A DNA stretch of 64,000 bases from an uncultured Ignavibacteriota bacterium. GTDB lineage: Bacteria > Bacteroidota > Ignavibacteria > UBA10030 > UBA8401. Shown here piece after piece: positions 1 through 64,000 of the stretch. Every line of letters begins with the position of its first letter. The stretch's first letter is position 1. The DNA is taken from positions 186,001 to 250,000 of the forward strand of contig CAISDA010000006.1 of assembly GCA_903884005.1 (NCBI GenBank), given 5' to 3'. The notes below the pieces were generated by a model. The model was not told the DNA's origin, did no database searches, and saw only the letters and a program-made list of their open reading frames with translations. The position numbers and the translations under genes are program-made.

Positions 1-158
1 GGCTCAATGAACGCCTCCTCGTCCTTCGACGCAATGAATGACCGAAGCGTGACCGAATGACCGCGCCGCGCAAGCTGGCGGATAAGGTGAAAGATCTTCA
101 ACTTATCGCCGCGATACGGCGGATACGGAAAACGCGATGTGAGAAAAAGAATATTCAT
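1..158 (-). CDS. Glycosyltransferase family 4-type protein, N-terminal fragment (cut by window edge)
   Basis: The first 52 codons of a gene that runs off the left edge. The reading begins MNILFLTSRFPYPPYRGDK, then a stretch rich in basic and hydrophobic residues (KIFHLIRQLARRGH). This is the usual first beta-strand/helix of a GT-B fold GT4 transferase, where the N-terminal domain binds the acceptor. ATG is at 158, 16 bases after the stop of the preceding glycosyltransferase. It is the last visible gene of the polysaccharide operon. The donor and acceptor sugars cannot be told. Confidence 0.75.
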   Translation of the reverse strand, partial: MNILFLTSRFPYPPYRGDKLKIFHLIRQLARRGHSVTLRSFIASKDEEAFIE

Positions 159-174
159 TGGTGATGTCAATTGT

Positions 175-1374
175 TCACTGTCTGGGCCGCAGGCGATCGA
201 TGATCGGGCTGTACGCCTGTTCGAACTTTTCGGCAACCGACTCCCAGCTGTATTCCGATTGCACCGTCTTGCGCGCGGCAGCGCCGATCGTGCGGCGCAA
301 ATCGGCCGATTTCAATAACGCGATGATCTTTTCGGCGAATGCTGCCGGATCGTCGGAGATAAAGATGTTCTCCCCGTCGGTGACGTGTATGCCTTCTGCG
401 CCGATCGATGTTGCGACAACCGGTTTCCCGTAGGCCATCATTTCCAATATCTTGATCCGCATGCCGCTGCCGGTAAATAGGGGCACAATGCACACTGCCG
501 TTTTAGCGTAGCAGGGAGCGACATCGTCGACATATCCGGCGATCTCAACACGCGGATCACGCAATGCATCCAGTTCCGGCGCTTTCCCCTTGCCCGTAAC
601 GAGAACGCGGACACCCGGTATCTGCTGCACCACGATCGGCAGCACGTTTGTGTAAAACCACATGAAGCCGTCGATGTTCGGCTTCCAGCTCAGCGACGAC
701 AGGAAAAATATCGTTGCACTTTCGGCTGGTGCCTCCGGCGCGAGCCGGGGGATCTCCACTCCCGCGGGGATCGTCATCGACCGCACCGCGCCGCTCAAGG
801 CGAGAAGCCGTTCTTCGTCCTTGCGGGTGATCATCGTGCACAGGTCGAACCGGCTGCACATGAGCGGTTCGTACCGCTTCATTCTCACATATTCGCTTCG
901 TATGAATATACGAAGAATTTTATTCTTTTCGCTCTGCGCGAATCGTTCGAGCATGGTGGTTTCGAAATCATGCTGGCGCAGCATGATGGGAATGCCGAAT
1001 TTTTTCCGGAGCCTGAGCGCATACGGGGCCATCATCAGATAATCTGCATGGACACAATCGAACCCTCCGGTGCTCGCGAGCGACTCCACTGCTGCCCACA
1101 TCCCCGCTGTCTGATACTTTTCGATGATGTAGGGAGTTCCGCTGGCGTACGAATGCAGAATTTTCATGACCGAATGGCCCGTCGATTCATGCACAAGATG
1201 CACGGAACAATACCGTTTCAACTCATCGGATGCGGCGTCTCCCGGTTTCGCAAACGATACCAGCGTGATCTCGTGGCCCCGCAACGCCAGATATTTCGTG
1301 ATATTGTACATGCTGATGGCTCCCCCGTCGTGGGGAGGATCGTAGAACCTGGGTGTCAGTTGTAATATTTTCAC
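175..1374 (-). CDS. Glycosyltransferase family 4 (GT-B fold)
   Basis: A 399-residue retaining-type sugar transferase, probably acting at the cytoplasmic face during surface-polysaccharide assembly. The N-terminal domain opens VKILQLTPRFYDPPHDGGA. The C-terminal Rossmann domain carries the donor-binding signature IKILEMMAYGKPVVAT followed by GAEGI, typical of GT4 enzymes. I chose the GTG at 1374 because its GTGA overlaps the TGA of the upstream gene (1371-1373) and because homology-like sequence begins exactly there; the longer reading to 1443 lies inside the neighbour. Sugar specificity is unknown. Confidence 0.85.
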   Translation of the reverse strand: MKILQLTPRFYDPPHDGGAISMYNITKYLALRGHEITLVSFAKPGDAASDELKRYCSVHLVHESTGHSVMKILHSYASGTPYIIEKYQTAGMWAAVESLASTGGFDCVHADYLMMAPYALRLRKKFGIPIMLRQHDFETTMLERFAQSEKNKILRIFIRSEYVRMKRYEPLMCSRFDLCTMITRKDEERLLALSGAVRSMTIPAGVEIPRLAPEAPAESATIFFLSSLSWKPNIDGFMWFYTNVLPIVVQQIPGVRVLVTGKGKAPELDALRDPRVEIAGYVDDVAPCYAKTAVCIVPLFTGSGMRIKILEMMAYGKPVVATSIGAEGIHVTDGENIFISDDPAAFAEKIIALLKSADLRRTIGAAARKTVQSEYSWESVAEKFEQAYSPIIDRLRPRQ

Positions 1375-2498
1375 GCGCGTATAAAAAGAATGTCGATCAA
1401 TTTCCGGATAGTCGCCTCGTCGCTGAAATTTTCTTCGAACCATGCTCCGGCGTTCGTCCCGATCGAGTTCCGTTTCCCCTCGGGAAGCACAAAATAATTT
1501 TTGATGCCGTCGATGATGCTGCGCGCCGATCCATCGGCAAGGTAGAGCACATTGACCCCGTCGCGCAGCCCCTGCAGCGCAATGGCGGGTTTCGTTGTCA
1601 GCGCGGCTTTTCCGATCATCGCCGTGGCCATAAAACTCGACCTCCGCTCGCTCACTCCATCCGCATACGGAAGGACGAAGAGGTCCGCCGTGCGCAGCAA
1701 ACGGAATAACTCATTGCCTTCGACAAATCCATGCATCTCGACACCCGGCAGACGCCCGATCCGTGCCGCCATCGCGCGATCATCGGCGGACGGCGTCGTA
1801 TCCAAGCCGCCTACCAGATGGAGCGTGGAGCGTTCGAGCAGCGACGGATCGGTTTCGAACGCTTCCAGGAGATGCTCGATCCCTTTTCCGTACCGGATCA
1901 GGCCGAAGAAAAAAATATTTCTTTTGCCGCTCGTCCCGCCTCGTGACACTGAGTCGTCGTCCTCATACGCAGCTCGGGCGGCGTCGGGCAGCACGATGGT
2001 CGCACCGGCCGAGAGCAGCACGATCTGTTTCCACGGAAACACCTTCCTGATTCCCACAAGATTCGGCGTATCGGCGGCGATCACGCCGTGAACAAAGACA
2101 GTCATCAGTATCGTGCGCACTTTACCGAGAAACGAATAATCGGCATACTCGTGCAGATACAATGTTGTCCGGATCCCGGCCACCCTCAGCAGCAAAGGGA
2201 TGAGCACCAGCGATATGCTCCGTCCAAACCTCGCCGAAGGATAGTGAAAAAGAACGCTGGTGACCCCTCTCTGTTTCAGCGTGCGCAGCAGCGGAACGAT
2301 CGCCGCCACATTCCACTTCGGCACGACAGGGTAGATGTTCTCTTCGCCACGCTGGTCACTCGAGGTGACGATGATCGAGTCGATCCCGCGGTGCAGCAGC
2401 ATATGGTGAAATTTTTGAGCTGCGTCTCCGACTCCGTCCTTCGAGGGCGGAACATGCGATGATACCTGGCACAGTGTGCGCGCGGATCGTGTCGTCAT
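1371..2498 (-). CDS. Glycosyltransferase family 4 (GT-B fold)
   Basis: A 375-residue protein with a GT-B layout. The N-terminal half starts with a short strand and a glycine-containing loop (CQVSSHVPPSKDGVGD). The C-terminal half has NIFFFGLIRYGKGIEHLLEA and DLFVLPYADGVSERRSS, the usual donor-nucleotide region of family 4 transferases. It sits three bases after the GT2 gene and overlaps the next transferase by four bases, so translation is probably coupled. It presumably adds one sugar of the repeat unit; which one cannot be read from sequence. Confidence 0.82.
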   Translation of the reverse strand: MTTRSARTLCQVSSHVPPSKDGVGDAAQKFHHMLLHRGIDSIIVTSSDQRGEENIYPVVPKWNVAAIVPLLRTLKQRGVTSVLFHYPSARFGRSISLVLIPLLLRVAGIRTTLYLHEYADYSFLGKVRTILMTVFVHGVIAADTPNLVGIRKVFPWKQIVLLSAGATIVLPDAARAAYEDDDSVSRGGTSGKRNIFFFGLIRYGKGIEHLLEAFETDPSLLERSTLHLVGGLDTTPSADDRAMAARIGRLPGVEMHGFVEGNELFRLLRTADLFVLPYADGVSERRSSFMATAMIGKAALTTKPAIALQGLRDGVNVLYLADGSARSIIDGIKNYFVLPEGKRNSIGTNAGAWFEENFSDEATIRKLIDILFIRA

Positions 2499-2501
2499 CG
2501 G

Positions 2502-3389
2502 CTAGATCCCGAATTCTGCAACAACGAGGCGCAATGCCGCCGCGTTGATGCGGGCGCTTCTCCATTTTCCCGCAAGCACCAGGACGATGGATTTTTCGAG
2601 GAGTGAAAGATATATAATGTACCGCGCACAGCCTGCCTCAATGGTGGTATGATAGTGCTTCCAAAATAGTATTTTGCTTCGATTATAGTGATGCACGGCA
2701 TACATCGACGCCTGTGCCGAACTTACTTCTCCGTAGTGCACGATGCGCGCATCGGGAAAATACACCGACGGAAGTCCGCGGTGCGTCAGCCGGCAGCAGA
2801 GGCCGACTTCTTCAGAATACATGACGATATCCGGGTCGAAGAGTCCGTGCATCTCTACGACGGCACGCCGCACTGCAAGGCAGGCGCCTTTCACGACATC
2901 GCACTGCTGCGGGCCCTTCGCCTCGTCTGCATACACATACGGGTTCGATCCGAACAACAAATGCTCCTGTGCCAGCGTCCGGAGCGTCGGGAAGCGGTAA
3001 TGATCCGTTTGATACGTGCCGTCGCCGTTCAAGAGCATGGGCCCGGCTGCGCCGATCTCATGATGCGCCGCGAGATAATCGCAGAGCAATTCCAGGCTCG
3101 CATCGATCAGCAGCGTATCGGGATTGATGAGCACAATGATGTCATTGTTCGCTTCGCGCACCAGCAAATTGTTGGCCGCAACAAAACCGATATTTCCTTC
3201 GGGTATCACAAGCCTGCACTGCTCATCAGTAATGCCGCCGAGCTGTAGGCGTTCATCCATATCGGCGGAATTGTCGCAGATGAGAATCTCATACCGATAC
3301 TTTTTGATGAAGGTGCGAATTGTCCCGACCAGCGTGACGACGAGCGGGGCGGTGTGATAATTGACGATGAGAAACGATATCGAGTTCAT
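2502..3389 (-). CDS. Glycosyltransferase family 2 (rhamnosyltransferase-like)
   Basis: A 295-residue inverting GT-A transferase. The start SISFLIVNYHTAPLV is the first strand of GT2 enzymes, followed by ILICDNSAD (nucleotide pocket). LINPDTLLID replaces the DXD-type metal site with the NPD form common in WbbL-like rhamnosyltransferases. MYSEEVGLCCRLTHRG resembles the catalytic ED-x-D region. Six bases separate it from the flippase stop and three from the next transferase. The rhamnosyltransferase guess is supported only by family resemblance and by rfbB (the dTDP-sugar pathway) in the same operon. Confidence 0.83.
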   Translation of the reverse strand: MNSISFLIVNYHTAPLVVTLVGTIRTFIKKYRYEILICDNSADMDERLQLGGITDEQCRLVIPEGNIGFVAANNLLVREANNDIIVLINPDTLLIDASLELLCDYLAAHHEIGAAGPMLLNGDGTYQTDHYRFPTLRTLAQEHLLFGSNPYVYADEAKGPQQCDVVKGACLAVRRAVVEMHGLFDPDIVMYSEEVGLCCRLTHRGLPSVYFPDARIVHYGEVSSAQASMYAVHHYNRSKILFWKHYHTTIEAGCARYIIYLSLLEKSIVLVLAGKWRSARINAAALRLVVAEFGI

Positions 3390-3395
3390 GTGCTC

Positions 3396-4673
3396 TTATC
3401 CCCTGCGCAGGTACGTACCGCGAATGGGAAGAATCTGATGGAAAAAATAGAACTGAAATGCGAAGGCGACCATTTCCGTGGCGATCTTCACGGACGATGC
3501 CCCCACCTGCCCGAATTCCTTCGCAACGAGTGCGTTCATGCCGATATTGAACACGGCGCCGAGCGTGATCGCCGCCGTCACGATCTTCTCTTTCCCCATT
3601 GCGATCAACGCATTGCCGATAAGAATATTGACGTAGTAAAAAGGCATGACCCACGACAGCAAACGGAATGAATCCGCCGCATGAGCGTATGGTGTGCCAT
3701 AGAGCAGCACAATGATCTGTCCGGCGAACACCGAGCACACAAGCGCAAAGGTGGATCCGATGGTCATGAGAATGAAAAATGTCCGCCGGTACTGCCTGAT
3801 GAATTCGCCGCGATTTCCCTCGAAGGTTCTGGAGAGGATCGGGAAGACCGATGCAACGATCGCCGAGGGGATGAACAACTGCGCGTCGCTGATCCGGAAT
3901 GCGGCGTTATACCATCCCACTTCCGAGACCGGACGATAGTACACGAGAAAGAATGTATCGATGCGCATATAGAGCGCCGCAACCAATGCCGCGAACGCGA
4001 ACGGGAGCGCTTCCCTGATCAGCTCGAGAGCCCTCGCCCGTTCGATCGAAAAAACGATGCGTTCCCCTTCGTTCCTCCAAAACCGGAAACTGACGATCAT
4101 GGACACAATGTTGCTCGCGATGTACGCGACACCGACGCCGAACAGGCCGAATCCGCATGCGAGGGCGGTGATGGACACCATGCAGAGAACGCTCTTTTCC
4201 CAGAGCAGAATGAACGAAATATTGCTCATCTTCTCGCGCCCCTCGAACCCGCGCATGAGCGACACGTTCATCATTTCGAGCACCATGCTGATGCCGAACA
4301 CGCAGAAGACCGCCGGTATCGGGAACGTGAAGTACGTCGACACGATCAATGCGCTGAACGCCACGACGCCGAGGATGCTTTTAAGCACGACTACTTCACC
4401 GAGCAGACGGCCCGCCGGCACGGTGCGATGGGCGATGCGGCGAATGAGCGGCACCGTGAATCCGAATTCCTCGAAGATGCCGAAGAAGGCAACAAGCATG
4501 AGAATCGTGGAGAACGTGCCGAAGAGCACGTCTCCGAGCATGCGCGCGACGTAGATCAGGAGCACGGATGTGGCAATTTTAGTGCCAATGCGCGCAGCGA
4601 TGAGGATCATGCTGTTTCGAAACACGGTATCGGTCGTGAGTTTGCCGATCCATCGGCGGCCTTCTTGGATCAC
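3396..4673 (-). CDS. Polysaccharide flippase, Wzx-type (MOP superfamily)
   Basis: A 425-residue, strongly hydrophobic protein with many predicted membrane spans and the N-terminal pattern TVFRNSMILIAARIGTKIAT seen in Wzx/PST flippases. It would move undecaprenyl-linked repeat units from the cytoplasmic to the periplasmic face. I placed the start at the GTG at 4673, whose GTGA shares bases with the TGA stop (4670-4672) of the O-antigen ligase gene; a longer ATG reading to 4730 would overlap that gene by 61 bases. Its place beside the polymerase and Wzz supports a Wzx/Wzy-type pathway. Confidence 0.85.
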   Translation of the reverse strand: MIQEGRRWIGKLTTDTVFRNSMILIAARIGTKIATSVLLIYVARMLGDVLFGTFSTILMLVAFFGIFEEFGFTVPLIRRIAHRTVPAGRLLGEVVVLKSILGVVAFSALIVSTYFTFPIPAVFCVFGISMVLEMMNVSLMRGFEGREKMSNISFILLWEKSVLCMVSITALACGFGLFGVGVAYIASNIVSMIVSFRFWRNEGERIVFSIERARALELIREALPFAFAALVAALYMRIDTFFLVYYRPVSEVGWYNAAFRISDAQLFIPSAIVASVFPILSRTFEGNRGEFIRQYRRTFFILMTIGSTFALVCSVFAGQIIVLLYGTPYAHAADSFRLLSWVMPFYYVNILIGNALIAMGKEKIVTAAITLGAVFNIGMNALVAKEFGQVGASSVKIATEMVAFAFQFYFFHQILPIRGTYLRRG

Positions 4674-6088
4674 CGCGCGCCATCCTTTCGCGTCCACGAC
4701 TGCATGACGCCGATGGCGCCGAGCAGGCATCCGACATACAATGCCAGGGCAAGGTCGTTAAGGTGCCATGTGGTCAGCGATTTGAACATGATCACGACAA
4801 GCATCGTGCCGAACGCCAGGGCGAGTCCGAGATCTTCGCTCTCTTTCATGCGCGAGAGCAGCCGGACCCACACCGTCAGAGCGGTGCCGAAAACAGAAAG
4901 GAATAATGTGAGCCCGACGATGCCCATCTTCGACAGGACATACAAATAGCTGTTGTGGATGAACGTATGCTCCACATTGCCGAGGCCGATCGCAAAAAAT
5001 TTATAGATGTATCCCAGTCCGATGCCGGTCCACGGATGTGCGGCAAAGAGGTCGTACGCCAGCTTCCATTCGGTGAAGCGGATCAATGTGGATGTGTCCA
5101 GTTTTTTGGATGACAGGATCGTGAAACGCACAAAGAACAGATTCAGAGAGATCAGATCGAACAGGAACAGCACGAACACGACGATGCCGACGGCAATCGA
5201 GGCTAGCGCGATCGCCTTGAAATATTTCCTGCTGTTGGGCACATGCGCGTAGAGCAGCACCACGAGTATCGCTCCGCCGATCGCCGCCGCCAGCCACGAT
5301 CCGCGTGTGAGGCTTAAAAAAAGCGCGACCATGGACAGCACGTTGCACACAAGGAGGGTCACTCGCTTCTCTATCGACCGGGCAAAGGGAAGCATCGCCG
5401 CGCTTGCGACAAAGAGCATGGGATATGTCCCCTCGTGCGCGCCGGTGATGCGCTCGAAGAACACGGCCTTCCCTGTGTCGGCGTCGTAGCCCGTCGACGA
5501 AAGCGAATACCCGATCGCCATGACCATGCCGATGATGCCGCAGACGATCGTCGCCCAGAACAGCACATGAAGGTCTTTTCGTGAGCGGACGAGACCGAGC
5601 ACAAGAAAGAAGCTGCAGTAGTACGCGAACAGCCGCATGTCGGCGAGCGCATTTTTTATGGTGATCCCATGCATGATACCGACACCGACAAAGAACGGAA
5701 GCGAACAGAGGAAGAGCACGATCGGCAGTTTCAACGACGTGGACGTCTCGGCGTAACGGGCGCCAAGGCTAATGTTTGTAACCCATGCGCAGGCGGCGAA
5801 CAGCAGCACGAAATCCATCGCATACAGATTCAGGCCAAGCGCCGGAACGACAAAGAGCTTGCCGATGATATCGGCGTCGAGGGCGAACGTGACAAACGCC
5901 GCGGCAATGAACACAGCGCGGTAATCGACAATGATCGCGGCGAAAAACAACATCGCAACGATCCCGCCAAGCAATAATGCCGGATTGTTCAGCGTCCAGG
6001 CGGCGACCGCAAGCAATGCCTGCAGGAGCACACCGAGCGCGAACAACATCGTCCGTCGAGACACTTTCCCCGCCGCTGCCATGGTCAT
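4670..6088 (-). CDS. O-antigen ligase/polymerase family membrane protein (Wzy/WaaL-like)
   Basis: A multi-pass membrane protein of about 472 residues. The periplasmic-loop signature HPWTGIGLGY followed by HTFIHNSYLYVL matches the Wzy_C (O-antigen ligase) family. Members either polymerise undecaprenyl-linked repeats (Wzy) or ligate glycan to lipid A core or protein (WaaL, PglL); sequence alone does not say which. Next to Wzx and Wzz a polymerase role is more likely. The start is uncertain: ATG at 6088 avoids overlap with the wzz stop, while an ATG at 6130 is also open. Neither has a clear ribosome binding site. Confidence 0.82.
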   Translation of the reverse strand: MTMAAAGKVSRRTMLFALGVLLQALLAVAAWTLNNPALLLGGIVAMLFFAAIIVDYRAVFIAAAFVTFALDADIIGKLFVVPALGLNLYAMDFVLLFAACAWVTNISLGARYAETSTSLKLPIVLFLCSLPFFVGVGIMHGITIKNALADMRLFAYYCSFFLVLGLVRSRKDLHVLFWATIVCGIIGMVMAIGYSLSSTGYDADTGKAVFFERITGAHEGTYPMLFVASAAMLPFARSIEKRVTLLVCNVLSMVALFLSLTRGSWLAAAIGGAILVVLLYAHVPNSRKYFKAIALASIAVGIVVFVLFLFDLISLNLFFVRFTILSSKKLDTSTLIRFTEWKLAYDLFAAHPWTGIGLGYIYKFFAIGLGNVEHTFIHNSYLYVLSKMGIVGLTLFLSVFGTALTVWVRLLSRMKESEDLGLALAFGTMLVVIMFKSLTTWHLNDLALALYVGCLLGAIGVMQSWTRKDGAR

Positions 6089-6101
6089 CGCTGTGTGAGG
6101 A

Positions 6102-7274
6102 TTATTGGAAATTATTCTTGACCTGAGCATATTTTTCAGGATGGTTCCTCTTCAGCACATCCACATACGCCATGGCAAAGACGAACAGCAAACTCAGGGC
6201 AAGGCTCGCGCCGAATGCCGTTACGATGATCGTGAGGCGTTTCGGTTTCACCTTCTTCTCCGCTTTCACCGCCTTATCGAGCACAAGGATCACGGGGATG
6301 TCTTTTTGTTCGTCGATCTTTGCCTGCTCATACAACGGATAAATATATTCAAGGACCTTCTGCTGTATCGCCACCTGGCGGTACGTGCGCAACGCTCCGA
6401 TCCCCGCCTGCGGCACATGCGACAATTTTTTGGTGAGTTCGTTCAGCTCGGCTTTAGCCTGCTGCAGGATCTGGTTGTCCGGCGTAAAATTCCGTTCGAG
6501 CATCGACACTTCAATTTCACGTTTCATTTTCAGGGCATACAATTCTCCGATGCCGGAAGTGCCTCCCGTGCCCGACTGGTCGGGACTCATCATGAGCGGG
6601 CTTGTTTCCTGGAATAGTTTCAGCGAATCTTCCGCCTCGCGCAGTTCGCGCCTAATGTCGCCGACGCGCTGTTCGATGAACTCCCGGTTGTTCCGCGCTT
6701 CCTGCGTGCCGAGACGGACACTGATCGTGTTCAAGAGCTCGACAAAATGATTCGCAATATCGGCAGCCCGCTGCGGGTCCGTGTCCAGCACATCGACCGT
6801 GATGTTGTCGTCATCCTGCACTTCGAAATTGGTGTTTGCCGTCAGTTCTTTGATCGCCAGTTCCATCGACTTATCCGGGACATCATAGACGTTGATGAGA
6901 TCGTATTTTGTGATGACGTCTTCCATGGCCGTTCGGCTTCGGAAAATAGCGAGATAATTATACGCTCCCTTGCTCTGCGATGCGAGGCCTCCGAGTTTCG
7001 AGACGCCTCCGCTCAGGCTTTTCAGCGCAGAGGTCGCCGAACCCATGAGGGATGTTCCCGACGCGTCTTTCGGAGGCATGATAGAGGCCGTCGCACGGTA
7101 CCACTTCGGCAGTATCATGCTGATCCCTGCGGCCAGCAGCGTCACAACAACAACATTGATGAGGATCATCTTCTTCCATTTCGCAAGAAGCAGCAGATAG
7201 TCCCAGCTGCTCACGTTGTTTTCGGAAGGCGTCGTGGAGAGGTGTTCTTGATCGTTCATCGTCGGGTCATTCAT
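6102..7274 (-). CDS. Polysaccharide chain-length determinant (Wzz-type)
   Basis: A 390-residue inner-membrane co-polymerase that sets glycan chain length. It has a short cytoplasmic N-terminus, a transmembrane segment near residues 36-57, the Wzz start of the periplasmic domain (PKWYRATASIMPP), a long helical coiled-coil region (about 165-290), and a second transmembrane segment near 345-370. There is no C-terminal tyrosine-kinase domain, so it is of the open-type Wzz/PCP class. It follows the GT9 gene by 21 bases and precedes the ligase/polymerase gene. Confidence 0.85.
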   Translation of the reverse strand: MNDPTMNDQEHLSTTPSENNVSSWDYLLLLAKWKKMILINVVVVTLLAAGISMILPKWYRATASIMPPKDASGTSLMGSATSALKSLSGGVSKLGGLASQSKGAYNYLAIFRSRTAMEDVITKYDLINVYDVPDKSMELAIKELTANTNFEVQDDDNITVDVLDTDPQRAADIANHFVELLNTISVRLGTQEARNNREFIEQRVGDIRRELREAEDSLKLFQETSPLMMSPDQSGTGGTSGIGELYALKMKREIEVSMLERNFTPDNQILQQAKAELNELTKKLSHVPQAGIGALRTYRQVAIQQKVLEYIYPLYEQAKIDEQKDIPVILVLDKAVKAEKKVKPKRLTIIVTAFGASLALSLLFVFAMAYVDVLKRNHPEKYAQVKNNFQ

Positions 7275-7295
7275 AGTCGTGGGAATAAATAATCA

Positions 7296-8351
7296 TTACA
7301 CAAGGCGCTGCACGGCAGCGGCGATCATCGCGGGAGTGATATGCCGCATCGAATCGTGCGGGCATACCGGTGTAAAATAGCATCCGCAGGGCACGGGAGG
7401 CTCGACGATCTCGCCGAGGCCGTACAGTTCGAATTCGTTCTTATTGAAAATATTGTTCATCAGCACAAGTTTCTTGCCCAGGCCGAGCGCGATGTGCATG
7501 CCCATCGTCACCTGCGTGACAACGCAATCGGCTTCGTTCATGAGCGAAATGAATTCACTCAGACTGAAATGGCCGGGATACAGGCCGCCGGCTTTGAGTG
7601 CAAGCGACGAATTTTTTTCGTGTTCCTGTTCCCCGCCCAGCCAGAGTATTTCATGGCCGTGTGTGTGCACGAGGCGCGCAAATTCGATCCAGTGTTCTTC
7701 GGGCCAGAGCCGCGACGACCACCGGCCGCCGCATCCGGTGTTGCACCCGATGATTTTTTTATCGTGTGGGATGTTCCAGCTCCGATGCGCCGGCAGGTCC
7801 AGAATGTAGGGCTCCTTGCGATACTCGAAGCCGCATATCTCAAAGATTTCCTCGGGATAGCTTTTCGTATTCGCTTTGCTCACATCGTCGAAGAGCCCCG
7901 TGAGATATTTGGGTTCGGCGCGTTCGTCGAATACCCTGCACCTGCCGTAGCGGTCCATTCCGAAACCGAATTTTTTAGCCGCGGCGACCTGCTCTGCAAC
8001 GGCGATCGCCTCTTTGTCCTTGTCCAGCGAATACAGAATATCGAACTCGCAATTGAGCAGCCAGACCAGATCTTTGGGCGAATATTTCACGACCTCATCC
8101 ACGGCCGCACGCGGCACCAGGTCCGGAAAATCCGTCAGCCAGGTGATATGGGCGTCGGGCATACGCTCTTTAATGCGCGTCAGCAGCGGGGTCGTGCGTA
8201 TCACATCGCCCGCGGCGCCGAGTTTGATGATCAGCACACGTTCATTGATCGGACGATAATCGGGACATCCGTCGCAATGCACGCCGCGTTCCTTGTGCGG
8301 CTTGCACGGAACATATCCCTTAAGATATCTGCAGTCGTTGTGTATGATCAT
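7296..8351 (-). CDS. Glycosyltransferase family 9 (heptosyltransferase-like) with N-terminal Cys cluster
   Basis: A 351-residue protein. From about residue 36 it shows the ADP-heptose transferase signature RVLIIKLGAAGDVIRTTP, and later GCGGRWSSRLWPEEHW and a donor-site region near the C-terminus. Before the fold lies a 30-residue extension with cysteines in DCRYLKGYVPC and HCDGC, a possible metal site not needed for GT9 catalysis. The start at 8351 gives an 8-base gap to the upstream stop; an upstream reading to 8525 lies inside the Wza-like gene. It likely transfers a heptose or related sugar to a lipid-linked acceptor. Confidence 0.83.
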   Translation of the reverse strand: MIIHNDCRYLKGYVPCKPHKERGVHCDGCPDYRPINERVLIIKLGAAGDVIRTTPLLTRIKERMPDAHITWLTDFPDLVPRAAVDEVVKYSPKDLVWLLNCEFDILYSLDKDKEAIAVAEQVAAAKKFGFGMDRYGRCRVFDERAEPKYLTGLFDDVSKANTKSYPEEIFEICGFEYRKEPYILDLPAHRSWNIPHDKKIIGCNTGCGGRWSSRLWPEEHWIEFARLVHTHGHEILWLGGEQEHEKNSSLALKAGGLYPGHFSLSEFISLMNEADCVVTQVTMGMHIALGLGKKLVLMNNIFNKNEFELYGLGEIVEPPVPCGCYFTPVCPHDSMRHITPAMIAAAVQRLV

Positions 8352-8359
8352 GGTTCGAA

Positions 8360-10036
8360 TTATTTTGTGATTTGAAACACGAGCAGCACCAATGTTCCTA
8401 CCGCTCCGAGTATGCTGAAGACCTGGCTGCCCAACTGCAAATAATATCCGCTCGGGTGGTAGGGTTCTTTCGGCACCCAGATATAATCGCCCTCCTCCAC
8501 CGAGGTTTCGGACGGCTTCAGCCACTGCCGTGTATTGGCTTTAATGATGCGCAGATCGCCTTCTCTCGCCTCGCTCGTGTATCCGCCCGCCTCGGCAATG
8601 TACGTAGTGACGTTCTTATCCGATATGAAGCCGTAGTGCCCCGGCTTCACGACCTGCCCGAAAATATAGATCGTCTTCACGCGGGAGCCGATCGACACGT
8701 TGTCGCCGTTTTTCAGGTACACGTCCTGAGCTGAATTGTTTTTTGCAAAGAGTGCTTCAAAATCGACAGGCACCTGCTCGCGGTTGATGCGAATATTCGT
8801 TTCGAGAAAATAGTACGAACTATCGTCCGGCGTGTACCCGCCCCGGGCGCTTTCAAGGCGTTCGTCCTGAATATCCTTTTCGTTCACCGTCCTGCGGTAC
8901 AACCGCGACGTCTTGAGCGATGCAGACAGCGTAAACCCCCTCGCCTGCGCGATGATTTCTGAAAGGAGCGTCGAATCTTTCGTGATCGGATAGGTGCCCG
9001 GTGCATTGACCTCGCCCTCAACAAAGACGCGATTGTTGCGGCGCAGTTCAAGTTTTTCATGCACCATGATCTGATCGCCCCGTTGAAGATCCATGCCTCC
9101 CTCGTTTGTCAACCCTTCAAGCGAGCAGTGGTATACGCCGCCCTTCGAGCCGTTCGCATTCGACCGCATCACGATCACATTGCCGCTGTCGACCATCGGC
9201 GAGAGGCCGCGGGCGATCATGATGGCGGTCATGAGCCTGTCGCCTGCGCAAAATTCATACACGCCCTCTTTATTGACGGCGCCGGCAATGGAAAAATAAT
9301 TTTTGTCGATGTCTTTTTTGGGAACGATGATCAGATCGCCGTCCTGCAGATATCTGTTATAGGATGAATTTTGAAATGCATAATACCGTTCGAGGTCGAC
9401 CAGTCCCCTCGTTCCATTCGTATGAATGATCTCCACGCGGCGCTGCGACGCCTCGCGCATCACTTTTTCACGCTCCATCTTGTGCTGATATTCGGCCATT
9501 TCGCTTTTTGCGTCTGAGGGCATCGTGTTCGCCAGGAAGATCGCGGCATCGGCACGGTCCGTGGCCTGAACGATGTATTTCCCCTCGGTCATGACGTTTC
9601 CTTTTACCGTCACGGTGAAGGACCGCGGACTCGAGAGCGTAAACGTGACCTGCTGCTGCATATATTTTTTTCGGATCTCAGACACGACTGTTTTTTTTGC
9701 ATCCTCAAGCGTCGCGCCGGCAATGAAAAATTCGCCGACGGTGGGAATAATGACTGTGCCTTCAGGCGTGACAGCCGTAGTGAGGGCAAGCGGTATGCTC
9801 GACCACACACTGACGCTGAACATATCCCCGGGGCCGACAATATATTCGCGGGCGTTCACGGGGCCGTCCAGGATGAACGTACGGCCCGGCGGCTGGGTCT
9901 GCACCAGGGATTGGAGCGATGAGGAATTCATGGCCCCTTGTTTATCGTTTTTTTCGTTCGTTTGGGAGAATGACGCCGCGGTGATGCACAGCAGCAGTGC
10001 CCCCGCCAGGAACGATCGTGTCTTCATGCTTGTCAT
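8360..10036 (-). CDS. Polysaccharide export protein (Wza-like, SLBB domains)
   Basis: A 558-residue exported protein. A signal peptide (SFLAGALLLCITAASFSQ) is followed by a Poly_export domain around residues 50-150 (YIVGPGDMFSVSVWS) and at least three SLBB-type repeats (YFSIAGAVNKEGVYEF, VFVEGEVNAPGTYPI, IYIFGQVVKPGHYGF). The C-terminus ends in a hydrophobic segment (FSILGAVGTLVLLVFQ) that could be the membrane-spanning helix of the barrel. It is longer than E. coli Wza (about 380) because of extra SLBB units. Start ATG at 10036 overlaps the upstream TGA as ATGA. Likely role: the outer-membrane exit channel for the polysaccharide. Confidence 0.87.
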   Translation of the reverse strand: MTSMKTRSFLAGALLLCITAASFSQTNEKNDKQGAMNSSSLQSLVQTQPPGRTFILDGPVNAREYIVGPGDMFSVSVWSSIPLALTTAVTPEGTVIIPTVGEFFIAGATLEDAKKTVVSEIRKKYMQQQVTFTLSSPRSFTVTVKGNVMTEGKYIVQATDRADAAIFLANTMPSDAKSEMAEYQHKMEREKVMREASQRRVEIIHTNGTRGLVDLERYYAFQNSSYNRYLQDGDLIIVPKKDIDKNYFSIAGAVNKEGVYEFCAGDRLMTAIMIARGLSPMVDSGNVIVMRSNANGSKGGVYHCSLEGLTNEGGMDLQRGDQIMVHEKLELRRNNRVFVEGEVNAPGTYPITKDSTLLSEIIAQARGFTLSASLKTSRLYRRTVNEKDIQDERLESARGGYTPDDSSYYFLETNIRINREQVPVDFEALFAKNNSAQDVYLKNGDNVSIGSRVKTIYIFGQVVKPGHYGFISDKNVTTYIAEAGGYTSEAREGDLRIIKANTRQWLKPSETSVEEGDYIWVPKEPYHPSGYYLQLGSQVFSILGAVGTLVLLVFQITK

Positions 10037-11136
10037 ACGTGTGTGCCTGATAATTTTTTATACAAAATTTCCGCGATCCGTTCCGAGGCGAGTCCATCCC
10101 ACAGTTCGGGTATTGTTCCGTGTACCGCTTTTCCGTTGACGATCTCATCGACCATGGCGGCGACGTCGTCGAAGCGGTCGCCCATCAGCGTATTGGTGCC
10201 CTCGGTGACGGTGACGGGACGTTCGGTGTTCGTCCGCAATGTGATGCAGGGAACGCCAAGATACGTCGCCTCTTCCTGTATGCCTCCCGAATCGGTGACA
10301 ATGCATGCGGCATGCTCGCACAGGGTGATGAACTCTCCATATCCCAGAGGCTCCGTCACGAGGCATTGTTCGGGCAACACTTCCAGAAGCCCGAACGACT
10401 GCAGCATTTTTTTGGTGCGCGGGTGCATGGGAAACACGACCGGAATTTTAAGGGCGAGCGCGGTGAGCAGTGTCATAAGGCGTCCAAGGCTCTCGCGAGT
10501 ATCCACGTTGCCCGGCCGGTGCATCGTGGTGAGCACATAGCCGCTCTTGTTCAGTCCGAGACGCTCCAACACGGGCGGAGCGGGCTTCCGCGTGCGGAAC
10601 AACACCAGTGTATCGATCATCACATTGCCCACAAAAAATACCTTGTCGTCCGCGGCGCCCTCGCGCTTCAGGTTCTGTACGCCGCTCGGTTCGGAAACGA
10701 ACAGCCAGTCGGCGACGGCGTCGGTGACGAGCCGGTTGATTTCCTCGGGCATCGTTCGGTCGAAGCTTCTGAGTCCCGCCTCGACGTGCGCCACGGGCAC
10801 TCCCGCCTTCGCACAGACGATCGAACATGCCAGCGTCGAATTGACATCGCCGACCACGATCACGGCGTCGGGCCGGACGTCAGCAAGCACGCGCTCGAAC
10901 GCCGTCATGACCTTTGCGGTCTGTTCCGCGTGCGAACCGGACCCCACGCCGAGGAATATATCAGGCTCGGGAATCTCGAGGTCGCGAAAAAACACGTCGG
11001 ACATCGCCGCGTCATAATGCTGTCCGGTATGCACGATCATGTGGCGCACATCGCCATACTGCTTGAACGCCCGCGCAATCGGTGCGACCTTCATGAAATT
11101 CGGCCTGGCGCCGACAACGCTGATGATAGTGATCAC
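10033..11136 (-). CDS. wecB: UDP-N-acetylglucosamine 2-epimerase, non-hydrolysing
   Basis: A 367-residue enzyme converting UDP-GlcNAc to UDP-ManNAc, a precursor for surface glycans. It begins VITIISVVGARPNFMKVAP, with HTGQHYDAAMSD and the nucleotide-binding DSGGIQEEATYLGVP followed by NTERP, all diagnostic of the family. The start is the GTG at 11136, 25 bases after the rfbB stop; upstream in-frame ATGs fall inside rfbB. Length agrees with the usual 360-380 residues. Confidence 0.93.
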   Translation of the reverse strand: MITIISVVGARPNFMKVAPIARAFKQYGDVRHMIVHTGQHYDAAMSDVFFRDLEIPEPDIFLGVGSGSHAEQTAKVMTAFERVLADVRPDAVIVVGDVNSTLACSIVCAKAGVPVAHVEAGLRSFDRTMPEEINRLVTDAVADWLFVSEPSGVQNLKREGAADDKVFFVGNVMIDTLVLFRTRKPAPPVLERLGLNKSGYVLTTMHRPGNVDTRESLGRLMTLLTALALKIPVVFPMHPRTKKMLQSFGLLEVLPEQCLVTEPLGYGEFITLCEHAACIVTDSGGIQEEATYLGVPCITLRTNTERPVTVTEGTNTLMGDRFDDVAAMVDEIVNGKAVHGTIPELWDGLASERIAEILYKKLSGTHV

Positions 11137-11161
11137 TGAATTAACCCGTGTGACTGGAATA

Positions 11162-12193
11162 TTAGTGCCGCGCGTCGTGAAGGCGATCGGCATACATTGT
11201 TTCAAAATATTTTTGATAATCGCCCGAGAGGATGCGTTCCCACCATGTGCGGTTCTCAAGATACCACTCGATCGTCTGCTGCATGCCGGCTTCGAACGTG
11301 TACGAGGGTATCCATCCCAATTCGCGCTCCATCTTTCCGGCATCGATCGCATAGCGCAGATCGTGTCCGGGACGGTCCTTCACATAGGCAATGAGCGATT
11401 CGGGCTTGCCGAGCACGTCGAGGATGAGTTTCACGATCTCGATATTGGTCTTTTCGTTGTTCCCACCGATGTTATAAACGCCGCCCGGCGCCCCGTTGTG
11501 GAGCACGCAATCCAGCGCCGCACAGTGATCGCGGACGTGGAGCCAGTCGCGCACGTTCAATCCGTTGCCGTAGACCGGCAGCGGTTTGTCGTTCAGGGCA
11601 TTGGCGATCATGAGAGGGATCAATTTTTCGGGAAACTGATACGGCCCGTAATTGTTCGAGCAGCGCGTCACGACGCCCGGAAAGCCGAATGTGTGCTGAT
11701 AGGCCAGCACGAGCAGATCGGATGACGCCTTGCTTGCAGAATACGGGCTGTTCGGATGAAGCGGCGTCGATTCGGTGAACAATCCCTCGGCGCCGAGCGA
11801 ACCATACACTTCATCGGTCGAAACATGAAGGAATTTTTCGACACCGAATTTTCTCGCGGCTTCGAGCATCACATTCGTGCCGACAATGTTCGTATCGATA
11901 AAAATGGACGGGCCGGTGATGCTCCGATCGACGTGCGACTCGGCCGCAAAGTGAACAACGGCATCGATGCCATGCGCCTGGAACACATCGTCCACCGCCG
12001 CGCGGTCGCAGATCGATCCCCTGACGAAACGATAACGCGGATCATGCTCGATGGATGTAAGATTTTCGAGGTTGCCGGCGTATGTCAACGCATCGAAGTT
12101 GATGATGGCGTAGTCGGGATGATGATCGAGCATGAAACGCACGAAATTGCTGCCGATGAATCCGGCACCGCCGGTCACGAGGATGTTTTTCAT
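11162..12193 (-). CDS. rfbB: dTDP-glucose 4,6-dehydratase
   Basis: A 343-residue extended short-chain dehydrogenase. It has the NAD site [16 protein letters not shown], the catalytic STDEVYG and YSASKASS (Tyr-x3-Lys) motifs, and a C-terminal part ending near YQKYFETMY. It makes dTDP-4-keto-6-deoxyglucose, the entry to dTDP-rhamnose and related sugars. No rfbA, rfbC or rfbD is visible, so the rest of the pathway must be elsewhere. It is the first gene of the polysaccharide operon; I chose ATG 12193 because the family begins there. Confidence 0.94.
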
Positions 12194-12224
12194 GGAGTGG
12201 TCGCTGAAATTTATGAGAAAAAAT

Positions 12225-12253
12225 AAATTACAAAATTGTGCGTGCAAAAGCAA
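12225..12253 (-). promoter_or_regulatory. Putative promoter of the polysaccharide operon
   Basis: On the minus strand TTGCTT (12248-12253) lies 17 bases upstream of TAATTT (12225-12230), about 30 bases before the rfbB start codon. It fits the TTG-N17-TAnnTT layout of other promoters in this window. A small inverted repeat (ACGCC/GGCGT, 12254-12268) sits just upstream of the -35 box. Confidence 0.45.
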
Positions 12254-12333
12254 CGCCAGAACGGCGTAAGTTTCCGATTTTTCAACAAATTAGGGCATTT
12301 CGAGGACCGTGTGGCTGCGATCGGGTCATGAAT

Positions 12334-12394
12334 GGCGAGCTGTTAGCTCGCCTGCAGAATTCCGTTTTTTGTAGGGCAAGCTGTTAGCTCGCCC
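12334..12394. repeat. Two near-identical palindromes in the rfbB-argS gap
   Basis: GGCGAGCT-gtt-AGCTCGCC (12334-12352) is a perfect 8-bp stem with a 3-base loop. A second copy, GGGCAAGCT-gtt-AGCTCGCCC (12374-12394), has one mismatch. They lie 21 bases apart in the same orientation and share the core AGCTGTTAGCTCGCC. Neither is followed directly by a T-run, so a simple terminator is unlikely. They look like a REP-type intergenic repeat. Apart from these and the promoter, the rest of 12194-12490 shows no gene. Confidence 0.7.
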
Positions 12395-12490
12395 ATGCAA
12401 ACATCCAATGAATTTTATAACGTAGAAATTATGCGGTAGCAATTCGGGGCAGGGTGGCGATTTCCTTTCGTGGATGAATAGTTTCTATTT

Positions 12491-14140
12491 TTACATTTTT
12501 TCGGGAGCGTGCACATTGAGCACAGCGCATCCGTTGCCGATCACCGTCTTTGCCATCAGGCACAGGGCGACACGGGACTGCATGAGCGTCTTATCCTCGC
12601 TGATCACACGGTGTTCGTGATAGAACCGGTGGAACGCTTCGGCCACCTCGCGCAAATACAGCGTCAGCCGGTGAGGTTCGTACGACTCCGCACAATTTTT
12701 CAGCGCCGCCGGAAAGTCGGCGAGCAATTTCAACAGGTCCAGTTCCTCTTTCGAGGACAACAGTGTCAGGTTCGTTGTTTCGGCAAACCGTTTCGAGTCC
12801 GAAAGGTCGAATCCCGCTTCGGCCGCAAAACGAAGGATGCTGGCGATGCGCGCATGCGCGTATTGAAGATAATACACCGGATTTGAATCGGATTGCTGTT
12901 TTGCAAGATCGATGTCGAAGTCCAACTGCGTGTTCGCTCCGCGCATGACGAAGAAGTAATGCACCGCATCCACGCCGACTTCGGCGATGAGGTCATCGAG
13001 CGTGTAGCCGTTCGCATCGCGCTTCGACATTTTGACGATGGCGCCGCCCTTCAGGAATGCCACCATTTGATGGATGATGACCTTCACATTGTCCGTTGAA
13101 TATCCGAGCGCACGCACGCCGGCCAACACGTCGGGAATTGTCGCAATATGATCGGCGCCGAAGATGTCGATGACAAGCTCGAACCCGCGCCGGAATTTTT
13201 CGCGGTGATAGGCGATGTCCGGCAGGCGATATGTCGGTTCCCCGGTGCTCTTGACGATCACACGGTCGGATTCCAGGCCGAGCGCCGTGGCACGAAACCA
13301 CACCGCGCCTTCGGCTTCGTATGCCAGATCGCGTTTTTTGAATTCTTCGACGACCTCGGTGATTTTCCCGGTCTTGTAGAGCGAATCTTCGTTATAAAAC
13401 ACGTCGTGTTTCACACCGAGCGTGGCGAGCGTTTTTTTGATCGCGTCAAAACACCACTGCTCGCCGTGCTTCGTGAACAATTCCTTGTCGTCGTCCGGGG
13501 CGCGCTTGCTGTCGCCGAATTCTTCGACGATCGTATGGGCGATGCCCTTGATATAATCGCCCTGATATCCGTTTTCCGGCATCAGGTACTCGTCGCCGAG
13601 TTCCTGGCGATAACGGGCATACACGCTTTCGCCGAGGTTCCGCATCTGATTGCCGGCATTGTTGAAATAATATTCGCGCGTCACGTCGAAGCCCGTCCAC
13701 TCCAGGATGTTCGCCAATGCTGCGCCGAGGATCACCTGCCGTCCGTGACCCGCATGAAGCGGCCCGGTCGGATTTGCGCTCACCCATTCGATGTTCGTCT
13801 TGCGCTTCGCGCCGAAGGCGGACCTTCCAAACGTCGGCCCTTCCACTAAAATTTTCTTAGCATTGTCGAAGACGGCCGTTTCGGCGAATCGGAAATTGAT
13901 GAATCCCGGCCCCGCAATATCAACCGCGGCGATGCGCGCGGCGTCAAGTTTCAGCACATCGACGATGGCCTGCGCCACCTGGCGCGGATTGGCTCCGACC
14001 TGTTTGGCCAGCATCAACGCACAATTAGTGGTGAGGTCGCCGTGCGCGGCTACTTTGGGTTTGTCGAAGATGAGATCGACGGCTGGGTACGACAACGCCT
14101 GGAGCGCCGATGTCAGTTCGGCCCGGAGGTAATCTTTCAT
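12491..14140 (-). CDS. argS: Arginyl-tRNA synthetase
   Basis: A 549-residue class I tRNA synthetase charging tRNA-Arg. The N-terminal tRNA-recognition domain is followed by the HIGH motif in the ArgRS form PTGPLHAGHGRQV, and a KMSKR-type loop (VKMSKRDANGYTL). The C-terminal anticodon-binding domain contains the conserved YLQYAHARIASILR. Length matches the family. Its ATG overlaps the rsfS stop as ATGA. Confidence 0.96.
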   Translation of the reverse strand: MKDYLRAELTSALQALSYPAVDLIFDKPKVAAHGDLTTNCALMLAKQVGANPRQVAQAIVDVLKLDAARIAAVDIAGPGFINFRFAETAVFDNAKKILVEGPTFGRSAFGAKRKTNIEWVSANPTGPLHAGHGRQVILGAALANILEWTGFDVTREYYFNNAGNQMRNLGESVYARYRQELGDEYLMPENGYQGDYIKGIAHTIVEEFGDSKRAPDDDKELFTKHGEQWCFDAIKKTLATLGVKHDVFYNEDSLYKTGKITEVVEEFKKRDLAYEAEGAVWFRATALGLESDRVIVKSTGEPTYRLPDIAYHREKFRRGFELVIDIFGADHIATIPDVLAGVRALGYSTDNVKVIIHQMVAFLKGGAIVKMSKRDANGYTLDDLIAEVGVDAVHYFFVMRGANTQLDFDIDLAKQQSDSNPVYYLQYAHARIASILRFAAEAGFDLSDSKRFAETTNLTLLSSKEELDLLKLLADFPAALKNCAESYEPHRLTLYLREVAEAFHRFYHEHRVISEDKTLMQSRVALCLMAKTVIGNGCAVLNVHAPEKM

Positions 14141-14670
14141 GCTTTGGCTGCTGCTTTCTTTTTCGTTGTTCCAACCCCGGTCTTCTTTGCCCGGAGGACG
14201 GCAGCCGTCTTCTTTGCTTTCTTTTCGGCTGCGGTCTTCTTCGCTTTTATAGCGGCCGGCTTTTTTGCTGCGGCTGCACCTGCAGTTGCCGCTTTTTTGC
14301 GGACCGCGGGTTTTTTCACCGGTTCCTCATCGGAGACATGTTCGATCTTCGCATCGCCCCACAATTTTTCGAGATTGTAGAATTCGCGCGTCTGCTTGTG
14401 AAACACATGCACAACCACGTCCACAAAATCGAGCAATATCCACGAGGCGTCCGAATATCCTTCGTTCTTGTAGACGCTCTCGCCTACTTCACGGGCGCCG
14501 TCACGGACGGAGTCTGCAATGGCCTTCACCTGCGTATCCGAATCCGCCGAGCAGACGACAAAATAATCCGTCATCGTGGTGAGCTTCCGAAGGTCCATGA
14601 TGACAATATCGTCCGCTTTCTTTTCGAGTGCTGAGAGTGCTATTTTTTTTGCCAGTGCTTTTGATGTCAC
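14137..14670 (-). CDS. rsfS: Ribosomal silencing factor RsfS with Lys/Ala-rich tail
   Basis: Residues 1-118 match RsfS/Iojap: DDIVIMDLRKLTTMTDYFVVCSA (shown in part), SWILLDFVDVVVHVF and REFYNLEKLWGDA. RsfS binds uL14 on the 50S subunit and blocks 30S joining when nutrients are low. Residues of about 119-177 form a tail made almost only of Lys, Ala, Thr and Val (AAKKPAAIKAKKTAAEKK), resembling H1-type histone tails. The usual family length is 105-125, so the tail is an addition. The gene is translationally coupled to argS. Confidence 0.92.
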   Translation of the reverse strand: MTSKALAKKIALSALEKKADDIVIMDLRKLTTMTDYFVVCSADSDTQVKAIADSVRDGAREVGESVYKNEGYSDASWILLDFVDVVVHVFHKQTREFYNLEKLWGDAKIEHVSDEEPVKKPAVRKKAATAGAAAAKKPAAIKAKKTAAEKKAKKTAAVLRAKKTGVGTTKKKAAAKA

Positions 14671-14677
14671 GAAGACC

Positions 14678-15157
14678 TCATTCCTTTATTTGATGGATCC
14701 ATGGGTGAAGGCGCCTGTAATCTTTTCCGATCACGATGGACGCCGTCACAAAATAATCACGGCTGATTTCCTGCACGATATTTGTCGGATCGATGCCGAG
14801 ACGGTCAGCCAGCAAGCGTGCCGCCTCAGGCTTGCCGCTGCGATCGATCACCAGCGATTCATCCTGATTGAAATTTTTGTAATTTTTCATTTCCACGACA
14901 TCGTACCCCAGCGAGCGCGCATATTCGGTCACTGTCTGTCCCACGCCCGATGCGCCGCACCCGTTGATGACGTCTATCTGCATTCCTCCGTTGACGCGAA
15001 TGCTGTCGCGCTGGTGCGCCGGAGGAAGGGTTTGGTGGTGTTCCCTGCCGGTATAGATGCCGTATGCCTCGTAGAGGATGAGAGCACCGAGCACTGCAAT
15101 GACGCCGTTCAACAACAGCGGACGCCGGCGTCCCCGATGTGCCTGTTCGATTGTCAT
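14678..15157 (-). CDS. LytR_C-domain membrane protein
   Basis: About 159 residues: a short basic cytoplasmic N-terminus, one membrane span (LLLNGVIAVLGALILYEAYG), then a LytR/CpsA/Psr C-terminal-type domain with the hallmark QIDVINGCGASGVGQTVTE and FNQDESLVIDRSGKPEAA. The catalytic LCP phosphotransferase domain is absent; this is the stand-alone LytR_C form often found near rsfS. It presumably acts in the periplasm in wall or polysaccharide assembly, but no activity can be assigned. An ATG at 15211 would add 18 residues. Confidence 0.75.
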   Translation of the reverse strand: MTIEQAHRGRRRPLLLNGVIAVLGALILYEAYGIYTGREHHQTLPPAHQRDSIRVNGGMQIDVINGCGASGVGQTVTEYARSLGYDVVEMKNYKNFNQDESLVIDRSGKPEAARLLADRLGIDPTNIVQEISRDYFVTASIVIGKDYRRLHPWIHQIKE

Positions 15158-15257
15158 GCACCATAACAATAAACCGAATAGGCCGAAATCGATCGGCGTA
15201 TTCGGTTGCATGGTTGCGTCACATTCGTGGAACTGGGGTCGGTGAAAAACAAAGTGC

Positions 15258-15752
15258 TCAATATCCTTCTAAATTATACCCGGAAGCCCCCATCATGAAC
15301 GGAGAATTGTATCCGTAATAATAGGGTACCTGGCGGAATGAGACGCGGAGGAATGTATTTTCCGACGGCCTGTAATTAATTTCAGCCCGGTCCAGGAATA
15401 TACCGGTCAGACTGTTTTGTATCCCCTTGTCGAACGTGCTGTAGGGGGACTGCTGCAGCGAGACAGCCACATGCGCATCGAGCTTATCCGAAAATTTGTA
15501 TTCCATGCTGTTCGTATACCGGCCCAGGGCGATTCCCTGCGAACCGAATGCCGAATAGCTCATGGAATAGCTGTGATGCATGGTAAAATTTTCGGGGTTG
15601 AAAAATCCAAGCCACGCTTCGGATGTCGGCGGATGGACGAACGATTCCGCGGCGCTGGGCTCATCGACCGGTCGCTGCCGGAATTGTGCATCCGCACGAA
15701 CTGCCAAACAGGCCGCAATGATGAAAAAGGAAGCACATAATGTCGTTTTCAT
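15258..15752 (-). CDS. Secreted protein of unknown function
   Basis: A 164-residue protein with a clear signal peptide (TTLCASFFIIAACLAVRADAQ). The mature part is rich in aromatic, Ser and Gly residues with alternating hydrophobic patterns (EYKFSDKLDAHVAVSLQ, NTFLRVSFRQVPYYYGY), suggesting beta-strands that may contact the outer membrane. I do not recognise a named family. It has its own promoter-like sequence and ends 100 bases before the LytR_C gene. Confidence 0.65.
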   Translation of the reverse strand: MKTTLCASFFIIAACLAVRADAQFRQRPVDEPSAAESFVHPPTSEAWLGFFNPENFTMHHSYSMSYSAFGSQGIALGRYTNSMEYKFSDKLDAHVAVSLQQSPYSTFDKGIQNSLTGIFLDRAEINYRPSENTFLRVSFRQVPYYYGYNSPFMMGASGYNLEGY

Positions 15753-15778
15753 ACATCCCTCACATACTCTGCATACTT

Positions 15779-15808
15779 AAATTAAAAAAAAAGGAAGCTC
15801 TTTGTCAA
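15779..15808 (-). promoter_or_regulatory. Putative promoter of the secreted-protein gene
   Basis: On the minus strand TTGACA (15803-15808), an 18-base spacer and TAATTT (15779-15784), about 26 bases before the ATG at 15752. The -35 box is a full match to the sigma-70 consensus. Confidence 0.5.
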
Positions 15809-15818
15809 GTGAGCGCTC

Positions 15819-16571
15819 CTACTTCCCTCGCGCGATCATGACCGATTCGGCATCCAGCAGCTGATCGATCGTATTGATGCCCCGGATTTCGTTGTGATCG
15901 GCCGCCTTGACAGCCGCAACCGGCAGGGCATGCGACCAATAGTACTGAAAGACATCCGTTAAATAATATTCGTTCTGCGAGTTGTGCGGCGTGATGTGGC
16001 CGAGCGCCTCATACAAATTCCCGCTGTCGAACAGATAAATGCCCGAATTGATTTCGCGAACCTTCAGCTGTTCGGCCGATGCATCCCGGTGTTCCACGAT
16101 CGCTTCGACAAATCCATTTTCATTCCGTAAGACCCGGCCGTAACCCGTCGGGTCGTCCACATCGGCTGTCAGGATCGTGGCGACAGCCTTGGTGGACTGA
16201 TGGTGTTCAATGAGTCCCTCGATCGTCGATTCCTGAAGCAGGGGTACATCGCCGGAGAGGATGAGCACATCGCCGTCGTAGGAATGCAGGAGCGGCTCTG
16301 TCTGTATGATGGCATGTCCGGTGCCCAATTGCGGTTCCTGCACGGCAAATTCAACGGCAGGCGCAACTTTCGCCACATGTTGCTCCACCGATGCGCGCAT
16401 GAATCCGACGATAACAATGACGCGTGTCGAGTGAATATCGTATGCCAGCCGGACAACATGCTCGATCATGGGGATCTCACACACTTCGAACATGACTTTG
16501 GCCTTCTCCGCATTCTTCATGCGTGTGCCCTTGCCCGCGGCCATAATGATCGTCGCCAGTTTTCGTTCCAT
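15819..16571 (-). CDS. NTP transferase, GlmU uridylyltransferase-like, single domain
   Basis: A 250-residue nucleotidyltransferase with the sugar-phosphate signature LATIIMAAGKGTRM, the downstream lysine EKAKVMFEV, and GDVPLL and GTGHAIIQTE as in GlmU. It probably makes UDP-GlcNAc or a related UDP-sugar from UTP. GlmU proteins of about 450 residues carry a left-handed beta-helix acetyltransferase that is wholly missing here. The start at 16571 is favoured over 16583 by GGAGGGGGC just upstream. The UDP-GlcNAc product would feed the wecB step of the glycan operon. Confidence 0.83.
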   Translation of the reverse strand: MERKLATIIMAAGKGTRMKNAEKAKVMFEVCEIPMIEHVVRLAYDIHSTRVIVIVGFMRASVEQHVAKVAPAVEFAVQEPQLGTGHAIIQTEPLLHSYDGDVLILSGDVPLLQESTIEGLIEHHQSTKAVATILTADVDDPTGYGRVLRNENGFVEAIVEHRDASAEQLKVREINSGIYLFDSGNLYEALGHITPHNSQNEYYLTDVFQYYWSHALPVAAVKAADHNEIRGINTIDQLLDAESVMIARGK

Positions 16572-16627
16572 TGCCCCCTCCATCCATTAAGACGTTGAAA
16601 AAGATGTGATGGTTCCCGCAGTGCACC

Positions 16628-17491
16628 TTACGAATGAAGCGGCACGGTCACGCGAGTGTTATCGATCAGTCGAGTGGCGCCGAAGCGCACCGCAAGCGGT
16701 ATCAGCACCTGCATTCCCGGCTTGAGCGTTTCCAGCAGGTCCAGGGTGAGAGCATCGACGACCGAAATATAATCGATCGCGACATTCGGCTTCGACGTGA
16801 CCATCTGCGTCATGGCGCCGACAATTTTCTGCGACGTACGTTCACCGCTTGCAATCATCTCTTCGGCTTTACACAGCGCCTGGAAGAGGACGACGGCATC
16901 GGCGCGTTCGCGTTGGCTCAAATAAATATTGCGCGAACTTTTTGCGAGTCCGTCCGTTTCACGCACCGTGGGAACAACCACGATCTGGGTTGCGAAATGC
17001 AGATCGCGCACCATCTGTTGTATCACGATGCTCTGCTGGGCGTCTTTCTGTCCGAAATACGCCTTCTGCGGATGGACGATCAACAGCAGCATCGCCACAA
17101 CCGTGGTGACGCCCTTAAAGTGCGTCGGCCGGAATGTCCCTTCAAGCACGGACGAAAGATTTTCAACCTGCACGTACGTCGAAAAGTGTTCCGGATACAT
17201 CTCCGGCGATTCAGGCGTAAAGAAGTAATCGCAGCCGGCCTCGTCTGCGACGTGCATGTCGTGGTCGAGACTGCGGGGATAGCGTGAAAAATCTTCCGTC
17301 GGAGCAAATTGCGCGGGATTGACGAAGACCGATACCACGACGCAGTCGCATTCTTGCCGCGCCCGGCGGATGAGGGCTGCGTGCCCCTCGTGAAGATATC
17401 CCATGGTGGGAACAAACCCGATACGTTTTCCCAGCAGACGCACTGCTTCGCAGGTGTCCTGCATTTCCGCAATTGAAGAAATAATTTTCAT
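16628..17491 (-). CDS. panC: Pantothenate synthetase
   Basis: A 287-residue enzyme condensing pantoate with beta-alanine using ATP, the last step to vitamin B5. Motifs: IGFVPTMGYLHEGHAALIRRA (shown in part; HIGH-like HEGH), VVSVFVNPAQFAPTEDF, GVTTVVAMLL and YFGQKDAQQSIVIQQM, SSRNIYLS. ATG 17491 matches the family N-terminus; a longer reading to 17566 is not supported. Neighbours are accD and the GlmU-like gene, a general anabolic context. Confidence 0.96.
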   Translation of the reverse strand: MKIISSIAEMQDTCEAVRLLGKRIGFVPTMGYLHEGHAALIRRARQECDCVVVSVFVNPAQFAPTEDFSRYPRSLDHDMHVADEAGCDYFFTPESPEMYPEHFSTYVQVENLSSVLEGTFRPTHFKGVTTVVAMLLLIVHPQKAYFGQKDAQQSIVIQQMVRDLHFATQIVVVPTVRETDGLAKSSRNIYLSQRERADAVVLFQALCKAEEMIASGERTSQKIVGAMTQMVTSKPNVAIDYISVVDALTLDLLETLKPGMQVLIPLAVRFGATRLIDNTRVTVPLHS

Positions 17492-17573
17492 GCTTCCCTT
17501 AAAATTTTCCTCAACCGCTCTGTGTCGTTCCGGCCCGGGCCGCACCCTGTCGGAGGTGCCGGGCACATCAGTC

Positions 17574-18413
17574 TCAAGCGCACATCATCCCCAGCAGAGA
17601 CGAGATCGTTCCTTTTAATTCTTTTCGCGGCACGACTATATCGACAAATCCTTTTTCCTGCACGAACTCCGCCTTTTGAAATCCTTCGGGCAGGTCTTTT
17701 CCGATGGTTTGTTTGATCACGCGCGGCCCCGCAAAGCCGATGAGCGCGCCGGGTTCGGCGATGTTAACGTCGCCCAGCATTGCAAAACTCGCCGTGACGC
17801 CGCCGGTTGTGGGGTCTGTCATCAGCGAAATATACGGCAGTCCTTTGCGCGACAGCTGCGCAAGCTTCGCGCTCGTTTTGGCCATCTGCATGAGCGAGTA
17901 GGCGGCTTCCATCATGCGCGCCCCGCCGCTGGCCGAGATGATGATGAGCGGCGCTTTGAGCCTGATAGCTTTGTCCACGGCCCGCGCGATTTTTTCGCCG
18001 ACCACTGAACCCATGCTGCCGCCGATGAAACTGAAATCCATGCAGGCGATGACGACGCTCCGCTTGTTCATCATGCCGACGCCGGTGCGAATGGCATCCT
18101 GCAGTTCTGTTTTCCGGATCGATTCCTTTATCCGGTCCTTATACGGCTTCGTGTCCACGAACCCGAGCGGGTCCTTCGACGTTAATTTCTTGTCCATCTC
18201 CTTGAACGAACCGTCGTCCGTGAGAATGGCGATATACGTCTTGCTGGAGATGCGGAAATGATACCCGCACTTCTGGCAGACCCAGAGATTTTGTTCGAGC
18301 GCGGGCTTGTGAATGATCTCGCCGCACTCGTCACACTTCGCCCATAACCCTTCAGGGAGATCCTTTTTCTGTGACCCTGAAATATTTTCTTTCGATCGTC
18401 GAAACCACGCCAT
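17574..18413 (-). CDS. accD: Acetyl-CoA carboxylase carboxyltransferase subunit beta
   Basis: A 279-residue subunit that, with AccA, moves CO2 from biotin to acetyl-CoA to form malonyl-CoA. The N-terminal zinc ribbon uses Cys27, Cys30, Cys46 and Cys49 (CDEC and CQKC). The crotonase-like body has [11 protein letters not shown] and [16 protein letters not shown] and ends with the conserved [12 protein letters not shown] region. Length and order agree with the family. It lies 29 bases after tsaB. Confidence 0.97.
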
Positions 18414-18442
18414 GCATTATCCTTTCGCTACATGCCAATAAG

Positions 18443-19207
18443 TTACGTAATCGCAATTTGATTTGCAATGCGCGGCATTGTTGTGACAAAATCCCGGATG
18501 TAGACCGGTTCCAATTCCGAATAATCCGGGACCACCAAACTGGCGAACCGGTGCTCCGCCAGCAGTCCGACTGCGACGGGGCTGCACAGGATGGCAGGGT
18601 GCGCGGCGTTCAGCGGCATGCCATCGCGTTCGGCGGCGATCTTCGCCGCCCCGTCTCCCGCAACAAGGACGGCCATGCCGGCCGGAAATTGCGCCGCAAT
18701 AACGGACACAGAGGCTATTGCGTGGGGGCTGGTGCACCGCACGGCATCCGGAGACGGCTCCGAGGCTCCATCCCACGCACGATGCTGAAATTCGTAGAAT
18801 GCGTAATATGCTTCGTCCCTTTTTGCGTCGATCGCCGCGCACACGACCTGGGCAGCGGGAACAGCGCCCGACTCCTTCCGGGCGCGCACGGCGATGCGAA
18901 GCGCCTCGTAGGCAATGGCGTCGAGCGTCGGCACGGCCGCCAGCGGAAGCGACCGGGCATAGGCCAGGCCTTTTGCCACGCTCAATCCGATGCGCAATCC
19001 GGTGAACGATCCGGGGCCGATCGAGACGGCAATGCCGTCGAGCGCGCTCAAGGCAACGCCCGCCTCGCGCAGCACTTCGTCCACGAGCACCATGAGGCGT
19101 TCCGAATGGATGTTCTTCTGCGCCACGCTCTTCTGCGCGATGCACGACTGCTTGTGCACGAGCGCGACGCCGCACACCTCGGTGGCTGTTTCAATTGATA
19201 CGATCAT
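18443..19207 (-). CDS. tsaB: tRNA t6A biosynthesis protein TsaB
   Basis: A 254-residue ASKHA-fold protein that partners TsaD and TsaE in making N6-threonylcarbamoyl-adenosine at position 37 of ANN-decoding tRNAs. The start MIVSIETATEVCGVALV and the motif VSIGPGSFTGLRIGLSVAKG are diagnostic. ATG 19207 is the family start. The next gene upstream, tsaE, is 207 bases away, and the space is filled by a palindromic repeat. Confidence 0.93.
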   Translation of the reverse strand: MIVSIETATEVCGVALVHKQSCIAQKSVAQKNIHSERLMVLVDEVLREAGVALSALDGIAVSIGPGSFTGLRIGLSVAKGLAYARSLPLAAVPTLDAIAYEALRIAVRARKESGAVPAAQVVCAAIDAKRDEAYYAFYEFQHRAWDGASEPSPDAVRCTSPHAIASVSVIAAQFPAGMAVLVAGDGAAKIAAERDGMPLNAAHPAILCSPVAVGLLAEHRFASLVVPDYSELEPVYIRDFVTTMPRIANQIAIT

Positions 19208-19252
19208 TGTCCCTGTTCTTTTTTTTTTGCACTCACCATACCCTGCAGTCCC

Positions 19253-19412
19253 TGTCATTCTAAGGGAGCTCGAGCGACCGAAGAATCTCGCCGGCTACTC
19301 ATACGATGCAAGATTCTTCGCTTGCGCTCAGAATGACAGAGTACTTATGTCATATGCAGGAAGATTCTTGACGTAGTCAAGATGAATTTCTCAGAATGAC
19401 AGTGTACTTCGG
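19253..19412. repeat. Dispersed imperfect palindromic element, copy 1
   Basis: The left arm (19253-19288) begins TGTCATTCTAAGGGAGCTCG and ends GAAGAATCT. The right arm (19311-19338) is its approximate reverse complement, starting AGATTCTTCGCTTGCGCTCA and ending GAATGACA. A further degenerate half-unit follows (19360-19402, AAGATTCTTGAC...CAGAATGACA). The left arm is almost identical to that of the element at 31504-31624. No transposase or clear target duplication is seen; this is a REP/MITE-like repeat lodged between tsaE and tsaB. Confidence 0.8.
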
Positions 19413-19414
19413 TC

Positions 19415-19849
19415 TTAAGTACGTTCGGGTGGCGTCACAATGGTGATCGTGCGCTGTGTCTCGGTCTCGCCGAGCGCGCACCGGACCTCGAAACGGCGCG
19501 CAGGCAGACGCTCTTCGATCATGTCCGCCCATTCCAGCAGGCAGACGCCGTCGCCGTCGATGTACTCGTCGAAGCCAAACTCATCGAGTTCGCGCACCGA
19601 CTTCATGCGGTAAAAATCGAAATGATACACCATCAGACGCCCTCCGGTGTATTCATGAAGGATCGTGAATGTCGGGCTCGTCACATGGTCCTTCACGCCC
19701 AGTCCGCGCGAGATGCCCTTGGCAAAGCGCGTCTTACCGCTTCCGAGGTCCCCGATGAGCGCGACGACGTCACCCGGAGCAAGCGAGGCGGCGAAGCGTT
19801 CACCCGCGTCTATCGTTTCCTGTTCACTGGTGGTTTCGATGACATGCAT
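19415..19849 (-). CDS. tsaE: tRNA t6A biosynthesis ATPase TsaE
   Basis: A 144-residue P-loop ATPase required for t6A formation by the TsaBDE complex. Walker A GDLGSGKT is at residues 33-40, followed by the family motifs VTSPTFTILHEY and VYHFDFYRM, and LLEWADMIEERLP near the end. Length is typical (about 140-155). The start ATG lies 7 bases after the porX stop. Confidence 0.95.
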   Translation of the reverse strand: MHVIETTSEQETIDAGERFAASLAPGDVVALIGDLGSGKTRFAKGISRGLGVKDHVTSPTFTILHEYTGGRLMVYHFDFYRMKSVRELDEFGFDEYIDGDGVCLLEWADMIEERLPARRFEVRCALGETETQRTITIVTPPERT

Positions 19850-19856
19850 CCGCGTG

Positions 19857-21440
19857 CTACCCTTTTTTCGGCGTCAGCGTCACCACGGGAAGGATCATTT
19901 CTTCCATCGAAATGCCGCCGTGCTGGAAACTGTCGCGATATTGATTCAAGTATTTATGATACTCCGTGGGATAGACGAAATAGTAGTCTTCTTTCGCCAC
20001 GATGTAATTGGTGGTGCTCCCCCGCACCGGCAGCTTGTAGTCTTTCGGGTTCTTCACGAAGATGGCCTGCTTGTCGTCCGATTTGAGATTGCGCCCGAAT
20101 TTGTAACGCAGATTCGTGGACGCTTCGCGGTCTCCGATCACCTTCGAACCGCGCATGCATCGCACACTGCCGTGATCGGTCGTGAGTATGATCTTCACAT
20201 CTTTCCGCGCGGACAACGCCTGAAGCATCGCATAAAGGGACGAATGCCGGAACCATGAATCCGTCAGCGAGCGATAGGCGGGCTCATCGGGCGCGATCTC
20301 CTTGAGTATCGGAAAATCTGAGCGTCCGTGGGCGAGCATGTCTACGAAATTGACGACGATGGATGTGAGCCGGTTGCCGGAATACGAGAGAATATTGTTC
20401 TGCACCTGCTTGCCGAATTCCGCGTCCAGGATCTTGATGTATTTCGCCTCGGGCTTCAGGAATATCTTGCGCCGCTCCAGGAGCTTGTCCAGCAGCTGCC
20501 GTTCAAACCGGTTGTAGCTCGTCTCTTCATCGTCGCTGTCTTCGCCCTTCCACAGTTCAGGATACCGCTGCTCGAGTTCCAGCGGAAAGAGTCCGCTGAA
20601 GATCGCGTTGCGCGCATACGGCGTCGCCGTGGGCAGGATCGAATAATAAAAATCTTTTTCCATGGTGTAGTATTCGTGCAGATATTTTTCCATCACCATC
20701 CACTGGTCGTAGCGCAGGCAGTCGACCACAAAAAAGAACACGGAGGTCTTTTCGTTCAGGTGCGGAATGACGAATGTATCGACGACCTCGTTCGACAGCA
20801 GAGGACGGTCCTTCGCGCCCTGCACCCACGACAAATATTTCCGCTCCACGAACTTGCAGAATTCGGCGTTGGCTTCGCGCCGCTGATCGATGAGCGTGCG
20901 CTGCAGCCCCAGTTCCGGATGCAGGTCGAGCTCCATATCCCATCCGACCATCTTGGTGTAAAGATCCACCCATTCCGAATGGTCCATCGGCGCAAGAAGC
21001 AATCGCGAGATCGCAGAGAATTCCTGCGTATAATCGCGGGAGACCTGTTCGCCCTGAATTTTTTTGCCTTCCAGAAATTTCTTGCACGCCATCAGCACCT
21101 GACTCGGATTCACCGGTTTGGTGAGATAATCCGATATCTTTCCTCCGATGGCTTCTTCCATGAGGCTTTCGGCTTCGTTCTTGGTGATCATGACCACCGG
21201 CAGCGCGGGAAATAATTCCTTGATCACGGCGAGCGTTTCAAGCCCGCCTTTGCCGGGCATCATTTCATCGAGAAACACGAGATCGTACGGTTTTTGCTTC
21301 ACCGAATCGATCGCATCGTCGCCGTTGGCGGCGGTGTCCACATCGTATCCCTTTTCCTTCAAGAGCAGGATGTGCGGACGGAGCATTTCAATTTCGTCGT
21401 CGACCCACAGTATCGAACCTTTATTGTCTTCCATGGTCAT
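19857..21440 (-). CDS. porX: PorX: response regulator with PglZ phosphatase domain, T9SS regulator
   Basis: A 527-residue two-domain protein. Residues 1-125 are a receiver domain (ILWVDDEIEML; phospho-acceptor Asp58 in VFLDEMMPGKGG). The C-terminal alkaline-phosphatase/PglZ domain carries DCLRYDQW, the active-site-like PTATPYARNAIFSGLFP and TTDHGSVRC. This architecture is that of PorX, which controls type IX secretion with the sensor PorY and an ECF sigma factor in Porphyromonas. The start at 21440 puts the acceptor at Asp58, the number known for P. gingivalis PorX. It begins 10 bases after the sprA stop. Confidence 0.92.
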   Translation of the reverse strand: MTMEDNKGSILWVDDEIEMLRPHILLLKEKGYDVDTAANGDDAIDSVKQKPYDLVFLDEMMPGKGGLETLAVIKELFPALPVVMITKNEAESLMEEAIGGKISDYLTKPVNPSQVLMACKKFLEGKKIQGEQVSRDYTQEFSAISRLLLAPMDHSEWVDLYTKMVGWDMELDLHPELGLQRTLIDQRREANAEFCKFVERKYLSWVQGAKDRPLLSNEVVDTFVIPHLNEKTSVFFFVVDCLRYDQWMVMEKYLHEYYTMEKDFYYSILPTATPYARNAIFSGLFPLELEQRYPELWKGEDSDDEETSYNRFERQLLDKLLERRKIFLKPEAKYIKILDAEFGKQVQNNILSYSGNRLTSIVVNFVDMLAHGRSDFPILKEIAPDEPAYRSLTDSWFRHSSLYAMLQALSARKDVKIILTTDHGSVRCMRGSKVIGDREASTNLRYKFGRNLKSDDKQAIFVKNPKDYKLPVRGSTTNYIVAKEDYYFVYPTEYHKYLNQYRDSFQHGGISMEEMILPVVTLTPKKG

Positions 21441-21450
21441 CCGCTCTTTC

Positions 21451-24400
21451 TTATTGAATTGCGATGTGGACATCGAGGCCGCCTTCGTTTGTCGAAGAAC
21501 CAGGGATTCTGGATCCGCCTGCGTCCGGTGCAATCTTCGTGTATCGGTAAAATAACGACGCCGTCACGCGCGAGCTCAGCACGTATTTGATGCGCGGCTC
21601 CATGGTGGTGCGTGAGGATCCTTCGCCGGGGGTTCCGGTGAGTGATGCGTCGGTTGTTGCATACGTCATGCGCGAATTCTTAGAAAATGAATAACTGAAA
21701 CTGATGTCGATGTCGTTGTTGAGCGCCAGCCCGAAGAACGGAATTTCGAATCCAGACCGACCGTAACTCGCAGTGAACGAGATCTCATTAGTCTCGGCTT
21801 CCGAGATGTTCTTCGACGACGGCATCAGGTCGAACGACGACGTTGTGCTGTACCGGAGATTGGCGCTCATGTTCCCTTTCAGGAGCTCTTTGAATGTGAC
21901 GCTCATCCCCAGCAGCGGCGCGAACCCATACGAGACACGCTGCGATTCGGTGACCTCGATGCCGCTCGGATCTCCCTTGAACGTGCGGCGGTAGGTCGAT
22001 TGGTATGAATGGTCAAGACTCACGCGCGTGGCCCAGCTCTTAAAGATCGAATACGTTTCGAGTCCGTCCCAGCGCAGCGAATAATTCATCCGCGGCATGA
22101 ACTGGCCGAAGAGCTTCCGTAAAAACGGCAGCGATTCGAATCCCTTTTCAAACGACTCTGACAGTTTCTGATCGTCCGGCCGATGGTCCGAGGTGTCCGC
22201 CTGCGCCGTCGTGTATGCCGCGCCGACATCCGAGATCTTGCTTTTCAAAAATGGCATCGAGAAGAACGAGCGCTCAATGGACCCGCCGGTGACAAGGCCC
22301 GAGATGGAAGGAGTGACTCTATAAATATGATTAATTGCATCTATTGTATCCACTCCAATGCGTATGTTCTGCGTGCGCGAATAATCCCAGCCGACATTCC
22401 AATTCATGTCGATGCGCGCACCCTGCCACAAGTCGCGGTTCGTCTTGAACGTCAATTTATTGTTCTGCGTGAATGCTTCAGGCAGCGTTGAGTTCCCCGG
22501 CAGCAACAGCGCGCGCCCCAAAATGTCGTCGTCCGTGCCGAATCCGATGAACGGAAATTTCGGCTGCAGATGAACATTGGAGATGTTCGATGTCGGGTCG
22601 CTCACAAATCCCATTTGATACGCCCATGTCGGTCCGTAGTTTGCCAAGCCCTTTTCGAAGAACGGCAGGCGTCCGAAAAAGTTGGCGAAGCCGGGCCGTC
22701 CCGGAACGCCGGTATTGCTCGAGCTATTGGTCTCTGTGAACGTCATGCTGATCTTATCGAAATCGAGGAACGGCGTCTTGATCGCGATGCGCGCCGCATC
22801 GGACAACTTTCCTATCAGATCGAACGGTGTGTGCGTCGTATCTTTCACGGCGCGCGTCGTATCTCTGGCAACATGCGCCGTATCCTTCGCACGCGAGGTT
22901 GTGTCCGTGCCAGGCACCGGAGTGAGCTTCTGAATATCGGGCTTCCCACGGTTGTCTTCGTCGTCGCCGTCACGGTTCCGTCTCTTGCTCGGCGCTGCGG
23001 GAGCCTGATTCTGTTCCTGGCCGACGGCACCGGGTGTCGGCCCCGTACCGGCCGCGGTCTTCTTGGGCATCCACCACGTTTCCACAAACGGTTTCAGGCT
23101 CAGATCCGAATTGACGCTGATATTGTTGCTCCAGCGGGTGCTCTTGCCCAGCTCGCCCAGCTGCGTGTTGTTCGACCACGAATACCCCACCCCATACCGC
23201 ATGGAGAGAGTGACGAACTTGTTGATGTCGAAAATTTCCGGAAGCCGCGGCCTTGTGTTGATGTTCACATTTTGCGAATACGAATTGTCGATGCCGAAAC
23301 TCAGCAGCTGATCCTTCATGAATAAGCTGCCCAGGATATCCACAAAGCTTCGTTGCTTGCCGGCCCAATCCGTTTCGAGATGGACAAGCGTGCTGGCTAT
23401 ATCGAGCGAATAATCGCCTGAAAGATTCAAGAAGCCGTTCTCCGTCAGCTTCCATCCGAATGACAGCCCCCGCGACGCGACGAGACTGCGCTGCATCGGA
23501 TTTTGGTAGGCCTGAAAACGTATCTTTTCTTCCGTCTGCGCACGGCTCGCCGACAATTTCAGCGAAAAATTCGTGATCGGGAAAAAGAGCTTCAGGTCCT
23601 TCACGCCGTTCAACACCGGCACGTCGGTGAAGATATCGAGCGGCGTGACGAAGAGATCGGGACTGAACGAATAGGCATAGCCGAATGAACTCTGCCAGCT
23701 CCAGGACTTGCTGAACTCCCGCTGCGGCGACCGCGCGAACGAGGTGCTGTAGTTGAAACCGAACTGCATTTTATTGAAGATGTCGCGTATGTACCACCGA
23801 TCGACCGGTATGTTGACTTTGAACGACGGCAGCGCGTAACTGTCGTTGATTGTGATCGTCTGCGCTTCGAAGATGAGGCGCTCCGACTCATATTTTCCAA
23901 AATCGGCGGACCCTGTTTTTTTAACAACAAGGGAGTCTTGCTGCTCGGCCGCTTTCGTCACAAGCACGTCCGATGCAGGCAGATATAACGGCGACGATGT
24001 CGCCTCGGAGTGGGAGAACGTGAGCGGGAACGACGTCCCGGCCCAACTGGCCGGAAGGAATTTATCCAGCGCAATGCTCCCGGTGAGATTCCAATTTACC
24101 GACGTTGTACGGCTGCCGAACGCTGTTTCAAGCTGATGGAAATAAGGGTCCTGCTTCGAATACGTGAACCCGACAGTGGCAAGATCGGCTATCTTCAACG
24201 ACGCGCTGACGGAGTACGCCCATCCGGGAGTGTTATCCACATCGGCAAGACGCAGTTCATTAATCCACACGTCGCCCGTGAGATCGGTATTGCCCACCCC
24301 GTCCGGATTCTCGACACCGACCGAAATGAATGAGATCTGCGTAAGATCGGGATTTCCATAGATGCCGTACGTGGAACTGTCGGGGCCGCCGGCCACCGGG

Positions 24401-27400
24401 CCTGTCACCAACTTTGTCAGGTGCAGCGAATCGCGCCCCTGCTTGAGCTTCGTCAGATCGTTGAAAATAATGTCGACATTGTTCTGCGGTTTCCAGATGA
24501 GAGGCTGGGCGGCCGCATAGCCGGCAGCGTCGTTGTTCAAATTGGGGACCGGAATGTTCTCGCCCGAAATGATCGGCGCACGATATTCATAATAGTTCAA
24601 ACTGTCGCGTCCGAAACGCACGAACAGTTTGGCTTTCGGTTTTTTAGGATCGAACGACTGCCATTTCGGATCGCCGTGGACGAACATTTTCATCTCGCGG
24701 TAATTGAACACATCGAGCGCTTTGTACGTGAATCGCTTGATCGCCTGACGACTGTCGCCGGGATGCATGTTGCTGATCTTAAACTGCAGAGACTGTTCGT
24801 TGGCGACGATGTTTTGATCGGGCTGCGACTTGTCGCGCGCACGCACGACGCCCGGAGGGATGATATAGTCGAGGTTGTCTTCCACATTGATCGTCGACAC
24901 AACGAACGTGCTGTCGTTCTTTTTAATTTCTTCCCACTGATTGCCCACGAGATTGAAATCGTACAGACGCATCTGCAACGGTTCGTTGAATCCCGTCATC
25001 CAGACACGGACGTATTCGATGAGCGAAAAATCCGGAGCGCCGATTTTATTCTTAAAATCGATGAGGGGAATGCGGTACTGATACCACCCGTTCAACCCGC
25101 CTCCGACGCGCTGGGGATTTGTCGCGTTCGTGTCCAGATTCAACTGGTATTCAAAGTAGCTGTTCGTGCGGTCAAGCACGTTGTTGTGGTTCAGGTCTTC
25201 GGTGTCGGGAAACTTGCCGATCTCGCTGTCCTTGTTGTTTTCCGTGCCGTTGACGCCGCTGTAATCGCTGGACGACGACGTATAGTGCCAATCGTCTCCC
25301 GCCGGATCGTTGGTCAATTCGGGGAACAACCCTACGTTGGTGGCATTGAGAAAATCGGCATGGTCGGCGCGTTCCTTATCATTCGTGATTCCGTCGATGC
25401 CCGTGTCTTCGTCCTCGCCCAGAATGCCGTTCTTGAACGAGCCCTGATCTTCGGTGTCCATTTGCCTGTTCGGAATGACATCTTCGCTGATCGCGCCGAG
25501 ATCGATGAATATTCTTCGCGTCGTATCGATCCGGCCCTCGTCCACCTTCACCCACAGTTCGATGAAGTTGACGTTCTCTCTCACCAGATCCAACGCCGAT
25601 GAGGAGAGCACGCGCTGCACGCCCGACCAATTTTTCGTCACCTCGGACGACGATGCATTCGGCCCGAAATTCCTGGACAGATCCGGGTTATAATTGTATT
25701 CGCCGCGCTTTCGCGGATCGTAGTTGAGGCTCATCACCGTCAGGAATTCCTGTCCCGACGCCACGGTTTTTTTGTCTCCGTAGAGGTCCTTCACCGTGAC
25801 GCTGTTCGGTACGTTATACCAGTACGAGCGGCCTTTCGAGTACATTTTTATCGTATCCACCACGATGATCATAGACGGGCTCACGTCCACGTTTTCCTGG
25901 AACGCCGGCGGACTCGCGTCGTGCCAGAGTCCGTAGCTGACGCCCAGGGGAATGGTCCGCTTTGCGCCTTCGAAGTCGTCGATGTAGGCGATGCTCTTGC
26001 CGTCGTCGATCGGGATCGGACTCTTCATGGTGTTCGGATCGGGCCTCATGTATGCGGCTTCACCGAATACGGAAATGTCCGAGTTGGCCTTTGTTTCGAT
26101 GAACGGCAGAGCGTCGATGGCCTTCGTCAGGAATGGCAGGTTGGCTCCCGTTTTGCCGTCGAACCCGTAGATGCTGTTCTTCATCGGTTCTTCGCCGAGC
26201 CTGACCTTGTCGCTGAGCGTCTGCTGGTCCAAATTCATCATCGTGAATCCGAATTGCGTTCGTTCGGACAGGTTCACATCGCCCCTCAGCCCGAGGAGCG
26301 TCTTGGATGCCAACTGGAACAGATCGTTCTGTTCGAACTTCACCTTCAGGTCCGCGCCGGGCACGAGCGCCGCCTGATTTTTAATGATCACCTGTCCGAT
26401 GATGTAATCGACCGTGTAGTCGACGTTCGCTGTGAGCGCTGCGCCGTTGAGCGTCACGATCACGCTGTTCTCGACAATGTTGAATCCGAGGTTCACCGTG
26501 TTCGAAGCTCCGGCTGTCGTCTTGCCGGTGATGACGAACCGATCGCGTATGGAAGCGTTCTGCGCCGCAAAGACGGTTGTGTCGTAGACTTCAGGATAAA
26601 TGTATGATTCCGGAGAGACCGATATTTTATATGCTTGAAATGCCGCCGTGAGTCCGTCGCGAAACGGCTCCACCGTCGGAAAAATGATCTCGCCCCGCTC
26701 CTCGTCGATCGTCGTGCCCGGCGTATAATCGAACTTCCCGTCGGGGTTCGGCGATCCGTCCTCTGAAAATTTATCGAGCCCGAACAACTGCAGGATGTTT
26801 GTCGTCTCAATTTTTGGAGTCGGTTCGCCGGTGCTCGGTTTGTAGACGATGTCGAGCGTGAAACCTGCCTTCTGAATTTTTCTGCCGCCGAGGGGATAAA
26901 AATTCTTCATCATCATGTGCCAGGGAACCTTATCCTGCGGCAGCAGGTTCTTCGGCTTGATCAATTTCAGCACGAGCACCGAGTCCGGCCCCTTTTCAAG
27001 GTTCGTCAGCGTTCCATAGAACAGATCGTCGTCGGCAGCCCCGGTTTTACCTTCAACACGATACGCCAATGCCACCGCCATGCCGTCGGTCGCGCGGTTG
27101 AGCGTGATATAGCCGCCGAACTCATCGATCTTGTAATCCGTCTCTTTTACTAATTTGGTCCATGTTCCATTCTCGATCGATCCCGGCACCGTTGGGGTAT
27201 CTTCCCGCTGGAGTTTATATTTATTGGTTGCGTTGGCGTCGGCCAACGAGATCGGATCCAGGTTCAGATATGCGATCCCCTTTCTCGTGTTCGTGAGATC
27301 GAGGCTCGTGTTCGTGATCCACACTTCGTAATCCTTGATCTGTATCTCGGAACTGGTCGTCCGTTTCTGGACGTAGTTTTCGTAGAACGGAATGTACTTC

Positions 27401-28788
27401 ACATCGATGAAAAAATGGTCACGCGAGTAATCGTATGCCTTTTTCTGGAACGGCACTTCGGCACTTCCGCCGGTGACGGTCTTTTCCTGCACCTGCCCTT
27501 TTTTCTGCGATGCAACGGCCGTCAGCTTCAGGGGACCCAATTGAAACACCGCCTTGATGCCGAAGAGCGCCGAAGAACTGGAAATGAAACGCGACGAGGT
27601 CGGCAGGCTTACGTTGCCGGCTTCCACGCTCTGCACGATCTCGTCCTCATAGCCGGAATACTTGATCTTCAGCTGATTTTCGTATTCGAACTGGCGCTGC
27701 GTGTTCCAATCCGCGAGAATGTTCAGCTTGACGCCGATGGTGCCGCTCACATTGATCTGCACTTCCTGCGCGAAGTCCGGCTCGCTGCGCGAATTGCCGA
27801 GTGCGGACGTGGTGACCTGGTCCGTTGTCGTATTGCGGAACGCGGCGCGGATATCCACGGCGCCCGAAATGTGGAGATTGATGCGCGGCGGTCCAAATAT
27901 GCTGAACACCGGATTGGCCGGGATCGGAATGTCGATGTTGGTGAACGACGTGAGCAGTTCGCCGAGGTCGTCGCGTTTTTTAACATCGGTGGCTTTAAGA
28001 ACAAGGTCCTCGAAATTTTTGGTGTTGCCCGCCTTAAAGCGCATCGCGACATATTCGCTCAAGGGCATTTTCACCGGCAGCTTCGTGTCTTTCCCGTTGA
28101 AGGTTTCGCGCACGATCACGAAGCGGCCCGTCGAATCGAGCCTCACTTCGGTTTGCACAAGCACCGGCTGCTTCAAAAACATTGCGTATCCGCGGGGCGG
28201 TACCGGCAGCGCCGACAACGACACGGGACGCTTATAATGGAATTGTTCAACGCGCGCGGTCGAATCCCGCGGCACAATGACGCTGTCCTTTTTCGTCGAA
28301 TCAACGCGTGCAAATGGTCTGCCCAAAGAGTCCCGGACGGCTCCCTTCATCCTGTCCGACTGCGAACGAACCAATGAATCGGCCGGCTGAGCGTGCAGCG
28401 ATGCATCCGATGCGGCAGGAGGGATTGCATGCGCTGTCACCAGTGTATCGGCCAGGGACTGGGCCATTTTGAGTACACGGAGCGAGTCGCGTGAAATTGC
28501 GCTTTGGAAGGCGGCACTGTCCGCTTCGAGCCTGGCCCGGCCCGCGGCGCTGTCGTTGGATTGGATCGCCGCGCTGTCTTTGGACTGAACGGCCGCAGTG
28601 TCCCTGGTGGCCAGCGGTGCCTGGGCATCGTCGAAACGCATCGGACCGGCCTGCGCTTCGCGCTGCGGCACTCCCCAGACGGTGAAACACCAGAGTGCGA
28701 GGAGCGCAGCAAACACTGCACCCGTGACAGCAGCCTGATGCCGGACTACATACGTACGAACAGCGTGTGGCAACGAAAATAAATTCAT
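21451..28788 (-). CDS. sprA: SprA (Sov): T9SS outer-membrane translocon
   Basis: A 2445-residue protein, the size of SprA, which forms the very large beta-barrel through which T9SS cargo crosses the outer membrane. An N-terminal hydrophobic segment (AAVTGAVFAALLALWCFTVWG) acts as signal or anchor. Then comes a Ser/Ala/Asp-rich low-complexity stretch and long beta-rich domains with SprA-typical segments such as YIDDFEGAKRTIPLG and NFIELWVKVDEG. A charged insert near the C-terminal third holds repeated DTT/DTA units. ATG 28788 is preferred over 28821. It is transcribed into porX and is divergent from lptF. Confidence 0.93.
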   Translation of the reverse strand: MNLFSLPHAVRTYVVRHQAAVTGAVFAALLALWCFTVWGVPQREAQAGPMRFDDAQAPLATRDTAAVQSKDSAAIQSNDSAAGRARLEADSAAFQSAISRDSLRVLKMAQSLADTLVTAHAIPPAASDASLHAQPADSLVRSQSDRMKGAVRDSLGRPFARVDSTKKDSVIVPRDSTARVEQFHYKRPVSLSALPVPPRGYAMFLKQPVLVQTEVRLDSTGRFVIVRETFNGKDTKLPVKMPLSEYVAMRFKAGNTKNFEDLVLKATDVKKRDDLGELLTSFTNIDIPIPANPVFSIFGPPRINLHISGAVDIRAAFRNTTTDQVTTSALGNSRSEPDFAQEVQINVSGTIGVKLNILADWNTQRQFEYENQLKIKYSGYEDEIVQSVEAGNVSLPTSSRFISSSSALFGIKAVFQLGPLKLTAVASQKKGQVQEKTVTGGSAEVPFQKKAYDYSRDHFFIDVKYIPFYENYVQKRTTSSEIQIKDYEVWITNTSLDLTNTRKGIAYLNLDPISLADANATNKYKLQREDTPTVPGSIENGTWTKLVKETDYKIDEFGGYITLNRATDGMAVALAYRVEGKTGAADDDLFYGTLTNLEKGPDSVLVLKLIKPKNLLPQDKVPWHMMMKNFYPLGGRKIQKAGFTLDIVYKPSTGEPTPKIETTNILQLFGLDKFSEDGSPNPDGKFDYTPGTTIDEERGEIIFPTVEPFRDGLTAAFQAYKISVSPESYIYPEVYDTTVFAAQNASIRDRFVITGKTTAGASNTVNLGFNIVENSVIVTLNGAALTANVDYTVDYIIGQVIIKNQAALVPGADLKVKFEQNDLFQLASKTLLGLRGDVNLSERTQFGFTMMNLDQQTLSDKVRLGEEPMKNSIYGFDGKTGANLPFLTKAIDALPFIETKANSDISVFGEAAYMRPDPNTMKSPIPIDDGKSIAYIDDFEGAKRTIPLGVSYGLWHDASPPAFQENVDVSPSMIIVVDTIKMYSKGRSYWYNVPNSVTVKDLYGDKKTVASGQEFLTVMSLNYDPRKRGEYNYNPDLSRNFGPNASSSEVTKNWSGVQRVLSSSALDLVRENVNFIELWVKVDEGRIDTTRRIFIDLGAISEDVIPNRQMDTEDQGSFKNGILGEDEDTGIDGITNDKERADHADFLNATNVGLFPELTNDPAGDDWHYTSSSSDYSGVNGTENNKDSEIGKFPDTEDLNHNNVLDRTNSYFEYQLNLDTNATNPQRVGGGLNGWYQYRIPLIDFKNKIGAPDFSLIEYVRVWMTGFNEPLQMRLYDFNLVGNQWEEIKKNDSTFVVSTINVEDNLDYIIPPGVVRARDKSQPDQNIVANEQSLQFKISNMHPGDSRQAIKRFTYKALDVFNYREMKMFVHGDPKWQSFDPKKPKAKLFVRFGRDSLNYYEYRAPIISGENIPVPNLNNDAAGYAAAQPLIWKPQNNVDIIFNDLTKLKQGRDSLHLTKLVTGPVAGGPDSSTYGIYGNPDLTQISFISVGVENPDGVGNTDLTGDVWINELRLADVDNTPGWAYSVSASLKIADLATVGFTYSKQDPYFHQLETAFGSRTTSVNWNLTGSIALDKFLPASWAGTSFPLTFSHSEATSSPLYLPASDVLVTKAAEQQDSLVVKKTGSADFGKYESERLIFEAQTITINDSYALPSFKVNIPVDRWYIRDIFNKMQFGFNYSTSFARSPQREFSKSWSWQSSFGYAYSFSPDLFVTPLDIFTDVPVLNGVKDLKLFFPITNFSLKLSASRAQTEEKIRFQAYQNPMQRSLVASRGLSFGWKLTENGFLNLSGDYSLDIASTLVHLETDWAGKQRSFVDILGSLFMKDQLLSFGIDNSYSQNVNINTRPRLPEIFDINKFVTLSMRYGVGYSWSNNTQLGELGKSTRWSNNISVNSDLSLKPFVETWWMPKKTAAGTGPTPGAVGQEQNQAPAAPSKRRNRDGDDEDNRGKPDIQKLTPVPGTDTTSRAKDTAHVARDTTRAVKDTTHTPFDLIGKLSDAARIAIKTPFLDFDKISMTFTETNSSSNTGVPGRPGFANFFGRLPFFEKGLANYGPTWAYQMGFVSDPTSNISNVHLQPKFPFIGFGTDDDILGRALLLPGNSTLPEAFTQNNKLTFKTNRDLWQGARIDMNWNVGWDYSRTQNIRIGVDTIDAINHIYRVTPSISGLVTGGSIERSFFSMPFLKSKISDVGAAYTTAQADTSDHRPDDQKLSESFEKGFESLPFLRKLFGQFMPRMNYSLRWDGLETYSIFKSWATRVSLDHSYQSTYRRTFKGDPSGIEVTESQRVSYGFAPLLGMSVTFKELLKGNMSANLRYSTTSSFDLMPSSKNISEAETNEISFTASYGRSGFEIPFFGLALNNDIDISFSYSFSKNSRMTYATTDASLTGTPGEGSSRTTMEPRIKYVLSSRVTASLFYRYTKIAPDAGGSRIPGSSTNEGGLDVHIAIQ

Positions 28789-29004
28789 GAGAGTGTGGAG
28801 AACAGTCGTGAGTGGCAGCACCTAACAATCAACCTGCCGGCACCGGGGTTGCCCGATACCGAAGTTTGCTGTTTATCATTTAGTGTCTTGGTAGCAAACG
28901 GTCGATTGACTGTTCTCCGTGTGTGGATGGAAGAATGTACTCTCTAAAAGTAGAAAAATTCGAAAAGAAGTTCAAGTTGTAATATTTAGTTTGTATATTT
29001 TACC
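28789..29004. promoter_or_regulatory. Divergent sprA / lptF intergenic region with putative lptF promoter
   Basis: 216 bases between the start codons of sprA (minus) and lptF (plus). For lptF, TTCAAG (28971-28976), 17 bases and TATATT (28994-28999) end only 5 bases before the ATG at 29005, which would give a leaderless or nearly leaderless mRNA. For sprA only weak matches are seen on the minus strand, so its promoter is not assigned. No small gene is visible. Confidence 0.45.
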
Positions 29005-30387
29005 ATGATCATCTACCGCCACATACTGAAAGCGCATATTGCGCCGCTCTTCGGTTCTTTTTTCGTGCTCATGTTCCTGTTCGTGCTTCAGTTCATCATG
29101 AAGTTTATGGACCAGCTCATCGGTAAAGGACTCACCGGCGCGGTCATCATCGAACTCATGATCATGAATCTCGCATGGATGGTGGTGCTCGCCGTTCCCA
29201 TGGCCGTGCTCATCGCCACGCTCATGGCGTTCGGAGGCCTCTCGGCCTCGAGCGAGATCACCGCCATGAAGGCAAGCGGCGTGTCGCTGTATAAAATGGT
29301 ACTGCCGGTGCTTCTGTGCGCGGGCGCCCTCGCCTACTTCATGGTCGTCTTCAATAACAGGATACTGCCCGAGGCAAACCACCGCTCGAAGACGCTGATG
29401 ATGGACATCCGCCGGAAAAAACCGACGCTCACACTCGTGCCCGGGCTCTTCTCTCAGGACATGCCGGGATTCAGCATCCTGGTGCGCAAAACATTCGAAA
29501 CCTCGAACGAGCTTGAAGGCGTCATCATCTATAACCACACCAATCCCCAGAAAAACACCGTCATCACCGCCAAACGCGGCATCATCTCGTTCACCGGGGA
29601 CTATAAGCGTCTCGTCATGGACCTCTTCGACGGCGAAATACATGAGATCGACAACGCGACGCTGCAAAAATACAGGGCCATCAAATTTGAACGCCAGCGC
29701 CTCACCACTGCCGCCGAAGGATTCGACTTCGAGCGCTCGGGCAACAACGCGTTCTCGCGAGGAGACCGCGAAATGAGCGTCGGCGAGATGCGCTATACCA
29801 TCGACAGTCTCGCACTGTCGATCAACGAGAGCAAACGTCGCATCGGGATCTACACCGCATCGTTTGTCGACAAGCTGTTGGACCGCTCGGTCAATGCCGA
29901 TTCGCCGGCTGCCGTCGTTTGGAAACCGATAGAACAATATACGACGATCGCCAGCCAGTTGATGTACATGCGCACGCTGCTCGATGCCGAATGCGCCAAT
30001 AAAGAATATTGCGAAAAACTCACACGCGAAAACCAGACAGAGATCCAGAAAAAATATTCCATTCCGATCGCCTGCTTCATCTTCGTGCTCGTCGGCGCCC
30101 CTCTCGGCGTGATGGCGCGCCGCGGCGGCTTCGGCGTTGCCGCCAGCCTCAGCCTCGGCTTCTTCCTGCTCTATTGGGCGTCTCTGATCGGCGGCGAAAA
30201 ACTTGCCGACCGTCAGTTCATTCCACCCTGGATCGGCATGTGGATCGCGAACATCGCCATCGGGTCTCTCGGAGCCGTGCTCACCTACCGCATTGCCAAA
30301 GAAAATGTCGAGATCTCGTTCGACTGGCTGCTGTGGTTCGTACCAGAGCGTCTCATCACCGCACTGAAATCGAAAAAACAGGGATGA
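29005..30387 (+). CDS. lptF: LPS export ABC transporter permease LptF (YjgP/YjgQ family)
   Basis: A 460-residue permease with three N-terminal membrane spans (starting IIYRHILKAHIAPLFGSFF), the cytoplasmic coupling segment SASSEITAMKASGVSLYKM, a large periplasmic beta-jellyroll, and three C-terminal spans ending near WIANIAIGSLGAVL. With LptG and LptB it extracts lipopolysaccharide from the inner membrane. The protein is longer than E. coli LptF (366) owing to an enlarged periplasmic domain, common in Bacteroidota-type members. The stop overlaps the lptG start (ATGA). Confidence 0.9.
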   Translation: MIIYRHILKAHIAPLFGSFFVLMFLFVLQFIMKFMDQLIGKGLTGAVIIELMIMNLAWMVVLAVPMAVLIATLMAFGGLSASSEITAMKASGVSLYKMVLPVLLCAGALAYFMVVFNNRILPEANHRSKTLMMDIRRKKPTLTLVPGLFSQDMPGFSILVRKTFETSNELEGVIIYNHTNPQKNTVITAKRGIISFTGDYKRLVMDLFDGEIHEIDNATLQKYRAIKFERQRLTTAAEGFDFERSGNNAFSRGDREMSVGEMRYTIDSLALSINESKRRIGIYTASFVDKLLDRSVNADSPAAVVWKPIEQYTTIASQLMYMRTLLDAECANKEYCEKLTRENQTEIQKKYSIPIACFIFVLVGAPLGVMARRGGFGVAASLSLGFFLLYWASLIGGEKLADRQFIPPWIGMWIANIAIGSLGAVLTYRIAKENVEISFDWLLWFVPERLITALKSKKQG

Positions 30388-31469
30388 AGATACTCGACCG
30401 TTATATCATCAAAAAATTTCTGTTGGGAACGCTCTTCGGCCTCGCCGCATTCGTGTCTTTGTTCGTCGTGATCGATGTGATGGAAAACCTCGGCGACTTT
30501 CTCGACCACAATGTCCAGAATCCGGTCATCGTGCAATACTATCTCGCGTTCATGCCCGAGATCATCAAACTGATGATGCCCATCGCCGTGCTCCTCTCGT
30601 GCCTGTTCACCACCGGAAAACTCTCCGGACAAAACGAGCTGACGGCGATGAAGTCGGCCGGCGTCAGCATGTACCGGTATATGGCCCCGCTCATGGCGCT
30701 TGCGTTCATCATCAGTGTCGCGTCCGTGTATTTCAACGGCTGGGTCGTTCCTTACGCCAACCAGCATAAATTTTCGATCGAGCGGCGGTACCTTCAGCGC
30801 ATGTATGAATCGACCGCCCGCATCAATGTGTATCTGCAGGACGGGCCCAAGCGCATCGTCTACATGGGCTATTATGACGGTTCATCGAACCTCGGATCGC
30901 GCGTGTCCATTCAGGATTTTTCGGATACCAGCCTCATCAGCCTCGCGGGCCGCGCCGACGCGCAGCAGATTTCCTGGGACAGCACGAAGAGCCGATGGAC
31001 GCTCCGGTACGGCGCAAAGCGCGTGTTTACCGGGAGTGCACAAACCGTTACACATTTTTCCGATCTGACGTTCGACGGTCTCCATTTCACGCCGTCCGAT
31101 CTCATTAAAAAGACGGACCGTCCCGATGAAATGAATTATTTCGAACTGCAATACTTCATCGCTCAGCAGCAGCGCAGCGGCAACGATGTGTCGCGTTGGA
31201 TGGTAGACTTTTATTCGAAGGTGTCGTTTCCTTTTGCCAGCGTGATCGTCGTGTTGTTCGGAGTTCCGTTTTCGTTCGGCAAACGGCGCGGCGGCCTTGC
31301 GCTGCAGTTCGGCATTTCGCTGGCGATCTGCTTCGTGTACCTCGCATTCATGAAGACGAGCCAGGTCTTCGGGTACAACGGGGATCTCAATCCCCTGCTC
31401 ACCGCCTGGCTTGCCAACATCGTGTTCGCCGGCGCAGGCATCATCAACATCATCCGCGCTGAAAAATAA
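30384..31469 (+). CDS. lptG: LPS export ABC transporter permease LptG (YjgP/YjgQ family)
   Basis: A 361-residue partner of LptF with the same plan: an N-terminal membrane bundle (KILDRYIIKKFLLGTLFGL), the coupling helix NELTAMKSAGVSMYRYMAP, a periplasmic jellyroll, and C-terminal spans with FASVIVVLFGVPFSFGKRRG. The start ATG at 30384 shares bases with the lptF TGA. A palindromic repeat element follows the gene. Which of the two permeases is F and which is G is set by order and length and is not certain. Confidence 0.88.
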   Translation: MKILDRYIIKKFLLGTLFGLAAFVSLFVVIDVMENLGDFLDHNVQNPVIVQYYLAFMPEIIKLMMPIAVLLSCLFTTGKLSGQNELTAMKSAGVSMYRYMAPLMALAFIISVASVYFNGWVVPYANQHKFSIERRYLQRMYESTARINVYLQDGPKRIVYMGYYDGSSNLGSRVSIQDFSDTSLISLAGRADAQQISWDSTKSRWTLRYGAKRVFTGSAQTVTHFSDLTFDGLHFTPSDLIKKTDRPDEMNYFELQYFIAQQQRSGNDVSRWMVDFYSKVSFPFASVIVVLFGVPFSFGKRRGGLALQFGISLAICFVYLAFMKTSQVFGYNGDLNPLLTAWLANIVFAGAGIINIIRAEK

Positions 31470-31503
31470 TATTTATTTGTAACTCACTGTACTCTTCATT
31501 CCA

Positions 31504-31624
31504 TGTCATTCTGATGGAGCTCGAGCGACCGAAGAATCTAAATGTTCATGACATCAGGCAGCTTCAATTACTGGCTACTGCTGGCGATCACTATTTTAGA
31601 TCATTCGCTTCGCTCAGGATGACG
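31504..31624. repeat. Dispersed imperfect palindromic element, copy 2
   Basis: The left arm (31504-31539) begins TGTCATTCTGATGGAGCTCG and ends GAAGAATCT; it differs from the arm at 19253 at only two or three positions in 36. The right arm (31597-31624) is TAGATCATTCGCTTCGCTCA followed by GGATGAC. The central part differs from copy 1. It lies between the convergent ends of lptG and the DUF5683-like gene. Confidence 0.8.
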
Positions 31625-31657
31625 GTGATTTGGGTGTACACTGAGGAGCCACTTTTC

Positions 31658-32713
31658 TTACAACCCAACACTCACAGACAACTGCGGCACGGCCACAATG
31701 CGGTCGCCATAGCGCTGCACATCCATCGACATATGCGATGAGATCTCGGTATTGTAATGGTGCGCCGAAAGATACGCGTCCACCGCGCTCAATAGGTGGT
31801 TGACCACTACGATGCTGATCGCCAGGCGCGACGCCGAATAAAAATCGTTCGCCGAGCCGCGGTTCGCCGCATAATCCAACAGCTGCTGAGGGGGACTGTT
31901 GTAATCACCGTTGTCGTTGGCGGGCATATCGTTCGCCTCAACTGGATACGTGTCCCACCCGTACTTGAACTGGTTGTATTTTCCGATGAGCTCGTAATAT
32001 TGCTGCTCGCCGTACTTCGGCAGTTTATGCGAGAATCCCCACGCAAATCCCTCGCTTTCATATGCATTGATCACATTGAAATCGACACGCTGCCACGGTT
32101 TCAATCCCGAAGTGGTCAAATCGATCGGGATATGCGCATTATCCTTGTTGCTCCGATACTGGCCGGCGTACGTATTGAGATACTCTGCGTACTTCACCGC
32201 GCTCCAATGATTATCGGCATAATCCTGAAACTCGTTAGTCCGTCTGTCCCCCTTATTATTGTAGAGAATGCCCGCTGTGATACCCACGACCTCTGCAACA
32301 ATGAAAATAACGCCTTTCGTATACTCTCCAACATAGGCTTCGCCGGCGCCGGGCAGCACGAGCGATGCGAAGCCTGCGATGAAGGAGCTTTTTTTCTGCG
32401 CTGTCAACATCACCAACGGCTGCCGGACGGCGGTATCCTGCACGGGAACACCGGCGAGATCGGCGAATAAATTGCCGGTCAATTGCTCCTGAGGATCGGC
32501 GCGGACGATAACGACGCTCTGTGCGGTGAGGTTATCGGTTTTCGTGCCGTTGCTCCCGGTTGCAAGACCGTCGTTCACAATACCGGTCTGCATCTCGCCC
32601 ATGTGGATCTTTCCATTGTGCGTCGCTGCAAGAGCGTTATCGGCCGCCGAGAGCTGAGCAACGGTTCCCGGCACACACACACACGCCATCAGAATTACCG
32701 TCCGTAGTGTCAT
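31658..32713 (-). CDS. Exported protein with DUF5683-like PGxGxxY segment
   Basis: A 351-residue protein with a signal peptide (TLRTVILMACVCVPGTVAQ), a variable low-complexity segment, and a conserved-looking hydrophobic block KSSFIAGFASLVLPGAGEAY then VGEYTKGVIFIVAEVVGI. This resembles the membrane hairpin of DUF5683-type proteins, common beside outer-membrane genes in Bacteroidota. A second hydrophobic segment is ASRLAISIVVVNHLLSAVDAY. The function is unknown. Its ATG overlaps the last base of the upstream stop (TAATG), so it is co-translated with the protease/propeller protein. Confidence 0.7.
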   Translation of the reverse strand: MTLRTVILMACVCVPGTVAQLSAADNALAATHNGKIHMGEMQTGIVNDGLATGSNGTKTDNLTAQSVVIVRADPQEQLTGNLFADLAGVPVQDTAVRQPLVMLTAQKKSSFIAGFASLVLPGAGEAYVGEYTKGVIFIVAEVVGITAGILYNNKGDRRTNEFQDYADNHWSAVKYAEYLNTYAGQYRSNKDNAHIPIDLTTSGLKPWQRVDFNVINAYESEGFAWGFSHKLPKYGEQQYYELIGKYNQFKYGWDTYPVEANDMPANDNGDYNSPPQQLLDYAANRGSANDFYSASRLAISIVVVNHLLSAVDAYLSAHHYNTEISSHMSMDVQRYGDRIVAVPQLSVSVGL

Positions 32714-35700
32714 TAAAATAGATTCCTTATCGATGAGCCGAGATCGTTTGAAAAATCGAATCCGAAGAGAATGCCGAAATAGAAACGCCATTCTTTTCCG
32801 TACGTCACACTGATGTTTTTCGCTGTGTCGTTGTACGTGAATCCGTCCAGCCCATACGTGCCGTTGAAGAAGAAGCGTGTCGGGTATGCGTAAAAAGAGA
32901 ACGCTTCAAGACGCAGTTCGAACCCGACGTCCTTTTTGAAATCGCGCATTGCCGGCGTTCCCGTCCACGCGTTGCCGTAATCGGTATGCACTTCGCCATA
33001 GAGCTTGTCGAAGTACAATTGCAGTATTCTGAAATCGATGTTTTCCCACACCGGGAACCGATACGCCAGATTCGCCCTCAGCATTTGGTTACCGTTGATC
33101 GAATAATACGGATACCCCTTCATGCCGGGAAGTCCGCCTGCATAGAAGTCGAAGAAGTCGGGCACAGGCGGGCCGAAGATCGTGCCGCCATGCAGCGTCA
33201 GAGACAGCGTGTGCTTCCATCCCGGAAGACGCATGTGATGCGTCATCCTCAGTTCCACGCGGCTGAAATCGAACGGAGTGAGCCTCGGCGTCAGTCCGGT
33301 TTCGGTCTGATCGTACTCGCCCGACGAATTGAAATTGTCCATCGAATAATCGTACCGGAAACTCAGCGTCGATCCGACCGGATTGATCTCGCTCGTGCTG
33401 GACGGCATGATGGCACGCAGGTCCCACTGAGCGGAGAGATCGAACCCCTTGAAGTACAGATCGCTCGAACCCGGAACGTCGTACGGAGGATTGATGTCGT
33501 TGCCCGGTATCACGAACGAACCGAGTTCGGCGCTGTAACGGCTGTGTGAGAATCCCACGGTGAGCACATCGGCCTCGCTGAAGACATGCTGTTTGAAATT
33601 CACATCGAATTCGAGAAGGCCGTAGGTGACATCGAGCGAATAGCGATCGAGCCCCAGTTCCAGCGTTCCGACGCTTTTGCGCGTGATGTTGTACACCTCG
33701 AATGTCGTTGTCGGCGTGATGCCCAGTTGCTTCAACCCCACGATGCCGCCCCGGTATTCGAATATCAAAAAGAGATCGCGCTCGTACGATGAATTCATTG
33801 CGGCCCCGCCGAACATGCTCACGCCGTTCAACACGTCGCCCGAGGTGAAATACAGGCCCGGCTTCAGGAAGTCGAGGCCCTTGGACTTGGTGTTGTAGTT
33901 GTCTATGCGCAGGAACGGAATAATGGACAGGGACGTGAAGACGTTCTTGTACGGCTTCGCGGCTGGCTCGGGCACGTTCGTATCGTCGAACTGCCGCAGC
34001 TTCTTGAAATCGAATTGATTGCGCACCAGCAGCGCCTGATCGCCAGAAAGCGAGGCTAGCGGCTTGCTTGGCTGTGGCAGGTACGAGGCTGCCGCTGCAT
34101 TCACGGGAGCTGCATGCTCCAGCAGATTCAGTTTGAAACCGGACGACGTGTAGGACGCAAAGGCGATGTCGTTCGCGGCGTTCAGTGCAGGCATGAACGC
34201 CCCGCCAAGCACATTGGTGAGTTGGTCGACTGAGCTGTCGGCGAGCGTCAACCGATAGAGGTTGAATATCCCCGACCTGTCCGATGAGAACACGATCGAC
34301 CGGCCATCCGCAGCGTACACCGGGTTCCGTGCATCATCCGGGCCGCCGACGAGAATGTCCATTGCGCCGGTCGCGACATTCACGCGCGCGACGTCCTGCC
34401 CATCGTGCAGCGCCCAGCCAAAAACGATCTCCTTCGCATCCGGCGACCATTTGGGCGTGAACACCTGCTCGCCGTTTGCAAACGATGTGAGCGCGCGCGT
34501 GGTCTTGCCGTCGGCCGTTGCAACAACGAGATTCATGGTGCCGTCGCCGCTCACCGCGCATGCGATCCATTTACCGTCGGGCGACAGCGATGGATTTTGC
34601 GCGCGCAATCCGTACGTCAGTCTGTTTTCTTTTTCCTTCACGAGATCGTACTCATAGAGGTCCGCAATGTTCGACCAATGGGGATTGTCCCTGACGGTGC
34701 GCGAGTAATATATTTTCGATCCGTCCGGCGACCACGAGACGCTTGAACGCACATGGGCCGTGATCTCTTTTTCCTTCTTCGTTTCCGTGTCGTACACATA
34801 CACCGATGACCATCCGAAATAATCGGCTTCCTTATTGGACGTGTAGGCGATCTTTTTTCCGTCGGGCGAATAGGCGGGATAAAAATTTCCGAAGCCTACG
34901 CTGCCGATCGTCTCGCCCTCCACTTTCGATGTCTCTATCGGGGCCACTCGCTTTTTATATTGTTCGGTGATCGTACGCTGCCATTCGCGGTACAATTCGA
35001 TCCCCGATTTTCCGATCGCGCGGTCGATCGCCTGGTCTATCGTGACGGCATTGAGGCGCGACAGGTTCGCGGCGATGCGCGGGATGGCATCCGCTCCGTA
35101 CGTTTCGGAGATGTATTTTACGAGCGCGAAGCCGGCATTGTACGCCGATTCGTTGCCCAGACTTGTCTTGCCGAAGACGCTCATCTCGTTCCATGAAAGC
35201 ATTTTGTCGTCCAGCGCGTACATGCGCAGAATCATGTCCCGGTGCGTGTCCCACGAGTCGTAGCTGATCTCCGGACGGTTGTACTGCGCCACGCCTTCGG
35301 CGAACCAGCTCGGGATGACGAATCCCGAGAACGGGTACGACACGATCGTGTTCGGATATCCGTACAGCACGTCCTGCCTGCGTTCGTCCTCGTAGTTCAG
35401 CCACTGAAGGTAGAATCCCGGCACGTGCCGCCCGAATTTCATGGAAGTTTGGATCTGCACAATGTGCGTGAACTCGTGCGTGATCACATTGCGCAGCCAG
35501 TTGTGCGTGCCGCGCAGATCGAAGTCCAGCGCCGGCGCCCAGAGCTCGATCTTGTTGTCGAAAAAATACGCCGCCCCGTTCGAGTAGTCATCGAAGTCGT
35601 TCATGATGAGACTGACTTTTTGATCGGGCTGGTGGTCGTAGAGCGTTGTGACCGGTCCGTAAATATCTTCGGCAACCTTCGCAGCAACGCGCGCAGTCCG

Positions 35701-35853
35701 TTCGGCGCCGTTATGGTAGTGCACGAAGAAGTGAGGCGTTTCGATCGTGAACCATTTCAGCTCAACATGATTGATGTGCTCTTCCTGCGCGAAGGACCTG
35801 GATCCCAGCGCGGCAAAGACAAGTGCACACAGTGCTATTTTTAATTTCTGCAT
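32713..35853 (-). CDS. Gluzincin-type protease domain + TolB-like beta-propeller + C-terminal barrel
   Basis: A 1046-residue exported protein (signal peptide ALCALVFAALGSRSFAQ). Residues of about 25-270 are a peptidase MA-like domain with zinc motif His126-Glu-Phe-Thr-His130 and a likely third ligand Glu186 in WFAEGVAQY. Residues of about 320-590 hold TolB/PD40 propeller repeats (PDGKKIAYTSN, PDGSKIYYSR, PDGKWIACAVSGDG, PDAKEIVFGW). The last 400 residues alternate aromatic and polar strands and end in a terminal Phe, as in outer-membrane barrels. It looks like a surface or periplasmic zinc protease anchored by its own barrel. The substrate is unknown. Confidence 0.8.
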   Translation of the reverse strand: MQKLKIALCALVFAALGSRSFAQEEHINHVELKWFTIETPHFFVHYHNGAERTARVAAKVAEDIYGPVTTLYDHQPDQKVSLIMNDFDDYSNGAAYFFDNKIELWAPALDFDLRGTHNWLRNVITHEFTHIVQIQTSMKFGRHVPGFYLQWLNYEDERRQDVLYGYPNTIVSYPFSGFVIPSWFAEGVAQYNRPEISYDSWDTHRDMILRMYALDDKMLSWNEMSVFGKTSLGNESAYNAGFALVKYISETYGADAIPRIAANLSRLNAVTIDQAIDRAIGKSGIELYREWQRTITEQYKKRVAPIETSKVEGETIGSVGFGNFYPAYSPDGKKIAYTSNKEADYFGWSSVYVYDTETKKEKEITAHVRSSVSWSPDGSKIYYSRTVRDNPHWSNIADLYEYDLVKEKENRLTYGLRAQNPSLSPDGKWIACAVSGDGTMNLVVATADGKTTRALTSFANGEQVFTPKWSPDAKEIVFGWALHDGQDVARVNVATGAMDILVGGPDDARNPVYAADGRSIVFSSDRSGIFNLYRLTLADSSVDQLTNVLGGAFMPALNAANDIAFASYTSSGFKLNLLEHAAPVNAAAASYLPQPSKPLASLSGDQALLVRNQFDFKKLRQFDDTNVPEPAAKPYKNVFTSLSIIPFLRIDNYNTKSKGLDFLKPGLYFTSGDVLNGVSMFGGAAMNSSYERDLFLIFEYRGGIVGLKQLGITPTTTFEVYNITRKSVGTLELGLDRYSLDVTYGLLEFDVNFKQHVFSEADVLTVGFSHSRYSAELGSFVIPGNDINPPYDVPGSSDLYFKGFDLSAQWDLRAIMPSSTSEINPVGSTLSFRYDYSMDNFNSSGEYDQTETGLTPRLTPFDFSRVELRMTHHMRLPGWKHTLSLTLHGGTIFGPPVPDFFDFYAGGLPGMKGYPYYSINGNQMLRANLAYRFPVWENIDFRILQLYFDKLYGEVHTDYGNAWTGTPAMRDFKKDVGFELRLEAFSFYAYPTRFFFNGTYGLDGFTYNDTAKNISVTYGKEWRFYFGILFGFDFSNDLGSSIRNLF

Positions 35854-35873
35854 TCGTACCCGATAATAATGTA

Positions 35874-38800
35874 TTATTTCACCACTGCAATTTTAATGAT
35901 CGTGCTGCTTGTCTCGCCGTCCGATGTGGCTTCGAGTTGAGCGAAATAGATGCCGCTCTGCACACCGGACACATCCCAGATCACTTCGTTATCGGTGTGC
36001 GCGGTTCCGCTCCCGTTCAATGTCGAGACGAGTTCTCCCGCCATCGTGAAGATCTTGATGGTCACCGATGCCTGCTTGCCCACGTAATACCGGATATGCG
36101 TAATTTTTTCGTACGTCGGATTCGGCCAGTTGTACGCCAGCGCCTTCGGCAGGAGCTCGTCCGATTTCTGCACTCCACTGACGTCCGAGGCGAAATAATT
36201 CGTATGATACGCGTCTCCCAGATAATTCGTCCACGGGTATGTGGGGAGCCCGAGCAGGCCGTCCGTGTTCCAGACGTAGACGGACGAATCGCTCGAGGCG
36301 CCGATAAGATAGTGCGACGACATTGTCAGTGACGACACGATGCCGCCTGTCTGCAGGGGAAATCCTGCGACCAATTTCCCGTCGGTGTCGTATGCGTAAA
36401 TGTGTCCCTTGGTGCTGCCGAAACAGACGACGTTTTTTTTGCTGATCACCGATCCGGCAACGATCGGACTTCCGGACACGCCTCCGCCATCGAGTGTCTT
36501 GAGCGGGAAATTCTCGATGAGGGCGCCCGTTGCGTTATAGGCATACACGCCCTTGTCTGTGCCCACGAGAATGTCCACGCGGCCGTCGCGATTCACATCG
36601 GACAGCGCCAGCGACGCGTTTACATTCGCAGGTACCGTCCAGCTGCCCAGTGTTTGCAGCGATGGTGAATTGATCGGCGATGATGAATAGATCGTCACCG
36701 TGTTGTTGCTATAGAGCGCTGCAAGCTGCGTTCCCTGGTCCTGGACCTTGAATGACGACATTGCGAGCAAAGAGGTTCCGGCCCAACCTGTTTTCGCGCC
36801 GCCCTTCGTCTCGGCGAGCGAATCGTTCGTCGCCGCGAACCACCCCGGATTGGCGTTGGCAAGGAACCGGATCGGCGTTCTGAAGACAGCGCTTGTGCTG
36901 ATGCCGCTGGTGTTCATTTCGGCGACACTTCCGCTCTCTGTGCCGGCGGTTATCGATCGCAGATTGAGCCCCCCTGATTCGGTTCGGGAATAGACCGGTG
37001 TTGAAATTTTGGCGCCCGCATTAAATGACCGTTCAAGCTGGCCGGTCCCGTTGGCACGGCATGAATACAGGAGAACGGTGCTATCCTTAATGGCTGCGAG
37101 AAACGACTGACCTGCCGTAGTGAATTTGCCGGTGATCATCGGCTGTATTGTGCCGCCTGTCGATGCGAAGAGGCCGGCCGGATTGCCGGGAAATGCCGCG
37201 AGCGTGTTTTGGAGAGCGTAGATGGCATCGCCCGATGTATAGATGACCTCTTCCGTACCGTCGGCATTGATGTCCGCAAGCAGAGGCGCATCGTTGTTGC
37301 TCATTTTGACCGTCGGGCGCTTGATTGTCGTCTTCAACTGCGGACCGCCGTCGTTGGCGACAACGTCGAATGTCATCACAGCGGCGCTGGCGCTGAAATT
37401 GTTGATGGTGATGTGCGATTTCGCCAGCGTGTTGCTGAGCGAATTGGGATGCGTGGTTTCGGAAAATACATTCTGATACATGGGATTGTTATCCTTGTTC
37501 ACATTCTCAAGGAACCAATAATCCAACGGCGACCCATCCTCACTGCCGCTGCCCGCGTCGAGGAAGCCGTAACTCTGACCGATGTCCTGCGACCCGTCAG
37601 CCTCTTCGAGGTCCACGCCCCGCCGGGCCGGATCCGCATTGATCGTGTTGGAGGCGAGGTTCTGGTCTATCACTGTTCCATCGATGTGCCAGATGAGAAT
37701 ACCGCCGTGATAATTATTCTTGTCGTTGATCAGTCCTGGAAGGCTCCAGTCGAAATCATCCACGTCCACGACCGTGCCGTAGATCGAATCGACACTCGAC
37801 GAATTGAAATGCGTATCGTCGGACGTGTATGTTTTGGTGAACTGTGTGCGGTTCCACCGGATGGTGAGTGTCTGCCCGTCCTTATTCTTGTCGCGCTGCC
37901 GGTTTTCGAGCAAAAAATATTCCTCGGCGCTGATCGGAATTTTCACGACCGAATCGCCGCCGGCCGTCAATCGCATGGTGGCGCGTGTTGCACCGGCCGG
38001 AATGGTGACGGCATCGGCCCATCCGAGATATGCGCGCTCCCACGCCGACGGTGCGGGTGGAAACAATCCGAAGTAGCTGAAGATCGATTGCCCATCCATG
38101 AGACCGAAGCGGCCGATGGCCGTTCCGCCTGTGCGCGTATCGAACAGGTCGGGAAGCCCGAGGGCGCTGGCGATGTTTGCGACAACGAGCCCGTTGATGC
38201 TCAGCTGCAAGAGGTAATCGCTTCCGCTGCCGGAGATCATGCGGTTTTCGGTCTCGGGAAGGACGACCGAATTCGTCACCGAGAAATTATTTTTCAGTTT
38301 CACGCCGGTATACGACGAGCCGAGCAATTTTTGCAGGCTCGGGAGATTGAAATAGAGCGACGGAATGTCGTACGGCGTCAGGTCCAGATTCACCGAGCCC
38401 GACAGATTAACGTCCTTTCCCGGCCCGGCATGGAAGATGACGAAGAGGTCGTACTGTTGAAACGGAAAACCTGGATTGAGCGAGTCTGCTGCGTGCCACG
38501 CGTCGGCGATGAGATTCGTCAGCGGCACATTGACAACGTCGCTGTTCGCCGTGGTGCGCTTCACGGGCGCGTACGCCTGCACTTTATTCTGGAGCGTGAT
38601 CACCTTCCCCAGCACCGTCGAGGCGATGGGCTGACGGCCGCCCGAGACCTTGCGGAAATAATTTTTTGCGAAGAGAAAATGATCGGCGAAGTATGCCGAA
38701 TCGCGGGGCGGAGCGTCGATGATCCTCTGCGCGGTGTTCGTGAGGTCGAATTGGCCGTTCCCGGTGCTGTTCGGGTCCGCATCCGTCTGGAACTGCACCA

Positions 38801-38942
38801 TGATCGCCAGGATCCTGAGCGTGTCGCGAACGGCCGCGAGCCGTGTCGGAACCAATCCGGTGATGGAATGCGACAGCGTGAGCGGCGTACCGCCGAGCGC
38901 AATCACCGAACAGAGTGCCAGGACGCAGAGGATTTTTTTCAT
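35874..38942 (-). CDS. M6 protease-like protein lacking the zinc site, with FG-GAP-like repeats and T9SS sorting domain
   Basis: A 1022-residue exported protein. After the signal peptide, residues of about 40-400 resemble M6 (immune inhibitor A-type) peptidases, including LGLPDLFDT, IGRFGLMDG and AYLGWADAV. The position of the HExxH motif reads Ala255-Asn-Ile-Ala-Ser259, so all zinc and catalytic residues are missing. The middle (570-880) carries FG-GAP-like units (SDVNRDGRVDILVGTDKGVY). The last 85 residues are a type A T9SS C-terminal domain (NWPNPTYEKITHIRYYV ... GIYFAQL). It lies directly downstream of porV; probably a secreted, non-catalytic surface protein. Confidence 0.85.
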   Translation of the reverse strand: MKKILCVLALCSVIALGGTPLTLSHSITGLVPTRLAAVRDTLRILAIMVQFQTDADPNSTGNGQFDLTNTAQRIIDAPPRDSAYFADHFLFAKNYFRKVSGGRQPIASTVLGKVITLQNKVQAYAPVKRTTANSDVVNVPLTNLIADAWHAADSLNPGFPFQQYDLFVIFHAGPGKDVNLSGSVNLDLTPYDIPSLYFNLPSLQKLLGSSYTGVKLKNNFSVTNSVVLPETENRMISGSGSDYLLQLSINGLVVANIASALGLPDLFDTRTGGTAIGRFGLMDGQSIFSYFGLFPPAPSAWERAYLGWADAVTIPAGATRATMRLTAGGDSVVKIPISAEEYFLLENRQRDKNKDGQTLTIRWNRTQFTKTYTSDDTHFNSSSVDSIYGTVVDVDDFDWSLPGLINDKNNYHGGILIWHIDGTVIDQNLASNTINADPARRGVDLEEADGSQDIGQSYGFLDAGSGSEDGSPLDYWFLENVNKDNNPMYQNVFSETTHPNSLSNTLAKSHITINNFSASAAVMTFDVVANDGGPQLKTTIKRPTVKMSNNDAPLLADINADGTEEVIYTSGDAIYALQNTLAAFPGNPAGLFASTGGTIQPMITGKFTTAGQSFLAAIKDSTVLLYSCRANGTGQLERSFNAGAKISTPVYSRTESGGLNLRSITAGTESGSVAEMNTSGISTSAVFRTPIRFLANANPGWFAATNDSLAETKGGAKTGWAGTSLLAMSSFKVQDQGTQLAALYSNNTVTIYSSSPINSPSLQTLGSWTVPANVNASLALSDVNRDGRVDILVGTDKGVYAYNATGALIENFPLKTLDGGGVSGSPIVAGSVISKKNVVCFGSTKGHIYAYDTDGKLVAGFPLQTGGIVSSLTMSSHYLIGASSDSSVYVWNTDGLLGLPTYPWTNYLGDAYHTNYFASDVSGVQKSDELLPKALAYNWPNPTYEKITHIRYYVGKQASVTIKIFTMAGELVSTLNGSGTAHTDNEVIWDVSGVQSGIYFAQLEATSDGETSSTIIKIAVVK

Positions 38943-39028
38943 GTGTGCTTTTGTTACCGTATGGTGGACAAGGCTGCGCAGCCGTTGCGGCCGCGCAGTC
39001 CTTCATGCGTCAAAGGTTCCGGACACTC

Positions 39029-40132
39029 TTACTTTGCGCCCCACAACACCAGGAGCGTGAAGCGTAACGTGTCGGACAGCGGGCTGTTCTCGTCCTTCGC
39101 CGAGATGTAGCTGAAATCGAAGCCGTAGATGTCGTATCGAATGCCGGCGCCGAATGTGAGGAAATTACGATTGCCGAAATTGGGATCTTCAAAATAGTAT
39201 CCGAGGCGGAGCGACACCCACTCGTTGTACGAATATTCCATGCCCACCGATTTATTGATCGATTTAAGGACATTGCTGAAACTGGGTCCCGTGAACGTTG
39301 TGAGGAGCGACTTCGGCAGCGGATCGGAAACGCCGGTCGAATCCTTATACACCATGAGCTTGGCGAAATCCGCTACGATTGTAAAGCGGTTGTATTCGTC
39401 CTTATACGGCACGAACGCGAATCCGAGTCGAAGCTGTGTCGGCAGCGGATCGGCCTGTGCGGCGTCGATGTAGACAACCTTCGGTCCAAGATTCGAGAGA
39501 TTCAGACCCATGCTGAAATGATCTCCGACGTCGATGTCGGAAAACGGCAGCATGAGATGTTTCGGCTTGTACATGGCCGCGATGTCGCCGCTGACGTTAT
39601 ACGCAACGCCGTCCCCTCTTTCATTCGCCGTGCCGATGGGAGACAAACGCGAATTGATGAAGCGAAGATTGACGCCGAGGCCCCAATCTTCGGAGACCTT
39701 CAGGCCGACACCGGCCGTGGCCGCAACTTCAAACGCCTTGAATCGGCCGATCTCTTCGGGCCCGGTTTCGGCGGTCTGTATGAACGTGCCGAGATTCAGA
39801 TACGTGACGCTTGCGCCGACCGTACCGAAATCCTCGATGCTCGTCTTAAAGTTGAGATATTCGTAGAACAGGTCAGACAAATGGAATTGGGGGAGCCAGT
39901 TCGCATGCGAAATGCTCACTTCATTTCCCTGTTGGAACGCGAGGCCGGCCGGATTCCAATAGATCGCCGACGCGTCGTCCGCAAGACCGGTGCCCGATTC
40001 GCCCATGCCGCTGGCGCGCGAATTCGGGGAGATCAGCAGAAACGGCACTGCCGTATTTCCCTGCGCATGTACCGAGTCGGAGACGAACATGAACCCGGTC
40101 AAGACGACAATTCCAACGATTAATTTTCTCAT
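39029..40132 (-). CDS. porV: PorV (LptO): T9SS outer-membrane shuttle protein
   Basis: A 367-residue FadL-like barrel with a signal peptide (LIVGIVVLTGFMFVSDSVHAQ, shown in part) and the family hallmark FLLISPNSRASGMGESGTG followed by SAIYWNPAGLAF. In known T9SS, PorV binds the C-terminal domain of cargo at SprA and carries it to the PorU sortase. Its place between porU and a sorting-domain protein supports this. It ends in a strand with a hydrophobic terminus. A PorQ-type paralogue is the alternative, but length and operon favour PorV. Confidence 0.88.
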   Translation of the reverse strand: MRKLIVGIVVLTGFMFVSDSVHAQGNTAVPFLLISPNSRASGMGESGTGLADDASAIYWNPAGLAFQQGNEVSISHANWLPQFHLSDLFYEYLNFKTSIEDFGTVGASVTYLNLGTFIQTAETGPEEIGRFKAFEVAATAGVGLKVSEDWGLGVNLRFINSRLSPIGTANERGDGVAYNVSGDIAAMYKPKHLMLPFSDIDVGDHFSMGLNLSNLGPKVVYIDAAQADPLPTQLRLGFAFVPYKDEYNRFTIVADFAKLMVYKDSTGVSDPLPKSLLTTFTGPSFSNVLKSINKSVGMEYSYNEWVSLRLGYYFEDPNFGNRNFLTFGAGIRYDIYGFDFSYISAKDENSPLSDTLRFTLLVLWGAK

Positions 40133-40197
40133 AGTGTTCTCCTGGCAAAAAATGAATAGACTGTAAAGTATCGCTTCTTTTTTTCACTTCAAAACAT

Positions 40198-43100
40198 TTA
40201 TTTCATCACTGCAAGCTTGCCCAGCGCTTCGCTCGAAAATTTTCCGTCCGTTGTGGTGGCGATGATCTTATAAAAATACACTCCGTTGCCGAGCGCGTCG
40301 CCCTCGTTGTCCCTGCACTCCCATGGTATCTGCACGAACCGGTCGGCCACCGCGTAGCGGTCGATCTGCGTGATCAGACGGCCGGCCACCGAATATATTT
40401 TAATTCGCACATCCACCGGCGACGTCTGGTTGTGCTGAAAGGTGAATGTGGTTGCGCGGCTCGCGGGATTCGGAAGATTGTACACATTCACCATGGACAA
40501 CCCGTCGCCCGATGCAACGACGAACGGCACATCGGCGGTTGAAGAATTATTATAGACATCCCACGCCTTCACGAGTATGGAGTGCGTGCCCGGATCCAGT
40601 GTTGCCATCTGATAGGCGACGGTGCCTTCCTGATAACTGTCCTTCTTGCTCTTGTAATACCCGGTAAGGTCGATGCTCTTCGGATTGTTGTCCACCCACG
40701 CTTCGATCCTGTGGCCGATGCCGGTGCCGGCCGAATTGATGCCGCTTGAGTCGGCGAGCGCAACGATGAGCTCGGGCTGATCGCCGACCAGGTCGCCCGG
40801 ATGGAACGAGGGCGAATCGAAATAAATGGACAGCGACGGTCCCTGCGTGTCAACGGTCGTGATGCGGGATGTTCCTCCGACAAAAAAATTATTCGTCTGT
40901 CCGCGGCCATCGGTTGTGCCCGATGTGAAATACACCGAGATGCGTCCGTTCTGATTGTCGTACGAGATATCTTTGGGAACAATGAACGACGCTTCCAGTT
41001 TTCCGTTGACGATGGAGTTCTCTCCCTTATAGAGCACGGCTCCGGGCTGAAGATACGAATACACATAGGGAAGAAATTCCGCGACCGGCCGGTCGCGATT
41101 GGCGTCGAACACCGTCACGAGCGCCGTTCCGTTGATTGTCTGATTGATGCTCATGTTCGGGTTCCGGACGGCGCCTTTGATCGTCACTTTTTGCAGTGCG
41201 CTCAGCGTGTCTGCCGTTGCGGACACGGTGGCGATGCTGTTGATCGAATCGATCGTCATCGCGAGCCGGGGGATCGCCAGGCGCAGCGTCGGGTCTCCCA
41301 GAAGATGATATTTTTCTTTGTTTTTGGGTGCGTCACTGAGTGCTGGATCGTTCTTCGTCCACAGGTATGCATCGCCCAGGCGCGGTATCGCGTCGAACGG
41401 ATTCGAGGAAAGCAAATGACCGTAGAATGCGTTATTCAATGCCGAATTGGGGCCGGCGTACACCGCGCGCACTGCGCTGATCACACCAATCGCGCCGCCC
41501 TGTGTGTTCTTCATCATCTCTTCAGCGGAACTCTGCACATCGGTCGCATCGAACCGTCCCCAATCGCACGTGGCCGCAACGACGAATGTGAGCCTGGTGC
41601 TATTGAAAAATTGTGACTTCGTATCGTCGAGCGACAAGATGCTTTCATGCGCCCACACCTTGGGATTGCCGTGGCCGGTGAAATTGAGTATCACGGTCCC
41701 ACGGTTCACCTGGTCCAGAATAGCCTGGCGCGCATCCGGTTTGCGGCGGCCCTGCGGGGCCATCACCAGCGGATAGTCTGCGATATAGATCTTTTTCACC
41801 TCGAATAAGGACGGCGTAAAACTGTTGGCCAGCAATTCGGCAGATTCCGTATGGTAATACTCCGTGTTGCTGTCTGTTGACCATTCGTCGTCGGCCACGA
41901 TCGTGATCGTGTTCTTCCATTGATCCTGGGCAGGATTCACTTCGTAGCCAATGATGCGATCGACCATGAAGCGGGCCTCATCGGCAGTGCGCACGCACAG
42001 GCGTCCATACGCGAGCGAAACGCTTGTGGGCGATGTGGTATCGATGCGGGCGAAAAAATCGTCCATGCAATAGGAATCAATTTTATCGTTCGATTCCGGG
42101 GTTTCGTACGTCGGCACCCATCCCTTGTCGATTCCCGCAAGCCCTTTGTAATCGAAGCTGGCATCGCCGAAGAAGAGCACATAGCGCGGCGCGACGTCCC
42201 ACCGCTGAGAGGCGTAGAGTAGGAAATTGCGGATCGCCGCCGGATCGGGCATGCCGTTGCCGAACTCGTTATAGATCGTATCGACTTCGACGACCATTGT
42301 GCGCAGGTTGTTGCCGCCCGTGAGCTGCTCTTTGTGCGTCTTGAGGCGCTGGCCCTCGGCGGCGAAATCATGGTGCGTGATGATGATGAAGTCGGCGCCG
42401 GACGCAGTTCCGTGAAGATTCGTCGGCGGCAGCTTCACCGCGGACTTGGGGGTCAGATAGGCGGACGCGGCTCCGATCCAATATTCCTTCACGGCGCCCG
42501 CAACAAGATTGTCGCGGAAACGGAACGAGCCCAGTTGCTGCTGCAGCTGCAGGTCGATCTTTTTCACATTGTTCACATCGGTGACGTCGTACCCCGTCAC
42601 CACGTTCGTGGAAAAGCCGGACACCGGATATTCGACCGCGCCTGCCCTGTCGGGCGATGTGAAGCGCAGCTGGTCCGAGGCTGCAACGAGCTGCTGCTGA
42701 TAGAGGATCTCGAGCCAGTTGATCCACCCTACTGCGTCGATGCTGTTGGCAACGAATGACAACCGCACGGTGCTGCGATCATCGGTCAGCGCCGGAACGA
42801 CGCTCGCTTCACCCGACGCATTATTGGCAAATTTGCCTTCCGAACTGCCGATCTCTGACGCAGTCATCGAGGCGATATCGGCTTGCGCTACGCGCACGCC
42901 GGACTCGTCGATCGTGAACGAGGACGTGGACGTCCCCTGCGCATATAAATCGTACCTGTATGTGACACGCGAGCCGGGCACATAGCCGGTCAATTTATTG
43001 GTCACCACGCGCGATAAAAATTTTTCGCTCATCGGCGCTCCGACCCACACCTGGCCCGACTGGTTGAAATTAATTTTGTCCTCGTCGAAAAATATTTTGC

Positions 43101-44217
43101 CGACGCCCGTCGTCACACTCACAGCGGCGGACGAAGGCGACGGCATCGCAGGCATTTCTTTGGCGCTGCCAGTTGCGATCTGCAGGAGATAATAATTGCT
43201 CGCGGTGAACGGATTGATCACATGGGAAAACGATTGCGACGAGGGGTCGTATGCCCATCCGTTCGCGCCTTTGCCGTAGAAGAGGATGTAATCATCGGTG
43301 TCGAACTTGCCGTTCGAATTTTGGTCGACGTAGTTCAGCGCACACTGCGAGAGATCGGCGTCCTTCGGCGCATGCACATCGACCGATAACGGCGCGCCGC
43401 TGCCGCCGAAAATCTTCACGTCCCGGATCAAGGATAACGATGCCGGGTCGACGCCCAGGGAGCGGAGGTATGTCGCGTCGATCTTGTACATGCCGTCGTC
43501 CGTGACTTCGAGCTTGAACCATTGCCCCGTTGCGCGGACACTGTTGAAGGCCGGCAGTTTTGCAAGCGATGCCGTGCCTGAGAACCATGAGCGGGCGGCT
43601 TCGTAATTGAACACGGCTGTTCTGGCCCACGAATCCTCTCCGGCGGCCGCATGCCGTGCGTCGGGCGCGCCATAGGTTACGCGTACAACCATTCGTGTGC
43701 ATTTCTTCAGCGTATGAGTGGATGCCTGATATTGGACCGGATACATTTTGAGGTAGCCGACGACCCATCCCCTGATCGTCATCGTATTCTCAAGCGAGAC
43801 GGCCGAGGCGGGATAAAGATCGGTAGAGAAAGAAAAATCGGACATATAGCGGATACCGGTCGGATTTTTTTTTGTGGGGGCGCTCACAAACGGCACGGGC
43901 GCCTGATTCACGCCGGCCACAGTTTCATAGTCGGCGCTGATCACTTCGGCCACCGATCCGCGTGTGCCGCGAAGGGCGAGCGGCAGTGTGATGAAGCGCA
44001 TGTCCGGCGTGCCCGGCTTCCCTTCGTCCATTGCCGCTGTGCGGAATGTGAGGAGCTGGTAGCGATCGTTTCCTGCCGCTATGGTCCGCAGTGCGTCGTA
44101 CTTCGGCGTGAACTCGAGCGTCACCGAACGGTCGGTCGACTCGATCATGCGAACATCGAGCCCGCCTGCGCGAACACCTGCACTGAAAACGGCAATGAAA
44201 AAAAAGATACGTTTCAT
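40198..44217 (-). CDS. porU: PorU: T9SS sortase (gingipain-fold C25 cysteine peptidase)
   Basis: A 1339-residue exported protein. A signal peptide (MKRIFFFIAVFSAGVRAG) precedes beta-rich N-terminal domains. The C25 peptidase domain has the catalytic pair His849 (NFTGHGNPKVW) and Cys884 (AATCDWGRFD). Ig-like domains and a C-terminal sorting-type domain (NLPNPASRATTFTF ... NGVYFYKI) follow. PorU cleaves the C-terminal domain of cargo and attaches the protein to anionic lipopolysaccharide on the cell surface. It is somewhat longer than P. gingivalis PorU (about 1160). It heads a five-gene minus-strand block and has a structured leader. Confidence 0.92.
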   Translation of the reverse strand: MKRIFFFIAVFSAGVRAGGLDVRMIESTDRSVTLEFTPKYDALRTIAAGNDRYQLLTFRTAAMDEGKPGTPDMRFITLPLALRGTRGSVAEVISADYETVAGVNQAPVPFVSAPTKKNPTGIRYMSDFSFSTDLYPASAVSLENTMTIRGWVVGYLKMYPVQYQASTHTLKKCTRMVVRVTYGAPDARHAAAGEDSWARTAVFNYEAARSWFSGTASLAKLPAFNSVRATGQWFKLEVTDDGMYKIDATYLRSLGVDPASLSLIRDVKIFGGSGAPLSVDVHAPKDADLSQCALNYVDQNSNGKFDTDDYILFYGKGANGWAYDPSSQSFSHVINPFTASNYYLLQIATGSAKEMPAMPSPSSAAVSVTTGVGKIFFDEDKINFNQSGQVWVGAPMSEKFLSRVVTNKLTGYVPGSRVTYRYDLYAQGTSTSSFTIDESGVRVAQADIASMTASEIGSSEGKFANNASGEASVVPALTDDRSTVRLSFVANSIDAVGWINWLEILYQQQLVAASDQLRFTSPDRAGAVEYPVSGFSTNVVTGYDVTDVNNVKKIDLQLQQQLGSFRFRDNLVAGAVKEYWIGAASAYLTPKSAVKLPPTNLHGTASGADFIIITHHDFAAEGQRLKTHKEQLTGGNNLRTMVVEVDTIYNEFGNGMPDPAAIRNFLLYASQRWDVAPRYVLFFGDASFDYKGLAGIDKGWVPTYETPESNDKIDSYCMDDFFARIDTTSPTSVSLAYGRLCVRTADEARFMVDRIIGYEVNPAQDQWKNTITIVADDEWSTDSNTEYYHTESAELLANSFTPSLFEVKKIYIADYPLVMAPQGRRKPDARQAILDQVNRGTVILNFTGHGNPKVWAHESILSLDDTKSQFFNSTRLTFVVAATCDWGRFDATDVQSSAEEMMKNTQGGAIGVISAVRAVYAGPNSALNNAFYGHLLSSNPFDAIPRLGDAYLWTKNDPALSDAPKNKEKYHLLGDPTLRLAIPRLAMTIDSINSIATVSATADTLSALQKVTIKGAVRNPNMSINQTINGTALVTVFDANRDRPVAEFLPYVYSYLQPGAVLYKGENSIVNGKLEASFIVPKDISYDNQNGRISVYFTSGTTDGRGQTNNFFVGGTSRITTVDTQGPSLSIYFDSPSFHPGDLVGDQPELIVALADSSGINSAGTGIGHRIEAWVDNNPKSIDLTGYYKSKKDSYQEGTVAYQMATLDPGTHSILVKAWDVYNNSSTADVPFVVASGDGLSMVNVYNLPNPASRATTFTFQHNQTSPVDVRIKIYSVAGRLITQIDRYAVADRFVQIPWECRDNEGDALGNGVYFYKIIATTTDGKFSSEALGKLAVMK

Positions 44218-44225
44218 AGGATGGC

Positions 44226-44270
44226 AAAAAAAAACCGAACGTTAGGGAGTAACCCCCAGTAACGTTCGGT
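44226..44270 (-). terminator. Intrinsic-terminator hairpin in the porU leader (possible attenuator)
   Basis: On the minus strand ACCGAACGTTA (44260-44270) pairs perfectly with TAACGTTCGGT (44234-44244) around a loop that can add GGG/CCC pairs. A run of eight or nine T follows, ending 8 bases before the porU ATG. No minus-strand gene lies upstream within reach, so it cannot simply end a neighbouring transcript. Confidence 0.75.
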
Positions 44271-44399
44271 ATAAAAACAAAGCACGCGCATACGAAACGT
44301 TAAAGGTGTTAGAGCCGAGAAAGACTGTTTGTGTTGAATAACCCTTTAACAATAAAGCCGATATGCGTTGCTCCTTGTAATAATAATTTTAACTTCACA

Positions 44400-44428
44400 A
44401 ATATAGAAAACCTTCTCCATCATGTCAA
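44400..44428 (-). promoter_or_regulatory. porU promoter
   Basis: On the minus strand TTGACA (44423-44428), exactly 17 bases, then TATATT (44400-44405) extended to TATATTTG, which fits both sigma-70 -35/-10 boxes and the Bacteroidota TAnnTTTG -7 box. Transcription would begin near 44391, giving a leader of about 170 bases before the porU ATG. Confidence 0.75.
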
Positions 44429-44451
44429 GTGTCGCCGGAATAAAATTTAAT

Positions 44452-44480
44452 TTGACTATCAATTCGGATTTCGCTATTTT
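44452..44480 (+). promoter_or_regulatory. Promoter of the Zn-ribbon gene and possibly rpsU
   Basis: TTGACT (44452-44457), 17 bases, TATTTT (44475-44480). It faces away from the porU promoter. A leader of about 90 bases precedes the ATG at 44579. Confidence 0.6.
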
Positions 44481-44578
44481 TAAACATAAAAGAAGAACAG
44501 GGTGACAAACTGACTCGGGTAGCTTCGACCGTCGTAATCCCCCCAATCCTTCTGTTGTTCCTCAACAGGGAGTTTTGT

Positions 44579-44944
44579 ATGAGTAAAACCAAATATCTGA
44601 CACAGCACTGCGTATCGTGCAACCGTGATGCGAAAATGGAGATCCGTCTGGTAGAAGGAGCGGATTCTCAGGTATGGTACCGGTGCACCCGCTGCCATCA
44701 CAGCATGATGGTTGACCGTTCGCTGCAATCGGCTGAACCGGCCGCCAAGCCAACACGCGATTCATGCATTGCCTACGAGCCCGCCAACAAATACGATGTC
44801 GGCGTGTCGATCTATCATACCGACTGGGATGATATGGGCATGGTGACGTCGAAAGAACGGACATCAAGCGGCGGCAATGCAATATGGGTCTCGTTCGAAA
44901 AGAACGGCTCGCGACGACTAATTGAAAATTTGCAAGAAGATTAA
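44579..44944 (+). CDS. Small Zn-ribbon protein with CarD/UvrD-C-like beta domain
   Basis: A 121-residue protein. Residues of about 10-45 hold two Cys pairs (HCVSCNRD and YRCTRCHHS), a typical zinc ribbon. The C-terminal part (YDVGVSIYHTDWDDMGMV, then IWVSFEKNGSRRLIENL) reads like the small beta-barrel of CarD-like and UvrD C-terminal domains that contact RNA polymerase. The start at 44579 is set by AGGGAG seven bases upstream. It stands immediately before rpsU on the same strand. A nucleic-acid or polymerase role is inferred, not shown. Confidence 0.7.
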   Translation: MSKTKYLTQHCVSCNRDAKMEIRLVEGADSQVWYRCTRCHHSMMVDRSLQSAEPAAKPTRDSCIAYEPANKYDVGVSIYHTDWDDMGMVTSKERTSSGGNAIWVSFEKNGSRRLIENLQED

Positions 44945-44948
44945 CCCC

Positions 44949-44980
44949 CTGCCCCCCAAGGGCAGCGTATGAGGAGGTGA
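44949..44980 (+). promoter_or_regulatory. Stem-loop and perfect Shine-Dalgarno before rpsU
   Basis: CTGCCC-cccaa-GGGCAG (44949-44965) forms a 6-bp stem. It is followed by AGGAGGTGA (44972-44980), a near-perfect anti-16S match six bases before a TTG start codon. Such strong sites are rare in this window, where most genes show little or no Shine-Dalgarno. Confidence 0.7.
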
Positions 44981-44986
44981 ATATTT

Positions 44987-45184
44987 TTGGTCGGTATCAA
45001 TGTTAACGACAATGAATCCATTGACCGCGCACTGAAGCGTTTCAAAAAGAAATACGAACGATCCGGCGTTTTGAAGGAATTCAAAAAACGCGCGTATTTC
45101 ACGAAGCCTTCCGTAAAAAAACGGATGAAGAAAATCAAGGCCATCCGCCGTGCGCATCACAACAAAATGGAAGAAGGCATGTAA
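44987..45184 (+). CDS. rpsU: 30S ribosomal protein S21
   Basis: A 65-residue basic protein with the bS21 pattern [20 protein letters not shown], then [20 protein letters not shown]. It binds the 30S platform near the anti-Shine-Dalgarno end of 16S rRNA. The start is TTG at 44987, fixed by the very strong ribosome binding site AGGAGGTGA; no in-frame ATG fits. Length matches the family. A bidirectional terminator begins at its stop codon. Confidence 0.95.
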
Positions 45185-45222
45185 AAAACAAAACCCCATC
45201 ACTCGATGGGGTTTTGTTTTTT
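45183..45222. terminator. Bidirectional terminator after rpsU and the anti-sigma gene
   Basis: A perfect 18-bp inverted repeat (arms 45183-45200 and 45205-45222) with a 4-base loop, core ACCCCATC/GATGGGGT, flanked by A-runs and T-runs on both sides. It overlaps the rpsU stop codon and serves the convergent minus-strand anti-sigma gene as well. Confidence 0.9.
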
Positions 45223-45270
45223 AAATACCTGCGTAAGCACTCTATTATGGAACACGCTGCGTGGGCGCCG

Positions 45271-46665
45271 TTACAATTCAATATTTAATTTTCGCTGCTG
45301 CTTTATTTGCTCATCACGTTTCAATTGCAGCTGTTTCTGCTGCTGCCGCTGTTGTTCGATCCGCTCCTCCTGAGACCCGATCACCGCGTCGAGATCGATC
45401 TTTTTGTCCCGGTTCAACAATCGCCAATCGCCGGGCACGGGCTTTTGCTGCCCTGCTTTCGTCCGGGCAACCGGATGCTGCCGCGGCTGTGGTGCTTCTT
45501 CGTCGGAAGTTTCAAACACCGGGCCCGCGTTTTCGTCGAACTGGATCGTGAGCACCTGATCGTTGCCGAAGACGCGAAGCGGGCTCCGTTCAGAAAATAG
45601 TTTTTGCTCGATGCTCATCCGCCTCTCGGCCAGCTGCCGCATCCTGTCTCCCATTGCGCGGAATTTCGGCGCGGCGGTCTGCTGCACGCTCGCACTCTGC
45701 GCCATGAACCGTTCGACGTCCGAGGGCATCTCGGCAAAACCGACCGAATCGCCTGTGATCACGACATACCGGTTCGAGCGCGGCAGCGCGGCGATCCGCT
45801 TGAATATTTTGTCGGGCGGCGCCGACGGCGCATCATTCTTCGCGACGCTGTAGAGCGCGCCGTTCTCTGCGAGTATTTTTTGGAATCGCACTCGCTGCAC
45901 CGGCTCGAGGCTGGCGGCGATCGTGGACACCATCATACGGTTCAGTTGCGCAATGTCGGCGTGTATCGCGATCTCATCCCGTTCGCCGACGAGCACGGCA
46001 TTCTGCATCTTCATTTTTCCGTAATTCAAGATCGAATCCACAACATCGTGCTGAGCCGGTGTTGCCCCGATCGCCGCATAAAATTGAGGAAGCGAGATCT
46101 TTTTCTTCGCCGGGGTGTGTCCGAGTTCCATCGTATAGCCGCCGGTTTCGCCTTTGGCAACCTGCAGCGTATTGGTCGAATCGAGGTCCAAATTGCCGAA
46201 GAGCGCAAACTGCAGCACCTTTTCTTTGTCGATCGATGAGAGCAGCGGCATAATCGCCCCCTTCATCAATCCGCCGGCGTAGACCTGTGCAACCTGCTCC
46301 TTTTTTTCCTGAACGAAGGTGTTGAGCGAATCGCCTTCCTTCATCAACAAAATGGCAAGCACTGCCGCCGTCCCGGCCGTAATGAGACCGGCAGAGAGCC
46401 ACCATGGCTTCTTCCACGCATCGGAGGACCGAACCCGCCGCTCATCGAGCGCGCCCGAAAGCTGCAGCCAGAACCACGAATTCTCCGGAGCACGGGGAGC
46501 GGTCTTGAGCCCCTTCTGTATCGCCCGAAGCTGGGACAGTTCCCTCGCCGCCTCAGGGTGAACGGCGACGTATTCCTCCAGCTGCCTCGATTCGGCATCG
46601 TCCAGCATGCCGTCGATGTAGAGCGACAGTTTTTCCGTGACTATTTTTGGTGCAAGGTCTTTCAT
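45271..46665 (-). CDS. Putative transmembrane anti-sigma factor
   Basis: A 464-residue single-pass protein encoded next to the ECF sigma gene. Residues 1-50 (EKLSLYIDGMLDDAESRQLEEY) resemble the cytoplasmic anti-sigma helix bundle but lack the HxxxCxxC zinc motif. A membrane span lies near residues 92-112 (AGLITAGTAAVLAILLM). The periplasmic part includes a helical segment (LEPVQRVRFQKIL) recalling Spy/CpxP sensors, and ends in a Gln/Lys/Arg-rich coiled coil (EERIEQQRQQQKQLQLKR). It probably sequesters the sigma factor and senses envelope stress. ATG 46665 is preferred to 46692. Confidence 0.75.
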   Translation of the reverse strand: MKDLAPKIVTEKLSLYIDGMLDDAESRQLEEYVAVHPEAARELSQLRAIQKGLKTAPRAPENSWFWLQLSGALDERRVRSSDAWKKPWWLSAGLITAGTAAVLAILLMKEGDSLNTFVQEKKEQVAQVYAGGLMKGAIMPLLSSIDKEKVLQFALFGNLDLDSTNTLQVAKGETGGYTMELGHTPAKKKISLPQFYAAIGATPAQHDVVDSILNYGKMKMQNAVLVGERDEIAIHADIAQLNRMMVSTIAASLEPVQRVRFQKILAENGALYSVAKNDAPSAPPDKIFKRIAALPRSNRYVVITGDSVGFAEMPSDVERFMAQSASVQQTAAPKFRAMGDRMRQLAERRMSIEQKLFSERSPLRVFGNDQVLTIQFDENAGPVFETSDEEAPQPRQHPVARTKAGQQKPVPGDWRLLNRDKKIDLDAVIGSQEERIEQQRQQQKQLQLKRDEQIKQQRKLNIEL

Positions 46666-46697
46666 ATGTGTCAACAACCCGATAGTAATCAAACGAT

Positions 46698-47300
46698 TTA
46701 TTCCGCCTCCATCATCGGGGTCAGTATGGTGCGCAGCATGGCCCGCGCACGGCTTAACCGCGATTTCACTGTCCCCACTTCACATTCCAACGCTTCTGCA
46801 ATCTCGTCGTACGACAAGCCTTCGATGTCTTTGAGTATCACCGGAAGCCGAAACTTCTCCGGAAGCCTGTCCAGCGCCTGGGCGACCATGTCCGCGACTC
46901 CCATATCGGTCGGCGCCGGCGTCTGCAATGCGGGATGGTGCTCTTTCTGCTCCGTCATGAGGTCCAGCGAAAAAAACCGCTTTACCTTGCGCTTGCGCAT
47001 CTCATCCCGGGCTTTGTTCACGGTGATCCGATAGAGCCACGTGTAAAACGACGATTCGAATCTGAAATTCGGCAGGGCTTCATACGCCTTAATGAAGACT
47101 TCCTGCGCCATATCATCGACCATATCCACATCCCGGAAGATCGAAAAGACCACATTGCGCACGCGTTCCCTGTGGCGGTCCACAAGCACACGATACGTGC
47201 TTCGGTCGCCTCCCTGGAACATCGTGATCAACGCTTCATCGCTCTTTGCTTCAAGCGGAATCGTCTCTTCGGAGATCTGAAATATTGCCGTTGAATTCAT
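46698..47300 (-). CDS. ECF RNA polymerase sigma factor, RpoE-like
   Basis: A 200-residue sigma-70 family factor. Region 2 contains DMVDDMAQEVFIKAYEAL and the -10 recognition helix SSFYTWLYRITVNKARD. Region 4 has LPEKFRLPVILKDIEGLSYD and the helix-turn-helix IAEALECEVGTVKSRLSRAR. It is followed 32 bases later by the putative anti-sigma gene, the standard pairing. A RpoE-type promoter upstream suggests it activates its own gene. In T9SS bacteria an ECF factor (SigP) works with PorX; whether this is the equivalent cannot be told from sequence. Confidence 0.93.
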   Translation of the reverse strand: MNSTAIFQISEETIPLEAKSDEALITMFQGGDRSTYRVLVDRHRERVRNVVFSIFRDVDMVDDMAQEVFIKAYEALPNFRFESSFYTWLYRITVNKARDEMRKRKVKRFFSLDLMTEQKEHHPALQTPAPTDMGVADMVAQALDRLPEKFRLPVILKDIEGLSYDEIAEALECEVGTVKSRLSRARAMLRTILTPMMEAE

Positions 47301-47325
47301 GCGCTTCTTGTTGTGTATGGAAGTA

Positions 47326-47352
47326 TAGACGCAGGATGCAGGAAAAAGTTCC
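47326..47352 (-). promoter_or_regulatory. RpoE-type autoregulatory promoter of the ECF sigma gene
   Basis: On the minus strand GGAACTT (47346-47352), 15 bases, then GTCTA (47326-47330). This is the E. coli sigma-E layout GGAACTT-N15-GTCTAA with one changed base. Predicted transcription starts about 17 bases before the ATG at 47300. Confidence 0.7.
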
Positions 47353-47361
47353 CGTAACGAA

Positions 47362-47398
47362 AAAAAGACCGATAAAGCAGGGCTTCATCGGTCTTTTT
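47362..47398. terminator. Intrinsic terminator, mainly for the histone-like gene
   Basis: AAAAAGACCGAT (47362-47373) and ATCGGTCTTTTT (47387-47398) form a 12-bp stem with a 13-base loop. It lies just after the histone-like gene on the minus strand and just upstream of the sigma promoter, insulating the two. Confidence 0.85.
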
Positions 47399-47417
47399 CG
47401 TTCATTGGAAAAGCACA

Positions 47418-47639
47418 TTACACCTGGGCTTCCGTAGCGTTTGTCGTCTCCTCGGGTTCGTCTTCGCCGACTCCCTTTAATTGCTGCACTTCTTTACGCA
47501 CGTCCTGTGCTTTTTTCTTCAACTCATTCATGTGTTTGCGGACGCGTGTACCGGCCGATTTATTGCCTTTTTCATAAAATTTCACGAAATCTTTTTCAAA
47601 GCTCTGCACAAGTTCGATGATCTCACTATATCTGCTCAT
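47418..47639 (-). CDS. Histone H1-like protein of the Hc1 family
   Basis: A 73-residue, highly charged helical protein: MSRYSEIIELVQSFEKDF, then KFYEKGNKSAGTRVRKHM and NELKKKAQDVRKEVQQLKG, ending in an acidic tail. The NKxAGTRVRK pattern is the signature of small Hc1-type histone-like proteins common in Bacteroidota and Chlorobi. The start at 47639 is set by AAGGAG six to seven bases upstream, so the ATG at 47654 is not used. Likely role: nucleoid binding. It has its own promoter, leader and terminator. Confidence 0.88.
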   Translation of the reverse strand: MSRYSEIIELVQSFEKDFVKFYEKGNKSAGTRVRKHMNELKKKAQDVRKEVQQLKGVGEDEPEETTNATEAQV

Positions 47640-47749
47640 CTGTATCTCCTTCATTTGGTTGAAAAAAAAAATAGTGATTTTGATTCCCGACAGTTAGGGT
47701 CATCACCTCGTTAACACCTTGAAGTGAATGCCTGTTACAGTATGTCTCA

Positions 47750-47778
47750 AAATAAGCCTATTTTCGATAAAAAGTCAA
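47750..47778 (-). promoter_or_regulatory. Promoter of the histone-like gene
   Basis: On the minus strand TTGACT (47773-47778), 17 bases, TTATTT (47750-47755) extended to TTATTTTG. Transcription would start near 47742, giving a leader of about 100 bases. The leader contains CCC/GGG and GTGAT/ATCAC pairs followed by a run of ten T before the ribosome binding site, a weak terminator-like shape. Confidence 0.6.
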
Positions 47779-47806
47779 GTACTATCTTTACTTTGTGCGT
47801 TTTTTT

Positions 47807-48637
47807 TTACGGAAATGCAGAATCTCCCTCTGCAGGCCGATTCCGAGCCGCCGAGAAAAAAACGGCAAAAAAGAGCATCAAAAGGCAGGAGGAAATGATG
47901 CCGTCTCCGTAAAAGGACATCGTATCGGTCGTGAAAAATGCATCCGTTACTCCCGTTACACCGGAGAGTATCGACGGTGTGACGGTCATCACACCGATGC
48001 GAAATGCGTAGCTGACCCAGAGCGATCGGCTGACGGTGTAGAGGCCCGATGCTGCGATACCGACGGCGATGTAATAGAATATCAGCAGTCCTGCGCTCAT
48101 CCACGAAAATTCTTCAAGCGGCAGCACTTCAACAATGGCATACAGCGCCCACAGCGCAGATGACACGGCAAGAGCGGCCAAAGGGGCGCCGGATTTGAGT
48201 AATTCCCTCAGCACATATCCCCGGAAAACATATTCTTCCACAAACACCGTTGTGATTGAAAATATGAAGACTGCGGGAATATCGAATATCATCGTCAGGA
48301 GCAGCGTGGCGCCGTTATCGGGGTTCGCAAAACTGACTTTTTTCGCGAGCAGGCCCGCACCGAGTGTTATACCCGCAATGAGCGCGGGAATCATGAAAGC
48401 GCCGAGCACTCTTGGCAGGCTCCATGTGAACACCCCGCGCTTCTGCGCCTCGTGCTTCAGCGCTCCGGGCTTCAGGATGAGGAAGAACAGCGCGGCAAGC
48501 AGTATCGTCTTGCCGTCGAGCAGGAGTTCCCAGAGATAGAAATGGGTTTTGATCCCGGCGTTGTTGCAGAGTCCTGATGCCAGCGCCAGCATTGGTATGC
48601 AGGCGAGGAACAGGGGAATTTTTTTTCTGTCTGTCAT
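47807..48637 (-). CDS. CPBP-family intramembrane protein with incomplete active site
   Basis: A 276-residue protein with about seven or eight membrane spans and the CPBP (Rce1-like) motif EEYVFRGYVLREL, whose Glu-Glu and Arg are the first catalytic motif. The usual FxxxH of motif 2 reads ALWALYAIVEVL here, and the later His motif (SLWVSYAFRIGV) also lacks His. It may therefore be an inactive relative or a divergent subfamily. CPBP proteins act in prenyl-protein or bacteriocin-type processing; no clue to a substrate is present. It ends about 170 bases upstream of the histone-like gene. Confidence 0.75.
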   Translation of the reverse strand: MTDRKKIPLFLACIPMLALASGLCNNAGIKTHFYLWELLLDGKTILLAALFFLILKPGALKHEAQKRGVFTWSLPRVLGAFMIPALIAGITLGAGLLAKKVSFANPDNGATLLLTMIFDIPAVFIFSITTVFVEEYVFRGYVLRELLKSGAPLAALAVSSALWALYAIVEVLPLEEFSWMSAGLLIFYYIAVGIAASGLYTVSRSLWVSYAFRIGVMTVTPSILSGVTGVTDAFFTTDTMSFYGDGIISSCLLMLFFAVFFSAARNRPAEGDSAFP

Positions 48638-48664
48638 TGATCGGCTGAATGCACAACAAAGGGA

Positions 48665-49423
48665 TTATCCGACGAGCACGCTGCCGCCGTTCACATTCAT
48701 GATCTCGCCGGTGATGTGCCGGGCCAGATCGGATGCGAGAAACAGGACGGGGCCCGCGATATCGTCCGGTGTCGGTATGCGTCCGAGGGGGATCCCCTTG
48801 CGCGTCGCCTCCCTGAATTTTTTATTCTTGAATAACCCCGCATTCAGATCGGTATCGACCCATCCAGGCGCCACGCTGTTCACGGTGATGTTGAACGGAG
48901 CGAGTTCAGTGGAGATCGCCTTCGTGAACGATATCACGGCGCCTTTCGATGCCGCATAATGCGAATGCTGGGCTTCGCCCCTCTGGCCGGCGGTGCTGGT
49001 GATGTTGATAATCTTGCCCGACCGCTTCTTCTTCATGTGCGGCACCACTGCATTGGTGATAAAGAACGTCCCGTTCACATTCACTTCCATTGTTTCCTTC
49101 CAGACTGCGGAAGGAAAATCGCCTATCTCTCCGAACGTCCAGATGGCGGCGTTGTTCACGAGGATGTCGATCTTGCCGAACTGTTTCATGGTTTTCTCGA
49201 CCACAATTGTTGCACTCTTTTCTTTTGACACGTTCGCTTTCACCGCAATGCACGTGCGGCCGAGGGCCTGAACCTTCGATACGATGTTCGCGGCGGCACC
49301 GGCATTGTGCGCATACGTGATGACAACATCGGCGCCCGCTTTGGCAAAATACATGGCGCATGCCGCACCGATGCCGCGCGACCCGCCGGTGATGATGGCA
49401 ACCTGTCCTTCAAGAGTGATCAT
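48665..49423 (-). CDS. Short-chain dehydrogenase/reductase (FabG-like)
   Basis: A 252-residue classical SDR with the NAD(P) site IITGGSRGIGAACAMYF, NNAAIWTFGE, catalytic Ser (INITSTAGQRGE) and Tyr-x3-Lys (HYAASKGAVISFTKA), then VNSVAPGWVDTDL. It reduces or oxidises a carbonyl/alcohol; 3-oxoacyl-ACP reductase is the default guess, but its lone position away from fab genes leaves the substrate open. ATG 49423 has AAGGA ten bases upstream. A promoter-like sequence lies 56 bases further up. Confidence 0.88.
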   Translation of the reverse strand: MITLEGQVAIITGGSRGIGAACAMYFAKAGADVVITYAHNAGAAANIVSKVQALGRTCIAVKANVSKEKSATIVVEKTMKQFGKIDILVNNAAIWTFGEIGDFPSAVWKETMEVNVNGTFFITNAVVPHMKKKRSGKIINITSTAGQRGEAQHSHYAASKGAVISFTKAISTELAPFNITVNSVAPGWVDTDLNAGLFKNKKFREATRKGIPLGRIPTPDDIAGPVLFLASDLARHITGEIMNVNGGSVLVG

Positions 49424-49478
49424 GTGTGGGAATCCTTTGTTGTGGGAATTTTTGTCGGAAATTTTCATATCATCATTA

Positions 49479-49507
49479 AAGTTACGGAATCCGCGCCCGC
49501 AAGGCAA
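49479..49507 (-). promoter_or_regulatory. Promoter of the SDR gene
   Basis: On the minus strand TTGCCT (49502-49507), 17 bases, TAACTT (49479-49484), extended TAACTTTA. The spacing and TAnnTTT form match the other promoters listed here. Confidence 0.5.
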
Positions 49508-49547
49508 GAATAAACGACGAGGATGATTGATGAAGGGTGATGATTGA

Positions 49548-50432
49548 TTAAGGCGTGGCTCCGAAGCGCGCGCTCAATGTGGCGAAAATATTTTCATCCA
49601 ACGTTTGCTCCACAACGCCGTTCTGGAGGACATAGATTCTTGGCGGCGAGTCGCCGATGAGACCGAAAAATTCATTCGGCCCGATCACATGATATGGAAA
49701 GTGTGTGTCTGTGTGTGTGGCAAAGAAGTCGACCGGTGTTTCATCCTCACGATAAAAAAGAACATACACCTTGGGAAAATGCGGGTTGTGTGCCGACACG
49801 ATACCCAATTCGGAAGCAACAGCCTGGCAATGCTCGCACGTCACGTTGAAAACGGCGACCAGCTTAGTGCCCTGCGCAAGATCAACGATGCCCTCCCCTT
49901 CAAACTGCGTATATTGGGAAAATCGGACATCGCCCTGCGCATGAACCGGCGCAGCCAGCAGCGTAACAGCAAACGCCGCCATCACAATGACGAAGGGGAA
50001 AAAATATCTGCCCGTGTCCGGCGCTGCATTCTTATAGGCGATGACCACGAGCACCATGAGGAAACCATTTTTAAGCAGTGATTGGAGAGGCGTCATGTTC
50101 GCAAGTGCACCGAAACAGCCGCAATTTTCCTGGCTCCCCCTGGCCAACAGGAAGACGAGATACATTGAAAATGCGAGTAGAACAACCGCCGACAGCGGTA
50201 TGACGATATTTTTCAGAAGGAAGGGCTGGAGATACAGCAACCCCATCGCCAGCTCGCCCCCGATCAACAAGCGCGAGGTAAACGCAGCCGCATGCCGGTC
50301 CGAAAAAAGTCCCTGGTTCATCAGCAGTATCTCAAAATAACCGGGCACATATAATTTTGAGACCGCCGAGAAGATAAATGTGCCGGCAATGATCAGCCGC
50401 AGCACAACCATGATGTGTTTTTTTTGTATCAT
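49548..50432 (-). CDS. MauE/DoxX-like membrane domain fused to a thioredoxin-like domain
   Basis: A 294-residue protein. The first 145 residues form four membrane helices typical of MauE/DoxX proteins (RLIIAGTFIFSAVSKLY; the cysteine site ENCGCFGAL). After a further span, residues of about 170-294 look like a periplasmic thioredoxin fold with a CxxC centre (FNVTCEHCQAVASE) and a cis-Pro region (SPPRIYVLQNG). Such fusions pass electrons or disulfides across the membrane. It sits 83 bases from a DUF1573 gene, another family often seen with MauE-type proteins. The exact partner is not known. Confidence 0.82.
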   Translation of the reverse strand: MIQKKHIMVVLRLIIAGTFIFSAVSKLYVPGYFEILLMNQGLFSDRHAAAFTSRLLIGGELAMGLLYLQPFLLKNIVIPLSAVVLLAFSMYLVFLLARGSQENCGCFGALANMTPLQSLLKNGFLMVLVVIAYKNAAPDTGRYFFPFVIVMAAFAVTLLAAPVHAQGDVRFSQYTQFEGEGIVDLAQGTKLVAVFNVTCEHCQAVASELGIVSAHNPHFPKVYVLFYREDETPVDFFATHTDTHFPYHVIGPNEFFGLIGDSPPRIYVLQNGVVEQTLDENIFATLSARFGATP

Positions 50433-50515
50433 CGCGCAGCGTGATTCGTCGTCTTGTCCCCGAAGGGATGCGTGGCATGAAGTTGCTCCGGGCCACGTGT
50501 GTGGCTGGCGTTCGT

Positions 50516-51232
50516 TTATGACTTCTGTTTGACGCCTATCACCATCACTTTGATCGGGAACGACGGCATATTCTTGCTGTTGGTTTTCATGTCGAGTTCG
50601 TATGTGATCATTCCCTCCCTGTCTGGAGTAACGTTCACCCGAATATGCGTGCTGTCTGATTGACCGACAGTCTTCTTTTCTGCAGTCACGCTGAGATTCG
50701 CAGTCGGGCTGGTTATTCCCGAGACCTTGATGGGATATTTTGCAACGTTTTTGAGCGTGAGCGTTTCTTTGATAGGTTCTCCGATCGTATGGTTGCCCAA
50801 AAACACCGAAGGCCCGTACCGAAGGATCTCAAAATCACTCAACACCGTTGAGATGAACGATATCGTCCTGTGCGGAACACGAGAGTCGTTCGATTCGATT
50901 GTGATGTTCTTGACAACGCGCCCCCGCATTCCCCCCGTGTTGAAGTCGATCGCAGCGTTGTCCGTCTGACCGGGGAGTAGAAACGGTTTTGCCGCCTTTA
51001 CAGTCGTGCAGCCGCACGACGGCTTGAGGCTGAAAATCTTCAACGTATCATTACCGCCATTCTTGATCGTGAAGGAAAAATGTTTCACTTGTCCGCTGTA
51101 GATCTCCCCCAATTCAGTCGTCATCGTGTCGACGATCAGTTTGGGCGCTTTCCGTGCTGATGATTGCGCATGGACGCCCGACAGGCTCAGCATCAGACAC
51201 GTTGAAACAATGACACACAAAATGCGCTTCAT
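50516..51232 (-). CDS. DUF1573-domain exported protein
   Basis: A 238-residue protein with a signal peptide (ILCVIVSTCLMLSLSGVHAQ) and an Ig-like DUF1573 domain marked by LGEIYSGQVKHFSFTIKNGG and the conserved LKPSCGCTTV. A second Ig-like domain follows (TLTLKNVAKYPIKVSGI, shown in part). DUF1573 proteins are abundant in Bacteroidota; their function is largely unknown. The leader contains a terminator-like hairpin. It is divergent from the fur-feo operon. Confidence 0.85.
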   Translation of the reverse strand: MKRILCVIVSTCLMLSLSGVHAQSSARKAPKLIVDTMTTELGEIYSGQVKHFSFTIKNGGNDTLKIFSLKPSCGCTTVKAAKPFLLPGQTDNAAIDFNTGGMRGRVVKNITIESNDSRVPHRTISFISTVLSDFEILRYGPSVFLGNHTIGEPIKETLTLKNVAKYPIKVSGITSPTANLSVTAEKKTVGQSDSTHIRVNVTPDREGMITYELDMKTNSKNMPSFPIKVMVIGVKQKS

Positions 51233-51268
51233 AGCTATTCCTTATTTCTTTTAATGATGCATTAAAAT

Positions 51269-51307
51269 AAAAAAATACCGTCCCACATCCAAACGATGCG
51301 GGGCGGT
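51269..51307 (-). terminator. Terminator-like hairpin in the DUF1573 leader
   Basis: On the minus strand a 31-base hairpin (51277-51307) starts ACCGCCCCGCATC and ends GATGTGGGACGGT, with about 12 pairs and one mismatch, followed by A and seven T. It ends some 37 bases before the DUF1573 ATG with no minus-strand gene upstream, so it may attenuate that gene, as proposed for porU. Confidence 0.7.
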
Positions 51308-51355
51308 TGAGTACGGGTGAGTTGCTGCCATGCATATTTTTTGTTATGCCGCGTC

Positions 51356-51384
51356 TTGACAACCACGGAATCTCTCCTTATATT
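51356..51384 (+). promoter_or_regulatory. Promoter of the fur-feo operon
   Basis: TTGACA (51356-51361), 17 bases, TATATT (51379-51384), the same boxes and spacing as the porU promoter. The -10 box runs into the palindromic operator. Confidence 0.75.
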
Positions 51385-51409
51385 TATTTAGATTTAGTCT
51401 AAATAAATA
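51381..51409. promoter_or_regulatory. Operator-like 12+12 bp palindrome over the fur-feo promoter
   Basis: TATTTATTTAGA (51381-51392) and TCTAAATAAATA (51398-51409) are perfect reverse complements around TTTAG. The site covers the end of the -10 box and the likely start of transcription, six bases before the fur ATG, an ideal place for repression. It does not look like the classical GATAATGAT Fur box. Confidence 0.75.
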
Positions 51410-51414
51410 CGCAC

Positions 51415-51852
51415 ATGACCAGCGACCACGTTAAAATAAGCTTCACCGAGTATCTGAAGAAGGGAAACTACCGCATCACGCCGGAACGGTTCCTGGTGCT
51501 CGATGCCGTGTTGAGTTACGACGGACACTTTGATGCGGATGAGCTCTACCTCCGCGTGAAAACGAACGGCATGCGCGTCTCGCGCGCCACCGTCTATAAT
51601 ACGCTGGACCTGTTGCAGGATTGCGGCGTCGTGGCGAAATACCGGTTCGGCGAGAATCACTCGCGCTACGAGAAAACATTCGGCAAGCCGCATCACGACC
51701 ACCTCATCTGCCTTCGGTGCGGAGATATCATCGAATTCGTGAATAAAAAAATCGAGAAGATCCAGGAAGAAGTGTGCGCAGAGAATCATTTTAAACCGCA
51801 AAGCGCCTCGCTCCAGATTTTCGGCACATGCGCCAAATGCAGGCATCTATGA
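51415..51852 (+). CDS. fur: Fur-family metal-dependent repressor
   Basis: A 145-residue regulator. The N-terminal winged helix (YRITPERFLVLDAVLSYDGH, VSRATVYNTLDLLQDCGVV) binds DNA. The C-terminal domain has the metal ligands His93-His94-Asp95-His96 and LICLRCGD, plus a second Cys pair at the very end (CAKC). It most likely senses Fe2+, because feoA and feoB follow in the same operon; PerR- or Zur-type sensing cannot be excluded from sequence. It probably represses its own operon through the palindrome just upstream. Confidence 0.9.
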   Translation: MTSDHVKISFTEYLKKGNYRITPERFLVLDAVLSYDGHFDADELYLRVKTNGMRVSRATVYNTLDLLQDCGVVAKYRFGENHSRYEKTFGKPHHDHLICLRCGDIIEFVNKKIEKIQEEVCAENHFKPQSASLQIFGTCAKCRHL

Positions 51853-52085
51853 GAACCCTGATGAAAAATTTAACCGACGTCCCGCAGGGAACACGAGTGC
51901 GGGTGAGGCACCTCCAGTCGATCCCTGAATTGTGCTCGCGCCTGCGCGAACTCGGCTTCTGCGAAGATGCCGTGGTGCGCTGTGTTGTCAACGGATCGCG
52001 GCAACTGATCTGCGAAGTATGCAACACGCGCATCGGCATGCATCATTCGATCGCGCGCACAATCCTCGTCACGCCGTACGAATGA
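51849..52085 (+). CDS. feoA: Ferrous iron transport protein A
   Basis: A 78-residue SH3-like cytosolic protein (LTDVPQGTRVRVRHLQ, LCSRLRELGFCEDAVVR, ending in a hydrophobic strand) that assists the FeoB transporter. The ATG at 51849 overlaps the fur stop (ATGA) and its own stop overlaps the feoB start in the same way, so the three genes are translationally coupled. Length is typical for FeoA (75-85). Confidence 0.9.
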   Translation: MRTLMKNLTDVPQGTRVRVRHLQSIPELCSRLRELGFCEDAVVRCVVNGSRQLICEVCNTRIGMHHSIARTILVTPYE

Positions 52086-54181
52086 CGCATATGGCAGACA
52101 CTCCAACGATCAGACATGTCGCGCTCGTCGGCAACCCTAATTGCGGAAAGACAACGCTCTTCAACGCGTTGACCGGGCTGCGTCAAAAAGTAGGGAACTA
52201 CCCCGGCGTGACCGTTGAAAAGAAAGAGGGGATCATGTCCTCGAACGACGGCCCCGACATCATCGTGCTCGATCTGCCCGGCACCTACAGCCTCATCGCG
52301 TCATCGCCCGACGAAATGGTCGTTGCGGAGGTCCTGCTCGGCCACATCAAACACACACCGCTGCCCGATGCCGTCATCTGCGTGGTGGACGCGAGCAACC
52401 TCGAACGCAATCTCTACCTCGTCAGCCAGATCATCGACCACGGTCTGCCGACGATCGTGGCGCTGAACATGATTGATCTCGCCGAAGCCTCGGGCGTTAC
52501 GATCGATATACGCAAACTGTCGGATGCGCTCGGCGTACCGGTCATCCCTACTGTCGCAAAAAAAAACAAGGGCACCGATGCATTGCGCAGGGCGCTTCAC
52601 AAGGGACTCACGCCCTCGTCCCGCACCATGCTCTGGCGGGTTCCCGATGCCGTGCACAAGGAACTCGATGAACTGAGCGGCCTCCTTTCCGCCCGCCACC
52701 GGTTCTCCCCTGCGGCTGCACACCATGAGGCGCTCATGCTCCTGTCGTCGCCGAAGCCGCTGGACACCGGACACGCGAACATCGATCCCGAGATCCGCGC
52801 TCATGTCCTGCAGGACTACCAAAAATTGGATTTTCTCGGCGTCGACCGCTTCTCCGTCTTTATCGAAGCGCGCTACCGCTGGGTCAAGGAAGTCTGCGCC
52901 TCTGCCGTCTCCCCATCGCTCCGCACCGGAGCAAGCACCAGCGACAAGGTCGATGCCGTGCTGACGCACAAAGTCTGGGGCGTCGTCATTTTCTTCGCGC
53001 TCATGAGCTTCATGTTTCAAATGATCTTCTCGTGGGCCGAGCTGCCGATGAACCTGATCGGTTCGGGATTCGCGTCGCTCAGCGCGGCGGTCGGCTCCGC
53101 TCTTCCGCCCGGAGACTTTCACGATCTCATGATCAACGGCGTCATTTCGGGCGTGGGGGCGGTCGTGACATTCCTTCCGCAGATCCTGCTGCTCTTTTTT
53201 TTCCTCAGCCTGCTCGAGGACAGCGGCTACATGGCGCGCGCAGCCTATGTGATGGATCGCATCATGAGCAGCGTGGGCCTTCATGGAAAATCCTTCATTC
53301 CCATGCTCAGCTCGTTCGCCTGCGCGATTCCCGGCATTATGGCAACGCGCACGATCGAAAATCCGAAGGACCGGCTCGTCACGATTCTCGTGTCCCCGCT
53401 CATGAGCTGCAGCGCGCGCCTGCCGGTCTACGCGCTCATGATCGCCGCATTCATCCCGCCGCTCAGCGTGTTCGGTGTCTTCAGCCTCCCCGGCATCGTG
53501 CTGATCGCGTTATTCGCAACGGGAATGTTGGCTGCACTGGCCATGGCATGGACGTTTAAAAAAACATTGCTGAAGGGGATCTCGCTTCCCTTCCTCATGG
53601 AACTGCCGCCATACAAAATGCCGTCGCTCAAATCGACAGGCATACACATGTGGGAGCGCGGATTCATCTTTCTCAAAAAAGCCGGCACGATCATTCTCGG
53701 CATCTCCATCATGCTCTGGTTCCTCGCCACATACCCCAAGGCGGATCACGGCAGTTCGTCCGACAAACTCGCGTACAGCTTCGTGGGCAGAGCCGGAAAA
53801 TTTATCGAGCCCGCAATCGTACCGCTCGGATTCGATTGGAAGATCGGCATCGGCTTGCTCTCGTCACTGCTGCAGCGTGAAGTGTTCGTCAGCACGATGG
53901 GAACGATCTATAATATTGAAGACGGCAACACCGGTTCAATGCGCCAGGCGATGCAGCGCGACGTCAATCCCGTTACAGGCAGACCCGCCTTCACTGCGCT
54001 CACGGCCGTGTGCATCATGGTCTATTACGTCCTCGCCATGCAGTGCCTGTCCACGCTGGTCGTCGTGAGGCGCGAAACCAACAGTTGGAAATGGCCGATG
54101 TTCCAATTCGCCTACATGTCCGTACTGGCGTACGTGGTGACGTTCGCCGTGTACCGGGTTGGATTGATGCTGGGATACTAA
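52082..54181 (+). CDS. feoB: Ferrous iron transport protein B (GTPase)
   Basis: A 699-residue inner-membrane Fe2+ importer. The N-terminal G domain has G1 GNPNCGKT (residues 17-24), G2 NYPGVTVEKKEG, G3 DLPGTYSL and G4 NMID. A helical spacer follows, then the membrane domain with the two gate-like repeats (FFLSLLEDSGYMARAAYVMD and SPLMSCSARLPVYAL). ATG 52082 overlaps the feoA TGA; ATG 52091 is an alternative. Confidence 0.96.
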   Translation: MTHMADTPTIRHVALVGNPNCGKTTLFNALTGLRQKVGNYPGVTVEKKEGIMSSNDGPDIIVLDLPGTYSLIASSPDEMVVAEVLLGHIKHTPLPDAVICVVDASNLERNLYLVSQIIDHGLPTIVALNMIDLAEASGVTIDIRKLSDALGVPVIPTVAKKNKGTDALRRALHKGLTPSSRTMLWRVPDAVHKELDELSGLLSARHRFSPAAAHHEALMLLSSPKPLDTGHANIDPEIRAHVLQDYQKLDFLGVDRFSVFIEARYRWVKEVCASAVSPSLRTGASTSDKVDAVLTHKVWGVVIFFALMSFMFQMIFSWAELPMNLIGSGFASLSAAVGSALPPGDFHDLMINGVISGVGAVVTFLPQILLLFFFLSLLEDSGYMARAAYVMDRIMSSVGLHGKSFIPMLSSFACAIPGIMATRTIENPKDRLVTILVSPLMSCSARLPVYALMIAAFIPPLSVFGVFSLPGIVLIALFATGMLAALAMAWTFKKTLLKGISLPFLMELPPYKMPSLKSTGIHMWERGFIFLKKAGTIILGISIMLWFLATYPKADHGSSSDKLAYSFVGRAGKFIEPAIVPLGFDWKIGIGLLSSLLQREVFVSTMGTIYNIEDGNTGSMRQAMQRDVNPVTGRPAFTALTAVCIMVYYVLAMQCLSTLVVVRRETNSWKWPMFQFAYMSVLAYVVTFAVYRVGLMLGY

Positions 54182-54198
54182 ACACAAGGGAAACCATC

Positions 54199-54363
54199 AT
54201 GGACTGGCAGCAGGCTCTATCATTGTGTGTCGTAGCGTGTACCGCCTTGTTGTTTGTCTACAGGTCGATGCGGAGGAATAAACGCGCATCCAGGCCGACT
54301 TCGGGCTCACCGTGCGGCTCTTGTTCGAATTGCGATGCGGGCAGGACAAGAACGGAAAAATGA
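54199..54363 (+). CDS. FeoB-associated Cys-rich small membrane protein
   Basis: A 54-residue protein: one membrane span (ALSLCVVACTALLFVYRSM), a basic segment, then a short tail with three Cys in GSPCGSCSNCDAG. This matches the small FeoB-associated family that follows feoB in many bacteria and may help iron delivery or complex assembly. AAGGG lies upstream of the ATG, and the gene starts 17 bases after feoB. It is too short to be called by length alone; the context carries the call. Confidence 0.75.
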   Translation: MDWQQALSLCVVACTALLFVYRSMRRNKRASRPTSGSPCGSCSNCDAGRTRTEK

Positions 54364-54553
54364 TCACCAGGCATCGAAGGAATGGATGCTTTCCACCGAT
54401 AATGATCGTATATTACTGCGGAACCTAAACATGAATCTCTCCGCCGCAAGCAGCGGAGTATCTCGATGCTCATATTTTTATTTTTTCGCCGCAAACGACG
54501 GAAAATTATACCCTGAGTGATTACGTGACGATCACAACGAATGGAGAACCACC
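54364..54553. other. 190-base gap between the feo genes and sufT with two small stem-loops
   Basis: CTCCGC (54439-54444) pairs with GCGGAG (54453-54458), and a similar unit CGCCGCAAACGACGG lies near 54487-54501. They share the core GCCGCAA and may be a short repeat. A T-rich stretch lies between them. No gene is evident. Confidence 0.45.
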
Positions 54554-54874
54554 ATGGAAGAAGCAGCACAGACCTCCCCTCTCACAAAGGAAACAGTCTA
54601 CAACGCATTGCAGTCGGTCTATGATCCGGAAATACCGGTGAGCGTGGTGGATCTTGGACTTGTCTACGATGTGAAGATCATCGACGGTTGGGTCGGCGTG
54701 AAGATGACGCTGACCACGCCCGGATGCGGCATGGCCAACCAGATTGCAAACATGGTGAAGCAGCGCGTGGCCGAAATTCCAGGAGTCAATGATTCGGATG
54801 TGCGCATCGTGTGGGAGCCGCAGTGGAATCCGACGATGATCAATCCAGAAGCGCGTAAAAAATTGGGGTGGTGA
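54554..54874 (+). CDS. sufT: SufT/MIP18-family iron-sulfur assembly protein
   Basis: A 106-residue DUF59 protein: VYNALQSVYDPEIPVSVVDL, then GLVYDVKI and the conserved Cys in LTTPGCGMANQIANMVK. SufT-type proteins help mature Fe-S clusters in target proteins, but the biochemical step is unsettled. It stands alone 190 bases after the feo genes and ends one base before the convergent SafE-like gene. A link with the iron-uptake operon is plausible. PaaD/PaaJ-type members are related but lie in other contexts. Confidence 0.88.
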   Translation: MEEAAQTSPLTKETVYNALQSVYDPEIPVSVVDLGLVYDVKIIDGWVGVKMTLTTPGCGMANQIANMVKQRVAEIPGVNDSDVRIVWEPQWNPTMINPEARKKLGW

Positions 54875-54875
54875 T

Positions 54876-55592
54876 TCATCCGCAGCACGGCGCGGCAGAA
54901 ACAGCAGCTGCCGGCGCAGAGATCTTCGGACTCACCATGGGGATGCCCAGGTTCAATCCGCGCAGCAGGATGATGACGCCTAGCAAAACAATGAAGACCG
55001 GCGCCAGACGCGACATTCTATGACGCGCTGAGGCCGATACCAAGCTCCCTGCCACCGACACACCGAGCATGACAGGCAGAGTGCCAACCCCGAACCCCGC
55101 CATGAACACCGCCCCGAGTGCAATGCTGCCCATGGTCGCGGCACCGGCCATCGCCATATAGACAAGCCCGCACGGCAGAAATCCGTTCACCACGCCGATC
55201 ACAAAAAGCGATGCGACCGTCCGCTTCCGAAACGCCGACGAAAATATCGTTTTGAGCCCGCGTGTGATCGTCTGCGCGATGGAAAATTTTCCCAGGAACC
55301 GGTTCATCAGCCGCGGCGCGACGGCGCTCACGATCATCGCCCCGCCGACTGCGACAGAGATTTCCTGTTGGAGGCCGGCAACAAAGAACCGCTGTCCGAT
55401 CACTCCCATCATCGTTCCCAGGGCCGCATAGGTGGTTATTCTGCCGACGTTATACAGGATCCGGCCGATAAAAAATTTCCAACCGCGTGTTCCGTTCACC
55501 GGCAGCGCAATGGCGATCGGGCCGCACATGCCGATGCAGTGGAAACTCCCCACCAGGCCGATCAAAAATCCCGTTGTAATTGCCGTGATCAT
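54876..55592 (-). CDS. TauE/SafE (DsbD_2-like) membrane protein of the cbb3 locus
   Basis: A 238-residue protein with about six membrane spans, an N-terminal CxxxC site (GSFHCIGMCGPIAIALP), a second proline-cysteine turn (NGFLPCGLVYMAMAGAA), and a C-terminal Cys pair (APCCG). This family commonly closes cbb3 oxidase loci and is thought to handle copper or thiol redox during oxidase assembly; the transported species is not proven. It follows fixH by 34 bases on the same strand. Confidence 0.83.
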   Translation of the reverse strand: MITAITTGFLIGLVGSFHCIGMCGPIAIALPVNGTRGWKFFIGRILYNVGRITTYAALGTMMGVIGQRFFVAGLQQEISVAVGGAMIVSAVAPRLMNRFLGKFSIAQTITRGLKTIFSSAFRKRTVASLFVIGVVNGFLPCGLVYMAMAGAATMGSIALGAVFMAGFGVGTLPVMLGVSVAGSLVSASARHRMSRLAPVFIVLLGVIILLRGLNLGIPMVSPKISAPAAAVSAAPCCG

Positions 55593-55626
55593 GAATCTCT
55601 GTTGTTAATAAAAGCGGGAGCACATG

Positions 55627-56073
55627 TCAATTGAGAACGATCGGCTGTTCGGAGAAATACTCGCTGCCGCGCGACTTCCAGCTTACCTGCACCTTCCACA
55701 ATCCTTTCGGAACTCTTCCCATGCGGATATGCTGCGTATGGAGAGAGTCAAGCACCAGGCCGACGGAAAAATCCTTTCCTTTATCCCCGGGATTGTAGAA
55801 CATGATCGTCCCGGACACATCGGACGAAGCGGCATCGGCCGCGATCCGCACGATGAGCAGCTCGCCGTCCTGCACCATGCGTATGCACTCGGGAACGCTC
55901 GCCGTCCGCTGCATGCTGTTGATGCGGTCCTGGTATTTCAATTCTTTTTCGTAGTAGTTCTCAGCCACAAGATCTGTCGTATGCGTCATTGCGATGGAGA
56001 TCATCACCGCCATCATGGCGAAGAAGAGAACGATCACGATCACGATACCCGTGCCCCAGTTTATTTTCATCAT
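55627..56073 (-). CDS. fixH: FixH-family cbb3 oxidase assembly protein
   Basis: A 148-residue protein with one N-terminal membrane span (WGTGIVIVIVLFFAMMAVMI) followed by the FixH hallmark LVAENYYEKELKYQDRI and a periplasmic beta-domain. FixH (CcoH) is needed for cbb3 oxidase maturation or stability. It begins two bases after the ccoG stop. The initiator may be the first or second Met. Confidence 0.9.
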   Translation of the reverse strand: MMKINWGTGIVIVIVLFFAMMAVMISIAMTHTTDLVAENYYEKELKYQDRINSMQRTASVPECIRMVQDGELLIVRIAADAASSDVSGTIMFYNPGDKGKDFSVGLVLDSLHTQHIRMGRVPKGLWKVQVSWKSRGSEYFSEQPIVLN

Positions 56074-56075
56074 AA

Positions 56076-57497
56076 TTATTTTTTCACAGGCCCCATAAAG
56101 GACGTGGACATGGACGCGATTCTTGTGCCATGAGCGTAGACCGCCAGATGCAGCGGCGTATTCATCGTTGTGATATCGGCGCGCGACAATATGACGAAGA
56201 GCTTTGTCTCGGCCAGATCATTCGGAGGAATGACAAGGTCGTTGCCGAGCAATTTGATCTCGCCGGCGGCGTCTTCCAGTTTGAGCGTCACCGGCATCGC
56301 ACCGAACGTCTTGTTGCGGATCTTCAGATCGTAGAGATTGCTCACGCGGCCGTCGGCTTGTTCCTGAAAAAACATTCCCGGGGTCCGAAGTATCGTCACA
56401 TCCACGTCGGTCCTGGTCAACAACAGGAACATGAGCACCGCGATGAGCGCGGCGAGAACCACCGAGTACCCGACAACACGCAGTGTGATCGCCAATCCCG
56501 TCTTGTTTCTGATGCCGTTGGCCGAATCGTACCGGACGAGTCCGCGCGGCTTTTCAATCTTCTCCATGACCGTGTCGCATGCATCGATGCACGCCGAGCA
56601 GTTGACGCATTCCAGCTGCGTGCCGTTGCGTATGTCGATGCCGGTCGGACAGACATCGACGCACAGATGACAGTCGATGCAGTCGCCGTTGGTCCGCACC
56701 TCCGCCCGCTTCAGTTTCCCTCGCGGCTCTCCCCGCAGATAATCATAGGCGATGACGATCGAATTCTGATCGAGCAGCACCCCCTGCAGACGGCCGTACG
56801 GACAGACGAGGATGCACGCCTGCTCGCGGAACCAGATGAAGATCCAGTAGAACACGCCCGTGAAGATCAGGATGGTGCTGAAACCGGCGGCATGGGCCTG
56901 CACGGGTTCGCGGATGATCGCCAGAAGATCGTCCACTCCTATCACCCATGCGAGCAGCGTATTGGCGATGATGAATGAGAGCGCAAAATACACGATATAT
57001 TTGGAAAATTTTTTGGCGATCTTCGGACTGGTCCACGCTGAAGCGTTAAGCCGACGCTGCTCGGACGCGCTCCCCTCTATCCAGTAATCGATCTTGCGGA
57101 AGACCATTTCCAAGAGCACTGTCTGCGGACAGATCCATCCGCAGAAGATCCGGCCGAACACCGCGGTGAAGAGAAATACAAACACGATCGACGCTATCAT
57201 CGTCAGTCCGAGCAGATAAAAATCGTGCGGACCGAACGCGGCGCCGAACAGGATGAACTTCCTGTCCACAATATTCAGGAGCATGAACGGATGGCCGCCC
57301 GTGGTGATGAACGGGACGCCGAAGAGGATCACCAGCAGCGCCCAGCTGACGGCCGTGCGCGCCCGTGTGAAACGTCCCGACGGCTGTTTCGCATAGATCC
57401 AATTCCGTTTGCCCTCGCCGGTGATGATGGCGACGGAATCGCGGAAGGCTTCATGTCCGTCCGAGGGCGGATCAGTATTTTCACCTTGTTGAGACAT
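56076..57497 (-). CDS. ccoG: CcoG/FixG: cbb3 oxidase accessory iron-sulfur membrane protein
   Basis: A 473-residue protein with several membrane spans, a polyferredoxin-like site in RIFCGWICPQTVLLEMVFRK, and two 4Fe-4S ferredoxin motifs (CIDCHLCVDVCPTGID and CVNCSACIDACDTVM). The C-terminal Ig-like domain follows the last span. CcoG reduces Cu(II) for insertion into the cbb3 CuB site. The ATG at 57497 overlaps the last base of the ccoP stop (TGATG); a GTG three bases earlier is possible. Confidence 0.94.
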   Translation of the reverse strand: MSQQGENTDPPSDGHEAFRDSVAIITGEGKRNWIYAKQPSGRFTRARTAVSWALLVILFGVPFITTGGHPFMLLNIVDRKFILFGAAFGPHDFYLLGLTMIASIVFVFLFTAVFGRIFCGWICPQTVLLEMVFRKIDYWIEGSASEQRRLNASAWTSPKIAKKFSKYIVYFALSFIIANTLLAWVIGVDDLLAIIREPVQAHAAGFSTILIFTGVFYWIFIWFREQACILVCPYGRLQGVLLDQNSIVIAYDYLRGEPRGKLKRAEVRTNGDCIDCHLCVDVCPTGIDIRNGTQLECVNCSACIDACDTVMEKIEKPRGLVRYDSANGIRNKTGLAITLRVVGYSVVLAALIAVLMFLLLTRTDVDVTILRTPGMFFQEQADGRVSNLYDLKIRNKTFGAMPVTLKLEDAAGEIKLLGNDLVIPPNDLAETKLFVILSRADITTMNTPLHLAVYAHGTRIASMSTSFMGPVKK

Positions 57498-58375
57498 CAC
57501 ATGTTCTTCTTCGTGTGCAGAGAATCCGCACGCGCCGCAACGGCGGCCGTGTCTTTCCGTTCGACCCAGAGGTCTCCCTGCGGCGCTTTCGCGACAGCAG
57601 GATGCGAGCCCTGAAGCGACAGAACGAAGCTCGCGATCTCCTGTGTCTGTTTGGGCGTGAACACCAGCTGCCAGCTGATCATGCCCTTGGCGGGCCAGCC
57701 CATTTTAATTGTTGTGTAGACATTTTTTATGCCGCCGCCGTGAATCCAGTACTGGTCGGTGAGGTTCGGCCCGACGATGCCGCCCCCTTCGGTGCCGTGG
57801 CACGATACGCAATATTTCCTGAAATTTTCCATGCCCGACTTGAGAGATGCAGGGTCGTTCAGGGCCGTCAGCGTGGATTCGTCGATCGATCCCTGCGTTG
57901 CGAGAAGCACCTGTCGCTGGAGCGACGCCGCAGCCAGTTCCTCCTGATATTCTCCGAAGGAGAGCTTGGACGATTTAAGTATGTGGAAATTGAGCATATA
58001 GACGATGGCGAACACGATCGACCCATAAAACAAATAATTGAACCAGGGCGGCACCTTATTGTCGAGTTCACGGATGCCGTCGAACTCCTCGTCCATTTCC
58101 GCCCCGTCGGCGGATGCCGGCGGCACGACGTAATTTTTCACCTTCTTCATCACCGCGATGATGGACGACAGATCGCCTTCAAGCACGATCAGCACGTAGA
58201 ACAACAGGACGATCAGCACCACGGTCAGTGCCGCGGTGGCTGCCAGCGCCGTTTCAGCGCCGCTGTCGGGAACGGTCGATGCCAGGCCGAGCGCCGGGAG
58301 AAGCGCCGTCAGCGCAAGCAGCGACGCGGAGCGCCGGAATGTCGTCAGCGGAAAATGCTTTGTCAAAAAGATCAT
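57497..58375 (-). CDS. ccoP: cbb3-type cytochrome c oxidase subunit III (CcoP), monohaem
   Basis: A 292-residue protein with two membrane spans (VVLIVLLFYVLIVLEGD and NYLFYGSIVFAIVYML) and a single c-type haem motif CVSCH (residues 189-193), with the likely axial Met in KGMISW. Classical CcoP has two CxxCH sites; the one-haem form is known in Bacteroidota-type oxidases. The N-terminus carries an extra signal-like segment before the first span. It passes electrons from cytochrome c to CcoO/CcoN. Confidence 0.9.
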   Translation of the reverse strand: MIFLTKHFPLTTFRRSASLLALTALLPALGLASTVPDSGAETALAATAALTVVLIVLLFYVLIVLEGDLSSIIAVMKKVKNYVVPPASADGAEMDEEFDGIRELDNKVPPWFNYLFYGSIVFAIVYMLNFHILKSSKLSFGEYQEELAAASLQRQVLLATQGSIDESTLTALNDPASLKSGMENFRKYCVSCHGTEGGGIVGPNLTDQYWIHGGGIKNVYTTIKMGWPAKGMISWQLVFTPKQTQEIASFVLSLQGSHPAVAKAPQGDLWVERKDTAAVAARADSLHTKKNM

Positions 58376-58410
58376 CGGAACGCACCCTTCGTTGATGTGC
58401 GAAAAAATAA

Positions 58411-58593
58411 TTATGAGATGTGCCGCGGTTCGTCGGCCGTGTCCAGGGGAAGCGTCTCCATCGACCGGATGTATTCGTCATCGGCTCTGAGCGCCCAGGC
58501 CACGATGCACGAGAATGCGATCATAAAAAAGATCAGCGACACGACCGGATAGACCGTGACATACTCGATCGATTGAACATACTGTGAAAACAT
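58411..58593 (-). CDS. ccoQ: cbb3-type oxidase small subunit (CcoQ/FixQ-like)
   Basis: A 60-residue single-span protein (VVSLIFFMIAFSCIVAWAL) with an acidic tail. Size and place between ccoNO and ccoP match CcoQ, which stabilises the oxidase. The start at 58593 is fixed by GGGAGGAGC seven bases upstream; a longer reading to 58683 has no membrane-protein character and overlaps ccoNO. Confidence 0.85.
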   Translation of the reverse strand: MFSQYVQSIEYVTVYPVVSLIFFMIAFSCIVAWALRADDEYIRSMETLPLDTADEPRHIS

Positions 58594-58627
58594 GTGCTGC
58601 TCCTCCCACGTGTGAGGTTGATGTCCG

Positions 58628-60739
58628 TTACGGTGTTCCCTTGATATCGGTGCCAAGCCGCTGCAGATAGGCAATAAGCGCAATGATTTCCTTCTGCGGT
58701 TCTGCGGGAGCGCCCATTTTCTGCAGGTCCTTCGCGATGTCGTCCGCTTGCGCCGTCAGGTCGATGACCGCGAGTTTTTCATATCCTTTCGCATACGGCA
58801 CGCCGAGTGTCTGCATGGCGGAGATCTTCGCCTCGGTCGTGGATGTGTTCAAGTCCTGTTCCAGCAGCCATGGATACGCAGGCATGATGGACCCGGGCGA
58901 CATCGAGCGCGGATCGTTCATATGCATGTAATGCCAGAGGTTCGGATATTTTTTCCCGACACGGTGAAGGTCAGGCCCGGTGCGCTTCGATCCCCACAGG
59001 AACGGATGATCGTACACGAACTCTCCCGCCTTCGAATACTCGCCGTAGCGTTCCGTCTCGGACCTGAACGGCCGCACCATCTGCGAGTGGCACGTGTTGC
59101 ATCCCTCGCGGATGTAAATATCGCGGCCCTGCAGTTCGAGGGGCGTGTACGGCTTCACGCTCGCGATCGTGGGGATGTTAGACTTGATGAGGAACGTCGG
59201 TATCATTTCCACAATGCCGCCGATGAGGACCGCGACCGTCGCCACCAGTGCGAATTGGATCGGGCGTTTTTCGAGCCAGCGATGTTTGGTTTCGCGCTCC
59301 CGGATCGCCGCCGGCGCAAGCGCCGGCGCTTCGGCCGCCTCCTCGGCGATCAGTGTGCCCTGCAGCATTGTCCTGGCAAGGTTATACACCATGACGATCA
59401 CGCCGACAAAGTAGATCGTGCCGCCGATGCTTCGGATCACATACATCGGAATGATCTGTGTGACCGTCTCGAGAAAATTGGGGTATTGCAGAACGCCGAA
59501 CGCAGTGAACTGCTTCCACATGAGCGATTGCGTGATGCCCGCCCAATACAGGGCCGTGGCATAGAACACAATGCCCAGCGTGCCGAGCAAGAAATGAAGA
59601 TTGGCGAGTTTTTTCGAATACAGCGTCGTGCCGTAGATCCGCGGCGTGAGCCAATAAAGAATGCCGAAGCTCAGGAAACCGTTCCATCCGAGCGCGCCGA
59701 TGTGCACGTGCGCGATGATCCAGTCCGTATAATGCGCCAGAGCGTTCACATTCTTCAGCGACAGCATCGGCCCTTCGAACGTCGCCATGCCGTAGGCGGT
59801 GACCGCCACCACCATGAATTTCAGCACCGGATCCTCGCGCACCTTGTCCCATGCGCCGCGCAGCGTCAATAATCCGTTGATCATTCCGCCCCACGAGGGT
59901 GCGATGAGCATGATGGAGAACACCGTACCGAGCGACTGCGCCCAATCGGGAAGCGCCGTATAGAGCAGGTGATGCGGCCCCGCCCAGATGTAGAGGAAGA
60001 TGAGCGCCCAGAAATGGATGATCGACAGCCGGTATGAATACACCGGCCGGTTCGCCGCCTTGGGAAGGAAATAATACATCATGCCGAGATACGGCGTGGT
60101 CAGGAAAAATGCCACGGCGTTGTGGCCGTACCACCATTGGACGAGCGCGTCCTGCACGCCTGCGTACAGCGAATAACTTTTAAAGAGCGTCACCGGAATT
60201 TCAAGCGAATTGACGATGTGCAGCACGGCGATCGTTACGATGGTGGCGATGTAAAACCAGATCGCGACGTACATGTGTTTTTCTCGCCGCTTGATGATCG
60301 TTCCGAACACGTTGATGGCGAAGACGACCCAGGTGAGCGTGATCATGATGTCGACCGGCCATTCAAGTTCTGCGTATTCCTTGCTCGTGGTCAATCCCAG
60401 CGGGAGCGAAATGGCCGCGGCGACAATGATCAGCTGCCATCCCCAAAAATGAATGCGGCTCAACATGTCGCTGAACATGCGCGCCTTGCAGACGCGCTGG
60501 AGCGAATAATACACGCCCATAAAAATGATGTTCCCGACAAAGGCGAAGATCACGGCATTGGTGTGGAGGGGACGCAGCCTGCCGTACGTCGTGTACGGAA
60601 TGCCGAGATTCATCGCGGGAACATAGAGCTCCACCGCGATGATGATGCCAACCAGCATGCCGACGATGGCAAAGACGACTGCGGCGAGCCCGAAATTCCT
60701 TACAATCCGGTTATCATAGGAAAATTTCTGTATCTCCAT
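58628..60739 (-). CDS. ccoNO: cbb3-type cytochrome c oxidase, fused subunits I and II (CcoN-CcoO)
   Basis: A 703-residue fusion. Residues 1-480 are CcoN: twelve or so membrane spans with haem/CuB histidines including His206 (WYGHNAVAFF), the HH of AGPHHLLYTALPDW and the His of IAHVHIGALGWNG. Residues of about 500-703 are CcoO: an anchor span, then c-type haem motif CNTCH at 547-551 and a likely axial Met in SPGSIMPAYPWLL. The oxidase reduces O2 at low tension and pumps protons. The two are separate genes in Proteobacteria; no stop or start lies at the junction. Confidence 0.95.
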   Translation of the reverse strand: MEIQKFSYDNRIVRNFGLAAVVFAIVGMLVGIIIAVELYVPAMNLGIPYTTYGRLRPLHTNAVIFAFVGNIIFMGVYYSLQRVCKARMFSDMLSRIHFWGWQLIIVAAAISLPLGLTTSKEYAELEWPVDIMITLTWVVFAINVFGTIIKRREKHMYVAIWFYIATIVTIAVLHIVNSLEIPVTLFKSYSLYAGVQDALVQWWYGHNAVAFFLTTPYLGMMYYFLPKAANRPVYSYRLSIIHFWALIFLYIWAGPHHLLYTALPDWAQSLGTVFSIMLIAPSWGGMINGLLTLRGAWDKVREDPVLKFMVVAVTAYGMATFEGPMLSLKNVNALAHYTDWIIAHVHIGALGWNGFLSFGILYWLTPRIYGTTLYSKKLANLHFLLGTLGIVFYATALYWAGITQSLMWKQFTAFGVLQYPNFLETVTQIIPMYVIRSIGGTIYFVGVIVMVYNLARTMLQGTLIAEEAAEAPALAPAAIRERETKHRWLEKRPIQFALVATVAVLIGGIVEMIPTFLIKSNIPTIASVKPYTPLELQGRDIYIREGCNTCHSQMVRPFRSETERYGEYSKAGEFVYDHPFLWGSKRTGPDLHRVGKKYPNLWHYMHMNDPRSMSPGSIMPAYPWLLEQDLNTSTTEAKISAMQTLGVPYAKGYEKLAVIDLTAQADDIAKDLQKMGAPAEPQKEIIALIAYLQRLGTDIKGTP

Positions 60740-60802
60740 GCTGCGTGTCTCCGGTCATGATGATGGAAAGTGGTAGAACCGATACTTCGTAATGTTCGCG
60801 CG

Positions 60803-60985
60803 TCATTCAGGCGGCTCGTCCTTCGGCCGTGCGGGCTTCGCACCCGGCGCATCGTCGAACAGGATGCGCACCGAGGGCGTGAATTTGTCGTCGTACTGCC
60901 CCGACTTCACCGCCCACAAAAACGCGGCGAGGAATCCCGCCGCCACCGCTATGGAGCATCCGATCAGAACTACAATAACGGTCAT
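60803..60985 (-). CDS. ccoS: cbb3-type oxidase assembly protein CcoS
   Basis: A 60-residue protein with one membrane span (VIVVLIGCSIAVAAGFLAAFLW, shown in part) and the CcoS tail pattern AVKSGQYDDKFTPSVRILFDD, written here in part. CcoS is required for loading haem and copper into cbb3. The ATG shares its last base with the ccoI TAA (TAATG), so it is coupled to ccoI. Confidence 0.88.
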   Translation of the reverse strand: MTVIVVLIGCSIAVAAGFLAAFLWAVKSGQYDDKFTPSVRILFDDAPGAKPARPKDEPPE

Positions 60986-63513
60986 TAAAGGAGTCCTCGT
61001 TGTTTTGCCGCAAACCGAGTCGCGGTCGTGGCGACAATCACCACGGTGATCGAACTCAGCGGCATGAGTATGGCGGCGACCAACGGCGAGAGGCTGCCCT
61101 GCATTGCAAACACAAAGCCGATAATATTATACAGAAAAGAGAGTGCAAAGGAAAGAAAAACAATTCGTACGCTTGTTCGTGCGAATGCCAGCAGGTCGGG
61201 CAGCCGCGCCAGCATGGACGCCTCAAGAATGGCGTCGCAGGCCGGAGAGAACACGCCCGCATCCTCGGTAACGGCGATGCCGACATCGCTCTGCCGCAGC
61301 GCCCCGGCGTCGTTGAGTCCGTCGCCGATCATGGCGACGGCCCGGTGCTGCGATTGCAGCGATTGCACGTAGTGAAGCTTATCCATCGGCGACTGGAAGA
61401 ACAGGAGCCCCGCAAAGCCCTCGTAAAGCGACTGAAGCGCGTGCTTTTCGCTGTCGTTGTCGCCCGAGAGCAGCCCGACGGAATAGGTCCGGCCGAGGTC
61501 TCCGAGCATGGACGCGATTCCCTGCCGGTAATGGGCGCCGATGGCAAAATATCCCCTGATCCTGCCGTTCACCGACAGGTACGTCCTCGATTCAGCTGGC
61601 GAGGCGCCGCCATCCGGCCTTCCGCCGGCAAACGCGCACGTGCCGAACCGCATACTGGATGTGCCTACGGTCCCGGCAATCCCCCCTCCTGCGGTTTCCT
61701 GGTACTCGTGCACGTCTGTACGGTCCGCGCCCTCGAGCGCACGGCACACCATCCGGCTCATCGGGTGCGTCGATTGAAAGGTGAGCGACCGGACACAGGT
61801 GCGCTCGGCGTCCGTCAACGGATCGCCAGCAAAATGAACGGATCCGGCATCGGACTGCGTCAACGTTCCTGTTTTGTCGAACACGAGCGTATCGATGGCG
61901 GCAAGCGATTCAATGACCCCCGTGTTCTTCACATAGCACTTGTTCCGACCGAAGATCCGCATTGCCGTGCCCAGGGCAAACGGGGACGACAACGCCAGAG
62001 CGCAGGGACAGGCGATGATCAAAATGCCTGTCACCGCATTCATGATGCGGGACGGATCCGTGCGCCACCACCATGCCCCCGTGAGCGCCGCAAGCGCGAT
62101 GACAATGATGGTAAAGTAGGCGCCGACGGCGTCCGCAATGGCGGTCATCCGGCTGGGCCTCTTCTCCGTATAGGCATCGGCATTCCACAGCTGCGTCAGA
62201 TAACTCTGCGAAACTTCTTTTGCGATCTGCATTTCGATCATGCTGCCGCAGTGACGCCCGCCTGCGTAGACCAGGTCGCCGGTATGCTTCTCGACGGCCG
62301 TCGATTCGCCCGTCACGAAACTGTAGTCGATCGCCGCGTCCCCGTTCAGCACATAGCCGTCGGCGGGAATGATCTCGTTGTTGCGCACAAGGACCTTGTC
62401 GCCGGGGGCGAGGCGTTCCAGGGGAACCGACGCCTCGACGCCGTTCTTTATAACCGTTATTGCAATTGGAAAATACGACGCGTAGTCGCGCTCGAAGTTG
62501 AGCCGGTCGTACGTCTTGCTCTGAAAGAGTTTCCCGGCGAGCAGGAAGAAGACGAGCCCGGCGAGCGAATCGAGGAACCCCGCGCCGCTGCGCGTAAGGA
62601 TCTCGGCCAGGCTGCGGACAAAGACGACCGCGATGCCAAGGGCGATCGGCACATCGAGCGTGACGGCGCCGTTTCGCAGGCCGCGCCAGGCGGACAGGAA
62701 ATATCCCGACGCGCAATACGCGACCACCGGCAGGGCCAGAAGCAGATTCACATAACTGAACACGCGCCGGAGTCCGGCGTCGACATCCCCGATCGACAGA
62801 TATTCGGGAAAACTCAGCAGCATAATGTTGCCGAAGCAGAAGCCCGCGATGCCGATCTTATAATAGAGCGACCGCTCCGCCGACGCCAGTGCCGTGCGGC
62901 GGCCGCTGCCCTCAAGCGAAATATCCGGCGCATAGCCGAGCGACGCGAGGAGTTCAACGAGTGTTCTCAGCGACGTTTCGCGGGGATGATAGTGCACGGT
63001 GAGTTTTTTTTTCAGGAAATCGGCCCGCGAATGGGTGATGCCGGTGTCGAGCCTGTACAGATGTTCGAGGAGCCACACGCAGGAGCTGCAATGGATCTGA
63101 GGCAGCGAAAGCGTTACCGCACAGAGCTCGTCGCTCCGATAGTCCAGCATCTTTCGCTGGATCTCCTCATCGTCCAAATAGTCGAAGCGGGCCGGCTGGT
63201 CCGGAGTAAGCCCCGGACGCGGCGAGATCGAATAATAATCGCAGAGATCATTTTCACGAAGCAGTTCGTACACCACGCGGCAGCCGTGGCAGCAAAATAT
63301 TTTTCCATCGTCAGTCCCGACGGCAGGCAGGGTCTCATCCCTCTCGGCCTCATCGGCGGCCCACTCCTGCCCGATGCCGACCTCCGGCAGGCCCGGCGCA
63401 TCCCCCCCGGCGACGCCCCCGCCATTCGGCACCCTGTCTCCGCAGTGATCACAGTACCGCCCCTCCCCCTTCATTCTTTCATCACGCTCGACAGGTGTGT
63501 GTGCGATAGTCAT
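60985..63513 (-). CDS. ccoI: Copper-translocating P1B-type ATPase of the cbb3 locus (CcoI/FixI)
   Basis: An 842-residue P-type ATPase supplying copper for cbb3 assembly. The N-terminus has a Cys-rich segment (CDHCGDRV, FCCHGCRVVYELLREND) and an HMA-like domain with IHCSSCVWLLEHLY. The ion path has Cys502-Pro-Cys504 in the sixth span, the phosphorylation site is Asp546-Lys-Thr-Gly-Thr, and the hinge is GDGLNDAGALRQSDVG. The large N-terminal region is typical of FixI/CcoI. A Met at residue 14 is an alternative start. Confidence 0.94.
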   Translation of the reverse strand: MTIAHTPVERDERMKGEGRYCDHCGDRVPNGGGVAGGDAPGLPEVGIGQEWAADEAERDETLPAVGTDDGKIFCCHGCRVVYELLRENDLCDYYSISPRPGLTPDQPARFDYLDDEEIQRKMLDYRSDELCAVTLSLPQIHCSSCVWLLEHLYRLDTGITHSRADFLKKKLTVHYHPRETSLRTLVELLASLGYAPDISLEGSGRRTALASAERSLYYKIGIAGFCFGNIMLLSFPEYLSIGDVDAGLRRVFSYVNLLLALPVVAYCASGYFLSAWRGLRNGAVTLDVPIALGIAVVFVRSLAEILTRSGAGFLDSLAGLVFFLLAGKLFQSKTYDRLNFERDYASYFPIAITVIKNGVEASVPLERLAPGDKVLVRNNEIIPADGYVLNGDAAIDYSFVTGESTAVEKHTGDLVYAGGRHCGSMIEMQIAKEVSQSYLTQLWNADAYTEKRPSRMTAIADAVGAYFTIIVIALAALTGAWWWRTDPSRIMNAVTGILIIACPCALALSSPFALGTAMRIFGRNKCYVKNTGVIESLAAIDTLVFDKTGTLTQSDAGSVHFAGDPLTDAERTCVRSLTFQSTHPMSRMVCRALEGADRTDVHEYQETAGGGIAGTVGTSSMRFGTCAFAGGRPDGGASPAESRTYLSVNGRIRGYFAIGAHYRQGIASMLGDLGRTYSVGLLSGDNDSEKHALQSLYEGFAGLLFFQSPMDKLHYVQSLQSQHRAVAMIGDGLNDAGALRQSDVGIAVTEDAGVFSPACDAILEASMLARLPDLLAFARTSVRIVFLSFALSFLYNIIGFVFAMQGSLSPLVAAILMPLSSITVVIVATTATRFAAKQRGLL

Positions 63514-63519
63514 CCGGCA

Positions 63520-64000
63520 TTACTTCTTTCCGTTCGTCATTTCAGTCTTGGCGTTGTTCTCGTATTTCAGTTCCGAACCGAACATGCTGTGGGGAATGAG
63601 AAACACGATGAACGTGACAATTGCCGCCCCGGCGACCCAAAATTTCGGCTGCGGAAACTTGCGCACGGCGACGGCCGCGATCACCCATGCAAGAAACATG
63701 ATCGCGGTTTTATTGTCCGTGAGATCTGAGGCAAAGGGCCATCCCGTCCACCAGGCATCGAATGCGTAATGCTGAACGAGCGGACCGAGAAGCAGCCCTC
63801 CCACGAACATTGCAAGAACCGCCAGATCGGTCGGCAGTTGCAGATTGTCACCGGGTGCGAAGGCAGCAAGCAGGGCGCGTGCAGAAAACAGCAGTCCCAT
63901 GAACATGCAGAAAATATGTGGCAGCAGAATATACAGAGGGACATCCCCTTTGAACCGGAGCACAGTCGATCCGGATGCCGGCAGTACAATCGATTCATTT
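63520..64000 (-). CDS. Membrane protein of unknown function (5' end beyond window)
   Basis: The frame is open to the right edge, so the N-terminus may lie outside; a GTG at 63963 is the only internal candidate start and gives 147 residues. About four membrane spans are seen (LLPHIFCMFMGLLFSARALL, LAVLAMFVGGLLLGPLVQHY, AIMFLAWVIAAVAVRKF, WVAGAAIVTFIVFLIPHSM). Before them, LPASGSTVLRFKGDVPLYI reads like the end of a soluble beta-domain. It is 6 bases upstream of ccoI. I do not recognise the family. Confidence 0.65.
   Translation of the reverse strand, partial: NESIVLPASGSTVLRFKGDVPLYILLPHIFCMFMGLLFSARALLAAFAPGDNLQLPTDLAVLAMFVGGLLLGPLVQHYAFDAWWTGWPFASDLTDNKTAIMFLAWVIAAVAVRKFPQPKFWVAGAAIVTFIVFLIPHSMFGSELKYENNAKTEMTNGKK

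Follow-up and report, generated by a model that had tools for sequence, protein, structure and literature searches.

A conserved structured leader before the type IX secretion sortase gene porU, very probably a transcription attenuator

The window, by which we mean the whole stretch of 64,000 nucleotides analysed here, carries genes of the type IX secretion system (T9SS) on its minus strand. In many Bacteroidota, protein secretion is completed by the enzyme PorU. The gene for this sortase (Peptidase_C25; 40198..44217, minus strand; NCBIfam NF033707, E 7e-291; Pfam PF01364) begins with an ATG at 44217 and is followed on the same strand by porV (39029..40132; NF033710, E 5e-76) and then by a third gene, for a T9SS-dependent M6-like inactivated metalloprotease (35874..38942; NF052323, E 3e-248, with a T9SS sorting domain), which is likely to be a T9SS cargo. 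The 5' neighbour of the porU leader, at 44555-44944, lies on the opposite strand. Two genes away from porU is an ECF-type sigma factor gene (46698-47300, minus strand), with a probable zinc-finger anti-sigma gene beside it (45271-46692, minus strand). T9SS genes are under ECF factors elsewhere; no link is drawn here between this pair (45271-47300) and the porU leader.

The leader is about 170 nt long, and all of its elements are on the minus strand. Its promoter, TTGACA-N17-TATATT(TG) at 44398..44428, scored 11/12 in a promoter scan and comprises a -35 TTGACA (44428-44423) and, after 17 nucleotides, TATATTTG (44405-44398). The promoter alone proves nothing, since it is the top one of 9 matches in 12 kb, a total that equals the shuffled expectation of 8.1; promoter- and terminator-consensus counts in the region are at chance level and have no weight on their own. 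The MFE fold places a rod-like hairpin (44378-44277), made of two helices that we call P1 and P2, on the 5' side of a terminator. P1 joins a 5' strand with conserved GGAG and UAU[A/C]G (ACAAGGAGCAACGCAUAUCGG, 44358..44378) to a 3' strand (UCGUAUGCGCGUGCUUUGU, 44277..44295), and both are supported by the fold and by the partner-swap test described below, the 3' strand also by comparison with relatives. P2 joins strand 1, with the conserved core UUGUUAAAGG (44342..44352; fold, comparison and swap test), to strand 2, CCUUUAAC (44299..44306; fold and comparison), across an apical loop (44307..44341) that varies between 24 and 87 nt in the leaders of relatives. The core pairing of P2 is UUGUUAAAGGUU/AACCUUURAC.

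The terminator has an 11-bp stem formed by a 5' arm, strand 3 (ACCGAACGUUA / ACCGAACGTTA, 44260..44270), and a 3' arm, strand 4 (UAACGUUCGGU / TAACGTTCGGT, 44234..44244), both identified by hairpin folding and by the terminator swap test. Its U-tract is T8 in the sequence, or T9 including a paired one (44226..44233), has equivalents in 69 leaders, and ends at 44226, 8 nt before the porU ATG. Competing with these helices is a pairing of about 44311-44289 with 44273-44250, that is, of an antiterminator 5' strand (UAACACCUUUAACGUUUCGUAUG, 44289..44311; duplex of -16.9 kcal/mol here and co-evolution over genera) with a 3' strand consisting of the terminator 5' arm and loop (UAUACCGAACGUUACUGGGGGUUA, 44250..44273; comparison, duplex and swap test). 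Strand 2 is thus common to P2 and to the antiterminator.

Most of what the original prediction had said about this leader held. The TTGACA-N17-TATATTTG promoter on the minus strand with its leader of some 170 nt is where it had been placed, the 11-bp terminator with eight or nine U ending 8 nt before porU was correct to the base, and, since the neighbouring gene at 44555-44944 is on the other strand, no minus-strand gene directly upstream needs terminating. The segment 44302-44292 (TAACGTTTCGT), which had been predicted to pair with the terminator 5' arm, can do so; it is the end of the P2 3' strand plus the start of the P1 3' strand, and the real pairing is longer than had been claimed. The description was partly incomplete, having missed the long rod-like hairpin at 44378-44277.

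Folding energies, all computed for 37°C, set the structures apart. The terminator hairpin has a ΔG of -21.0 kcal/mol, compared to -9.1 ± 2.6 for shuffled sequence (z -4.65), and the whole leader reaches -47.0 against -33.1 (z -3.60). With the 5' strand and the terminator 3' arm blocked, the antiterminator fold of the window leader has only -19.3, compared to -47.0 for the OFF fold and -26.0 for P1/P2 alone. Because the OFF fold is far more stable than the antiterminator at equilibrium, switching would need active help or kinetics. Shuffling single leaders proved a weaker test of the competing pairing than partner swapping, and it is weak for many leaders, the window's included: 4 of 100 shuffles gave a best duplex as good as that of the window leader, and over 69 single leaders the median z was -1.7, with 27 below -2.

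Comparison with relatives shows that the leader is kept before porU, and almost nowhere else, across the whole order and in some relatives beyond it, which is not a matter of chance. The group sits among uncultured Bacteroidota near Ignavibacteria. By DNA similarity alone, most genomes of the window's family have a match just upstream of porU. We built a covariance model, R2, from 25 diverse leaders and searched 98 genomes of the order with a cut-off of E ≤ 0.01; E-values of such models are rough, and copies were sought by search only. Exactly one match was found in 79 of the 98 genomes (best E 1e-15). In 71 of these it stands immediately before PorU and in the same orientation, and tblastn placed a further 6 before PorU where contigs split the gene, which brings the total to 77 of 79; the remaining two (G034 and G041) are at contig ends. 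Among the 19 genomes in which R2 matched nothing there are fragmentary ones as well as others, such as G014, whose leader can be seen but has diverged. Outside the order, R2 searches in a sample of genomes of the class found single copies in families f10, f18, f58, f59 and f61. When 30 loci were picked by the RNA model alone, 27 had a PorU match by tblastn within the next 3 kb or less, the weakest being L292 (E 0.1); two of the other three end with the contig, and the last, in G630, is a weak RNA match that is probably false. At one locus (L277, in G487) a different gene intervenes, and porU lies about 1.9 kb beyond the leader, an arrangement one would expect of a leader that is part of the operon.

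Only one genome departs from the rule of one copy per genome seen with both models, R1 and R2. In G006 (L232, contig C1, about 405-580) a second P1/P2 copy, reading AGAAGGAGCAAUCGACC...UUGUUAAGGGUU...GCCCUAACAA...GGUUGCUUUUUUAUUGUACC, has its own promoter-like sequence, lacks a terminator and does not precede porU; the next long frame begins about 250 nt further on.

The porU upstream regions of six families of the order share one leader plan: TTGACA/T-N17(19)-TATATT, GGAG, UAU[A/C]G, UUGUUAAAGGUU, a variable loop, AACCUUURAC, the P1 3' strand, RCCGAAYG...CGUUCGGYUUUUU and the ATG. Promoter and core occur together in 69 of the 79 compiled regions. In 67 leaders the pattern TTGAC[A/C/T]-N15-20-TAnnTT precedes the P2 core by 35-77 nt; it was matched 70 times on the forward strand of this DNA, against 3 times on the reverse strand. 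Across 39 genera the P2 core UAAAGGUU is 87-100% conserved at each position, and within the RNA conservation is highest in the 5' strand, with 24.8 bits over 28 positions versus 17.0 for its partner strand in equal windows. In 69 leaders the terminator has a median ΔG of -16.1 kcal/mol; the exceptions in the window's family are the porU leaders of G002 and G007, which keep P1/P2 with no recognisable terminator. Between the end of the stem and the ATG there are usually 5-20 nt (at most 20 nt to the first ATG in 48 of 56), which leaves no room for a second promoter.

All four helices co-evolve. In every species of the window's family, the terminator 5' arm and loop have their partner in the P2 3' strand with its flanks, and both sides of this pairing change in sequence. 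The partners are, for example, UGACACCUUUAACGUUUAUAC with GUACCGAACGUGAAGGUGUC in G016, UUCCAAACCUUUGACGUUGAAUACG with GUACCGAACGUCAUUGGUGUGGAC in G004, and AGACAAGCCUUUUUCAAAUGCGGU with GCCGAAUGAGAAAGCUUGUC in family f6; in f2 the P2 5' strand is repeated in the terminator loop (AUGUUAAAGGU). We exchanged pairing partners between species, using one representative from each of 39 genera and assuming no alignment. For the antiterminator, own partners summed to -658 kcal/mol, compared to -583 (sd 15) for swaps within families (z -5.2; none of 20000 permutations as good) and -500 (sd 18) for swaps over all families (between-family z -8.6). With the apical loop or the P1 5' strand as control partner, z was -0.5 and +1.2, respectively. 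The same test gave z within families and overall of -6.7 and -11.6 for P1, -3.8 and -5.7 for P2, and -8.8 and -13.0 for the terminator, with three controls at -1.5, +1.5 and -1.8 within families.

A referee might ask how much of this signal is common descent, and such permutation tests do leave some shared ancestry. For one control pairing z is only -1.5 within families yet falls to -3.5 between them; the between-family values are therefore partly shared ancestry, and for this reason we rely on the within-family ones. The advantage of own over swapped antiterminator partners is clear in families f1, f3 and f6; in f2 and f5, for which there are few or related sequences, own partners were no better than swapped ones. 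Across the 39 genera, P1, P2, terminator and antiterminator all co-evolve, and most control pairings do not. Conservation and covariation in relatives had been set beforehand as the deciding check on the original prediction, and both were found. Its claim that mutually exclusive structures put porU under an RNA switch or a leader-binding protein is supported by this comparison, while read-through and the signal remain inference.

Two groups of leaders depart from the plan in ways that bear on how it may work. The 12 loci of f10 and f18 were used descriptively only. In f18 (L272-L274, L278, L289, L290 and L297) the apical loop contains AAUUUCGGUUUUAU or something near it, a copy of the terminator 3' arm, and could pair with the terminator 5' arm in place of P2. 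Judging from sequence alone, it is likely that the function has been kept there while the antiterminator partner moved. In Ignavibacteria sensu stricto (L139-L161) the rod and the terminator are absent from the porU leaders, which have a short 5' motif, AGGAG-N-AUAGAgAUUUUUGCUAC, about 60-110 nt before porU; it follows a TTGAC-type promoter and resembles the 5' strand (GGAG...AUAGAgAUUUUUGCUAC). A pattern search for a regulon of this motif in 8 genomes returned only 4 matches, little beyond porU leaders: three fit the porU-leader sequence of their own genome (G477, G481 and one of those in G482), and the fourth is in G482 as well. In most leaders of f1, P1 ends its 3' strand in GCUUUUUU (44277-44283 in the window), and it is possible that the f1 rod itself serves as a first, weaker terminator, making tandem terminators.

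Sequence and comparison establish how the leader is built, that it is linked to porU across the order, and that its four helices co-evolve. On this basis the element is very likely a cis-acting transcription attenuator of the porU operon with 1:2, 2:3 and 3:4 pairings, although termination and read-through are inferred in the absence of transcript data. An intrinsic terminator stands in the 5' leader, with a U-tract and usually at most 20 nt before the ATG, and a mutually exclusive, co-evolving antiterminator is formed by the P2 3' strand with the terminator 5' arm and loop. Transcription would start about 6-8 nt after TATATTTG, a site inferred from the promoter, and the nascent RNA would fold first into the rod, with P2 pairing strand 1 (UUGUUAAAGG) to strand 2 (CCUUUAAC). 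Since the rod would leave strand 3 unpaired, this strand could join strand 4 in an intrinsic terminator immediately ahead of the porU ATG, and porU-porV would be OFF by default, as inferred from folding energies. Were strand 1 held off strand 2, the latter and its flanks would pair with strand 3 to form the antiterminator, leaving strand 4 single and letting RNA polymerase read into porU. In this scheme the ON state requires something that keeps the conserved 5' strand away from the P2 3' strand, and it is the energies (OFF -47.0, antiterminator -19.3, P1/P2 alone -26.0) that make OFF the default and ON the state needing help.

What provides that help can only be inferred. No factor has been identified, and we would neither bet on nor against a protein or other factor that binds the conserved 5' strand; a small molecule is possible, and kinetic, temperature or trans-RNA control, taken jointly, seems unlikely. 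We favour a factor recognising the 5' strand over a metabolite because conservation is highest in this strand, because a stretch resembling it persists in Ignavibacteria sensu stricto, where the terminator is absent, and because an element found before porU only makes a metabolite ligand less likely.

The alternative closest to ours is a riboswitch in the narrow sense, in which P1/P2, with a conserved internal loop and the UAAAGGUU core, would be an aptamer for a small molecule or ion that chooses between terminator and antiterminator. This remains possible: the conserved core, variable distal loops and expression platform give the usual look of a riboswitch, the aptamer-like conserved structure with variable peripheral loops that one would require is there, and no known class is matched. 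However, there is one copy per genome, before porU only, whereas a metabolite riboswitch usually precedes several operons that are related in metabolism. No metabolite is evident for PorU, a surface sortase, and its gene context suggests no ligand. Moreover, the ligand-free rod is already more stable than the antiterminator, a poor fit for an OFF switch stabilised by ligand. It is unlikely that we are looking at a separate gene for a trans-acting sRNA (promoter, structured RNA and terminator) that stands before porU by chance, with porU expressed otherwise or by leakage. The order of promoter, RNA and terminator is the anatomy of an sRNA gene, the extra P1/P2 copy of G006 lacks the porU terminator, and two porU leaders keep P1/P2 without one. 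Against it, the linkage to porU persists across families while upstream genes change, the terminator is usually no more than 20 nt from the ATG, an sRNA has no need of a co-evolving antiterminator, and there is neither a 6S match in the genome nor an Rfam match.

Two further readings seem very unlikely. In peptide-coupled attenuation of the trp/his type, translation of a leader peptide would decide which hairpin forms; this would fit the 1:2/2:3/3:4 geometry, as well as an AGGAG close to the 5' end and, in the window leader, an open frame of 36 codons from a TTG. But start, frame, length and codon run are not conserved across genera, and an ATG frame of at least 8 codons is missing from 15 of 39 leaders; since no frame is conserved over the 39 genera, we disfavour this type of attenuator. 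The element could also be an ordinary constitutive terminator, a leftover or an insulator, with incidental complementarity. Terminators are common, and raw counts of terminator- and promoter-like sequences in the region are those of chance, yet this does not account for a sequence and position kept across the order right before the start codon, or for an antiterminator that co-evolves.

No Rfam 15 family matches the window leader or 16 further loci, nearly all of them with related leaders. These searches gave no T-box match, which speaks against a T-box leader, and 6S RNA is rejected as well, RF00013 being unmatched in the whole genome and the leader matching no 6S family. As the original prediction had supposed, the literature searched (mostly without subscription journals) held nothing relevant on a porU leader, attenuator or riboswitch. 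Nor did it hold any case of T9SS control at the RNA level, the regulation found there acting at promoters (PorXY-SigP, ECF sigma). In P. gingivalis the T9SS is regulated at promoters via PorXY-SigP (PMC4800418, PMC8265659). In Flavobacterium psychrophilum an ECF-type motif has been proposed upstream of T9SS genes, with PorU among the listed promoters, and PorU is induced by high osmolarity (PMC9723704). In both cases, as proposed here, it is transcription of por genes that is controlled, in Flavobacterium also that of PorU, but control acts on initiation, while the porU leader would act on elongation from a housekeeping-type promoter.

Among known leaders, trp-type attenuators have the same four ordered segments, exclusive pairings, an intrinsic terminator just before the first gene and their own promoter; the porU leader differs in having no conserved peptide, a very long, sequence-conserved first hairpin and a secretion sortase as target. 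Orphan riboswitch candidates from comparative genomics, including SAM-Chlorobi and Chlorobi-RRM (PMC2864571), resemble it as conserved structured 5' leaders with an expression platform and unknown ligand. In contrast to them, the porU leader is strictly linked to porU and is not in Rfam 15; neither porU nor gingipain/C25 genes are mentioned in the text of PMC2864571. RfaH, LoaP and UpxY, NusG-paralogous antitermination factors that are recruited at the leader, act processively without a base-paired antiterminator. As in our proposal, such a factor recognises a conserved sequence or structure of the 5' leader and permits read-through; the porU leader differs in its co-evolving antiterminator and in that no factor is identified. 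The mechanism, leader attenuation, is thus likely to be of a known kind, with an RNA family and a target that are new as far as we have checked.

It is tempting to speculate further that this RNA belongs to a new regulatory class devoted to a single gene of a secretion system, and that, via a factor binding its conserved 5' strand, it monitors the condition of the type IX pathway or the cell envelope and so controls sortase synthesis at elongation. We consider this bolder reading more apt to fail than to hold. The porU leader is in any case an orphan RNA family with a covariance model, open to a search for its ligand or protein. At about 170 nt it can be transcribed in vitro and thus offers a directly testable handle, with compensatory mutations predicted. 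An RNA present in single copy has stayed in front of porU over an order and in parts of its class, which suggests that control is exerted at the sortase step.
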